Positions 1-34,768 of a DNA stretch of 34,768 nucleotides are shown piece after piece. The number at the start of each line of letters is the position of its first letter. Within the stretch, counting starts at the first letter, position 1. Source of the stretch: a virus; the IMG/VR virus record IMGVR_UViG_3300046689_000729, positions 1 through 34,768 of that record, one strand, 5' to 3'. Below the pieces are notes generated by a model that was not told the origin of the DNA, did not search any database, and saw nothing but the letters and a program-made list of their open reading frames with translations. Position numbers and translations under genes: made by a program.

Positions 1-101
1 CAGTTGGATACCGCGGATATGCCGACGCCGGCGATCTCGGCGGTGGCGGCTGAGCCACCCAAAACATCGACGAGTTCATCGACCAAACGAGGCATAGGCA
101 T
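1..101 (-). CDS. Cro-like helix-turn-helix protein, 5' part only
   Basis: Read leftward from the ATG at 101 (a second in-frame ATG is at 95), the frame stays open to the window edge and begins MPMPRLVDELVDVLGG. It continues with a helix-turn-helix signature (ATAEIAGVGISAVSNW) of the Cro/YdaS type, in which the last helix reads DNA. The gene runs off the window, so its length is unknown; relatives are about 70 residues. It is divergent from the regulator gene starting at 190. The operator at 108-122 lies directly upstream, inside its presumed promoter, which is the arrangement of a phage cro gene under repressor control. Seen: frame and HTH pattern. Inferred: Cro role. Confidence 0.65.
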   Translation of the reverse strand, partial: MPMPRLVDELVDVLGGSAATAEIAGVGISAVSN

Positions 102-130
102 TGATAATTCACGTCACATGAAAACGTCAA
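102..130 (-). promoter_or_regulatory. Leftward promoter overlapping an operator
   Basis: On the minus strand, TTGACG (125-130) is followed by a 17-base spacer and TTATCA (102-107), only a few bases before the ATG of the Cro-like gene. The -10 match is poor and the transcript would be nearly leaderless. The call rests on the good -35, the 17-base spacing, and an operator filling the spacer. The promoter at 666-694 has the same layout. Confidence 0.5.
108..122. promoter_or_regulatory. Operator 1 (TTCAC-N5-ATGAA)
   Basis: Inverted repeat TTCAC-GTCAC-ATGAA, one mismatch from the perfect TTCAC-N5-GTGAA found at the other three sites. It lies between the -35 and -10 of the leftward promoter, where bound repressor would block polymerase. 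Confidence 0.7.
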
Positions 131-167
131 GGGCTATTGCCGACATTCACGTTCCGGCGGTGGAAAG

Positions 168-182
168 TTCACCCGATGTGAA
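168..182. promoter_or_regulatory. Operator 2 (TTCAC-N5-GTGAA)
   Basis: Perfect inverted repeat TTCAC-CCGAT-GTGAA, ending 7 bases before the ATG at 190 of the HTH regulator gene. Its position over the leader and ribosome-binding region of that gene suggests autoregulation. It lies 60 bases from operator 1. Confidence 0.7.
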
Positions 183-189
183 ATGTGCT

Positions 190-521
190 ATGTTGGTGGG
201 GACCCGCGACGAGATCATCGCAAGACTGCGCAAGCTGCCAAAGGTACTCGGAAAGTCGGACGCAGATTGGCCCGCATTTGCGGCGTCAATCCGAGCACTT
301 GGTCGAATTACAAGTCACAATCGGCCAGCAAGAACGTCATCATTTGGGAAGCGGCGCTCGAGCTGTGGAATGTCTACGGAATTCCGATGGAATGGGTCTA
401 TGACGGCCAAGTGGGCCGCGTCCCTGATCCTAATTTGCGGGAAAAGCTCGCGCTAGCGAACCGAGCGGCCGAGACCGAAGCCATCACGAGACGCGTTCGC
501 CGCCATTCCAAGCGCCACTGA
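190..521 (+). CDS. XRE-type HTH transcriptional regulator, frameshifted (probable phage repressor)
   Basis: Two overlapping frames together make one HTH protein of about 110 residues. From the ATG at 190 the first frame reads MLVGTRDEIIARLRKL and continues to DADW at base 270. The second frame then continues ARICGVNPSTWSNYK, then an IPMEWVYDG motif, ending at 521. The helix-turn-helix (about residues 22-45) and the following YGIPMEWVYDG stretch resemble short XRE regulators of alphaproteobacterial phages. Adding one G to the TGGCCC at 268-273 restores a continuous gene, so this is either a real inactivating deletion or a base-calling error. A start at 183 in the second frame would give an N-terminus unlike an HTH protein. 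The gene is flanked by operators and divergent from the Cro-like gene, as a repressor would be. Function is inferred from fold and position. Confidence 0.6.
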
Positions 522-565
522 TGCGTTTGTCCTGGTGGATGCTGTCTAAGGGCATTCCATAGCAA

Positions 566-579
566 CCCGCATAGGCGGG
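566..579 (+). terminator. Hairpin after the regulator gene
   Basis: CCCGC-ATAG-GCGGG forms a compact GC-rich stem-loop 45 bases after the regulator stop codon. It is followed by CTTCCTATT, which is only weakly T-rich. It is plausible as a rho-independent terminator separating the repressor transcript from the early promoter downstream, but the T-tract is poor. Confidence 0.35.
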
Positions 580-631
580 CTTCCTATTGGTTCTGGGCAC
601 GGCGCCCTTGGCACAAAACCGGAACCCACAA

Positions 632-646
632 TTCACATTAAGTGAA
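632..646. promoter_or_regulatory. Operator 3 (TTCAC-N5-GTGAA)
   Basis: Perfect inverted repeat TTCAC-ATTAA-GTGAA. Its start is exactly 42 bases (about four helical turns) upstream of the start of operator 4, so repressors bound at both would face the same side of the helix and could bind cooperatively. Confidence 0.7.
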
Positions 647-665
647 AATAATTGCGGCCGCGACC

Positions 666-694
666 TTGACTATTTCACGTGTCGTGAATTAATG
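666..694 (+). promoter_or_regulatory. Rightward early promoter overlapping an operator
   Basis: TTGACT (666-671), a 17-base spacer, then TTAATG (689-694), 22 bases ahead of the ATG at 717. The -10 is weak. The spacer holds operator 4 in the same register as operator 1 in the leftward promoter: -35, two bases, operator, then TTA directly. The shared design supports a repressor-controlled early promoter driving the plus-strand gene train. Confidence 0.5.
674..688. promoter_or_regulatory. Operator 4 (TTCAC-N5-GTGAA)
   Basis: Perfect inverted repeat TTCAC-GTGTC-GTGAA located between the -35 and -10 of the rightward early promoter. Confidence 0.7.
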
Positions 695-716
695 TCTCTC
701 AACAGGAGAGACCCCC

Positions 717-860
717 ATGACACGCACTTGGAAAATCAAAGAGTGGGACTGCGATAAACAATCCTTTCGTCCCGAAGAAAAAGTCACGCTTGCCGAATAT
801 CGAGCGCGCGTCGAAGGGTCAAAGGCAGCAGCAAGCGCTATTTTCAGCAGCACCAAATGA
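717..860 (+). CDS. Small early protein, 47 residues
   Basis: ATG at 717 is preceded by a strong Shine-Dalgarno AGGAGAG (704-710), the best one in the early region, and it is the first gene after the operator-controlled promoter. The product begins MTRTWKIKEWDCDKQSF and has a charged, helical C-terminal half ending in an Ala/Ser-rich tail. No family is recognised. Position right after the promoter is typical of small immediate-early phage proteins, but no function can be assigned. Confidence 0.6.
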   Translation: MTRTWKIKEWDCDKQSFRPEEKVTLAEYRARVEGSKAAASAIFSSTK

Positions 861-879
861 AATAGATAACCGCGTGCAA

Positions 880-1047
880 ATGCGCCCGCGCGAACAAGCT
901 ATCCAAGCAACTGTCGTGATTTTGGGGTTGTTTGCAATGACGCTCGTCGGTGCCACGCTAATCGGCTTGCTGCGATCACCGATCCGAACCGCGCTTCTAG
1001 ATTTATGGGTGTGGTGGGCGACCGGCCCGTCGCATTTATTCTTATGA
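880..1047 (+). CDS. Small single-pass membrane protein (hypothetical)
   Basis: From the ATG at 880 (a GTG at 874 is an alternative) the frame encodes about 55 residues with one clear hydrophobic segment, TVVILGLFAMTLVGATLIGLL, at about residues 9-29, then a short Arg-containing and aromatic tail. No good Shine-Dalgarno is visible. An upstream in-frame ATG at 790 would overlap the previous gene and is less likely. A membrane protein among early genes could be host-directed, but that is speculation. Confidence 0.4.
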   Translation: MRPREQAIQATVVILGLFAMTLVGATLIGLLRSPIRTALLDLWVWWATGPSHLFL

Positions 1048-1070
1048 CGACTGGCTGGGAGGAAATGACC

Positions 1071-1493
1071 ATGAGCACGACTAGTCCTGAACACCGTGAA
1101 GCCGTGATGCGTGCCGCCGAGGCATTCGACGCCACGCAGAAACAAATCACCGGCCTGCAAGACCAGTTAAAGCAGGAGCAATTGCGCCACCAGGAACAGT
1201 TGCACAAAGCTATCGCCGGCCTTGAGGAACGCAGCCACCAGATCGAAGAACTGAAATTGCTGCTCGCGACAGAGCGCAACAACGCGGCGAGCTATCGCGC
1301 CGAATGCGATCAGGCCCGCGCCGATCGCAGCGATGTGCTCGCGGTATTGAGCAACTTCCAGGCGATACTCGACCGTTTCGAGGGTCAACTGGCCATGCCG
1401 CCGCATCGGCCGCGCAAAAAGAACGGCGGCAAACATGTCGAGACGGCGCCAATGCCGACCGACGAAGCCATCGATCCCGGCACCGCGGCATGA
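1071..1493 (+). CDS. Coiled-coil protein, 140 residues (hypothetical)
   Basis: The start is set at the ATG at 1071 because GGGAGG (1058-1062) lies at a normal distance; the in-frame ATG at 1065 is too close. Residues about 10-80 are a near-continuous coiled coil rich in Glu, Gln, Leu and Lys, followed by a helical stretch and a Pro/Lys-rich tail (PPHRPRKKNGGKH). This is the build of small phage-encoded scaffold or accessory replication proteins, but no specific family is recognised. Its stop overlaps the next start as ATGA, so the two are probably translationally coupled. Confidence 0.6.
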   Translation: MSTTSPEHREAVMRAAEAFDATQKQITGLQDQLKQEQLRHQEQLHKAIAGLEERSHQIEELKLLLATERNNAASYRAECDQARADRSDVLAVLSNFQAILDRFEGQLAMPPHRPRKKNGGKHVETAPMPTDEAIDPGTAA

Positions 1494-1705
1494 GCAAGCC
1501 GATCTATTGGATACCGCTAACGCGCTGGATGAGCCTGACGCTTGAGGAGCACCGCGAGCTGGATAAGTTCGTGGCCGCACGCGGCTGTGAACTCGGCGTC
1601 GATATCCTCGGCTATCACACCGACCAACCGGACGCTGTTCAGAAAGACCACGACGAATACATCGAGGACGTGAGCCTCGGCGGCAGACGCTACAGGGTCC
1701 GATAG
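1490..1705 (+). CDS. Hypothetical early protein, 71 residues
   Basis: ATG at 1490 overlaps the preceding stop (ATGA). The product begins MSKPIYWIPLTRWMSLTLEE and is acidic in its second half (DEYIEDVSLGG). No motif or membrane segment is visible and no family is recognised. Coupling to the coiled-coil gene suggests they are made together. Confidence 0.5.
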   Translation: MSKPIYWIPLTRWMSLTLEEHRELDKFVAARGCELGVDILGYHTDQPDAVQKDHDEYIEDVSLGGRRYRVR

Positions 1706-1786
1706 CTATGAGCCGATCGTCGCGAGAGTACCGTACAAGGTGAGCGAGTTGTTGCAACTTCAGCGCTACAATCGGGAGAAAAAAGC

Positions 1787-2611
1787 ATGAGCCTGCCAGC
1801 AAAAAGTCTAGTGCCAGATGCGGGCGCGATTATGGAGCAAGTCCTTATCAAGGGCGATCTCGCCAAGCTCAGCGAACATGAGCGCGTCGATTATTACAAT
1901 GCGGTCTGCAAAAGCCTTGGTCTCAATCCACTGACGCGACCCTTCGACTACATCACGCTCAACGGCCGACTGCAGCTTTATGCCAAACGTGATGCCTGCG
2001 ATCAGCTGCGCAAAATCCAGAACATATCCCTGGCGATTGTCAGCCAGGATTTGAGCGATGGAATTTATATCGTTCACGTGAAGGCAAAGACCCCCGAAGG
2101 GCGCGAGGACGAAGATTTGGGCGCCGTGCCATTGCCCGATGCGATCAAGGGGGAGATCCGCGCTAATTTGATCCTGAAGGCAATCACCAAGGCGAAGCGC
2201 CGCGCGACGCTGTCGATCTGCGGCTTGGGATTTCTTGATGAGACCGAAGTCGAAGATATTCCGGAGGCAATACCGGGAAGAAAAACAGCGCACGTCGAGC
2301 AGAAGCGGCTGCGATCTTTGGCGATCGATGCATCAGTGCCGAAGCCAACGCCTTATGAGGAATTGGACGACGAGATCGCAGAGCTTGAGGATACCGCGTC
2401 GACCGCTCAGGCCTCCGCGGTGAACACCGACCTTACCGATCGGATGGCAGCAGCGAGCGATTTGAAATTCAGACTACTTTATTCGGCAGCATCCGAGGCC
2501 GCCCGGCGCGGCGACGCGGCGTTGCAAGCGTTTTTTAAGACGCGGACAAAGGAAGAAAAGGAAGAGCTGCGCAAGATCAAAGACGAATTGGTGGCGCTGT
2601 ATCCGAAATGA
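1787..2611 (+). CDS. RecT-like single-strand annealing recombinase (putative)
   Basis: A 274-residue protein whose core at residues 36-76 (DYYNAVCKSLGLNPLTRPF, then a YITLNG.LQLYAKRDACDQLRK stretch) resembles RecT-superfamily annealing proteins of phages. In that class the protein coats single-stranded DNA and pairs complementary strands during phage recombination or replication. A positively charged segment (AITKAKRRATLSICGLGFLDE, about residues 131-151) fits DNA binding. The C-terminus carries a small helical module (residues about 230-272) often seen in these proteins. A weak Shine-Dalgarno (GGGAGA) precedes the ATG. No exonuclease partner is recognised next to it. The assignment is from motif memory, not a search. 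Confidence 0.55.
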   Translation: MSLPAKSLVPDAGAIMEQVLIKGDLAKLSEHERVDYYNAVCKSLGLNPLTRPFDYITLNGRLQLYAKRDACDQLRKIQNISLAIVSQDLSDGIYIVHVKAKTPEGREDEDLGAVPLPDAIKGEIRANLILKAITKAKRRATLSICGLGFLDETEVEDIPEAIPGRKTAHVEQKRLRSLAIDASVPKPTPYEELDDEIAELEDTASTAQASAVNTDLTDRMAAASDLKFRLLYSAASEAARRGDAALQAFFKTRTKEEKEELRKIKDELVALYPK

Positions 2612-2642
2612 TCCGCCCTAATCTCAAAAAGCGGATCGTCCA

Positions 2643-2984
2643 ATGACCAATCTGGTCGAGCGGTTGCGCGATCATGCATTCCGTTTGGCAAAGCGCAAAG
2701 ATCATCGCGGCGCGCGTGACTGTGCTGCTGCCGCTGACGAGATCGAAACACTATGGTTTGCTCAGGATAAGCGCAAACGCGAACTGCAAAGTGCTGAAAT
2801 AGAAAAAGCAGAAATCAAAATTGCCAAACTCGATTATAAACCCGGCGACGTCGTTGTCGTCTCGACACCTGGAATGATTTCTGAAGCAACGGCAAAACGA
2901 TTAAAACAATTCGTCGAAATGCATCTGCCGGGCGCGAAGGTCTTGGTTTTTGGTGACGAGGTCGAAATAGAAATTCGGCAATGA
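2643..2984 (+). CDS. Hypothetical protein with coiled coil and small alpha/beta domain, 113 residues
   Basis: The N-terminal half (residues 1-60) is helical and charged. The C-terminal half (from about DYKPGDVVVVSTPG to VEIEIRQ) is an alternating strand-helix-strand module seen in various small phage proteins. No catalytic residues stand out. It sits 31 bases after the RecT-like gene in the same operon, so an accessory role in DNA metabolism is possible but unproven. Confidence 0.5.
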   Translation: MTNLVERLRDHAFRLAKRKDHRGARDCAAAADEIETLWFAQDKRKRELQSAEIEKAEIKIAKLDYKPGDVVVVSTPGMISEATAKRLKQFVEMHLPGAKVLVFGDEVEIEIRQ

Positions 2985-2987
2985 GCA

Positions 2988-3176
2988 ATGAGTGAATCCG
3001 CAATGAGCCGCATCACGTGCACGGTTCGGACGGCGCTGGAAACCAGCGGGTTAGGCCGCACCAAACTTTATGAGCTGATGGACTCGGGACGGTTGGAAAG
3101 CATCAAGATAGGCAAGAGACGGCTTATCAAGATAGAGTCGTTAGAAAAATTATTGGATGACGATGCTAGAGAATAG
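2988..3176 (+). CDS. AlpA/excisionase-type HTH DNA-binding protein
   Basis: A 62-residue protein with the compact winged-HTH pattern of the HTH_17 (excisionase/AlpA) family: TALETSGLGRTKLYELMDSG forms the helix-turn-helix and LESIKIGKRRLIKIESLEKLL the wing and final helix. The ATG at 3003 is an alternative start. Such proteins act as excisionases or small transcription activators. With no integrase in the window, excision cannot be distinguished from gene regulation. Confidence 0.6.
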   Translation: MSESAMSRITCTVRTALETSGLGRTKLYELMDSGRLESIKIGKRRLIKIESLEKLLDDDARE

Positions 3177-3702
3177 CAAAATAAGATCGGCGCAGCTGTA
3201 CCGGCAATTCTCCAAGACCGGAGAGCTTTTATATGTCGGTGTGTCGCTAAGCGCTCTGGTCCGCCTCTCTCAACATAAGGACAATTCGCATTGGTTCTCA
3301 GATATTGGGAAGGTTGAAATCCAGAACTTTCCAACTCGCGAGTCCGCCATTAGCGCCGAAACCGCAGCTATAAAGAACGAGAAACCGAAGTGGAATGTTC
3401 AGCATAAGAAGTCAATAGAAAAACCCGAGCCGAGAATAAGCATCGCCAAAAATGAATTGATCTACTCCGTTGTGACACTCCAGCCGATTTATGATTTTCG
3501 TGAGGCTGCGGGAGTTCTTCATATTGGGACGGGCGCTCTTACAAGACTTATTCAGAATGGAAAGATTGGATTTATTGAGCTTCCTCCGTTCAGGGAGGGA
3601 GGCAAGCTAAGGATCAGAATAACTGGCTGGCAATTGCTTGATTATATCGAATCGCTTGGCGGACTAATCCCCGGCCGTACCCCCGGCCGCGCCCACGGAT
3701 AA
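3157..3702 (+). CDS. GIY-YIG-like nuclease domain fused to HTH DNA-binding domain
   Basis: Residues 12-84 match a divergent GIY-YIG nuclease fold: QLYRQF and LLYVGVS supply the two signature strands, LVRLSQH the conserved Arg, SAETAAI the catalytic Glu and PKWN the closing Asn. All expected catalytic positions appear to be present. Residues about 108-170 form a second domain with an HTH_17-like pattern (FREAAGVLHIGTGALTRLI, then a basic wing GKLRIRITGW). The start overlaps the end of the preceding HTH gene; ATG 3157 or ATG 3163 are both possible. The fusion suggests sequence-guided DNA cleavage or nicking, as in homing-type or phage-defence nucleases. That role is inference. Confidence 0.6.
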   Translation: MTMLENSKIRSAQLYRQFSKTGELLYVGVSLSALVRLSQHKDNSHWFSDIGKVEIQNFPTRESAISAETAAIKNEKPKWNVQHKKSIEKPEPRISIAKNELIYSVVTLQPIYDFREAAGVLHIGTGALTRLIQNGKIGFIELPPFREGGKLRIRITGWQLLDYIESLGGLIPGRTPGRAHG

Positions 3703-3718
3703 TAAGGCATGAAATCAA

Positions 3719-3943
3719 ATGCTTAAATCTATCGCGACGCGAAAAGGACGCCTGGTCAACGGCTTGCGGACAATGGCGAACAACGGCGAACCGAAAATGT
3801 CAGGAGTACACGACCGATCTCTCGCATTGAAAATGCTATGTTTTTCGGCAAAACTCGGGTTCTACCCCCGGCTTAGCATCGCCGCGGCCGCCCGGAGATT
3901 TTCCGAACTCTATAAATACCGTCGGGCAGACGGCTCACTATAG
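3719..3943 (+). CDS. Hypothetical basic protein, 74 residues
   Basis: ATG at 3719 follows a weak AAGG. The product is basic, with LSIAAAARRFSELYKYRRADGS at its C-terminus. No family is recognised. Its stop lies inside the first copy of a repeated stop/start cassette (3932-3956). The frame could be spurious in its N-terminal part. Confidence 0.4.
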   Translation: MLKSIATRKGRLVNGLRTMANNGEPKMSGVHDRSLALKMLCFSAKLGFYPRLSIAAAARRFSELYKYRRADGSL

Positions 3944-3956
3944 GGAATGAACGATG
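3932..3956 (+). repeat. Stop/start cassette repeat, type A, copy 1
   Basis: GGCTCACTATAGGGAATGA-ACGATG, spanning the end of one small gene and the ATG of the next. It is repeated at 5047-5072 with a single one-base difference, 1.1 kb away. Related shorter copies are at 4229-4248 and 4403-4422. Confidence 0.75.
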
Positions 3957-4232
3957 CGGGCAATAAGTCACGTTCCCCATACACCGTGGTACGTAAACGA
4001 GATGCCGAAGTCTGATGGCTTGGCTGTCATCCACAATGGTGCTCATGGGGGAAACCACATTGCTGAGTGCGAATGGCACATCGCCGCCTTTATCGAGGCC
4101 ATGACCTCTCTATCGCACGACGATCTATGCCGCCTTTCTCGTTCATTTAACGAGAAGGCAGACTTGGCCGATTCACAAGATTACCGGATCAACGAGTGGC
4201 TAAAGACCATGATCGCCAATTCGGATCGCTAA
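3954..4232 (+). CDS. Small phage protein, 92 residues (hypothetical)
   Basis: Starts at the ATG of the type A cassette. The N-terminus (SHVPHTPWYVNEMPKSDGLA, then HNGAHGGNHIAECEWHIAAFIEAM) resembles the widespread small phage proteins that begin 'HTPGPW' and end in an 'AHLIAAAPDL'-like helix. Their function is unknown to me. The remaining C-terminal part is helical and acidic. It is followed by another cassette at 4229-4248. Confidence 0.55.
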   Translation: MRAISHVPHTPWYVNEMPKSDGLAVIHNGAHGGNHIAECEWHIAAFIEAMTSLSHDDLCRLSRSFNEKADLADSQDYRINEWLKTMIANSDR

Positions 4233-4248
4233 TGATGAATGAACGATG
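4229..4248 (+). repeat. Stop/start cassette repeat, type A variant, copy 2
   Basis: CTAATGATGAATGAACGATG joins the TAA of one gene to the ATG of the next. An identical 20-base copy lies at 4403-4422. Confidence 0.75.
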
Positions 4249-4416
4249 TATCTCGTCACGCTAGAGGATGAGGATGGCTTTTGGTGGGACGACCCCACGC
4301 CGTTCCACACCGAGCGCGATGCGCGGGCCTTTGTTGCCAAATCCGAAAGGCCGCCGAAGGATTATGCTTACGTTCTTTATAGCTGCCGCGAGCTTTCAAT
4401 CACTAATGATGAATGA
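4246..4416 (+). CDS. Small acidic protein, 56 residues (hypothetical)
   Basis: ATG at 4246 lies in the repeated cassette. The product begins MYLVTLEDEDGFWWDDPTPF and continues with TERDARAFVAKSERPP and a strand YAYVLYSCREL. It is aromatic and acidic, with a probable alpha/beta fold. The coding pattern is convincing and an overlapping frame from 4268 is a shadow. Function unknown. Confidence 0.6.
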   Translation: MYLVTLEDEDGFWWDDPTPFHTERDARAFVAKSERPPKDYAYVLYSCRELSITNDE

Positions 4417-4422
4417 ACGATG
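4403..4422 (+). repeat. Stop/start cassette repeat, type A variant, copy 3
   Basis: Exact 20-base copy of 4229-4248. Here the ATG opens a nine-codon reading frame that runs straight into the type B cassette, as if the gene body between them had been deleted. Confidence 0.75.
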
Positions 4423-4449
4423 CTCGCCAATGAGCAGGAGGGGAAATGA
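4420..4449 (+). other. Nine-codon ORF (empty gene cassette or leader peptide)
   Basis: Reads MLANEQEGK and stop. The start comes from a type A cassette and the rest is exactly the tail (LANEQEGK) that the 4446-4691 gene also carries at its C-terminus. Either a gene body has been lost by recombination, or this is a leader whose translation loads ribosomes onto the overlapping ATG at 4446. Confidence 0.4.
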
Positions 4450-4450
4450 G
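4422..4450 (+). repeat. Ribosome-binding cassette repeat, type B, copy 1
   Basis: GCTCGCCAATGAGCAGGAGG followed by GGAAATGAG. It contains a near-ideal Shine-Dalgarno (AGGAGGGG) and a start ATG overlapping a stop. Copies recur at 4663-4691, 32033-32056 and 32268-32296. Confidence 0.8.
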
Positions 4451-4691
4451 CGGTAGCATGCTAAGTTGTATAGGACAGTCGATGTACGGAAATAGAGAAG
4501 AATGGATCGAGGACACCCACAAGCTACGCATTGCAAACGACCGGATCGCCAGATTGCGCGCGGCGCTTGAGTGGTACAGCAGGCCCACTAATTGGAAAGC
4601 AAGCGGGGAGGGCTATGGCCCCATTCCTGCTAATCAAGATGCGGGTAAGCGCGCCCATGCAGCCCTCGCCAATGAGCAGGAGGGAAAATGA
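4446..4691 (+). CDS. Small phage protein of the 'IARLRAALEWYSRPTNW...GKRAHAAL' type, 81 residues
   Basis: ATG at 4446 has a strong Shine-Dalgarno (AGGAGGGG) from the type B cassette. The product has a short helix (ANDRIARLRAALEWYSRPTNW) and the closing motif DAGKRAHAAL. That combination is common in small unannotated phage proteins with no known function. The last nine residues are encoded by the next type B cassette, and the stop overlaps the next ATG. Confidence 0.65.
   Translation: MSGSMLSCIGQSMYGNREEWIEDTHKLRIANDRIARLRAALEWYSRPTNWKASGEGYGPIPANQDAGKRAHAALANEQEGK
4663..4691 (+). repeat. Ribosome-binding cassette repeat, type B, copy 2
   Basis: CCTCGCCAATGAGCAGGAGG followed by GAAAATGAC. 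Near-identical to 4422-4450; it supplies both the end of the preceding gene and the ribosome-binding site of the next. Confidence 0.8.
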
Positions 4692-4846
4692 CAGTCCAGT
4701 TCTGGGTTAAATACGCCGACAAGGATTGGATTGAGTATTCCTACATTGGCACAGAGGCAGCGTTGACGTTTCTAATTGAGCGCATGCTACGAGATTCCGC
4801 TCTAACCATTGCTGAGGTGGCCTATGAATCACATCGTCCCTGCTAA
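4688..4846 (+). CDS. Hypothetical small protein, 52 residues
   Basis: ATG at 4688 is served by the AGGAGGG of the type B cassette. The product starts MTVQFWVKYADKDWIEYSYI and continues with a helix (TEAALTFLIERML) and ends PC. It is aromatic and compact, with no recognised family. It overlaps the next short frame (4824). Confidence 0.55.
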   Translation: MTVQFWVKYADKDWIEYSYIGTEAALTFLIERMLRDSALTIAEVAYESHRPC

Positions 4847-4883
4847 TGAGCAGGACCGCGAGCAATCGGTCATGAAGGATTAA
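4824..4883 (+). CDS. Very short ORF, 19 residues
   Basis: Reads MNHIVPANEQDREQSVMKD, overlapping the end of the preceding gene. It contains the ANEQ tail seen in the type B cassettes, so it may be a decayed cassette rather than a working gene. No Shine-Dalgarno is evident. Confidence 0.25.
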   Translation: MNHIVPANEQDREQSVMKD

Positions 4884-4885
4884 CG

Positions 4886-5056
4886 ATGGCAATACGGGGA
4901 CCATACATTATTCCGCGTTTGAGTTCGTTCTACTGGCACCTGAGTGGGCTTTATACTTTCGGTCGCCAGAACATTCGGCAGCACTTCCCCGGTTCGCTCA
5001 TGCGCTACAATCGTTCACCGCGCCCCGCCAAGAGAAGGCGCAAAAAGGCTCACTAA
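4886..5056 (+). CDS. Small very basic protein, 56 residues
   Basis: ATG at 4886 follows GGATTAACG, a partial type A junction. The product has an aromatic N-terminal half (PYIIPRLSSFYWHLSGLYTF) and a strongly basic C-terminal tail (RPAKRRRKKAH). Such a tail suggests nucleic-acid binding, but no family is recognised. The stop lies in the type A cassette at 5047-5072. Confidence 0.5.
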   Translation: MAIRGPYIIPRLSSFYWHLSGLYTFGRQNIRQHFPGSLMRYNRSPRPAKRRRKKAH

Positions 5057-5072
5057 TAGGGAATGAACGATG
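5047..5072 (+). repeat. Stop/start cassette repeat, type A, copy 4
   Basis: GGCTCACTAATAGGGAATGA-ACGATG, a one-base-different copy of 3932-3956. It joins the stop of the basic protein gene to the ATG of the secreted protein gene. Confidence 0.75.
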
Positions 5073-5462
5073 AGCGCGATTTGGAAAGGTTTATTGGCCA
5101 TCGTGGTCATCGCCGTTTGGTTTTTGCTGACAACGCAGAGCCACGCCGCCGAATGTCTCAATAAAAGCGAGGCCCACGCCAAGTATCACAATAGTCATAT
5201 CTGGTGGCACGGCGAGGAACGATGCTGGGATGATAATCCGAGGCGGAAGGTCGAGGTCAGCGTCGAGAAGGCGAGCACGGAAACCAAGGAGGCGACGGTT
5301 TATTTCCCCGAGTTCAGGCCGGGCCTATTCGGCTTTGCCGTCGTCATGCCGCTGTCCTGGAGCCATCCCTGGTATTCGCCGCGTTCGATCGCGACTTGGC
5401 CGCCGATGATAGATGTCGATCGGGTACCATTTACGGCCTGGACAAAGCGCGTTGGGGAATAA
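5070..5462 (+). CDS. Secreted protein with Trp/His/Cys-rich motif, 130 residues
   Basis: Residues 1-27 form a clean signal peptide (KGLLAIVVIAVWFLLTTQSHAA) with cleavage expected after AHAA or HAA. The mature protein begins ECLNKSEAHAKYHNSHIWW and contains a paired Cys (ECL...RCW). The style is like small exported proteins of Bradyrhizobium-type bacteria. It ends with a hydrophobic, aromatic region. Being the last gene of the early train and exported, it may be a lysogenic-conversion (moron) gene. The stop directly abuts the stop of the convergent late operon (5463). Confidence 0.6.
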   Translation: MSAIWKGLLAIVVIAVWFLLTTQSHAAECLNKSEAHAKYHNSHIWWHGEERCWDDNPRRKVEVSVEKASTETKEATVYFPEFRPGLFGFAVVMPLSWSHPWYSPRSIATWPPMIDVDRVPFTAWTKRVGE

Positions 5463-5807
5463 TCATGGTTGCTGGTATGGATGGGCTTTGATCTCGTCTT
5501 CCCGCACCTTGGCCCCGTCCATGGCCGCAACATAGGCCCGCGCTGCCTTGCGGATGCCGTTCAGCGCCCGACCCGGTTGCCCCGTCGGGTCTTTCATCCA
5601 GCCTTCGAACAGAAATTCGACTTGGTGGTGGTAGGCATCTTCGAGCGCATCCCTATCGACGGCAAGCAGATGCTCGTCGTATTGGGATCGTTCTAAAGCC
5701 GGTAATGGCGGCGGCGGATAGACTGCTCCCAGGTTGGAGAGAACCAACAGGACCAGAAGCACCACCAGGCCGCCAAATATGATCAGGCGGCCCAGCAAAA
5801 GCAGCAT
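5463..5807 (-). CDS. Membrane-anchored protein at the end of the lysis module, 114 residues
   Basis: Begins MLLLLGRLIIFGGLVVLLVLL, a strong N-terminal membrane segment, followed by a Pro-rich linker (YPPPPLPALE) and a helical soluble domain with LDRDALEDAYH-like spacing and GWMKDPTGQPGRALNGIRKA. Its ATG overlaps the stop of the hydrolase gene (ATGA). One membrane anchor plus a helical exterior after the endolysin would fit an inner-membrane spanin or an accessory lysis protein. No outer-membrane lipoprotein partner is seen, so that is only a suggestion. A longer frame running from 6548 is a shadow except for this part. Confidence 0.6.
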   Translation of the reverse strand: MLLLLGRLIIFGGLVVLLVLLVLSNLGAVYPPPPLPALERSQYDEHLLAVDRDALEDAYHHQVEFLFEGWMKDPTGQPGRALNGIRKAARAYVAAMDGAKVREDEIKAHPYQQP

Positions 5808-6502
5808 CAGGGCGACTCGCCATGGTGCAGGGTCATTTCCTGCACGCCCTTCTTGACCATCGCTGCGCCGGTCTTGAGCTTCGCCGCACCGCGACGCACC
5901 AACGCGCCGCCGTGGCCGTAATGCAATCGATCGGAATCGAAATTCGGTGACTCGCCGCCCGCAGTCCATTTGATCGCGCGCAACACGTCGGCTTGGTAAT
6001 CGGGATCGGTGTCGCTTTGACCATGCGTCTCCGGGCGATAGATGTTCAAGATGCGCCCAGTAAATCCCGACCCCGCCACCAGCTGCTTGCAGCCAAGGCC
6101 ACTGACGCAGCCACCATAGGTGACCTGGCCGTAACCAACATTGGCGCCAAGATCGAAACCGCCGCAGTGCTCTGACATTTGCATGCCGGCAATGGTGTCG
6201 ATGTGGCGCGTGGCATCGTGCGCAATGACGGTCGCTTTGTTCATCCCGCACGAGTAGCCGATCACCACGACCTTGTCCTCTGGCGGAACGCCATCGATGT
6301 CCCGTTCGGTGCGCCGCCACTCGGACTGATTGTAAACCGCGACATGGGTGATGCCGGGAATGTTGCGCGCCTGCTCGACGATCTGATCGATGCCGACGGA
6401 CGTCCGCTGACCGCCGAGGCCATAGAACGCAAATAGCCGCGTCCCGGCAGCAGCCGGCCCGCACAGCGCAGTCGCCATCAACACAATAATCAGCTTGCGC
6501 AT
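5807..6502 (-). CDS. Secreted alpha/beta-hydrolase-like protein (GYSCG nucleophile elbow)
   Basis: A 231-residue protein with a signal peptide (residues 1-19, ending GPAAAG). It shows the start of an alpha/beta-hydrolase fold: a strand with FAFYGLGG (oxyanion-hole region, about 25-31), then VVVIGYSCGMNKA at 78-90, where GYSCG is the Gly-x-Ser-x-Gly elbow and Ser84 the nucleophile. Candidate triad partners are Asp102 or an Asp in the 165-171 region and His195 or His197. It lies between the endolysin and a membrane-anchored protein in one ATGA-coupled set. Its place next to the amidase recalls the LysA-LysB pairing of mycobacteriophages, in which LysB (a GYSxG esterase) attacks the outer envelope. 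What it cleaves here is unknown. Confidence 0.6.
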   Translation of the reverse strand: MRKLIIVLMATALCGPAAAGTRLFAFYGLGGQRTSVGIDQIVEQARNIPGITHVAVYNQSEWRRTERDIDGVPPEDKVVVIGYSCGMNKATVIAHDATRHIDTIAGMQMSEHCGGFDLGANVGYGQVTYGGCVSGLGCKQLVAGSGFTGRILNIYRPETHGQSDTDPDYQADVLRAIKWTAGGESPNFDSDRLHYGHGGALVRRGAAKLKTGAAMVKKGVQEMTLHHGESP

Positions 6503-7479
6503 CAGGCCATTTCCTCGTCCCAGGGGAAAATAATCTCGACCTCATCATCGGTCCGCAGCTTCAAGTCATCCATCAGGCCGGGCGAGAGATCGGCGATGCG
6601 ACCGGTATCTTCATGCGGCCCCCAATCAGCGGGAAATGCTTTGAGCGCCACGCCCGTCTTGTTATTGCGGACCAATGCCACTTCCTCGCGCAACATCTCG
6701 CGCGATGTCACGTCATAGTCCCAGCGGCAGGCGAGATAGTGAATGAACGGATTAAGCCGCCGCGCCAGCCCGGTCGTGCCTTCCGGCTGATAGGGCAGGA
6801 ATAGCTGCGGCATTTGCTCGATGTCGTCGATAAAGGCTAAGCCCTCGTCGGCCGACACACCATCGTCGTTCGGCCCGCCGAAGTGCGAGCACTTGCCGAC
6901 CGCGTAGAATTCTTGTTCAGGTCCCAGCTGTTCGGTAAATGGCAGCACCGTCTTTTCGCCGGATAATGCATCGGCGATGGCGGTACAGATGGCCTCGAAG
7001 TGTTTGCGATACAAATCAGCATCCGCCTTGCTATCGACAAAACACGTCTCGATCAGGATCGACGGCATATCCGTTTTGTTCAGAAAGAATAGATCAGTGC
7101 GTTTCTTCGGCCCGCGATCGAGGAAATGCCCGGCATCGGCGATCGCGCTTGCCACATCGGCTGCCAGCTCGCTCTGCGTCAAATAAAGGCATTCGGTCCC
7201 CATCGCCTTGCTGGTCTGCTCGTAGGCGTTGAAGTGAATACTGACATCGAGATCGCGGACCTGCGCGTTATGGAAATCGACGATGCGATTTAGATTCTCG
7301 TTCTGCGTCGTGCTCACATCGTCGTTGAAAGTCTTGGTTGGCACGCCAGAGCCGTTCAATATCGTGGCCACCAATGCCACGACACGGCGCGCCTCGTTGA
7401 CTTCATCGAGGCCCCACGGCGATGGCCCGGCGGCGCCGCGCACGAATTTGGAGTGGCCGGAAGAAATTACAGTTTTCAC
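6502..7479 (-). CDS. Endolysin: N-acetylmuramoyl-L-alanine amidase with C-terminal double-psi beta-barrel
   Basis: Residues 1-172 form an Amidase_3 domain that cuts the bond between muramic acid and the stem peptide. SSGHS (His9), GLDEVNEARR (Glu26 or Glu29) and SIHFNA (His82) supply the zinc ligands, and LIETCFVD (Glu144) the catalytic Glu. Residues about 190-321 look like an RlpA-type double-psi beta-barrel: GKCSHFGGPNDDGVS, then KTGVALKAFPADWGP...TGRIADLSPGL...TDDEVEI. This may bind or process glycan. There is no signal peptide, so export would need a holin. The start is a GTG (7479); the stop overlaps the hydrolase start. Confidence 0.8.
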   Translation of the reverse strand: MKTVISSGHSKFVRGAAGPSPWGLDEVNEARRVVALVATILNGSGVPTKTFNDDVSTTQNENLNRIVDFHNAQVRDLDVSIHFNAYEQTSKAMGTECLYLTQSELAADVASAIADAGHFLDRGPKKRTDLFFLNKTDMPSILIETCFVDSKADADLYRKHFEAICTAIADALSGEKTVLPFTEQLGPEQEFYAVGKCSHFGGPNDDGVSADEGLAFIDDIEQMPQLFLPYQPEGTTGLARRLNPFIHYLACRWDYDVTSREMLREEVALVRNNKTGVALKAFPADWGPHEDTGRIADLSPGLMDDLKLRTDDEVEIIFPWDEEMA

Positions 7480-7497
7480 TGGGTTTGTTGTCCTACT

Positions 7498-8337
7498 TCA
7501 TGGTGTTCGTATGGGCGTGCCGCGTGCCAGCGTCAAGACACCGGCGCCAGGAACTAACGACTTGAATAATCTTGGTGCGCTTCCGGAAAGCAGAAGCGCC
7601 GCAGAGCTTGGCTGTACGGCGGGATTTATCGCAGATTGCAATCGGCCGAATAGATCCCACTCATTGGTACCGATCTTTTTCAACGTCACCACAGCGCCAA
7701 TCACGGCCGTAATCGGTGCGCTGTCCAGAGGATGATTCAGTATCACACCGCTAGCGGCTTGAAATATTAGTGCGTCGCCGTTTTGGCGAAAGCTGATTTC
7801 TGAATTCAGTGGAATGGATACATCGGCCAAGGCCGGAATTGTAATGATGATGCTCCCCGACGCCACCGATGTGCAGCGATAATATTTAAGATTGTCGCTT
7901 CCTTGCAGCGTATAAGTCGCCGCCGACATCTGGGCCGATTCGGTCTGACCCATCGGTCCAAAAATGAAATCATAAATATTATTGCCGCCGATCTGCGCGC
8001 CAGCGTCAAACGTGAGATTGCTAGTATGGGCAATCTTGACCAAATAAAGATTGGATGACGCGATAACGAGATCATTGACTGCATAAGTCGTCGACGGTTG
8101 CCAATCGCCACGGCCATGCCACTGTGCCGTCGGGATGGTGACGGTGTCGGAGCCGCCGCCGGCCGCAGTGGTGTAATGAAACGTCAGTTGATTGCCGGCA
8201 ATTGTTATGGCGTCGATTGGATTGCTGACGCTGATGTTCTCAAGCCCGACGACTCGGCCATCCAGATCGCTAATGTTGCCGTCTTGCTCGGCAAACGTAA
8301 GTGCCGAGCCTTTGACGAGTCGATATGTGAGTGGCAT
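7498..8337 (-). CDS. Tail fibre-like protein ending in repeat units, 279 residues
   Basis: Residues about 75-115 contain a segment typical of phage fibre proteins (GRGDWQPSTTYAVNDLVIAS, then NLYLVKIAHTS). Residues 130-225 are beta-rich, of the kind that trimerise in fibres. The C-terminal 40 residues (from about 240) carry one and a half copies of the 22-residue P-x-x-A-x-L-x-L-S-G-x-A-P repeat that fills the 782-residue protein at 17688-20036. Sitting between tail-tip genes and the endolysin is usual for receptor-binding proteins. Exact role is inferred. Confidence 0.6.
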   Translation of the reverse strand: MPLTYRLVKGSALTFAEQDGNISDLDGRVVGLENISVSNPIDAITIAGNQLTFHYTTAAGGGSDTVTIPTAQWHGRGDWQPSTTYAVNDLVIASSNLYLVKIAHTSNLTFDAGAQIGGNNIYDFIFGPMGQTESAQMSAATYTLQGSDNLKYYRCTSVASGSIIITIPALADVSIPLNSEISFRQNGDALIFQAASGVILNHPLDSAPITAVIGAVVTLKKIGTNEWDLFGRLQSAINPAVQPSSAALLLSGSAPRLFKSLVPGAGVLTLARGTPIRTP

Positions 8338-9078
8338 TTACGCGCTCATTGATGGCAGCAGCGAATCCGAAACCGGATTATAGAAATACAGCGATTTGAT
8401 TATCACCGGGCCGCCGGGCGTTCCCGCACCGTTGAAATCGTCCACGTTAATTCCTCCGAGATGATAATTGTTGAAATGCGTGAACGAAACATGTGTCGCA
8501 CCGCCATCATAAGACGCGCCGGTGTCGCTCGGATCCGGCAAGTGAACAAGAAGATTGCCGAAGCTGCCATCCGTTCCTATTGGGAATCCATCCAGCGAAA
8601 TTCGCAGCTTGGCGTTGGTGCGTGTCAACGCGATCTTGTGATGGCCGAATGCAAAAGTCCCATTTGACGTGTCCTTGGCGCTCCGGCCGCCATCATTATT
8701 GTTCGAATCCGTCACTTGGCCATCGCCAAACCAAGATGACGCTTGAACCGAAGCCCCGGTAGCCCATTCTGCTAGTTCTAATAAGACCGAGCGTTGGGAA
8801 TCGCTAAGGGTCTGGAAGTCAATAACTGCGGTAAAGCTACACAGGTCAAAGTAGTTCTTGAATGCCGACGAGATGATGCTTGGCGCAACAGTATGGCCAG
8901 CATTTCCAACCTCTAATCCATTTACTGTGATGTAGCTGGGATTTGAAATCAGAGCGGCTGCTGTTATCGCAGTGCCGCCGACCGCATAATCGCCGGTCAA
9001 GAAGTTCATGCGCGCGACGTCCGATGGTCCGCCGGAGGTTGTCGGCCCGGCAATCTGGGTTTCAACGCCAAAAATCAC
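8338..9078 (-). CDS. LamG/concanavalin-like structural protein, 246 residues
   Basis: GTG start at 9078 with GGGATGA upstream. The middle of the protein has a jelly-roll signature: FTAVIDFQTLSDSQRSVLLE, then HHKIALTRTNAKLRISLDG, and a closing strand IKSLYFYNPVS. These are the strands that make the laminin-G-like sandwich, a sugar- or protein-binding fold. It sits with tail fibre genes and is probably part of the adsorption apparatus. A second LamG-type protein lies at 20050-20814. Confidence 0.6.
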   Translation of the reverse strand: MIFGVETQIAGPTTSGGPSDVARMNFLTGDYAVGGTAITAAALISNPSYITVNGLEVGNAGHTVAPSIISSAFKNYFDLCSFTAVIDFQTLSDSQRSVLLELAEWATGASVQASSWFGDGQVTDSNNNDGGRSAKDTSNGTFAFGHHKIALTRTNAKLRISLDGFPIGTDGSFGNLLVHLPDPSDTGASYDGGATHVSFTHFNNYHLGGINVDDFNGAGTPGGPVIIKSLYFYNPVSDSLLPSMSA

Positions 9079-9097
9079 TTTGAATCATCCCGATTTG

Positions 9098-10174
9098 TTA
9101 TGATGGCGGCACGAAAGTCGCGTCCGCCACCACTTCAGTTCCCTTGGACTGAAGCGGATCAAGTGTTTTAATGCTTGATATAAAAGTTGTAGCCAGAACA
9201 AAATCGACGCCGTCAACAGTGACCGCAACGCCAGCCAGACTAAACAGTGCTACATCTCCCGTCGGAACTTCTGGGGAGTCAGGCGGGCTAAGCGGCGTCC
9301 CAAATATTGCAACGCTAAGCGTGGTTCCACTGGTTTGGACAGGCGCCTCGCCAAGAGTGCCCCACGGCCCGCCGGTCGGCGAAAAGCTCTGCGGTGACAC
9401 CGTCGCATCGTGCGTTATAACTACCGTTCGCGTTCCCGCGCCGCCGATAGATGACATGCGGATCCAAGTAGCCGAGGATATTGCGGGAATGCCTGTCGTT
9501 TCGCGGACAAATGACCACGAGACGGAAACGCCGCCCTCTTGGCCATGCCAGTTCACAATATTCTGCAGCGGATCAATTCTATAGGGCGGATCGAAGCCGT
9601 CTTCGGAATCGGCCAGGTCTAAACCGGGATCGCAAAAGCCCTTTGTGACATCATAAGGAACCTTAGAGTTATCGACCGGATCGCCCTTATCGTCATTGCG
9701 GATATATAACTCATATTCCTGATACTGCTCTTGCGGCAGCGCGGCGTTCAATTGATCGATCTGCTCTACGTCAACCCAAACTTCGGAGCTTTCGTCATTA
9801 TCCTTGAAAAATCGAACGACATGCTTTTTCTGGTGCGCGGGCGAATCTTCGCCCGACGGCTGAACTGGAGCAGGATCTTTATTGATCAAAACCCATTCGG
9901 TTTCTTGATATTGATCGGCCGCCGATCTGGTAAAAAAACTCTGAATGCGCTCGACATCGATAAACTTGTCCGTCGTAAGGCTTTTGACCTGCTGCACTCT
10001 AGTCTTGCGTGATGACTTTGACGAATTATCAAAGAAAAAATGACCCTCCTGGTATTGCTCGGCCGCAGTTATGAAGCTCGCATCGTAATTTACAGGAATA
10101 TCAACGAAAAGCGTATTGTCGGGCGGAAATTTAATGCGTTTTCGTTTCTGTTTTCGGTCGGCATTCTGCGCCAT
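9098..10174 (-). CDS. Tail-associated protein with three QYQE repeats, 358 residues
   Basis: The N-terminal half holds three diverged repeats of about 28-30 residues (23-50, 71-100, 133-162). Each opens with a [FW][VI]D[IV] strand and closes with a QYQE motif followed by an aromatic/hydrophobic strand. The C-terminal half is beta-rich (VNWHGQEGGVSVSWSFVRET, then SSATWIRMSSIGGAGTRTVV), resembling an Ig- or fibre-like domain. No family is recognised for the repeat. It lies directly downstream of the tail-hub gene and a 71-residue protein, consistent with a tail-tip component. Confidence 0.55.
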   Translation of the reverse strand: MAQNADRKQKRKRIKFPPDNTLFVDIPVNYDASFITAAEQYQEGHFFFDNSSKSSRKTRVQQVKSLTTDKFIDVERIQSFFTRSAADQYQETEWVLINKDPAPVQPSGEDSPAHQKKHVVRFFKDNDESSEVWVDVEQIDQLNAALPQEQYQEYELYIRNDDKGDPVDNSKVPYDVTKGFCDPGLDLADSEDGFDPPYRIDPLQNIVNWHGQEGGVSVSWSFVRETTGIPAISSATWIRMSSIGGAGTRTVVITHDATVSPQSFSPTGGPWGTLGEAPVQTSGTTLSVAIFGTPLSPPDSPEVPTGDVALFSLAGVAVTVDGVDFVLATTFISSIKTLDPLQSKGTEVVADATFVPPS

Positions 10175-10389
10175 TATTGCTTCGGCTTCTCGCGCATCTT
10201 CTTGATGGCGTAGTAAGTCTGATCGATTGTTTGCGAGCCAAACATCAGCTTGACCGATGTGCCCTTGCCAAAATCCAGCGTCGTGGTATTGCCCGCGCTA
10301 TCGCCGCCGGAAGTGCCGCTGTTCGGCAATGGCGTCGGCGAAATATCGCCGAGCTGCGCCGGCCGGACAACCTTTTCAAAAACGCTCAT
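10174..10389 (-). CDS. Small tail-region protein, 71 residues
   Basis: Starts MSVFEKVVRPAQLGDISPTP and contains a Gly/Ser-rich stretch followed by DFGKGTSVKLMFGS and a basic end (KKMREKPKQ). Overlaps both neighbours by one to four bases, so it is translated as part of the tail-tip set. No family recognised; probably a structural or assembly protein. Confidence 0.55.
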   Translation of the reverse strand: MSVFEKVVRPAQLGDISPTPLPNSGTSGGDSAGNTTTLDFGKGTSVKLMFGSQTIDQTYYAIKKMREKPKQ

Positions 10390-12506
10390 ACGGCCGACGC
10401 CTCGAGATTGATAGTCTGCGGCACTAGAAGCGGCTGTACGTTCAGATCGCTGACATCTTCGAGCGCCAGGCTATCGACGTTGCGCAACACGATCTCGACG
10501 TAGATGTCATGGCCGCGCATCGCGGTCTCGACCAGACCACTGGCATTGGACGTCGCGTTGCGTTTGCCTTCCAGATCCCGCGCCGCCGAAGCGGCAAGTT
10601 CGAGCGCGCCCTGGATGGCATTGGCCTGATCGGTGACCGAGCCATGAACGTGAGCCGAGACCAATACGTCAGCCTTTGTCAGCGGCATCGGATTATCGAT
10701 CGCGCTGGCGACAGGTGGCGAATAGGCCAGATCGAAAAACCCGCCCGCAGTCGACGTTCCGGCACCGCCGAATAGCGGCACCTGCTGACCGGGCTGGGCA
10801 AAAAAGCCGTCGGCAACATAACCGGCATTAACATAAAGCTCGCCGGTAGCTGCACCATGCTGAGTGGTTTCGGAAACACCGCGACCAACGGTCGCCATGA
10901 TCGTCACGTTACCGCCGATCTTGCCGTTATTGCCATCGGCGATGATCGTGTATTGGCTGATCTTGCCGCTGGCCTGGCCACCCGGCAGTTCTTTCCAAAT
11001 CAAGGTTGCATTCTTCCGGCAAGTGAATTGCATGGCGCGACCAAACGGCACCGACCATGACATCTCGACCAGGCGCGCGCCATTGAGCAGCAGCGCCCGC
11101 GCCCGCAGCAACAAATATTCGGTCGATTGCTGGCCGCGCGGCGTCGCGAAATAGTTGGCGACTGACGGGTCGCTAAGTGGTGCTACGCCGTCGATGGCCA
11201 CCGTGACGTCGGCGCCGTTGAGCTCGAGGATCGTCTCGTCCGGCGGATTGGCATTGCTGGAAGTGTCGAAATCGCTCGGATCGGTCAGCACCGGTTGAAT
11301 GTCCGAGACCATAGTAAAATTCATGTGCTCGGTGCGGCCGCGGCCCTGCTCATAGGTAATCGCCAGCGAAGCTTGAATTTCCGATACTGGCGCGACCGCC
11401 CAGGCATTATCGTAATGCATGGGAATATTGATGACGTCGCCGGCCTGGTCCGGACTCGGCAGATTGTCCCATTCAGGAAAGTCCGGCGGCCGATCGCTCG
11501 GTATATCCATTGATGGCGACCAGATAATGCCCGGTTGTGCATCCTCGTAAAGCAATTGATTGATGAACGGGCCGCGCACCACTGGACTCGACGTGTTGAC
11601 CGAGGTCGACATCGGGTCGCCGGTGTTGTGTTTCTTCGCCGTGTTGTGCCAGGTGAAATTATAAGTGCTGTTCGCGTCGTTGGCGACGTCGGCAAGATCG
11701 AAAGCAGATGAGCCCTTCGCGGCTGCCCAACCGCCGCCAATGCTGGTCCCTGGCTTTGGCCAGCTTGATAGAATGGATCCTCCGGTAAAAGTATTAAACG
11801 ACCATGAGCCGATATTGATCGCCGGTCCGGTCGGCATTTTTTGGGTCCAGCCAACCGATGCCTTGACCGTGACGTCGGTCATCGGCGCACCGGCAATGCG
11901 AAGATTCACGCTGGTCGGATCGACGCCGGCGGGAGCAGCGGTCGAACTCTCGAAAGTCTCGGTGCCGTCTTCGCCGATGCAAATATCGCTGATCGAAACC
12001 GTCAGCGGCCCGCCGTCCTCGCCGCGGCTGCAATGCCAGCGCGCCGAGCGAGCTTCGAGCGCGGTATCGACATCACCGACATGGGTCGACGATTCAATGC
12101 GCAGCTTCTCGTCGATGAAAAGCTTATCGTAGAATGGCAGGATCGCGAGATCCTCGGCCAAGGTCCGCCGCTGCGCCGCAAAGTCGATCGGCTTCGCCAC
12201 GAATATCAGCGTCAGCAATTCGGCAAAGCCCGTCGCCGAACCCCCCATGTCCGGTATGCCAAGCAAACGGCCAAAAAATAACGGCTGAGCCCCAGCGGTC
12301 CCACTGTCGCTGAAACTCAGCCAGCCCCAGACTTTGCGGCCTGCGGCCAATAAACCGATTTTCGGATTCTTTATGGTCAGCGACAGCTGCGCGCATTCGC
12401 CCTCGCGATGCGTGATCGTGAACGAAAATACCTTCTCGTCATAGCGCACATGGCTCCCCGAAAACGTCGTTTCCGAGCTGTTAACCCATGCAAAGTAAAA
12501 TTGCAT
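10386..12506 (-). CDS. Large tail-tip/hub protein, 706 residues (putative)
   Basis: The N-terminus (VFSFTITHREGECAQLSLTI, then GRKVWGWLSFSD...LFFGRLLGIP, residues about 27-86) has the layout of a baseplate-hub beta domain of the gp27/gpD type. The long middle is mixed, and the C-terminus is beta-rich (HDIYVEIVLRNVDSLALED). It follows the tape measure and a 149-residue tail protein, the usual place for the tail-tip or host-specificity protein of a siphovirus. Function is assigned mainly by position and size. Confidence 0.55.
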   Translation of the reverse strand: MQFYFAWVNSSETTFSGSHVRYDEKVFSFTITHREGECAQLSLTIKNPKIGLLAAGRKVWGWLSFSDSGTAGAQPLFFGRLLGIPDMGGSATGFAELLTLIFVAKPIDFAAQRRTLAEDLAILPFYDKLFIDEKLRIESSTHVGDVDTALEARSARWHCSRGEDGGPLTVSISDICIGEDGTETFESSTAAPAGVDPTSVNLRIAGAPMTDVTVKASVGWTQKMPTGPAINIGSWSFNTFTGGSILSSWPKPGTSIGGGWAAAKGSSAFDLADVANDANSTYNFTWHNTAKKHNTGDPMSTSVNTSSPVVRGPFINQLLYEDAQPGIIWSPSMDIPSDRPPDFPEWDNLPSPDQAGDVINIPMHYDNAWAVAPVSEIQASLAITYEQGRGRTEHMNFTMVSDIQPVLTDPSDFDTSSNANPPDETILELNGADVTVAIDGVAPLSDPSVANYFATPRGQQSTEYLLLRARALLLNGARLVEMSWSVPFGRAMQFTCRKNATLIWKELPGGQASGKISQYTIIADGNNGKIGGNVTIMATVGRGVSETTQHGAATGELYVNAGYVADGFFAQPGQQVPLFGGAGTSTAGGFFDLAYSPPVASAIDNPMPLTKADVLVSAHVHGSVTDQANAIQGALELAASAARDLEGKRNATSNASGLVETAMRGHDIYVEIVLRNVDSLALEDVSDLNVQPLLVPQTINLEASAV

Positions 12507-12508
12507 CG

Positions 12509-12958
12509 TTAGATTTCTTCAAGATCAATAGTCCAACTGACCGTCGCATCCCATTCGCTTTCCTGCGACGACCAAGCGGTGATCATCATTTGCAGCTGCG
12601 GTCGGTAATGGTGCAGTCCGCCGGCATCGGTCCATTGCGAGCCGGCAACAACAGGTCGCAATGGCGATCCCGCAGTGATTAATTCCGACACGCAATGCAC
12701 AGTAAGTGCTTGGCCGGGCCAGATGCCATCGAAGGCCAACGGAAAGCGCGTGTCGTTATCCCCGCATTCGATATGTGAAGCATATTTGAAAAACGGAACA
12801 TCGGCCTCAAGGTTGACCAGCTCGCCGTTGATGTCGCGCTGGATATTGGCGCCTGCCGCGGCAATCGGCGTCAACGTCTGCTTGAGCCCGCGCGCCGCGT
12901 AAAGCGGGATGCCGAGTGCCGAGAACACCAATAGAGTTTGGAAATCGCCCGACGGCAT
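12509..12958 (-). CDS. Distal tail-type protein after the tape measure, 149 residues
   Basis: The start is set at 12958 because its ATG shares a base with the tape-measure stop (TAATG). The product is beta-rich, with ALGIPLYAARGLKQTLTPI near the start and WDATVSWTIDLEEI at the end. Position between tape measure and hub fits a distal tail or initiator-complex protein. No sequence family is recognised. Confidence 0.6.
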   Translation of the reverse strand: MPSGDFQTLLVFSALGIPLYAARGLKQTLTPIAAAGANIQRDINGELVNLEADVPFFKYASHIECGDNDTRFPLAFDGIWPGQALTVHCVSELITAGSPLRPVVAGSQWTDAGGLHHYRPQLQMMITAWSSQESEWDATVSWTIDLEEI

Positions 12959-14850
12959 TAGCGCACCCAACCCGGCGCCCGGCCCATGCGCGACAGGTTG
13001 TGCAAGTCGGCAGCGCGCTCGAGATCATCGACGACGTTCTTGGCACCGGCCACGGCAAAGCTGCGGCCGTCGAGCACCAACGTCAACGACCGGGTCTGCC
13101 CTGCCATCGCCAAGCCCCCTTGTGCGAACCGTGGCGGTGACGGAAATGGCGGCAGCACCAGGCCACCGAGGTTGAAGCCGCGGAAGAAATCTTTGGGCAA
13201 CCGCAGCGCATTAATAGCGTGCATGAAGTCCACGCCGTAGAACTTCACCGCGGCAGCGCGCATCACATATTCAAAGTTCGAGAGCCGCGCGAAAATGCTG
13301 TCGCTGGTTGTCGAACCCGGACCACTGACAAAACCGCCGCCGGCAAACTCGGTCACGCTCGGCGCGCCGCCGACGCCCGGCTGCGGCGGCTGGAATTTCG
13401 TGCTGTTGATGAGATTAACCAGCGCTTGCCACGCGGTTTGAATGGCCTGGAATGCCGTCTGCGCGGCGGTAACGAGGCTCTGCCAAATTGTCGAAAGCCC
13501 GGCAGAGAATGCCGCAGACATGGCAGCAATCAACTCATTTGCCCCGTCAAGCACGAGGCCGAAATCGATACGGGCATAATCGACGAGAGGCCTGAGAAAG
13601 TCAGGAATATGAATTCCGTCCAACGTTTGCTGAATGTTTGTCGCAAGCGCTTCGAAAATGCCGATGCCCTGCTGATCTGCGGCCGGCTTGACGAAACTTG
13701 CTGTCAGTGCGTCGTGTATCGATTTTCCCGCGCTCTGCGCGAGCGCATTCAGATTATTAAGCTCGGTCGCGGCGTCTTGCGCACCCTTTTTAATGCCGGC
13801 AAACTCGGCGCCTCCGGCAAACGAATCGAATGCGGTTTTGAGCGACCGCACGCTTGCGGCCGCATCATCGAATATCTTGCTGAGACCTAGCTCTCCAAGC
13901 GAGGCAAGAAGAGCTTCCGCAGACTTCTTCAGATCCTCGAACGATTTCGCGACGGTCACAGGAACCGGATCGGCGATTTTCACCGCCGCCAGCGCGCGCA
14001 TTACTTCCAGAAAACCAATCGGGCCCCTTCTCAGTCTTTCGAATATATTACCGCCTAGATTTCTCTCCAGCGCATCGCCAACAAATTGAGCAACCTCCGG
14101 CGCGGTGCGGCGAAGCTGCTCGAAGGCCTCGGCCGTCAAGCCGATGTTTTTGCCGGTCTTCGGATCGAACCGGTTAAGCACGTCGAACAAGCTGTTAACC
14201 TTCGGCGAAGCTTGGGCACTGGTTTCGCCGAGGACCTCGAGTTGTTTTTCGAGATTGGCAATCGCCGCAGTAACCTGCTCTTGCTGCTGGGGACTGCCGA
14301 ACGTCACCCTGCCGGATAGATCGACGCCTTTGAACGCTGATATCCGTTGCAATATTTGCTCGGCGGACGTAAGCGCCGGTGCCAATGTTTCAGCCGATGC
14401 GCCGAGACCCTCGAGGCCCTTGCCGAGACTATCGACCGCAGCTTTGCCCTGGGCGCCGAATAGGAAAGCCATCGAGCGCTGCAGGTTGGCCATTTTGTCG
14501 GCCGCATTGGTGGCCGCAATGACGAGTCCGGCGCCGACCGCAACGGCAAGACCGGCAATGCCTTCGCTCGCCAGAACGGCAAACGAACGGAATTCGCCGG
14601 TCGAAATGCCGACTTCGGCCAAAATCGGATGCAGGATATGATAGGCTGCGGACAATTCATTCGTAGATCGCGTCAGCCCCGCGGTCGCATTTTGCGCGCC
14701 TTGCAAACCTGCCGTAAAATTAGCAGGGATAAATTGCTGCCCGCTTTCCTTGAATTTTGCCAGTGCTTGCTCGCCGGCATCCGAAATCTTCTTCAGACTG
14801 GCGACGACCTGCTCGGCACCTTCCAGCGTGATGAATTGCTTAATTGCCAT
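12958..14850 (-). CDS. Tape measure protein, 630 residues
   Basis: Long, Ala/Leu-rich, mostly helical protein with a hydrophobic segment at about residues 95-115 (SEGIAGLAVAVGAGLVIAAT). It ends with the motif set GGFVSGPGSTTSDSIFARL then EYVMRAAAVKFYGVDFM, which is typical of the C-terminal region of tape measures in alphaproteobacterial siphophages. It follows the G/GT chaperone region as expected. By the family rule of about 1.5 angstrom per residue, the tail would be roughly 95 nm long. Confidence 0.8.
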   Translation of the reverse strand: MAIKQFITLEGAEQVVASLKKISDAGEQALAKFKESGQQFIPANFTAGLQGAQNATAGLTRSTNELSAAYHILHPILAEVGISTGEFRSFAVLASEGIAGLAVAVGAGLVIAATNAADKMANLQRSMAFLFGAQGKAAVDSLGKGLEGLGASAETLAPALTSAEQILQRISAFKGVDLSGRVTFGSPQQQEQVTAAIANLEKQLEVLGETSAQASPKVNSLFDVLNRFDPKTGKNIGLTAEAFEQLRRTAPEVAQFVGDALERNLGGNIFERLRRGPIGFLEVMRALAAVKIADPVPVTVAKSFEDLKKSAEALLASLGELGLSKIFDDAAASVRSLKTAFDSFAGGAEFAGIKKGAQDAATELNNLNALAQSAGKSIHDALTASFVKPAADQQGIGIFEALATNIQQTLDGIHIPDFLRPLVDYARIDFGLVLDGANELIAAMSAAFSAGLSTIWQSLVTAAQTAFQAIQTAWQALVNLINSTKFQPPQPGVGGAPSVTEFAGGGFVSGPGSTTSDSIFARLSNFEYVMRAAAVKFYGVDFMHAINALRLPKDFFRGFNLGGLVLPPFPSPPRFAQGGLAMAGQTRSLTLVLDGRSFAVAGAKNVVDDLERAADLHNLSRMGRAPGWVR

Positions 14851-15508
14851 TCGGGTCCTCGTATTCGTCGAGGTTTTTCAGATAGGCTTTCTCGATATTG
14901 TCCTCCGAGGCGACCTGCTTGATGATTCCATCGACGTCGAACTTCGGCGGAATGGTCACCGCCGGCACACCGACAAACAACGGGATCGTCTGAAACTTTT
15001 GGCCGCGGCCAAACGCAATACCTCGCCTCAGCCTCTGTCTCGTAATGCGCCGGCCAGGACTTGGTGTTGAACCGAAGGAAACTCGCGCCCCGAGCATCGG
15101 CGGCTTGCCGGCGCGATGCATGGTGATCAGCGGCCCGATGGTTTGAACATATTGCTTTGGCGTCATGTGTGGGCGGCCGAAGCCAGGCGGCACGTTCGGC
15201 AGCGGCAACCAGATGAACGGCTTGCCGACGATGGTCGCGCCACGCTCGAAAATGTCGGCGTAATTGATCGTCGTGTGGATATAGGCCGAAGGATCAAGCG
15301 AATAACCGCTCGACGGATGGAATTTTACCACTAGCGAATTAGCGAACTTGTTGGAAAAACCGGCCGCGCTGATCGCCGCACGTCCGCCATCGCGCGCTTG
15401 CTTGGAAACGTCGCGCACCGCAAGAGTTTCGGCTTTGGCAATGAGCTTTTCGTAGGCGTTGGTCGCCTTGAGCCATTGTCCCGCCGGTGCGGTGGTAACG
15501 AGTTTCAT
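14840..15508 (-). CDS. Tail protein with FERGATI...LWLP-type motif, 222 residues
   Basis: The start at 15508 is chosen because its ATG overlaps the stop of the frameshifted chaperone (ATGA); the longer frame upstream is a shadow. Contains YADIFERGATIVGKPFIWLP and a basic RRITRQRLRRGIAFG stretch, a pattern I associate with a DUF6441-like phage tail family. Its location between chaperone and tape measure fits a minor tail component. Overlaps the tape-measure start by 11 bases. Confidence 0.55.
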   Translation of the reverse strand: MKLVTTAPAGQWLKATNAYEKLIAKAETLAVRDVSKQARDGGRAAISAAGFSNKFANSLVVKFHPSSGYSLDPSAYIHTTINYADIFERGATIVGKPFIWLPLPNVPPGFGRPHMTPKQYVQTIGPLITMHRAGKPPMLGARVSFGSTPSPGRRITRQRLRRGIAFGRGQKFQTIPLFVGVPAVTIPPKFDVDGIIKQVASEDNIEKAYLKNLDEYEDPNGN

Positions 15509-16067
15509 CGCCGCGCTTTCATCTCTTGTTCGAGCCGCCTGTTGCGCTTGGCAATCAGGAACCCGTAGGCGGCGAGCTGTCGGGGCGTGAGTTGCCAGAC
15601 GGCGTCGTAGGCGCCGCCCCAGCATTCGATGAGAGCTGTGACTGCTTCCGCATAACTTTCGCTAACGCTTTGTCGCGAATCTGATCCGGCGTCGGCGGAA
15701 ACAGTGTGGTCAGCACCGTTGCCAGATCCTCGGCGAAAGGGCCGAAGCCCCGCGGCATGGTCAGCGATACGATCGGCGCCAGGAATTTGACCTGATACTG
15801 CGCCGGCAAGGCTGCCGCATTGGTTTCCCATTTCTCGTCGTTGGCATGGCCGCAGCCGGCAGCGATGATGGCGCCGACCGCCGGGTTGCCGGCGTTCAAC
15901 AATTCCCCGACAGCTGCTGGCCCCTTGCCGGAAAAAATAGTGTCCAGCAGCGGAAACCGGGTCAACAGGCCGGCAAATTCGGCCAGGCTGAGACCGTTGA
16001 CGGCAAAGCTCTTGCCGTCGATCTCGACCTGTTTCGGGCCGGGTAGCAGATCAGCAAGTCCACTCAT
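15505..16067 (-). CDS. Tail assembly chaperone long form (GT type), made by frameshifting
   Basis: The T-like part is in the -1 frame relative to the G-like protein. Its end (EAVTALIECWGGAYDAVWQL then TPRQLAAYGFLIAKRNRRLE) is a recognisable T-domain pattern and has no start codon of its own. A canonical heptamer C-CCT-TTC (15735-15741) is in the correct zero-frame phase, and the -1 frame is open from there to the stop at 15505. A slip there gives a product of about 187 residues. Frameshifting between G and GT is well established for long-tailed phages. The exact slip site here is inferred. Confidence 0.6.
15555..16067 (-). CDS. Tail assembly chaperone short form (G type), 170 residues
   Basis: ATG at 16067 overlaps the stop of the major tail gene (ATGA). 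The body (VEIDGKSFAVNGLSLAEFAG to PPTPDQIRDKALAKVMRK, residues about 13-145) resembles lambda-G-like chaperones, which coat the tape measure during tail assembly. The last 25 residues are low-complexity Ser/Pro/Thr and look like out-of-frame translation, as expected where frameshifting yields the alternative product. Confidence 0.65.
   Translation of the reverse strand: MSGLADLLPGPKQVEIDGKSFAVNGLSLAEFAGLLTRFPLLDTIFSGKGPAAVGELLNAGNPAVGAIIAAGCGHANDEKWETNAAALPAQYQVKFLAPIVSLTMPRGFGPFAEDLATVLTTLFPPTPDQIRDKALAKVMRKQSQLSSNAGAAPTTPSGNSRPDSSPPTGS
15735..15741 (-). promoter_or_regulatory. Candidate -1 ribosomal slippery site CCCTTTC
   Basis: On the minus strand, C-CCT-TTC is in the phase of the G-type frame, with the X-XXY-YYZ form required for -1 slippage. 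The new frame leads without stops into the T-type domain. A slip further downstream cannot be excluded, because the -1 frame is open over the whole overlap. Confidence 0.45.
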
Positions 16068-16552
16068 ACGGTGTTCGGCACAAACGTGACCGTACCCTGC
16101 GAGATCGTATAATTTTTCGTGCTGGGCGCCGTGATGCCATTGGTAGTCCAATGGCCATAGCCACCGCCTGAGAACAGCACCTTGGCGCTGACCGGCAAGA
16201 AAGCGAAATCATCGTTGTCGGCAAGCACCGAGAAGTCACCGCCAGGCTGCAGCTGCACCAGGCCGTTAAAAGTCAATAGAGCGCCGATGGCGTTGGTGCC
16301 GGTGAAGACCAGATCGCCCATGAGCTGCGGCGCAGTGAGCCCGGTTAGATGGGCCGTAGCGCCGACCTGCGCCAACAAATAAAGCGCCAGATTATATTGA
16401 TTGATTTCCTCCAATTCCATTTTGATATTGGCGCCGAGTTGGCTGACGATCGAAAAGTCGAGAGCGCGGACCGAACTCATTTTGCTGTAATGATCCTTGG
16501 TCTGCACCGATGCCGAGTAGACGAACGACTTACAGTTACCGAGTATTGTCAT
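16064..16552 (-). CDS. Major tail tube protein (putative), 162 residues
   Basis: A beta-rich protein of the right size and in the right position: after the tail-terminator-like gene and before the chaperone pair. Core segments include LDFSIVSQLGANIKMELEEI, an ALYLLAQVG helix and a terminal NYTISQGTVTFVP strand pair. Similar proteins in related phages make the tail tube. The start at 16552 has AGGAAAT-type purines upstream. The call rests on size and context more than on a diagnostic motif. Confidence 0.65.
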   Translation of the reverse strand: MTILGNCKSFVYSASVQTKDHYSKMSSVRALDFSIVSQLGANIKMELEEINQYNLALYLLAQVGATAHLTGLTAPQLMGDLVFTGTNAIGALLTFNGLVQLQPGGDFSVLADNDDFAFLPVSAKVLFSGGGYGHWTTNGITAPSTKNYTISQGTVTFVPNTV

Positions 16553-16565
16553 GGCTTATTTCCTT

Positions 16566-17018
16566 TCACAGAGCCGTTGGGACAAATTCATAACCGACCG
16601 AGAACTGTGCGGTCAGCATCACCTGCGTGGCGCGACCGGGATGCAGGCTGGTCGAGCAGCCAAGATATCGCGGGCCACCGTGACGACCGCCGCCGCATAA
16701 AGTCTTCAGGGTGGTATCGAGCAGCACTTTTTTGAGCAGTTTGACGCGCCAAGCATTGGTGCTGGTGCCGACAGTTTCCGGCACTTCGCCGAGCGAGATC
16801 ACGATCTCCGGCGTCATGTGAACAATGTTGCCGGCACCACCGATCGCGTTGATGTTCTCGGCGGCAATCTCATCGCCGTCATAAAGCACCGCGATAGCGC
16901 CGCCGGGCGGCACTTCGCTGATTTCCTCGAGGTTGCGTGCGGCAACGCTAACACCGTCGATCTGACCGAGCAGGACCGCTAACTGGGCCAGGATTATTTC
17001 ACGATTATCAGTGCTCAC
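16566..17018 (-). CDS. Tail completion/terminator-like protein, 150 residues
   Basis: The GTG start at 17018 overlaps the preceding stop (GTGA) and removes a spurious N-terminal extension. The protein opens with a helix (DNREIILAQLAVLLGQIDGV), has VLYDGDEIAAEN and HMTPEIVISLGE, and closes with a strand (MLTAQFSVGYEFVP). That helix-strand order and its place just ahead of the major tail protein suggest a tail terminator. Family not confirmed. Confidence 0.55.
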   Translation of the reverse strand: MSTDNREIILAQLAVLLGQIDGVSVAARNLEEISEVPPGGAIAVLYDGDEIAAENINAIGGAGNIVHMTPEIVISLGEVPETVGTSTNAWRVKLLKKVLLDTTLKTLCGGGRHGGPRYLGCSTSLHPGRATQVMLTAQFSVGYEFVPTAL

Positions 17019-17362
17019 GCTTCGCCTTCGCTGAGCAGAATGAGCATGGTTTCGCCGGTCATCTCGCCGGTCGGCGCCGGCATTTGTCGGTAGGCTTTGA
17101 TACGCCAACTCGCGCCGTTGAAGGTGATCTGGCTATTCGGCAGATCGGCCATCTCAATGCCATTGGCGACGAGCTCGGCCGTGCGTACGCGGGCGACCGG
17201 GCGGATGCTTTCGACATTCATGCGATCCGACAATGCCACGCCTGCAGTCTTGTCGACCACGGCGACAGTGATCTCCGAGCCATCCGGGGACGTCAGCGTC
17301 GCATCAACAGCGACGGCAGCATAGACCGGGTTATAGAGCACGCCTTGATAATCGACTGTCAT
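17015..17362 (-). CDS. Head-tail joining region protein, 115 residues (hypothetical)
   Basis: The start at 17362 overlaps the previous stop (ATGA). Mostly beta: ATLTSPDGSEITVAVVDKT, RVRTAELVANGIEMADL, ITFNGASWRIKAYRQMP. The SWRI strand followed by a short end is reminiscent of head-completion or head-tail stopper proteins, which occur at this position. No firm family assignment. Confidence 0.5.
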   Translation of the reverse strand: MTVDYQGVLYNPVYAAVAVDATLTSPDGSEITVAVVDKTAGVALSDRMNVESIRPVARVRTAELVANGIEMADLPNSQITFNGASWRIKAYRQMPAPTGEMTGETMLILLSEGEA

Positions 17363-17688
17363 TTGACGCGCGTCCTTGCCGTGAATGTGAATTCCCAATG
17401 GCCGATCCGCTCAGCACTGGTGTCACTGGCATCTGCATCAATGAAAGCCGTGTATTTGATATCTTTGCTAAAAACCAACAGATGCGAAAGCCCGGCGACA
17501 TAATTGCCTTCCGAGCCGGCAATGTAGGCCATCGGTTTTGGCCAGGTCTCGCCGGCCACTGGAACGCCGGATAAATTCTTGAGCGTCACCGTGACAACGG
17601 CATCGTCGAGGAATGTCCCTTCGACTTCACTTTTAAGCCCGGTCAAAAGCAAATCGTTGGTGTTGCCGATAAAAGCGACGGCCGTCAT
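17359..17688 (-). CDS. Small beta-rich virion protein, 109 residues (hypothetical)
   Basis: The start at 17688 is preferred: its ATG shares a base with the previous stop (TAATG) and AAGGA lies at a proper distance, whereas the ATG at 17694 abuts it. The protein reads TAVAFIGNTNDLLLTGLKSE and VVTVTLKNLSGVPVAGETW, an Ig-like strand pattern, and ends HWEFTFTARTRVK. Probably a structural protein that works with the neighbouring repeat protein. Confidence 0.5.
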   Translation of the reverse strand: MTAVAFIGNTNDLLLTGLKSEVEGTFLDDAVVTVTLKNLSGVPVAGETWPKPMAYIAGSEGNYVAGLSHLLVFSKDIKYTAFIDADASDTSAERIGHWEFTFTARTRVK

Positions 17689-20036
17689 TAGCATTCCTTC
17701 ACGTTTGGCTTACCGGCCAGCGTAGCATTGATCTCGACTAGGCCTTGCAGCTCGGCGGCGATCGAGGCCTCGCCGCCAATCTCCGGATTGATACTGATCG
17801 AAGTGCAGACCAGCCATTTGTGCTCGGCCGAGCTCGCCCGGACAACGGAGGGCGCGTCGGACGATAGCAAGAGGCTGCCTGTTGCAGCTCGTAGAATAAT
17901 ATCTCGACGCGCGACCGGCGGAGCGGCAACCAGCGCCAGCACGGCACTGGCCGGAACGCGATTGGCGCCAAACGAAAGCGTGGGTGGAGCAGACGAGAGC
18001 GCGAGACTGGCCGCCGCCGGCTTGACGGCACCGCTGACCTGAATTGCCGGTGCCGCACCGGCGACTGCCAACGTTCCAACTGCCGGCGTCCGAGACTGAT
18101 TAAAGGTCTGAGCGGCAGTCGGAACATTGCCCGACAGCGCCAGATTGGCCGCCGTCGGTTGCTTGGCAAGCGCGATCAGTAGGCTCGGGGCAGCGCCAGA
18201 TAGCGCCAGGGACGCGGCCGCAGGAGTCTGGAGAAGGCTCTGGGTAAGGCTTGGGACGTTCCCCGTTAGGGCCAGCGCACCGGCGTTTGGCGCAACCTGG
18301 AACGTCCGTAATAGGCTGGGCGCGGCACCGGTTAGCGTTAAGCTCCCGCTAGCCGGGATCGGCTGTAGATTACCTCCTAGAGTCGGTGCATTGGCCTGCA
18401 GGGTTAGAGCAGCTGCGGCCGGAATATCGATAACGGCCAAGGTCAGCGACGGCGCCGGCCCAGTAAGGGTCAGGCTCGCAGCCGCCGGGACCTTCGGGAA
18501 ATCAATCCCGCCGACGGTCAATAACGGCCGCGGCGTAGCGAACGATTCGGCGAAAATCTTCGGCCGTAGCTCAGGCCGGCGATGATAAATCGGCGAGCGG
18601 AAAACGGTCGGAAGCGCGGCAATGCTACTTGGAGCAGCGCCCGAAAGAGTCAGACCGGCCGCCGCCGGAACGTCGAACAAACTCTGCCCGGCGAGGGACA
18701 CTTGACCGGTCAGGGTCAGCGTCCCGGCGGCGGGCGAATCCCGCAGATCCTGAACCAGAACCGGCGGCGTAGTCGATAACGCGAGACTGGCGACCGCCGG
18801 AGTGTCGGCGACGTTGACGGTCGCACTTGGCGCAACGCCAGTCAGCGCCAGTCCGCCAGCGGCGGGCGAATCCCGGAGATCCTGGACCAAGATCGGCGCA
18901 ATGCCGGTCAGGGCCAGAGATCCAGCCGCAGGAACTTCAAGCGCGCCAGCAACAGCAGAAGGCGCGGCGCTGCTCAGCGTCAGCGATGCTGCGGCGGGCG
19001 CGTCAAGAAACGCCGTTGAGACAATCGGCGCAGCACCCGCAAGCGCGAGATTCGCCGCCGCCGGGACTTTTAGGAAATCAACCGGGAAAGCCGGCAACAG
19101 GTTGACTACGTCGTCAACGCTGGCTTTTTGCGTTCCGGGTATTTTGTGATGGATCGGCCCGCGCAGAATGTAGTTCGGCGTACCGATGATTGCGCCCGGA
19201 GCACTTCCCGATAACGTCAGATTTCCCGCCGCCGGAATTTCCGGGAAATTAACCGCCGCTAAAGTCGATAACAGCAGATTCGGATAATCCGTCTGCTGCT
19301 TAGCCGTCCGCAGCCGCAGTTCCGGCAAGTCTTCGTTGGTGCTGTCGGCAGCATCAGGGATCGTACGAAACGCGGTGACGAATACCGCAAATTGCTGCGC
19401 GGTGCTCGACAGCGTCGGAGCGTAAACGGCGGTTGCGATGGCACCGCTTTGCTGGATAAAGCCGCCATTGACACGCGAGCCAGCCGCACCTCCGGTCGTC
19501 GCTTCATTCGGCGGCGTGCTCCAATTCGCCGCTTGTGTGAATGTCGCGCTGCCACCGGCAGTCGAGGTGCCACTCGAACACAGCGCGCCGATAAACAGAT
19601 CGCCGGCATTGGCCGGCGTACCAGACGTTACAGTGATCGTTCCTGTCGTACCGGTCGCATTGGCGCGAGCCGCAGTGTCTTCAGGATTTGCGCCCTGCAG
19701 AATGCCGCTGAAATAACTGACCGAGATCGAGCACGACGACGCCGTTAAATTGCGCGTATAGGTAATAGTATTGCCGGAAACCAGTGCCTTCGAATTGAAG
19801 GCAAAGAAGACCATGCCGCGGCCATTCGCGGCCAGGCCGGCAAGGTTCGCCGCCTGCGATGCGTTCCAAGTATTGCTGGCGGTATCGGCCAGCGTCCCGC
19901 TGGTGCCGGACGTGGATTTCTCGGTAACAGCAACGACGATCAGCGAACCGGCAGGAATGCCGCCGGCCGGAACGGTGACGGCGAGCGTGGCGCCGCTGGC
20001 CCCGGTAGCGGTGCCGATATTGATTCGTGAGAACAC
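17688..20036 (-). CDS. Large repeat protein with 22-residue P-A-A-x-S-L-x-L-S-G-x-A-P array, 782 residues
   Basis: GTG start at 20036. Residues 1-230 form a beta-rich domain (AGSLIVVAVTEKSTSGTSGT, SISVSYFSGILQGAN). Residues about 267-730 hold roughly 18 repeats, mostly exactly 22 residues, of consensus PAA.sLtLsG.AP plus about 8 variable residues. The array is broken into blocks by two related linkers containing R-x-P-I-x-H, each leading into an L-L-x(n)-[ND]-F-x-x-[IV]-P-A-A entry. The C-terminus (EHKWLVCTSISINPEIGGEA to GKPNVKEC) is a different small domain. It is Ser/Thr/Ala-rich and hydrophobic, with few charges. Likely a tail or head-surface fibre; function unknown. The same repeat ends the fibre protein at 7498-8337. 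Confidence 0.65.
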   Translation of the reverse strand: MFSRINIGTATGASGATLAVTVPAGGIPAGSLIVVAVTEKSTSGTSGTLADTASNTWNASQAANLAGLAANGRGMVFFAFNSKALVSGNTITYTRNLTASSCSISVSYFSGILQGANPEDTAARANATGTTGTITVTSGTPANAGDLFIGALCSSGTSTAGGSATFTQAANWSTPPNEATTGGAAGSRVNGGFIQQSGAIATAVYAPTLSSTAQQFAVFVTAFRTIPDAADSTNEDLPELRLRTAKQQTDYPNLLLSTLAAVNFPEIPAAGNLTLSGSAPGAIIGTPNYILRGPIHHKIPGTQKASVDDVVNLLPAFPVDFLKVPAAANLALAGAAPIVSTAFLDAPAAASLTLSSAAPSAVAGALEVPAAGSLALTGIAPILVQDLRDSPAAGGLALTGVAPSATVNVADTPAVASLALSTTPPVLVQDLRDSPAAGTLTLTGQVSLAGQSLFDVPAAAGLTLSGAAPSSIAALPTVFRSPIYHRRPELRPKIFAESFATPRPLLTVGGIDFPKVPAAASLTLTGPAPSLTLAVIDIPAAAALTLQANAPTLGGNLQPIPASGSLTLTGAAPSLLRTFQVAPNAGALALTGNVPSLTQSLLQTPAAASLALSGAAPSLLIALAKQPTAANLALSGNVPTAAQTFNQSRTPAVGTLAVAGAAPAIQVSGAVKPAAASLALSSAPPTLSFGANRVPASAVLALVAAPPVARRDIILRAATGSLLLSSDAPSVVRASSAEHKWLVCTSISINPEIGGEASIAAELQGLVEINATLAGKPNVKEC
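17847..19238 (-). repeat. Tandem 66-base coding repeats
   Basis: DNA encoding the 22-residue array. Most units have diverged, but a block is recently duplicated: GGCGGGCGAATCCC occurs at 18729 and 18861 (plus-strand coordinates), 132 bases apart, exactly two units, and both copies continue into a LVQDLRDSPAAG coding stretch. Confidence 0.7.
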
Positions 20037-20049
20037 GGGCGTTCACCCG

Positions 20050-20814
20050 TCAAAGAGAGGCCTGGGCAAACAGGATGCTTGTTGGCGGCGGCGGCGGCGG
20101 TTCACTAAACTGCGGCCAGCGGGGGGTGAAGGGCATGAGGGGCGGGCCAGCCGTCAAGGCGGCTCCAGTCACGACTCCATTGAGAGCATTGCCAGAAAAA
20201 TCAGGCTCGGGTGATTGGATGCCGTCCAGCGGCCAATACCACTGAATTGACCGTGGACGAACGGTGAAAGGACGCGCGCCTTTTGCTAGAGCCACAATCT
20301 CGGCCACCGTGAGATTGGTGTTATAAATAACGGCGTCTGCCATTCTGCCGTTAATGTTAGCGTTACTAGTGCCTCCAATGCTGTTCTGAAAACCAATGCC
20401 CATCCTTGGCAGCGCCCCAGAATAGATTGCCGCAAAACTGCCCACACCGCTGTTTGTTGTATCGACTTGCGAACCAGCAACGTAAATAGTAATGGCGGCA
20501 TTGGTCGCCCCGCCATTCCAAACCATTGCAAGATGATGCCATAGCCCATCACCGGAAATTGCCGCCGCGTTCGAGGATCGACCTATATAAACTGTATTGA
20601 TAGTTTGAATAATGCGCGCGTTAATAGTGCCGTCGGTTGCGCAAAAAAATTGCATCGCCGCGCTTGTTGAACCGATTACATGAGATAACCACACCGAAGT
20701 AATAGGGATCGTATTCAGCGACAACCAGGTCGCACAGGTGCAAGCCGTTTGGGGAAACTGAACAGCAGCAGTTAAAATGTTATCAGAGTTGGCTTGAATA
20801 AAGGACCGCGCCAT
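20050..20814 (-). CDS. LamG-domain virion protein with Pro-rich tail, 254 residues
   Basis: A concanavalin/LamG sandwich is clear: TCATWLSLNTIP, then DGLWHHLAMVWNGGA, ITIYVAGSQVDT, and GRMADAVIYNTNLTVAEI, which are the hallmark strands of the fold in order (residues about 27-180). After it come WYWPLDG and a Pro-rich tail (FSEPPPPPPTS). LamG modules bind sugars or proteins, so attachment to host glycans or virion decoration is likely. It is co-translated with neighbours by one-base overlaps. Confidence 0.7.
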   Translation of the reverse strand: MARSFIQANSDNILTAAVQFPQTACTCATWLSLNTIPITSVWLSHVIGSTSAAMQFFCATDGTINARIIQTINTVYIGRSSNAAAISGDGLWHHLAMVWNGGATNAAITIYVAGSQVDTTNSGVGSFAAIYSGALPRMGIGFQNSIGGTSNANINGRMADAVIYNTNLTVAEIVALAKGARPFTVRPRSIQWYWPLDGIQSPEPDFSGNALNGVVTGAALTAGPPLMPFTPRWPQFSEPPPPPPTSILFAQASL

Positions 20815-21110
20815 CAGATCAACCCAAACCGTTTCATAATGGCGAAGCAGACCAGCTCGGCTTTCTGCTGGTTGGTGGCGCCAGAAACAGGCGCGGGGAT
20901 GACGGAGTTCAGCGCCTGGATGACGGTCTGGGCACCGTGACCAGCCGAGACCGCGGCGTTGAGCGTCAGATCGAAAGCGTTATCGATCTGTGCTATCGCA
21001 GCGTTCAGGTCATCGGTGGAATAAGTAGCGGTCATGCCTTGCCCGACAAACCATTTATTCGCCCAGAAGGCGGAAGTGTCATGGAGTTGTTGCGCGGTAA
21101 GAGTTGTCAT
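20814..21110 (-). CDS. Small helical virion-region protein, 98 residues (hypothetical)
   Basis: The start at 21110 is chosen to reduce overlap with the upstream gene; a start at 21152 would add 14 residues. The protein has MTTLTAQQLHDTSAFWANKW followed by two helices (TDDLNAAIAQIDNAFDLTLN, TVIQALNSVIP) and ends FAIMKRFGLI. No recognised family. Its position among surface-protein genes suggests a virion or assembly role. Confidence 0.5.
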   Translation of the reverse strand: MTTLTAQQLHDTSAFWANKWFVGQGMTATYSTDDLNAAIAQIDNAFDLTLNAAVSAGHGAQTVIQALNSVIPAPVSGATNQQKAELVCFAIMKRFGLI

Positions 21111-21120
21111 TTGTTGCCCA

Positions 21121-21618
21121 TTATTCGTAGACCAAACTGAATTGCCAAACACTCGCTTGCGCGAGGGTCCAACCGGCGGTGTTGAAGGTCGCGAGGATGG
21201 TTGTGATTTGATTGGCCACGGGCGCGGTGGCGGTGAGGGTTATCTTGTTCTCGACAAGGATATCCGCGGTGGCCCAAGTCTGCGTTAGCGGGTTCGCACT
21301 CGCTTCAGTGGTGAGCGATGTAACGCCAATGTTGGCACCGGCGCTGGTGCTAGCGTCCTTAATCGTTAACTTGGCGTTGCCTGTGGTGGCGTTGGCCATC
21401 GCCAAGATGCGCAGCTTCAACACCCCACTGGGGATCACCTCCGGCATGTTGAACTGCAAGACCGCAGGCGCATCGGCAGTCAACGATGCAATGACCCCGA
21501 TACCTTCTAATGCCGAGGCGGCATTAGTGTTGACCCCTGAAATATAATACGACGGATAGATCAAGCCTGACCCGCCGCCGAGGTAGATAGAACTGGGAAG
21601 AAGCGGGCCGCCGGCCAT
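21121..21618 (-). CDS. Beta-rich virion protein, 165 residues (hypothetical)
   Basis: Strong Shine-Dalgarno AGCAGGAGA before the ATG at 21618. The sequence contains FNMPEVIPSGVLKLRILAMA, then AKLTIKDASTSAG and ITLTATAPVANQITTILATF, a typical jelly-roll-like structural pattern with almost no charge. Such proteins are common as appendage or decoration proteins. Family not identified. Confidence 0.55.
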   Translation of the reverse strand: MAGGPLLPSSIYLGGGSGLIYPSYYISGVNTNAASALEGIGVIASLTADAPAVLQFNMPEVIPSGVLKLRILAMANATTGNAKLTIKDASTSAGANIGVTSLTTEASANPLTQTWATADILVENKITLTATAPVANQITTILATFNTAGWTLAQASVWQFSLVYE

Positions 21619-21631
21619 TTCGTTCTCCTGC

Positions 21632-22153
21632 TTATAGTGTTTCGTAAATGATATGCGCGCCGATCGCGGCCGCCGCAGTCGAGCCAGTAAACGAACTTAA
21701 GCTGAGTTCGCCGAGCGAAGCGGTATTGCCGAGAATGCCAAAGCGATCCTGGGTATTGGCATAATTCGCGCGGACAATTCCGCCGAACGCATTGAACGTG
21801 AAATTCTTCTTTGCGAGTGAAACCGAATTGGAACGAATCGGCTGCGTCGTAGCGGCAGCGACGAAACCAACTGCCGGCGCGGTCAGCACGCCGGCACCGG
21901 GATGCGTTGGGCCGTTGGAATTCGGCGTCGCAAGCGCGCTGCCGCCAACCGTTACAGTCGAGTCGCGACCGAGCAACATGATGAGCGGAGCGCTCGAGGC
22001 TGCTTGCCCGCCCATGTAGATTTCTTCAACGAAGTTCAACTGTGTGGCAGTGCCGCCCTGCAACACCATATAGGTCGCCGTGGTGAGGGAGGCGTTGTCA
22101 GCGGTTCCAGCACCCGGAGTGATTGTGCCGACGGCAAAAGCAAATGTAGACAT
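21632..22153 (-). CDS. Virion structural protein, 173 residues (hypothetical)
   Basis: ATG at 22153 follows AGGAAGG. The protein is Ala/Ser/Thr/Gly-rich and beta-prone (MSTFAFAVGTITPGAG, FVEEIYMGGQAASSAPLIML, ending IGAHIIYETL). The strong ribosome-binding site and low charge suggest an abundant structural protein such as a decoration protein. No family recognised. Confidence 0.55.
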   Translation of the reverse strand: MSTFAFAVGTITPGAGTADNASLTTATYMVLQGGTATQLNFVEEIYMGGQAASSAPLIMLLGRDSTVTVGGSALATPNSNGPTHPGAGVLTAPAVGFVAAATTQPIRSNSVSLAKKNFTFNAFGGIVRANYANTQDRFGILGNTASLGELSLSSFTGSTAAAAIGAHIIYETL

Positions 22154-22174
22154 TGCAGCCTTCCTTTCGCGTCC

Positions 22175-22495
22175 TTAGCGCGTGAGTTTATTGAAAATGT
22201 CCTGCACTCTCTTTAGCAATGGGACGCAGGAACCAGTTAGCTTTCGCATCAATGCGCAACGGTCGCACATGTAAGCATCATGTTCCATGCACCATTCGCG
22301 CTCGCGCGTCCGGCCCGGATTAAGGATGATATCGCTGCCGCAGCAATGACAGACCGAAATTGCCGACTCAAATACTTGCCCAGCACCAACCGCAGGAACA
22401 TCTAATTTATTGGCCTGGACAAATTCCTGACTGATGCCTGGCGAATTGCGATGATCAATTAAAAGATAGGCCTCGTTGGAACGTTTCGTTCTCAT
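22175..22495 (-). CDS. Zinc-ribbon protein, 106 residues
   Basis: Four Cys pairs fit a metal site: VCHCCGS (Cys49, Cys52) and MCDRC (Cys77, Cys80), with Cys69 and His72 between them. The preceding EAYLLIDHRNSPG and the NPGRTRERE stretch match a small phage family found in structural operons, of the form 'IDHR.SPG ... CxHC ... NP.RTR'. The biochemical role is unknown. The ATG overlaps the stop of the 50-residue gene upstream. Confidence 0.65.
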   Translation of the reverse strand: MRTKRSNEAYLLIDHRNSPGISQEFVQANKLDVPAVGAGQVFESAISVCHCCGSDIILNPGRTREREWCMEHDAYMCDRCALMRKLTGSCVPLLKRVQDIFNKLTR

Positions 22496-22647
22496 TATCC
22501 AACACCAAATCCTGCCGGCGGCGGATTGAGAACGATCGGACCGCTATCCTTCGGATCCGATTGCCGCGACTTGATATCCACGGTAGGCGGATCTGAGCTC
22601 AACCTGACGCGCTTTCCGTCATCGCGTTGGATCACTTCCTCTGCCAT
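22495..22647 (-). CDS. Small charged protein, 50 residues
   Basis: Begins MAEEVIQRDDGKRVRLSSDP and ends with a Pro/Gly tail (LNPPPAGFGVG). It lies exactly between the stop at 22650 and the ATG of the zinc-ribbon gene, which makes it convincing as a real gene although short. A longer frame through this region (to 22890) is a shadow. Function unknown. Confidence 0.55.
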   Translation of the reverse strand: MAEEVIQRDDGKRVRLSSDPPTVDIKSRQSDPKDSGPIVLNPPPAGFGVG

Positions 22648-22649
22648 GG

Positions 22650-23105
22650 TCAACCCGCGAGATTGAAGATGCCCGTCGCTGACGGCGTAATCGTCAACGT
22701 GTTGTTGATCGTCAAGTTGAACTGTGACGTTGACAACTGGCTGTAGCAAATCAACTTGCGGGCGATGGCCGATGCACCGGAGGCCCAGATCACCGCAAAC
22801 TTGATATTGCTGATCGTGCCGCCGGTGCCAGTCCACACTGTCGCCGCGGCGTTGAAGCGCAATTGTCCGCCCGATGCGCCAGCGGTCCACGTCTTCGAAG
22901 CCAACGGCTTGCCGGATGACGAATAGCCGTTCGCCTCCGTCACCTCGCTGGTCACGCTCGAAATGATCGAGAGTGTCGCGGTCGCGGCGTTCGACGCCGA
23001 CGTGTACAGGGCAATACGGAAGTTGCCCGTACCAAGGTTGATCGGGAACGCTTGCCCAAGGTTACGCTTGAATTTGTTGTAAAACGTCCAGGCGCCGACT
23101 GCCAT
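22650..23105 (-). CDS. Phage structural protein, beta-rich, 151 residues
   Basis: MAVGAWTFYNKFKRNLGQAF followed by NFRIALYTSASNA and a GYSSSGKPLASKTW stretch matches a common tail/structural family of the form 'YN.FK.NLG...D...IK.AL.TS ... E..G.GY..GG..L'. It ends with INNTLTITPSATGIFNL. It follows the last gene of the glycan module by direct TAA-ATG abutment and so is co-translated with it. Confidence 0.6.
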   Translation of the reverse strand: MAVGAWTFYNKFKRNLGQAFPINLGTGNFRIALYTSASNAATATLSIISSVTSEVTEANGYSSSGKPLASKTWTAGASGGQLRFNAAATVWTGTGGTISNIKFAVIWASGASAIARKLICYSQLSTSQFNLTINNTLTITPSATGIFNLAG

Positions 23106-23993
23106 TTAGGCCTCCTCTATTTCCAATTCCGCGCCAGTGCGGATCATGGTTGCGATAAGTCCGAGACCGTGCACGTTCAATTGAAACAACTCGCCACGTT
23201 CCTTTACGAGCTGAAGGAAGTCTTCCGCCTGCTTGGCCTGCCACACCGAGCAAACAAAACGTTGCGCGAGATCGTCGCGCCCCTTGGGGCGGCACCACAC
23301 ACTCATGGTTTTCTCGTTGTTGTTCTCTATCTGCTCATAGGCGTGATGCTCGCCATCGAGCCAGCATGAATCCAGGCCGAATATTTCAAGCCGCTGAAAG
23401 CCGAGCATCCGCATCAGCGATATGGCGCGCATCGAAACCGTGACGCCAATGGTTACCGGATTGTGCCGCTTGAAATAATATTTATCGAGCAACTTGATCT
23501 CATCGTCGCCGGCGCTCAACGCGTGCCAGATGGTAACGATGCGATCGCGGCACATCTCGAATGTCTTTGGATGACACTGCGAGGCCAACAGATAGTGACA
23601 ATCATGCACCGGCGTTTCGATAAACCGCGCATTAAACTCGCGCGCGTCCATGACTACCGCGGCGACCGGGCGAATATTGTGATCGATGCACCATTGATAG
23701 GCGCCGTTGACGGTGAACACCTTACCGCCGGTCCGCCAGATCGTTTCAACGAGCTCCTTCTCGGTGCTCTTGAGCGATGGCCCGCCGGCAACCAAAATAG
23801 CGACATCAGGATTGGGATCGTAAGGCATCGCTTGCGGCAGGCCGCGTTTGATATTCTCCGCCACCTGCACCAGCAATTGCTCGTCGGTGACGTTGACCCG
23901 ACAGTCCGGCGAGAATTCAATCTCGCGAACCTTCTTCGGATCAAACGGAATGACATGCGTCTGCGCCGCGTCATGCCGGCCGCGACTGCTCAT
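23106..23993 (-). CDS. DUF115/Maf-like protein (MptE fold), 295 residues
   Basis: The start at 23993 overlaps the methyltransferase stop (ATGA). Residues 63-125 carry the family core: DVAILVAGGPSL (nucleotide-binding Gly loop), KVFTVNGAYQWCIDHNIRPV and AAVVMDAREF. A later LEIFGLDSCW (202-211) is the second conserved block. This fold occurs in archaeal MptE and in the motility-associated Maf proteins that transfer sialic-acid-like sugars onto flagellin. Beside a GT9 protein and two methyltransferases, a sugar-transfer role is likely, but the acceptor is unknown. Confidence 0.65.
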   Translation of the reverse strand: MSSRGRHDAAQTHVIPFDPKKVREIEFSPDCRVNVTDEQLLVQVAENIKRGLPQAMPYDPNPDVAILVAGGPSLKSTEKELVETIWRTGGKVFTVNGAYQWCIDHNIRPVAAVVMDAREFNARFIETPVHDCHYLLASQCHPKTFEMCRDRIVTIWHALSAGDDEIKLLDKYYFKRHNPVTIGVTVSMRAISLMRMLGFQRLEIFGLDSCWLDGEHHAYEQIENNNEKTMSVWCRPKGRDDLAQRFVCSVWQAKQAEDFLQLVKERGELFQLNVHGLGLIATMIRTGAELEIEEA

Positions 23994-24568
23994 TGTTGCA
24001 CCACATAGAGCCCGGTCCCGCACAGATCGCGCGCCTCGATCAGATTGCCCAATGTCGCGATTCGATCGCGCCACCAGGCGAAATTCTGCACGGTCAGATG
24101 CAACGGCTTGCCGATGAACTTGCCGTACCCGTCGTCATGCAAAGCGATCTGCAGCCAAGTCGTCCGACAAGCATTGAATATGCGGTCCAGCGCAAGCATG
24201 GTGTATTCTGGCGGCAAGTGCTCCATGACATCGCAGCAAAAACCGTAATCCCAGCCCATCCTTCTATTGACGCCCCAATCGTCCCACAGCGCGGCTTGAA
24301 CAAAGCGCCTCCTATCAATCTGCGGATCGAGTGCGGCATCGGTCAGGTCGAGCCATGAGACCCGAAAACCGAGATTGGCGAATTTCATGCCGGCGCAACC
24401 GGAGCCGCAACCAATGTCGATAAGCGTCGCCATCGCAATCGGCTCGAGCACTTCGATGAAGCGCTCGACGTTTTCCAGCCCAGGCGAGTAATTTTTATAT
24501 TCTGGATAGCTCCAGATTTCCTCATACTTGAGTCTTTCCGGCGCCGTGCTGTCGCCGATGTGCAACAT
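23990..24568 (-). CDS. Class I SAM-dependent methyltransferase, 192 residues
   Basis: Motif I is LIDIGCGSGCAG (49-60). The acidic residue binding the ribose lies in SWLDLTDA (Asp74), and motif IV/post-II is DVMEHLPP (113-120). These make a complete small Rossmann methyltransferase. The sequence is not a DNA methylase (no DPPY/NPPF). In its cluster it probably methylates a sugar or glycan-linked intermediate. Substrate is inferred from neighbours only. Confidence 0.7.
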   Translation of the reverse strand: MLHIGDSTAPERLKYEEIWSYPEYKNYSPGLENVERFIEVLEPIAMATLIDIGCGSGCAGMKFANLGFRVSWLDLTDAALDPQIDRRRFVQAALWDDWGVNRRMGWDYGFCCDVMEHLPPEYTMLALDRIFNACRTTWLQIALHDDGYGKFIGKPLHLTVQNFAWWRDRIATLGNLIEARDLCGTGLYVVQQ

Positions 24569-24576
24569 GGATTCAA

Positions 24577-24666
24577 CTACCTTGCCCCAATAATCGTGGA
24601 CCCAATCAGTATGATGACGAGCCCAACTATAAGAAATGTGGCAGCTTCTCCGTAAGCGATGCTCAT
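24577..24666 (-). CDS. 29-residue single-pass membrane peptide
   Basis: Reads MSIAYGEAATFLIVGLVIIL then IGSTIIGAR. The ATG follows immediately after the TAA of the upstream methyltransferase, and the stop comes 9 bases before the next gene, so it fits the tight operon. Nearly the whole peptide is one membrane helix. It may anchor the glycan enzymes to the membrane or be an unrelated small membrane peptide. Confidence 0.45.
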   Translation of the reverse strand: MSIAYGEAATFLIVGLVIILIGSTIIGAR

Positions 24667-25371
24667 TTAAACTCTCCGGCGAAATGCAAACGTGCCGATA
24701 TCTTCCCGGCCAGCGCGGATTTCCATGTCGCTCTCGGCGATCAATTCAAAGCCGAAATTGTGCAGGACCGTAATCAATCCAGACCTCGTAAAATACCAAA
24801 AATGTTCGTCTTTCCTGAAATGCTTCGAACGCAACACATGCTCGACGTCGCGGAATATCGGCAACGATAGAAACAGCAGACGCCTCACCCCGCCCAGCAA
24901 CAACCGAAAATCATGCATGTGCTCTAGCACGTCCCACATCGATAACGCCGGAACATCGCCGTCATAAGGATTGTACCAGAGATTCCGCTTTTTCAGCCAC
25001 GCTACGCCCGCTGGATTTATGTCGAAACCAAATGTTGAACCTGGCCGCAAATCGTTTCGTTTCTCAATGAAAGCGCCAGAACCGATACCAACGTCGAGCA
25101 ATGCACCGGAATAATGTTTGTCAACAAAGCTGACGCGTGCCCGCAGTAATTTTTGCCCAATCGGCTCCAGCGCCTGCCTGGCAAACCGGTCGAAATAAGC
25201 CTGATCGTAAGGCGATCCTATTACGGGGAAATAGCCGACGCCGAGTTCTGGAAACCACTGCAGCCTACTTGCGGCAACAATATCGTGCAACGTTGGCTTT
25301 CGAGAAAACGGCAAAATTGTTCCATCAGATCCGGAATCGTCTTCTCGCAGTTGTGGCGCATGTTCGTGCAT
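24667..25371 (-). CDS. Class I SAM-dependent methyltransferase, 234 residues
   Basis: Motif I LLDVGIGSGAFI (91-102), acidic turn FGFDINPAG (Asp117) and WDVLEHMHDF (146-155) define the fold. The N-terminal segment PELGVGYFPVIGSPYDQAYF recurs in methyltransferases linked to surface sugars. The frame overlaps the glycosyltransferase gene by 151 bases. The ATG at 25371 is kept because the conserved N-terminal segment lies inside the overlap; a later TTG is an alternative. Probably methylates a sugar. Confidence 0.65.
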   Translation of the reverse strand: MHEHAPQLREDDSGSDGTILPFSRKPTLHDIVAASRLQWFPELGVGYFPVIGSPYDQAYFDRFARQALEPIGQKLLRARVSFVDKHYSGALLDVGIGSGAFIEKRNDLRPGSTFGFDINPAGVAWLKKRNLWYNPYDGDVPALSMWDVLEHMHDFRLLLGGVRRLLFLSLPIFRDVEHVLRSKHFRKDEHFWYFTRSGLITVLHNFGFELIAESDMEIRAGREDIGTFAFRRRV

Positions 25372-26174
25372 TGGCAGAACTTTTCCGGTTTGGCGAAACC
25401 AATTCGCGTCAGATCCATGACCGGGTCGGTGACAACAGTCGGACCGTTGTGCGCGCCATGGCCGCCGAGGATCACAAAGGCCTTGATCTTGAGCGCAATG
25501 GCTGCAGGCACGATCCAGCCGACGCCGCCGACCACAATGTCGGCATGATGTAAAAGCGTCAGCAATTCCCGCACCGTCAGTTCGCCGCCGTGAAACTTAT
25601 CGTGACAAGGCGGCTCGGGACCGACTAAGGGTTCACTTGCATCACAATCAGCCACTGAGACGACCCGATGCGTGGTCATAAACTGTTCGGCGATGGCGCT
25701 AATGTATTCCGGCTTCGGATTGCGCGCGCTGTTGAACCATTCATGACGCACGGTTACCGGGCGAATAACTGCAATCGGCCGGTCCGCAGCCACCGGACAG
25801 GGCAGACCCCAATCCGGCAGATCCCATTTTGACCAATCCGCCCGCACGCCAAAGGCCAATTGCAACGCACCGGGGATGTTCTGGTGCGGGAATGCACGGC
25901 CGCCATAATTAACGGTCTTGATTTGCGATGGATACAGCGCCGGCACGTTGCACCATCGCCCCCCGGGCTGGCGGGCGATGTTCTTGTTCTGCGTGCGCAG
26001 CGATTTCCGGCCGAGCACAAATTTCACGTTCAGATCGGCGTAGATTTCCGGCCACGGCGTTTCCAGGTAAAGCTCGTTCGTCTTGACCAACTCCTTGACG
26101 AATGCGCGAGCGTAGATGTTATCGCCGAGACCCCATTGGCCGCGGATGAGAAGCCTAGGCGGCGGCGAGGACAC
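25221..26174 (-). CDS. Glycosyltransferase family 9-like (heptosyltransferase type), 317 residues
   Basis: LIRGQWGLGDNIYARAFVKE (residues 9-28) is the GT9 N-terminal Gly-loop motif. The C-terminal Rossmann half has GGELTVRELLTLLHHADIVV then GGVGWIVPAAIALK, the donor-site pattern of heptosyltransferase relatives. GT9 enzymes transfer sugars from ADP-activated donors to lipopolysaccharide core. In a phage late operon the acceptor may be a virion protein or the host surface. It overlaps genes on both sides, so it belongs to one translational unit. Confidence 0.65.
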   Translation of the reverse strand: MSSPPPRLLIRGQWGLGDNIYARAFVKELVKTNELYLETPWPEIYADLNVKFVLGRKSLRTQNKNIARQPGGRWCNVPALYPSQIKTVNYGGRAFPHQNIPGALQLAFGVRADWSKWDLPDWGLPCPVAADRPIAVIRPVTVRHEWFNSARNPKPEYISAIAEQFMTTHRVVSVADCDASEPLVGPEPPCHDKFHGGELTVRELLTLLHHADIVVGGVGWIVPAAIALKIKAFVILGGHGAHNGPTVVTDPVMDLTRIGFAKPEKFCQCTNMRHNCEKTIPDLMEQFCRFLESQRCTILLPQVGCSGFQNSASAISP

Positions 26175-26778
26175 GGCCGAGCACCTCGGTCAAGGCAACG
26201 GTCGGCCAGAACTCATAGGCCGAGCCGGGCGTGCCATGACAGACTTCGATACCGCGAGCCTTCAACGGCTCGACCAACTGGATCAGATCTGTCCTATGCT
26301 TGGCCTCCCAGCCGGGCAGTGGCCGCCACGGCTGCGACCGATGGTGATGGGTCTTGCCATCTGGCCCGCTTTTGCCGTCGAGACCTAACAGCACAATTTT
26401 GACGGCCCCGAGCTTGACCGCCAATTCGATCGCCGCCGTCGCGGTGGTGAACTGGACGAACAAGGTATCGCGCGCATCATCGGTCGGACGGTTGCGCCGC
26501 GCCACACGCAACAGCTGCGGCGAACGCGACGATTGCGAGCAGCAGATTATGCGCCCCTTCCAGTCGACCAATTGCGAGCGGTAATTTTCATACCAGCGCG
26601 CATCGGCAAAGATTATGAAATCGGCGAACGGCACCGCCTGATAGGATGTATTGATCGCAATGATGCGCTGACCACGCAGCGCTTCCAAGTCGATCAATCC
26701 AACCGAAGGACCGCCGGCAACAATGAATGCCGTTTCGCCGGTCCATTCCGGCGGGATATCCCAATATTGCGCACTCAC
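26155..26778 (-). CDS. DUF115/Maf-like protein, short form, 207 residues
   Basis: ETAFIVAGGPSVGLIDLEAL (15-34), RIIAINTSYQAVPFADFIIF (38-57), ADARWYENY (58-66) and a later KIVLLGLDGK block are the same core motifs as in the 295-residue protein at 23106-23993, so the two are distant paralogues. It lacks most of the N-terminal extension. It may recognise a different nucleotide sugar. ATGA-coupled to the connector gene. Confidence 0.6.
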   Translation of the reverse strand: MSAQYWDIPPEWTGETAFIVAGGPSVGLIDLEALRGQRIIAINTSYQAVPFADFIIFADARWYENYRSQLVDWKGRIICCSQSSRSPQLLRVARRNRPTDDARDTLFVQFTTATAAIELAVKLGAVKIVLLGLDGKSGPDGKTHHHRSQPWRPLPGWEAKHRTDLIQLVEPLKARGIEVCHGTPGSAYEFWPTVALTEVLGRVLAAA

Positions 26779-27428
26779 GCCGCGGCCGGGAACTTGTATG
26801 GTGCCAGGAGACGATCGACCGCGGGCGGCAATGCGCCCTGGCCGGCGCCGATGCCGGCTGCGGTTTGTTGATAGAAGATCGTCACGTCACCATGCGAAAG
26901 GCTGCGGATACTCGGATCGCCGCGCGCCTGCATGAAGCGCTGCTCTTTCATCAACAGCAGGCAAGCAAGCGCCAAGTCCGCCGGCGCGCCCGTAGGCAGG
27001 TCATAACCGCCGGTGTAAGTCACGGCGATGAGATTGTTGCCGTAACCGTAAGGATAGGGCGCGGACGTCCACGGCAGAAAGTCGCAACGCCGCCAAATGA
27101 AACCCTTGTCCAGATCGGCGTCGTAAAAATCCGGCGTCAATGACTGGCCATTCTGGACGATCGAAGAAATCGCAATGACTGGCGGGCGATCGAGATTGAG
27201 CACCTCGCCGTATTCGCCCGACCGCATGAAGAAGGTCTCGACCACGTCCTGCATGGCGAATACCCGGTCGCATTGATTGGCGATAATCTGCGATGCCGAA
27301 GTGATATGCGCCGCTATGTTCGCATCATTCTCAACGGACGAAGTCAATCCGAGAAACGCATTGGCCGCAGCGACCGTGGTCAAGTCGTAAACGCTTGCGG
27401 TTTGCTGCACCACAACGATGGAATGCAT
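26775..27428 (-). CDS. Head-tail connector protein (gp6-like), 217 residues
   Basis: The start at 27428 is 2 bases after the collagen-like gene stop; the longer frame is spurious. VAAANAFLGLTSSVENDANI then AAHITSASQIIANQC is the typical helical opening of HK97 gp6/SPP1 gp15-like connectors. EVLNLDRPPVIAISSI is the diagnostic strand, followed by AVTYTGGYDLPTGAPADLAL and the MKEQRF helix. The protein forms the ring under the portal. Confidence 0.7.
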   Translation of the reverse strand: MHSIVVVQQTASVYDLTTVAAANAFLGLTSSVENDANIAAHITSASQIIANQCDRVFAMQDVVETFFMRSGEYGEVLNLDRPPVIAISSIVQNGQSLTPDFYDADLDKGFIWRRCDFLPWTSAPYPYGYGNNLIAVTYTGGYDLPTGAPADLALACLLLMKEQRFMQARGDPSIRSLSHGDVTIFYQQTAAGIGAGQGALPPAVDRLLAPYKFPAAA

Positions 27429-27429
27429 T

Positions 27430-28050
27430 TCAGTAACTCGCGTCTTTACCGGGCGGACCAACCGGACCAGGTGGCCCGCGCTCGCCATCCCTACCATCGC
27501 GGCCCTTGCGAACCCACAATTGCCAATCCTTGCCGTCGCCGGGCTTGCACTTCGGCGCATCGACCATCGCCATCCAGCTGGAGCCGCCGGAGGTCACGCT
27601 GTCCTCGAAGAAATACTCGCCGTCATGTTTCCATGGTCCGTGATGGCGGCTGCGAATCCGCCGCTTCAAAGTCTTGACCACGTTGCCCTTGGCATAACGC
27701 TCGATGACGCTGGTGCCATTATCGACCAATTCAAACGTCACATCGTCAAAGCCGAGGCCATCGGCGCCATCCTTGCCGGAGGCGCCATCCTTGCCGTCCA
27801 CGCCATCGCGGCCGTCCTTGCCGTCACGGCCCGGCACTCCGGACAGGCCATCGCGGCCGATAATGCCTGGATCTCCCTTGTCGCCGCGATCGCCCTTGTC
27901 GCCTTTCTCGCCGTTTAGACCGCGCTCGCCTTTTTCGCCGCGCTCCGGCTGGCGCAGCTCCAACACGCCTATGCGGCTTTTGAGACCCGCAACTTCATCA
28001 AAGCATTTGGCCAATCGTTCATTGACAATGCTGGCGAGTTCTTTCGCCAT
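27430..28050 (-). CDS. Collagen-like protein next to the portal, 206 residues
   Basis: The start at 28050 removes a spurious Arg-rich extension. Residues 1-38 form a coiled coil (LASIVNERLAKCFDEVAGLK). Residues about 40-100 are Gly-X-Y repeats of the collagen type (GEKGERGLNGEKGDKGDRGD and on). A beta domain follows (FELVDNGTSVIERYA, SSWMAMVDAPKCKPGDGKDW), and a second short Gly-X-Y run (GRDGRDGERGPPGPVGPPGK) closes the protein. Collagen-like trimers occur in phage fibres. Related proteins with this layout are frequent beside portal genes in rhizobial prophages. Confidence 0.7.
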   Translation of the reverse strand: MAKELASIVNERLAKCFDEVAGLKSRIGVLELRQPERGEKGERGLNGEKGDKGDRGDKGDPGIIGRDGLSGVPGRDGKDGRDGVDGKDGASGKDGADGLGFDDVTFELVDNGTSVIERYAKGNVVKTLKRRIRSRHHGPWKHDGEYFFEDSVTSGGSSWMAMVDAPKCKPGDGKDWQLWVRKGRDGRDGERGPPGPVGPPGKDASY

Positions 28051-28057
28051 GCTTTCC

Positions 28058-29413
28058 TCAAGCTGCACAGCCAAACTCCTTGCGCAAAGCCTCGAGCATT
28101 GCCTGCGGATTGAACGGCCGCTCGCTCGGCGCCGCGGCGGGAGGGCCACCGGGCGCCGGCGCCGCAGGCAAGGCCGGCGCGGTGCCGCGACTCGCCAATG
28201 CCTCAAGCGTGAACATCTGCTGTTGCGCCATCAGCACGTCGCCGCCGGGCTCCGGCGGCAGATCCAGAATCTCGCGCGCCTCGTTATGGGTCATGATGCC
28301 CTTGTCAACGGCGGTCGATAACGTCGTTATCTGGGTCTGGCTGTCCATGCGGAACAGACCGGTCAGATCAAATTCGGCATGATAGCCGGCGCCATCGAGC
28401 GCAAGGCCTTCGGTCAGGATCAATTCGATGTGCTCGATCAGGCTCTGCAAACACTGCTTGTAATATTGCAGATCCAGAAGCTCGGCGTTGTTGTAGTTCG
28501 GCGGATCCTTAACGCCGACCATAAAGGCGGGGATCCCGAATGCCGCGCAGATGCTTTCATCGCTATGCTTTAATTGCTCGATCAACTGGCTATCGACCGC
28601 GTTCTGCTGCATCGCCTCGAACTTGAGGCCCGATCCAAGCACGGCGACGCGGCCGGAATTGCCTTGCGAATATTCTTCGGTCCAATGATTTTTCAGCCGC
28701 TCCGCCGTCGCCTGCGGAATATCGCCTGGCGCCGTCAAGACGCCGGACGGCCGCGCCGCATTGGTGAAAAACCGCGCCGAGAATTCCTGCATCGACAATC
28801 CCGCCGACGCGGCTTGCGAAGTCGAGTAAAGCGGCGACATGCCGAACAATGGATGAAACAGACAATTGATGCGGTCGTGCATAACCTCACTGTCGGGGAC
28901 CATCACCTTGTCGGCCGGGACTCCGGCCAGCGTGTCGGAATTCAATTCGTAGTACACCGAGCCATCCGGCGCGACCAGAACGCGCACGCGATACGGATCG
29001 AGCACATACATCGCCGAAACGACATTGCGCGCATCGCGCTCCTTGAGAATGTAGGTGTTGCCGGTGCGCAATTTGGAAATAATCCAGCTCTCATAAAACT
29101 GGATGCGGGTCTGATAGCGGTTTGGCTTATTGAGGATCGGCGAGAATGCCGCTGCGGTGGTTTCCTCACTGACCTCGCCGATATCGGTCATCAGCTTTAA
29201 TCGCATCTTGGCAATATCGGCGGCTGGCATGGTCACACAGCGATATAGCGTGGCGTTCTGCAGCGGATTGCCGATGACCAGCGGCCGATTCTGCTGCCAG
29301 GCACCGGCGAATGGCTCGCGAACCACAGGAAACCAACCGCGGTCATAGAGCGAATTCGACGGCAGCGCCGGCATCTGCTTGCGCACCGTGACCTCGAACC
29401 CGAATAGCTTCAT
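28058..29413 (-). CDS. Portal protein (HK97 type), 451 residues
   Basis: Shows the sequence order of the HK97-like portal family: NATLYRCVTMPAADIAKMRL (wing start), a TGNTYIL segment, YVLDPYRVRVLVAPDGSVYY, HPLFGMSPLYSTSQAASAGL and the clip/stem region FGIPAFMVGVKDPPNYNNAE with YKQCLQSLIEHIE. The Ala/Pro-rich end (about 405-440) is a flexible tail. The portal is the dodecameric DNA channel at one capsid vertex. The ATG overlaps the stop region of the small upstream gene. Confidence 0.85.
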   Translation of the reverse strand: MKLFGFEVTVRKQMPALPSNSLYDRGWFPVVREPFAGAWQQNRPLVIGNPLQNATLYRCVTMPAADIAKMRLKLMTDIGEVSEETTAAAFSPILNKPNRYQTRIQFYESWIISKLRTGNTYILKERDARNVVSAMYVLDPYRVRVLVAPDGSVYYELNSDTLAGVPADKVMVPDSEVMHDRINCLFHPLFGMSPLYSTSQAASAGLSMQEFSARFFTNAARPSGVLTAPGDIPQATAERLKNHWTEEYSQGNSGRVAVLGSGLKFEAMQQNAVDSQLIEQLKHSDESICAAFGIPAFMVGVKDPPNYNNAELLDLQYYKQCLQSLIEHIELILTEGLALDGAGYHAEFDLTGLFRMDSQTQITTLSTAVDKGIMTHNEAREILDLPPEPGGDVLMAQQQMFTLEALASRGTAPALPAAPAPGGPPAAAPSERPFNPQAMLEALRKEFGCAA

Positions 29414-29610
29414 TCTTCGGCCACCATGTCGCGACGCTTATAGGCTCGTTTCTTCTTCGGCTCGTCGTCTAAATCTTCGGCCAGTTGCGCCGAGATTAAA
29501 ACATGGCGATGCACATCAACATCGCCATGCTCGTTAAAGAGCTCGAAGACGTCGCCCGCTTTAAGATTGCGGTTGGCGTAGCGGAACGCCTTCGAGGCTC
29601 GCATCATCAT
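29410..29610 (-). CDS. Small basic protein between capsid and portal, 66 residues
   Basis: Start among three consecutive ATG codons overlapping the capsid stop (ATGATGATG; 29610, 29607 or 29604). The body reads NRNLKAGDVFELFNEHGDVD then VHRHVLISAQLAED, followed by a Lys-rich patch (EPKKKRAYKRRDM). The GDVFE strand and size suggest a small SH3-like or KOW-like protein. Function unknown. Confidence 0.55.
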   Translation of the reverse strand: MMMRASKAFRYANRNLKAGDVFELFNEHGDVDVHRHVLISAQLAEDLDDEPKKKRAYKRRDMVAEE

Positions 29611-31685
29611 CCAGTGACCGCTCCGCCATAGGCCGCGGCGTTGATATAATAAACGCCCTTATCACGGCCGCGCGCCCAAGTGATGTATTGCTCGGCCCGC
29701 ACGAACAGCAAGTTTTGCTGGAATGCGGAGACGAGATGCCAATCGGTCGAGGTCGGATTGTCTTGCATTTCGACCGAGGCCTCATTCGACAGATCGATCT
29801 GGATACCGCCATCGTCGGCAAGCAGAACCGACGGCGGATGAATCGCGGTGATCTGACCGGACGGCGAGTTGTTCGAGGTTATAACCTGCACACCGAGAAC
29901 CGAGCCGCCGTTGCCATTGATATCGGGGAATTGGCGAACGCCGAGCGTCGTCATCATCGTGCCGATTGATGTCGCTAAAACCGGCTGCATGATCAACACC
30001 AGACCATCGGTCGGAATATTGTACTCCTGAAAGTGAAACAGAATCTCGCGCAGGTCGTGGATGACCGCCGTGATGTCCGTTCCAGATGCCGCATCGTGAT
30101 CGCAAGTATTCGTTATCGAGGCGGGATTTTGGCCGACAATCGCCGCCACCGATGGATCGATAAACTGCACATCGGTAAATTTGGCGATGCCTTTCGCCAG
30201 ATTGTTACGTACCAGGGTTTCGATCGACGGTGACGAGAACTTCACCAACTCGTCGGTGACACCCATGATACAGGCGGTCTTGGCGAAGGACAGCGACACA
30301 AAGTCGAAGCTGCCGGCGGCGACCGGCTTAGACCGGCCTTCCCCGACCCACTGCGCCGTGATCACCGAATTCTCGCGCGGCACTCTTGAGTTGAATGGCA
30401 CCCGCGTCAGGCCTGGAATACGGCCCAAGAAAGTTTGCGGCACCAAAAACTCGTAGAAATCAGCAACTAAATTTGCGGGGTAAACCAAGGCAGACGCCCA
30501 AGTCGTTCCCGTCGTCGTGCCAGTCGCCACCGCAGCCTTGGTCCGCAGATGGTTTTCCACTTGCGGCCATTGCCCGCAGAACTGCCGCGTCACCGCGAAA
30601 ACGTCGCGATGATATTTCACCGCATGCGCTTCGCAGGCCAGCGCCTTGATCAAAGCAATGCCGGGCTCGAGCACTGGCGCCCTAACCTGGATGCTGCCCG
30701 GATTCGATATCTCCATGCTGCCGTCGCCGACGACCGGCTGCGCCCGCATGATCATTTCTTTCTCGATCGTTCGGCAATCGGCCAATTCGCGGTCAATCGC
30801 CTTGATGGTCGCCGAATGCTCGTCGAATGCATTCTGCTCAGGTTCGTCCTTGGTACGATCCTCATCGGCAACCCTGGTTTGAATGGCATCCCGCGCGGCC
30901 GCCTCGGCCCCGCGTTTTGCCTCGAGATCCTTAATTCTTTCGCTGTTTGTCTTGGCCATGGTCGTGGCCCTTTCAAGCTTGATTGATCGGGATGCCACGA
31001 CGGTGGCGGGTTTTTCCTTTTTCTGGCTCGACGGAGCCGGCAGTTCGATCGGCGCTGCCCCTTGGCCGGACGCGGCGCGCAGCACCTGATCGATAGAACG
31101 GATATTGGTGATGGTGGCTTCTGAGTTAGCCGGAATGGTCACGGCGGATAGTTCTAACCATTCCCATTGCTTGAATTCCTGCGCGCCCCAAGGATCTTTG
31201 GGATTGAGCGGTTCAACTTCCAGACCGCGAAAACCGATCGATACTGCACGAACGAGACCGGCCTTGAGCGATTGCCAGGCCTCATCGAGCCGATCTTTCA
31301 AGCGGCCGGGTTCGGCAACGTTGGCAATCTTGGCGCGGAAGGGAATGCCAGCTTCGCGCGCCTCGGCCCATACCACCTGGCCGATCGGCGACGTGCTGTC
31401 GTGCTGCCACAACAGCGGCATCGGCAACGAAAACTTAGCGCCGAGCGGATTTATGATATCGCCGATGCGGTCCGGCGTTGGCGTAGATGCAATGCCTTCG
31501 ATCACCCGCTGATCGTTATCGAGCGATTTGATTTCAAAGGTCGCATAAGCATAACCGGCCATCGGCTTCATAGGACAATCGCCGCGCGGACAATCGGCAA
31601 TCGCGCCGGCCTTCTGCTGCATCGGGCAATCGCCCATCATCGGACAGTCGGCCGCGGTCGGGCCGGCTTTTTCAGGTAAGGGCAT
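29607..31685 (-). CDS. Fused prohead protease and HK97-fold major capsid protein, 692 residues
   Basis: Residues 45-200 are a U35-type prohead protease: VIEGIASTPTPDRIGD, LLWQHD (His95), VRAVSIGF (Ser149) and WLELSAVTIPANSEA. A coiled-coil delta region follows (about 243-310), then the HK97 capsid fold (about 330-690), ending FVRAEQYITWARGRDKGVYY. Fusion of the two is known in some phages. An internal ATG (Met243, base 30959) with AAAGGG upstream could give a separate capsid protein. Residues 13-39 carry four Asp-Cys-Pro motifs, three followed by Met (Cys14, 20, 32, 37), which is unusual. AGGAGG (31690-31695) precedes the ATG. Confidence 0.85.
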   Translation of the reverse strand: MPLPEKAGPTAADCPMMGDCPMQQKAGAIADCPRGDCPMKPMAGYAYATFEIKSLDNDQRVIEGIASTPTPDRIGDIINPLGAKFSLPMPLLWQHDSTSPIGQVVWAEAREAGIPFRAKIANVAEPGRLKDRLDEAWQSLKAGLVRAVSIGFRGLEVEPLNPKDPWGAQEFKQWEWLELSAVTIPANSEATITNIRSIDQVLRAASGQGAAPIELPAPSSQKKEKPATVVASRSIKLERATTMAKTNSERIKDLEAKRGAEAAARDAIQTRVADEDRTKDEPEQNAFDEHSATIKAIDRELADCRTIEKEMIMRAQPVVGDGSMEISNPGSIQVRAPVLEPGIALIKALACEAHAVKYHRDVFAVTRQFCGQWPQVENHLRTKAAVATGTTTGTTWASALVYPANLVADFYEFLVPQTFLGRIPGLTRVPFNSRVPRENSVITAQWVGEGRSKPVAAGSFDFVSLSFAKTACIMGVTDELVKFSSPSIETLVRNNLAKGIAKFTDVQFIDPSVAAIVGQNPASITNTCDHDAASGTDITAVIHDLREILFHFQEYNIPTDGLVLIMQPVLATSIGTMMTTLGVRQFPDINGNGGSVLGVQVITSNNSPSGQITAIHPPSVLLADDGGIQIDLSNEASVEMQDNPTSTDWHLVSAFQQNLLFVRAEQYITWARGRDKGVYYINAAAYGGAVTG

Positions 31686-31755
31686 CCGGCCTCCTATCGC
31701 GCGGCTGCGCTTTATCTATTTCCATGACAGCATTGAGCAGAACGAGTCCCAGCAT
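31672..31755 (-). CDS. Short hydrophobic ORF before the capsid gene, 27 residues
   Basis: Reads MLGLVLLNAVMEIDKAQPRD then RRPDALT and overlaps the capsid start by 14 bases. The same frame stays open upstream (LLDSLQDRAL) to a stop near 31798, but that part is antisense to the epimerase remnant. It may be the tail of a late gene interrupted by the plus-strand island. Weak evidence. Confidence 0.25.
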   Translation of the reverse strand: MLGLVLLNAVMEIDKAQPRDRRPDALT

Positions 31756-31971
31756 CAGTGCTCTATCTTGGAGGCTATCGAGCAGTGTGAGGCATTAACC
31801 GGCCGCAAGATGAATACGGTTTATGTCGATACACCGCGTATTGCCGACCACATCTGGTACATAAGCGACGTTCGCAAGTTTCAGTCGCATTATCCTGATT
31901 GGGATTTGACGTATGATATACCAAGGACGCTAACCGAAATGCACGATGCGTTAAAACAGGCAAGCCGATGA
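31747..31971 (+). pseudogene. C-terminal remnant of an NAD-dependent nucleotide-sugar epimerase (extended SDR)
   Basis: The frame reads SQHQCSILEAIEQCEALTGR then KMNTVYVDTPRIADHIWYIS and DVRKFQSHYPDWDLTYDIP. This matches the last 70 or so residues of CDP-paratose/tyvelose-type and related sugar epimerases, in which this part closes the substrate pocket. The NAD-binding Rossmann domain is missing and there is no good start: the only initiator in frame is a TTG at 31768. It lies opposite in strand to the late genes and ends just before the coiled-coil gene. It is taken as the debris of an acquired sugar gene. Confidence 0.6.
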
Positions 31972-32032
31972 TAGATGCGAATATCGTTAATTATCCCAAG
32001 TGTTGTATTAGGCTCATCGTCGCGACAAACAC

Positions 32033-32056
32033 GCCGAGCAGGAGGGGAAATGAGCG
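32033..32056 (+). repeat. Ribosome-binding cassette repeat, type B, copy 3
   Basis: GCCGAGCAGGAGGGGAAATG AGCG. In one frame it still reads AEQEGK-stop, the same peptide tail as the early copies, although no gene precedes it here. It supplies the ribosome-binding site for the ATG at 32050. Confidence 0.75.
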
Positions 32057-32280
32057 AATATGATGACGATGCCGACGATGAGATTAGGAGCCTTAGAGCC
32101 GAGAATGCCAAGTTGCGCGCGGAGAATGAGGACTGCAACGGCTATGTACGGGACTTGGAAAGTGAGGTTGCCAATCTGCAATCGGCGCTTGAGGACGCAA
32201 AGAAAGCTCTGACTGTACACGGCAAAGAACTTGGATTTGCGATTGCACTTGAAAAGATCACGGCTGCGCTCGCCAAATAG
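32050..32280 (+). CDS. Coiled-coil protein, 76 residues, in the plus-strand island
   Basis: ATG at 32050 has the strong AGGAGGGG of the type B cassette; the in-frame ATG at 31975 lacks such support. The acidic start (SEYDDDADDEI) leads into heptads of Leu and Glu (RSLRAENAKLRAENED, VRDLESEVANLQSALEDAKK). Ends ALAK. Small coiled-coil phage proteins of this kind have no defined role. It reads against the surrounding late genes and so probably has its own promoter, which I cannot identify. Confidence 0.55.
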   Translation: MSEYDDDADDEIRSLRAENAKLRAENEDCNGYVRDLESEVANLQSALEDAKKALTVHGKELGFAIALEKITAALAK

Positions 32281-32296
32281 CAGGAGGGGAAATGAT
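32268..32296 (+). repeat. Ribosome-binding cassette repeat, type B, copy 4
   Basis: GCTCGCCAAATAGCAGGAGG followed by GGAAATGAT. It ends the coiled-coil gene with TAG and provides the ribosome-binding site of the next ATG (32292). It differs from the 4422 copy by a two-base change at the stop codon. Confidence 0.75.
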
Positions 32297-32567
32297 TTGT
32301 TTTATTGGTGTGGCAGCAATAGGCGTTTGTGTTAGCTTTGCTATTTATCTAGTCATTATCTGCGCCCGGATAGATAGAATGCACTACGCTGACGGCCATG
32401 ACCGTGACACCAATCAGCCAAGCACGCTCAGCGATAGTCAATGCATCAATGGTTGGCATCATCGGTGCAACGGCGGGCCAAAAAGTTGCCATCCAAGCAG
32501 CCCGAACAGAATGAATAGCAATATCGTGTTGCCAGCGACGCCATACGTTCCGACCATTCCCGCATAA
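32292..32567 (+). CDS. Small membrane protein, plus strand, C-terminus uncertain
   Basis: ATG at 32292 has the strongest kind of ribosome-binding site in the window (AGGAGGGG). The N-terminal 26 residues (MICFIGVAAIGVCVSFAIYL VIICAR) are one membrane helix followed by basic residues. From about residue 20 onward the frame overlaps, on the opposite strand, two convincing small membrane genes of the late operon. Its polar C-terminal part may therefore be antisense shadow, or the island may have landed on those genes. Confidence 0.35.
   Translation: MICFIGVAAIGVCVSFAIYLVIICARIDRMHYADGHDRDTNQPSTLSDSQCINGWHHRCNGGPKSCHPSSPNRMNSNIVLPATPYVPTIPA
32349..32462 (-). CDS. Small membrane protein 2 after the terminase, 37 residues
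   Basis: Reads MMPTIDALTIAERAWLIGVT then VMAVSVVHSIYPGADND, with one membrane helix and an acidic end. Its ATG overlaps the stop of the 56-residue membrane gene (ATGA), so the two are coupled. A pair of tiny coupled membrane proteins is a typical holin/antiholin layout, though they sit far from the endolysin. Role unproven. Confidence 0.5.
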   Translation of the reverse strand: MMPTIDALTIAERAWLIGVTVMAVSVVHSIYPGADND

Positions 32568-32629
32568 GCCAATATCCCGAACACCAGCCACACGAGCATG
32601 ATGACCCAAAAACATAGACCGAGCGTCAT
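32459..32629 (-). CDS. Small membrane protein 1 after the terminase, 56 residues (holin candidate)
   Basis: GGAGAT directly after the terminase stop gives a good ribosome-binding site for the ATG at 32629. The protein has two membrane helices (CFWVIMLVWLVFGILAYAGM; ILLFILFGLLGWQLF) joined by a short Gly-rich turn, and ends PPLHR. Two helices with a short basic tail fit a class II or III holin-like protein. It could instead be a membrane factor for other functions. Confidence 0.55.
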   Translation of the reverse strand: MTLGLCFWVIMLVWLVFGILAYAGMVGTYGVAGNTILLFILFGLLGWQLFGPPLHR

Positions 32630-32641
32630 CTGGCGATCTCC

Positions 32642-34294
32642 CTAGGCGAAAATCATCTGATATTCGGGCGCCGGCTTGACCTGCCACATCACGGTAGCGG
32701 CGTTGAACAATGCCATCACCGCATCGATCTTGGCGTCACCCGCGTTTTGTTTGGTCGCTCGTATCGCGGTGGCCGTCGGCTCGATCTTGAGATTACCGAC
32801 ACACCACGCCATCAACTCCGATCCACTATGCCGCAACGTGCCATTGAGCAGCTTGCGTTCGCAGGTCTTTATCGCATTCATCAGCTGATAACCCTGCGGC
32901 GCGCCGACAATGTTCTTGGCTTCCGGCGTGACGCGGATTTCAGCCAGCGCATCAACGAATTCACCGATGCCAGCCGGATCGACTGCGACGCTCGCCAATA
33001 GGGTACGGTCCTTAATATCCGCAATAATGGCGACGATCTCCGAAATGTCGGCCAGCTCATCGTCGACAATGGTCAACTCCCCGCGCGCCGCAAAATCCTC
33101 AAGCGCCGATGCAATTGTCTGCCGCCGTTGCAGCACGCCGCGATGGCACCAGGCATGCGACCAGCACAACCAGTCTTTTGTTTCCTTGGCACGGCCTAGA
33201 ACGGCTAGACCGAACAGATCGTCCAAGCCGCCGCCGTCTATCCCCACCACCACAATTTCGGACTGATCGAGCAACCGCTCGAGGTCGAGCTCCGGATCGG
33301 TCGCCTTCTCCCAGAACTCGGCGCCGGCCCAATGATCGGAGCGCAGCGACAACCCGATCTCGACATTGAAATGCTGCGAGGCGAACAACGCGAGATCGCC
33401 GCGACCCTTGCGGTCGGCATCGATCAGCGAGCTGCGTAAGAACTCGGCATCGACCGATCGGCCCAGGTTCGGATTGACCAGCGGCCAATTTTTCTCGTCG
33501 CGCCAGTCGCATTTCAGCGGCAATTCATAAAGCACCGGCAACAACGGCTTGGGCAATTTCAGCTTACCGTCGCGAACGTCGCGCGCGCGCTGCAGTTCGG
33601 ATTTGAAGATGCCGGCCGGCGGTGCTTTCGATTGCGTGGTGATCTGGATCAGAAAACCGTCCGGCCGCGCCGCCAGCGCGCCGCGCATCTCGATGAAAAT
33701 GTCCGACGCATGCGATTTCTGCGCAAACACGTGCGTCTCATCTACCAGCGTGCCGAGTGCCTTGGCACCGGTCACCACGTCAACGTCAGCCGCCTTGATC
33801 TGCAGATAAGCGCCGGTATCGCGCCGCGTAATGCGGCGAATATTGTCCTGGATATGGAAAAGCTTGGTCAGAGTCCGATCAAGTTTAATAATACCTCGCG
33901 CCTGGCGAAACGAAATGCCCGCGACCTCTATGGTCGGCGCAAGAAAAGTAAATTCGGCGTCGGGTCTTCGATTACGAACGATCGCCGCGACCATAATGCC
34001 GGCGGCGCAAGTCGATTTGCCGTTTTTCTTGGGAACTAAAATGAAAAATTCTTGGATTAGGCGCCTATCCGTCGCCACGTCATAGCTACCAAAAACCGCT
34101 GCTGCGATGCGTTCAAACCAGGGGCCGCCAACATCGCCGAGCTTTGGCGTTCCTTGCACGTCGGGTAATCTAAGCTCCCGATAGGCTGTTAATCCGTCTT
34201 CGGCCTCGTCAGCAAACAGTGGCAAATCCGCAATCGGGACTTTGCCGGCTAAAAGAAGTTCCTCCCAGTCCGGGCAAGAAGTGTCCCAAGTCAA
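32642..34294 (-). CDS. terL: Terminase large subunit (TerL), 550 residues
   Basis: The N-terminal ATPase has Walker A LVPKKNGKST (86-95) and Walker B GTLVDETH (181-188). The C-terminal RNase-H-like nuclease shows VVVGIDGGGLDDLFG (Asp353) and a late KIDAVMALF acidic site. This motor pumps DNA into the prohead and cuts the genome. Length is normal for the HK97-like Terminase_1 family. Its ATG overlaps the terS stop (ATGA). Confidence 0.9.
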   Translation of the reverse strand: MTWDTSCPDWEELLLAGKVPIADLPLFADEAEDGLTAYRELRLPDVQGTPKLGDVGGPWFERIAAAVFGSYDVATDRRLIQEFFILVPKKNGKSTCAAGIMVAAIVRNRRPDAEFTFLAPTIEVAGISFRQARGIIKLDRTLTKLFHIQDNIRRITRRDTGAYLQIKAADVDVVTGAKALGTLVDETHVFAQKSHASDIFIEMRGALAARPDGFLIQITTQSKAPPAGIFKSELQRARDVRDGKLKLPKPLLPVLYELPLKCDWRDEKNWPLVNPNLGRSVDAEFLRSSLIDADRKGRGDLALFASQHFNVEIGLSLRSDHWAGAEFWEKATDPELDLERLLDQSEIVVVGIDGGGLDDLFGLAVLGRAKETKDWLCWSHAWCHRGVLQRRQTIASALEDFAARGELTIVDDELADISEIVAIIADIKDRTLLASVAVDPAGIGEFVDALAEIRVTPEAKNIVGAPQGYQLMNAIKTCERKLLNGTLRHSGSELMAWCVGNLKIEPTATAIRATKQNAGDAKIDAVMALFNAATVMWQVKPAPEYQMIFA

Positions 34295-34665
34295 TTTGCC
34301 TGTCCGTTGGGCATTTGAATAATCTCAGCCCACACCGTTCCAGCTCCGGCAGTCGCGGCCGCTTTGGCCTGTTCGATCTTTTTGCCGACTAGCGGCGGCT
34401 GTGAAACAGCTTCGCCCGAGGTTCGTAGATCAAGATGCTTCATCGCCGCAACGCTGCCCTTACGTGCCGCTGTCTCTAACATTTCCAATAACTCACGCCG
34501 AAACGACGCGCGCCCGTTCAACAGTTCATCCGCGTAGTACTTGCGCAACGTCTCGCGAGCCATCTTCAGCGCGGTCGCGACTTCGGGCTCGCTCATTCCT
34601 GCGGCCACAAGCAAGCAAACCTTCTTCCGCAATCGGCCAGTCGGTTTGTGAGGTTCCTGCGCCAT
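34291..34665 (-). CDS. terS: Terminase small subunit (TerS), 124 residues
   Basis: The N-terminal HTH (LLVAAGMSEPEVATALKMAR then ETLRKYYADEL, residues about 18-48) is the DNA-recognition domain. A helical oligomerisation region follows (FRRELLEMLETAARKGSVAA) and an Ala-rich linker to the C-terminus. It precedes and overlaps terL, as usual, and is the first gene of the visible late operon. It binds the packaging site and loads TerL. Confidence 0.75.
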   Translation of the reverse strand: MAQEPHKPTGRLRKKVCLLVAAGMSEPEVATALKMARETLRKYYADELLNGRASFRRELLEMLETAARKGSVAAMKHLDLRTSGEAVSQPPLVGKKIEQAKAAATAGAGTVWAEIIQMPNGQAN

Positions 34666-34702
34666 GTCTAGCTTGCTCGCCTTAAGGGTTTGTTTTTTCT
34701 CA

Positions 34703-34717
34703 TCTAGCCATGCTAGA
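34703..34717. promoter_or_regulatory. Inverted repeat upstream of terS
   Basis: TCTAGC-CAT-GCTAGA, a perfect six-base inverted repeat in an AT-rich stretch (34681-34768) without genes. A third TCTAGC copy lies at 34668, at the terS start. It could be a regulator or packaging-related binding site for the late operon. No convincing -35/-10 pair could be placed. Confidence 0.35.
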
Positions 34718-34768
34718 CAAAACTTAAATTAGGTCCGGAATTTTTGAAAATAAAAAGACACCGATGAG

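Follow-up and report, generated by a model that had tools for sequence, protein, structure and literature searches.

Tiny genes in the window, by which we mean the whole 34,768-nt stretch of viral DNA analyzed here (positions 1 to 34,768 of IMG/VR record IMGVR_UViG_3300046689_000729), are joined by short repeated sequences that carry the stop of one gene and the start of the next, and because the neighbors differ in relatives exactly at these joins, they seem to serve as plug-in points at which phages swap small genes and translation stays intact. On the sequence comparisons that follow, exchange at the junctions is well supported. The likely explanation, in our judgment, is that the junctions exchange by homologous recombination, probably with the help of phage annealing recombinases.

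Contigs compared and putative host

Contigs bearing such arrays were found by pattern scans of IMG/VR. The records discussed below are G001 (3300046642_000300), G002 (3300047471_000410), G003 (3300046463_000479) with its copy G017 (3300047312_000136), G004 (3300045141_000167), G016 (3300047471_001049), which is the sister of the window, the 185-kb contig G018 (3300046642_000884), G020 (3300047311_000306), and L079 (3300050821_010577). Every array contig is a metagenome assembly, and in several of them one end of the contig lies close to a junction. Scanning with a short type A pattern gave 25 matches, mostly due to chance, the true relatives being L010, L016, and L023. The INPHARED collection of cultured phages held only chance-level matches to the window, and no genome of the GTDB set matched it. 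The exact B junction was absent from 84,980 bacterial genomes, and allowing up to three mismatches it was absent from eight genomes that carry related terminases. Relatives of the terminase lie mostly in Hyphomicrobiales genomes, which suggests a host within this group; a soil origin of the samples is an assumption drawn from related organisms.

Repeated junctions in an array of tiny genes

Four exact copies of the core GAATGAACGATG lie on the plus strand within the 1.1 kb from 3945 to 5072, with none in the rest of the 34,768 nt, and each copy ends in an ATG that opens an ORF (Table 1). The core is the sole 12-mer with four plus-strand copies in the window, whereas dinucleotide shuffles of 3700-5470 (500 in all) gave no 12-mer with more than two copies. 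Exact repeats reach 20 nt, compared to a mean of 10.3 and a maximum of 16 for the longest repeat in the shuffles. Junctions of kind A take three forms, A1 (CTAATAGGGAATGAACGATG), A2 (CTAATGATGAATGAACGATG), and A3 (TCGGTCATGAAGGATTAACGATG), and the extended A1 copies, GGCTCACTATAGGGAATGAACGATG at 3932-3956 and GGCTCACTAATAGGGAATGAACGATG at 5047-5072, are one 1-nt indel apart. Kind B reads CTCGCCAATGAGCAGGAGGGGAAATGA. The earlier note had listed junction copies at 3932, 4229, 4403, and 5047, and all four are present at those positions, but the list was incomplete, as form A3 and kind B also exist. It had also described the copies as joining small genes, but the copy at 4403 opens only a 9-codon ORF.

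Every junction holds one or more stop codons and then ends at, or overlaps with, a start codon. Shine-Dalgarno-like bases are found in B (a full AGGAGG), A1 (AGGGA), and A3 (AAGGA) and are not clear in A2. The genes 5' of the two A2 copies stop in different frames (TAA at 4230-4232 compared to TGA at 4414-4416), and the A2 repeat is therefore not conserved as upstream coding sequence. Other conserved bases (GAATGAACG and TTAACG) have no ribosome-pairing role. No other gene of the window uses junction sequences, which are confined to non-structural genes. A3 is additionally found in G003, G016, and G018, and B in G001, G002, and G004. A third repeated element, motif C, encodes IARLRAALE inside B-type genes, and short matches between arrays are nearly all junctions or motif C. 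Contig L079, which also carries motif C, has at 3650-4500 what looks by eye like a DnaB-type helicase split by an intein that contains an HNH region.

Two positions of the array look emptied. The ORF at 4420-4449 (ATG CTC GCC AAT GAG CAG GAG GGG AAA TGA) has the B junction itself as its body, as though two junctions had fused with no gene between them, and 4838-4888 looks like a second such position.

TABLE 1 Array, second island, and upstream gene for a predicted annealing protein in the window
Feature	Position	Strand	Remarks
Predicted Rad52-fold single-strand annealing protein	1787-2611	+	1.3 kb 5' of first junction; AlphaFold and Foldseek
Upstream gene	3719-3943	+	Stops within A1 copy 1
Junction A1, copy 1, ACTATAGGGAATGAACGATG	3937-3956	+	Stop of 3719-3943 gene, AGGGA, ATG of 3954 gene
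Tiny gene	3954-4232	+	92 aa, no family
Junction A2, copy 1, CTAATGATGAATGAACGATG	4229-4248	+	
Tiny gene	4246-4416	+	56 aa, no family
Junction A2, copy 2	4403-4422	+	20/20 identical to 4229-4248
Remnant ORF, 9 codons, MLANEQEGK*	4420-4449	+	A2 fused directly to B junction
Junction B, copy 1, CTCGCCAATGAGCAGGAGGGGAAATGA	4423-4449	+	AGGAGG Shine-Dalgarno
Type B gene	4446-4691	+	81 aa, ending ALANEQEGK*
Motif C, GATCGCCAGATTGCGCGCGGCGCTTGAG, intragenic	4544-4571	+	IARLRAALE; 28/28 identical to L079 2977-3004, gene otherwise unrelated
Junction B, copy 2	4665-4691	+	
Tiny gene	4688-4846	+	52 aa
Truncated B junction, GCTAATGAGCAGGA, then A3, TCGGTCATGAAGGATTAACGATG	4838-4888	+	A3 at 4866-4888; no gene between
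Tiny gene	4886-5056	+	Missing in G016
Junction A1, copy 2, CTAATAGGGAATGAACGATG	5053-5072	+	
Last array gene	5070-5462	+	130 aa; G016 homologue at 1121-1549
Second island	31759-32388	+	630 bp; epimerase C-terminal fragment plus B-junction genes
Epimerase C-terminal fragment	31771-31929		Within second island; 87% to G001
Partial B copy, AGCAGGAGGGGAAATGA	32037-32053		
Junction B, copy 3, CTCGCCAAATAGCAGGAGGGGAAATGA	32269-32295	+	

At the junctions, neither terminators nor inverted repeats or stem-loops were found, promoter-like matches stayed at chance level, and compared with shuffles, no junction had a clearly better fold (best z = -1.87, for the double B/A3 junction). The sequence ACGGCTCACTATAGGGA at 3929-3945 is one base off the T7 promoter core, ACGACTCACTATAGGGA; just one A1 copy reads this way, and the T7-like promoter was set aside as a probable coincidence. 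A GIY-YIG nuclease with a helix-turn-helix region is encoded immediately 5' of the array (3157-3702), and homing by this protein was rejected, its domain being absent in the other array contigs. A 140-nt cassette of G003, considered as a structured RNA, folds like shuffles (z = 0.11) and matches no Rfam family. Two further features of the window lie outside the array: eleven imperfect 41-nt repeats at 17917-19252, most of them at spacings that are multiples of about 66 nt, inside the minus-strand gene at 17688-20036, and a prohead protease fused to an HK97-type major capsid protein in one reading frame at 29607-31685.

Relatedness changes at the junctions

Window positions 5803-31670 align with G016 in a single collinear block (25.9 kb, 98.0% identity, largest indel 12 bp), and gene content differs at two places only, the array and the second island. 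In the array, window 4776-4888 is identical to G016 1-113 (113/113), and identity ends exactly at the junction ATG (4886-4888), past which the window has a single gene ahead of the 5070 gene, while G016 has about six other tiny genes joined by type A junctions. The earlier note had proposed to test in related phages if gene content changes exactly from one junction copy to another, and it does. The overlap 5' of the breakpoint is just 113 bp because the G016 contig starts there, and the exchanged stretch ends near 5803 because the 5070 gene is itself only ~77% identical between the two phages. Window 3941-3972 and G016 922-953 match at 31 of 32 bases, and G016 935-1096 has near-identical first six codons and the same 3' junction as the 3954 gene of the window around a different body. 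G016 also contains a partial duplication (200-292 and 675-771, 90% identity) that ends at a junction on one side only, its left end lying elsewhere. Exceptions to junction-bounded change are some block ends and the second island, in whose place G016 has 4 bp and whose edges are not junctions.

Across seven contigs, 23 type A copies gave 253 junction pairs, G017 and G020 being omitted as they repeat the G003 array. Sequences were related upstream only in four pairs (window/G016, G003/G018, G003/G002, and, more weakly, G003/G001 at 0.75), downstream only in two (G003/G018 and G003/G001), and on both sides in none. This one-sided relatedness in 6 of 253 pairs supports the reading, put forward in the earlier note, of the junctions as exchange points. 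G003 and the otherwise unrelated G018 share a 159-bp cassette (96.9% identity) that begins inside one A junction and runs to 3 nt beyond another. The insert in G018 has a GC content of 54.8% within flanks of 38.7%, and on either side of it stands a copy of a 25-bp direct repeat of the target (24/25), which looks like a target-site duplication or a template switch. On the reverse complement of L071, the direct repeat around the insert of the 185-kb contig is located at 7556-7580 and 8048-8072. G003 and G020 have two short pieces in common but are otherwise largely unrelated, except that they share an array block of at least 1,326 bp, which begins at a start-codon junction, 21 nt 5' of an ATG, and is identical over its last 1,074 bp.

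Seven of 11 internal ends of shared blocks, taken from a hand-made list, fall inside a junction (±3 nt), where ~10% (about one) would be expected (P of about 1e-5). Several block edges lie off the junctions, namely those of the second island, a 79-bp block, the left end of the G016 duplication, and the G018 target. In the first gene after the junction, G003 and G001 differ 1, 2, and 12 times at codon positions 1, 2, and 3, respectively, and the tiny genes are truly coding in at least this tested case.

Candidate annealing proteins and a proposed mechanism

The AlphaFold model of the protein encoded at 1787-2611 (mean pLDDT of 74.8) has RAD52 as its best match, followed by Mgm101, Red-beta, and RecT. 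All 13 Foldseek matches at E ≤ 0.001 were to RAD52, with a VIA Z of 9.2 over 86 residues, and the model thus predicts a Rad52-like core fold. In Pfam, PHROGs, and NCBIfam the protein had no match beyond chance level, while two relatives matched Rad52_Rad22 weakly (best E = 0.0018). The 12 members collected here have 38 invariant positions and possibly make up an undescribed family of annealing proteins. Its relatives in L030 to L040 are without junctions; just 5' of the homologue in L031 lies ~1 kb of low-complexity sequence of GGCAGGC/GGCATGG type (8220-9215). G003 encodes a RecT protein (PF03837, 6.8e-12) with a PD-(D/E)XK nuclease domain 5' of its array and G001 a RecA-like protein, and RecT and ERF models found no annealing protein in G004 or G018. 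The minimal pairing length is 23 to 27 bp for Red-beta and 31 to 34 bp for RecA, and junction length comes close to these values (PMC3945230); some pairs share just 12 to 24 nt of identity, at or below the minima measured for pairing.

We propose that the junctions are short portable units of stop codon, ribosome site, and start codon that separate interchangeable tiny early-region genes in a group of presumably soil-dwelling phages. With the same 20 to 27 bp at many positions, both inside one genome and across phages, closely related or not, any two copies could pair, and exchange could thus start and end at a start codon. After such an exchange, the upstream gene would keep its stop codon and the downstream gene its initiation site, so that nearly every product would be translatable. 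Pairing would be performed by phage single-strand annealing proteins tolerant of short homology, such as the predicted Rad52-fold protein of the window or the RecT protein with its nuclease in G003, and small genes would be gained, lost (as perhaps at 4420-4449 and 4838-4888), replaced, or moved as blocks. We infer the part of annealing proteins in making the exchange from their presence near two arrays, and the products of the tiny genes presumably serve accessory early functions. The junction could also be kept for translation, with exchange as a by-product, and, no matter which enzyme acts, breakpoints could look sharper because selection preserves translation signals. Phages with little other sequence in common carry the same junction set, and they may therefore draw on a shared pool of tiny genes. 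In such a community-wide interchange, annealing recombinases would set the length and identity of the junctions that persist, and tiny early genes would be traded singly or in blocks; this extension is a serious possibility that we hold only tentatively.

Competing explanations

Phage mosaicism has two standard models (PMC3233612, PMC3029335), one of which is illegitimate recombination. Here breaks would fall anywhere and only products broken at gene boundaries would survive selection, the junctions resembling one another just because they are good translation starts. The edges of the second island (31759 and 32388) and the G018 insertion with its 25-bp direct repeat have this look. However, both partners of the one-sided pairs carry the same junction up to and including the ATG, which random breaks would not produce, and the conserved bases without ribosome pairing are dispensed with by other genes of the window. 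We consider illegitimate recombination unlikely to account for the array. Regulated translation through start-associated sequences like the SAS of cluster K mycobacteriophages, in which the repeats bind the ribosome or a factor and gene turnover is unrelated, is a good deal less probable. It is consistent with the ATG at the end of every junction, with the sensible spacing of the Shine-Dalgarno-like bases in B, A1, and A3, and with the restriction to non-structural genes, which also applies to SAS (PMC3203893). Yet A2 lacks a clear Shine-Dalgarno sequence, and regulated translation predicts neither that relatedness stops at a junction nor that a junction-to-junction cassette turns up in an unrelated contig. 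A role in translation may well exist alongside exchange; as the sole explanation, translation is weak.

If the array had arisen by tandem duplication and divergence, the bodies would be old paralogues of which only the junctions stayed alike. The G016 duplication ending at a junction fits this, but bodies beside junctions of 92 to 100% identity retain no residual nucleotide similarity, and the same body is found at 90 to 97% identity in other phages beside different neighbors, making duplication highly improbable. Just as improbable is an assembly artifact, in which short repeats led the assembler to join unrelated metagenome sequences. G016, G002, and G017 do have a contig end no more than about 150 bp from a junction, but the shared stretches beside junctions (113 to 160 bp) exceed the length of the repeat. 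Furthermore, the G003 array is identical up to 16094 in the independent G017 (16 kb, 100%), a third assembly (G020) has the array as far as 15792, and the GC shift and target repeat of G018 mark a real insertion. A site-specific (integron-like) cassette system or a retroelement that targets the junction would suit discrete, co-oriented, repeat-bounded cassettes but has next to no probability, as integrase, resolvase, and reverse transcriptase are absent in 10 records (some of them fragments), there are no inverted repeats, and several junction sequences take the place of one core site.

It is a standing question if the mosaic joints of phages come from targeted homologous recombination or from random breaks followed by selection, and two sources state that most joints lack identifiable conserved boundary sequences (PMC3029335, PMC3233612). 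Homologous exchange at the junctions would bear on this question: boundary sequences are present here at most tested joints and are short, defined, several per genome, and common across phages, making the targeted model directly testable. The junctions also provide a sequence handle for pools of tiny accessory phage genes that protein families miss.

Comparison with known systems

Integron cassette arrays are likewise made of small interchangeable genes, but the arrays described here have neither an integrase nor inverted repeats capable of folding into recombination sites, and no tyrosine or serine recombinase was found in the 10 records, some of which are incomplete. PeSL (promoter-early stem-loop) cassettes were reportedly described by Arbiol in 2010 and Comeau in 2014. 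In T4-like phages, they too place a repeated regulatory sequence between small genes and mediate shuffling (PMC4503421). Unlike PeSL, with an early promoter and a stem-loop terminator in the repeated cassette, the junctions have no stem-loop, terminator, or promoter, and their signal acts in translation, with the start codon as part of it.

SAS and ESAS of cluster K mycobacteriophages are short asymmetric repeats directly 5' of the ATG of non-structural genes, with Shine-Dalgarno-like bases and a distribution over different gene families (PMC3203893). The junctions likewise lie immediately 5' of start codons in one orientation, but they read AGGGAATGAACG, AAGGATTAACG, and AGGAGGGGAA and do not match the SAS consensus GGGATAGGAGCCC. 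SAS lie mostly in intergenic gaps over 50 bp, ESAS have 17-bp inverted repeats that are missing from the junctions, and the section of the source consulted reports no gene exchange at SAS (PMC3203893). Lacking promoters and terminators, inverted repeats, a clear fold, and any integrase, resolvase, or reverse transcriptase, the junctions are not PeSL, ESAS, or integrons, and their combination of features was not found in the literature searched, mainly freely accessible articles.

The boundary sequences of lambdoid phages, as two sources describe them, are also short, conserved, and intergenic, with modules exchanged between them by homologous recombination (PMC3029335, PMC3233612). As in that system, the same short sequence is found here at both parental joins, and phage relatedness changes at that sequence. 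Unlike lambdoid boundary sequences, the unit here is a single tiny gene, the boundary is a stop, ribosome-site, and start signal, and it recurs many times per array and is common to phages otherwise unrelated in sequence. By analogy, the junctions resemble SAS in position and lambdoid boundary sequences in behavior.
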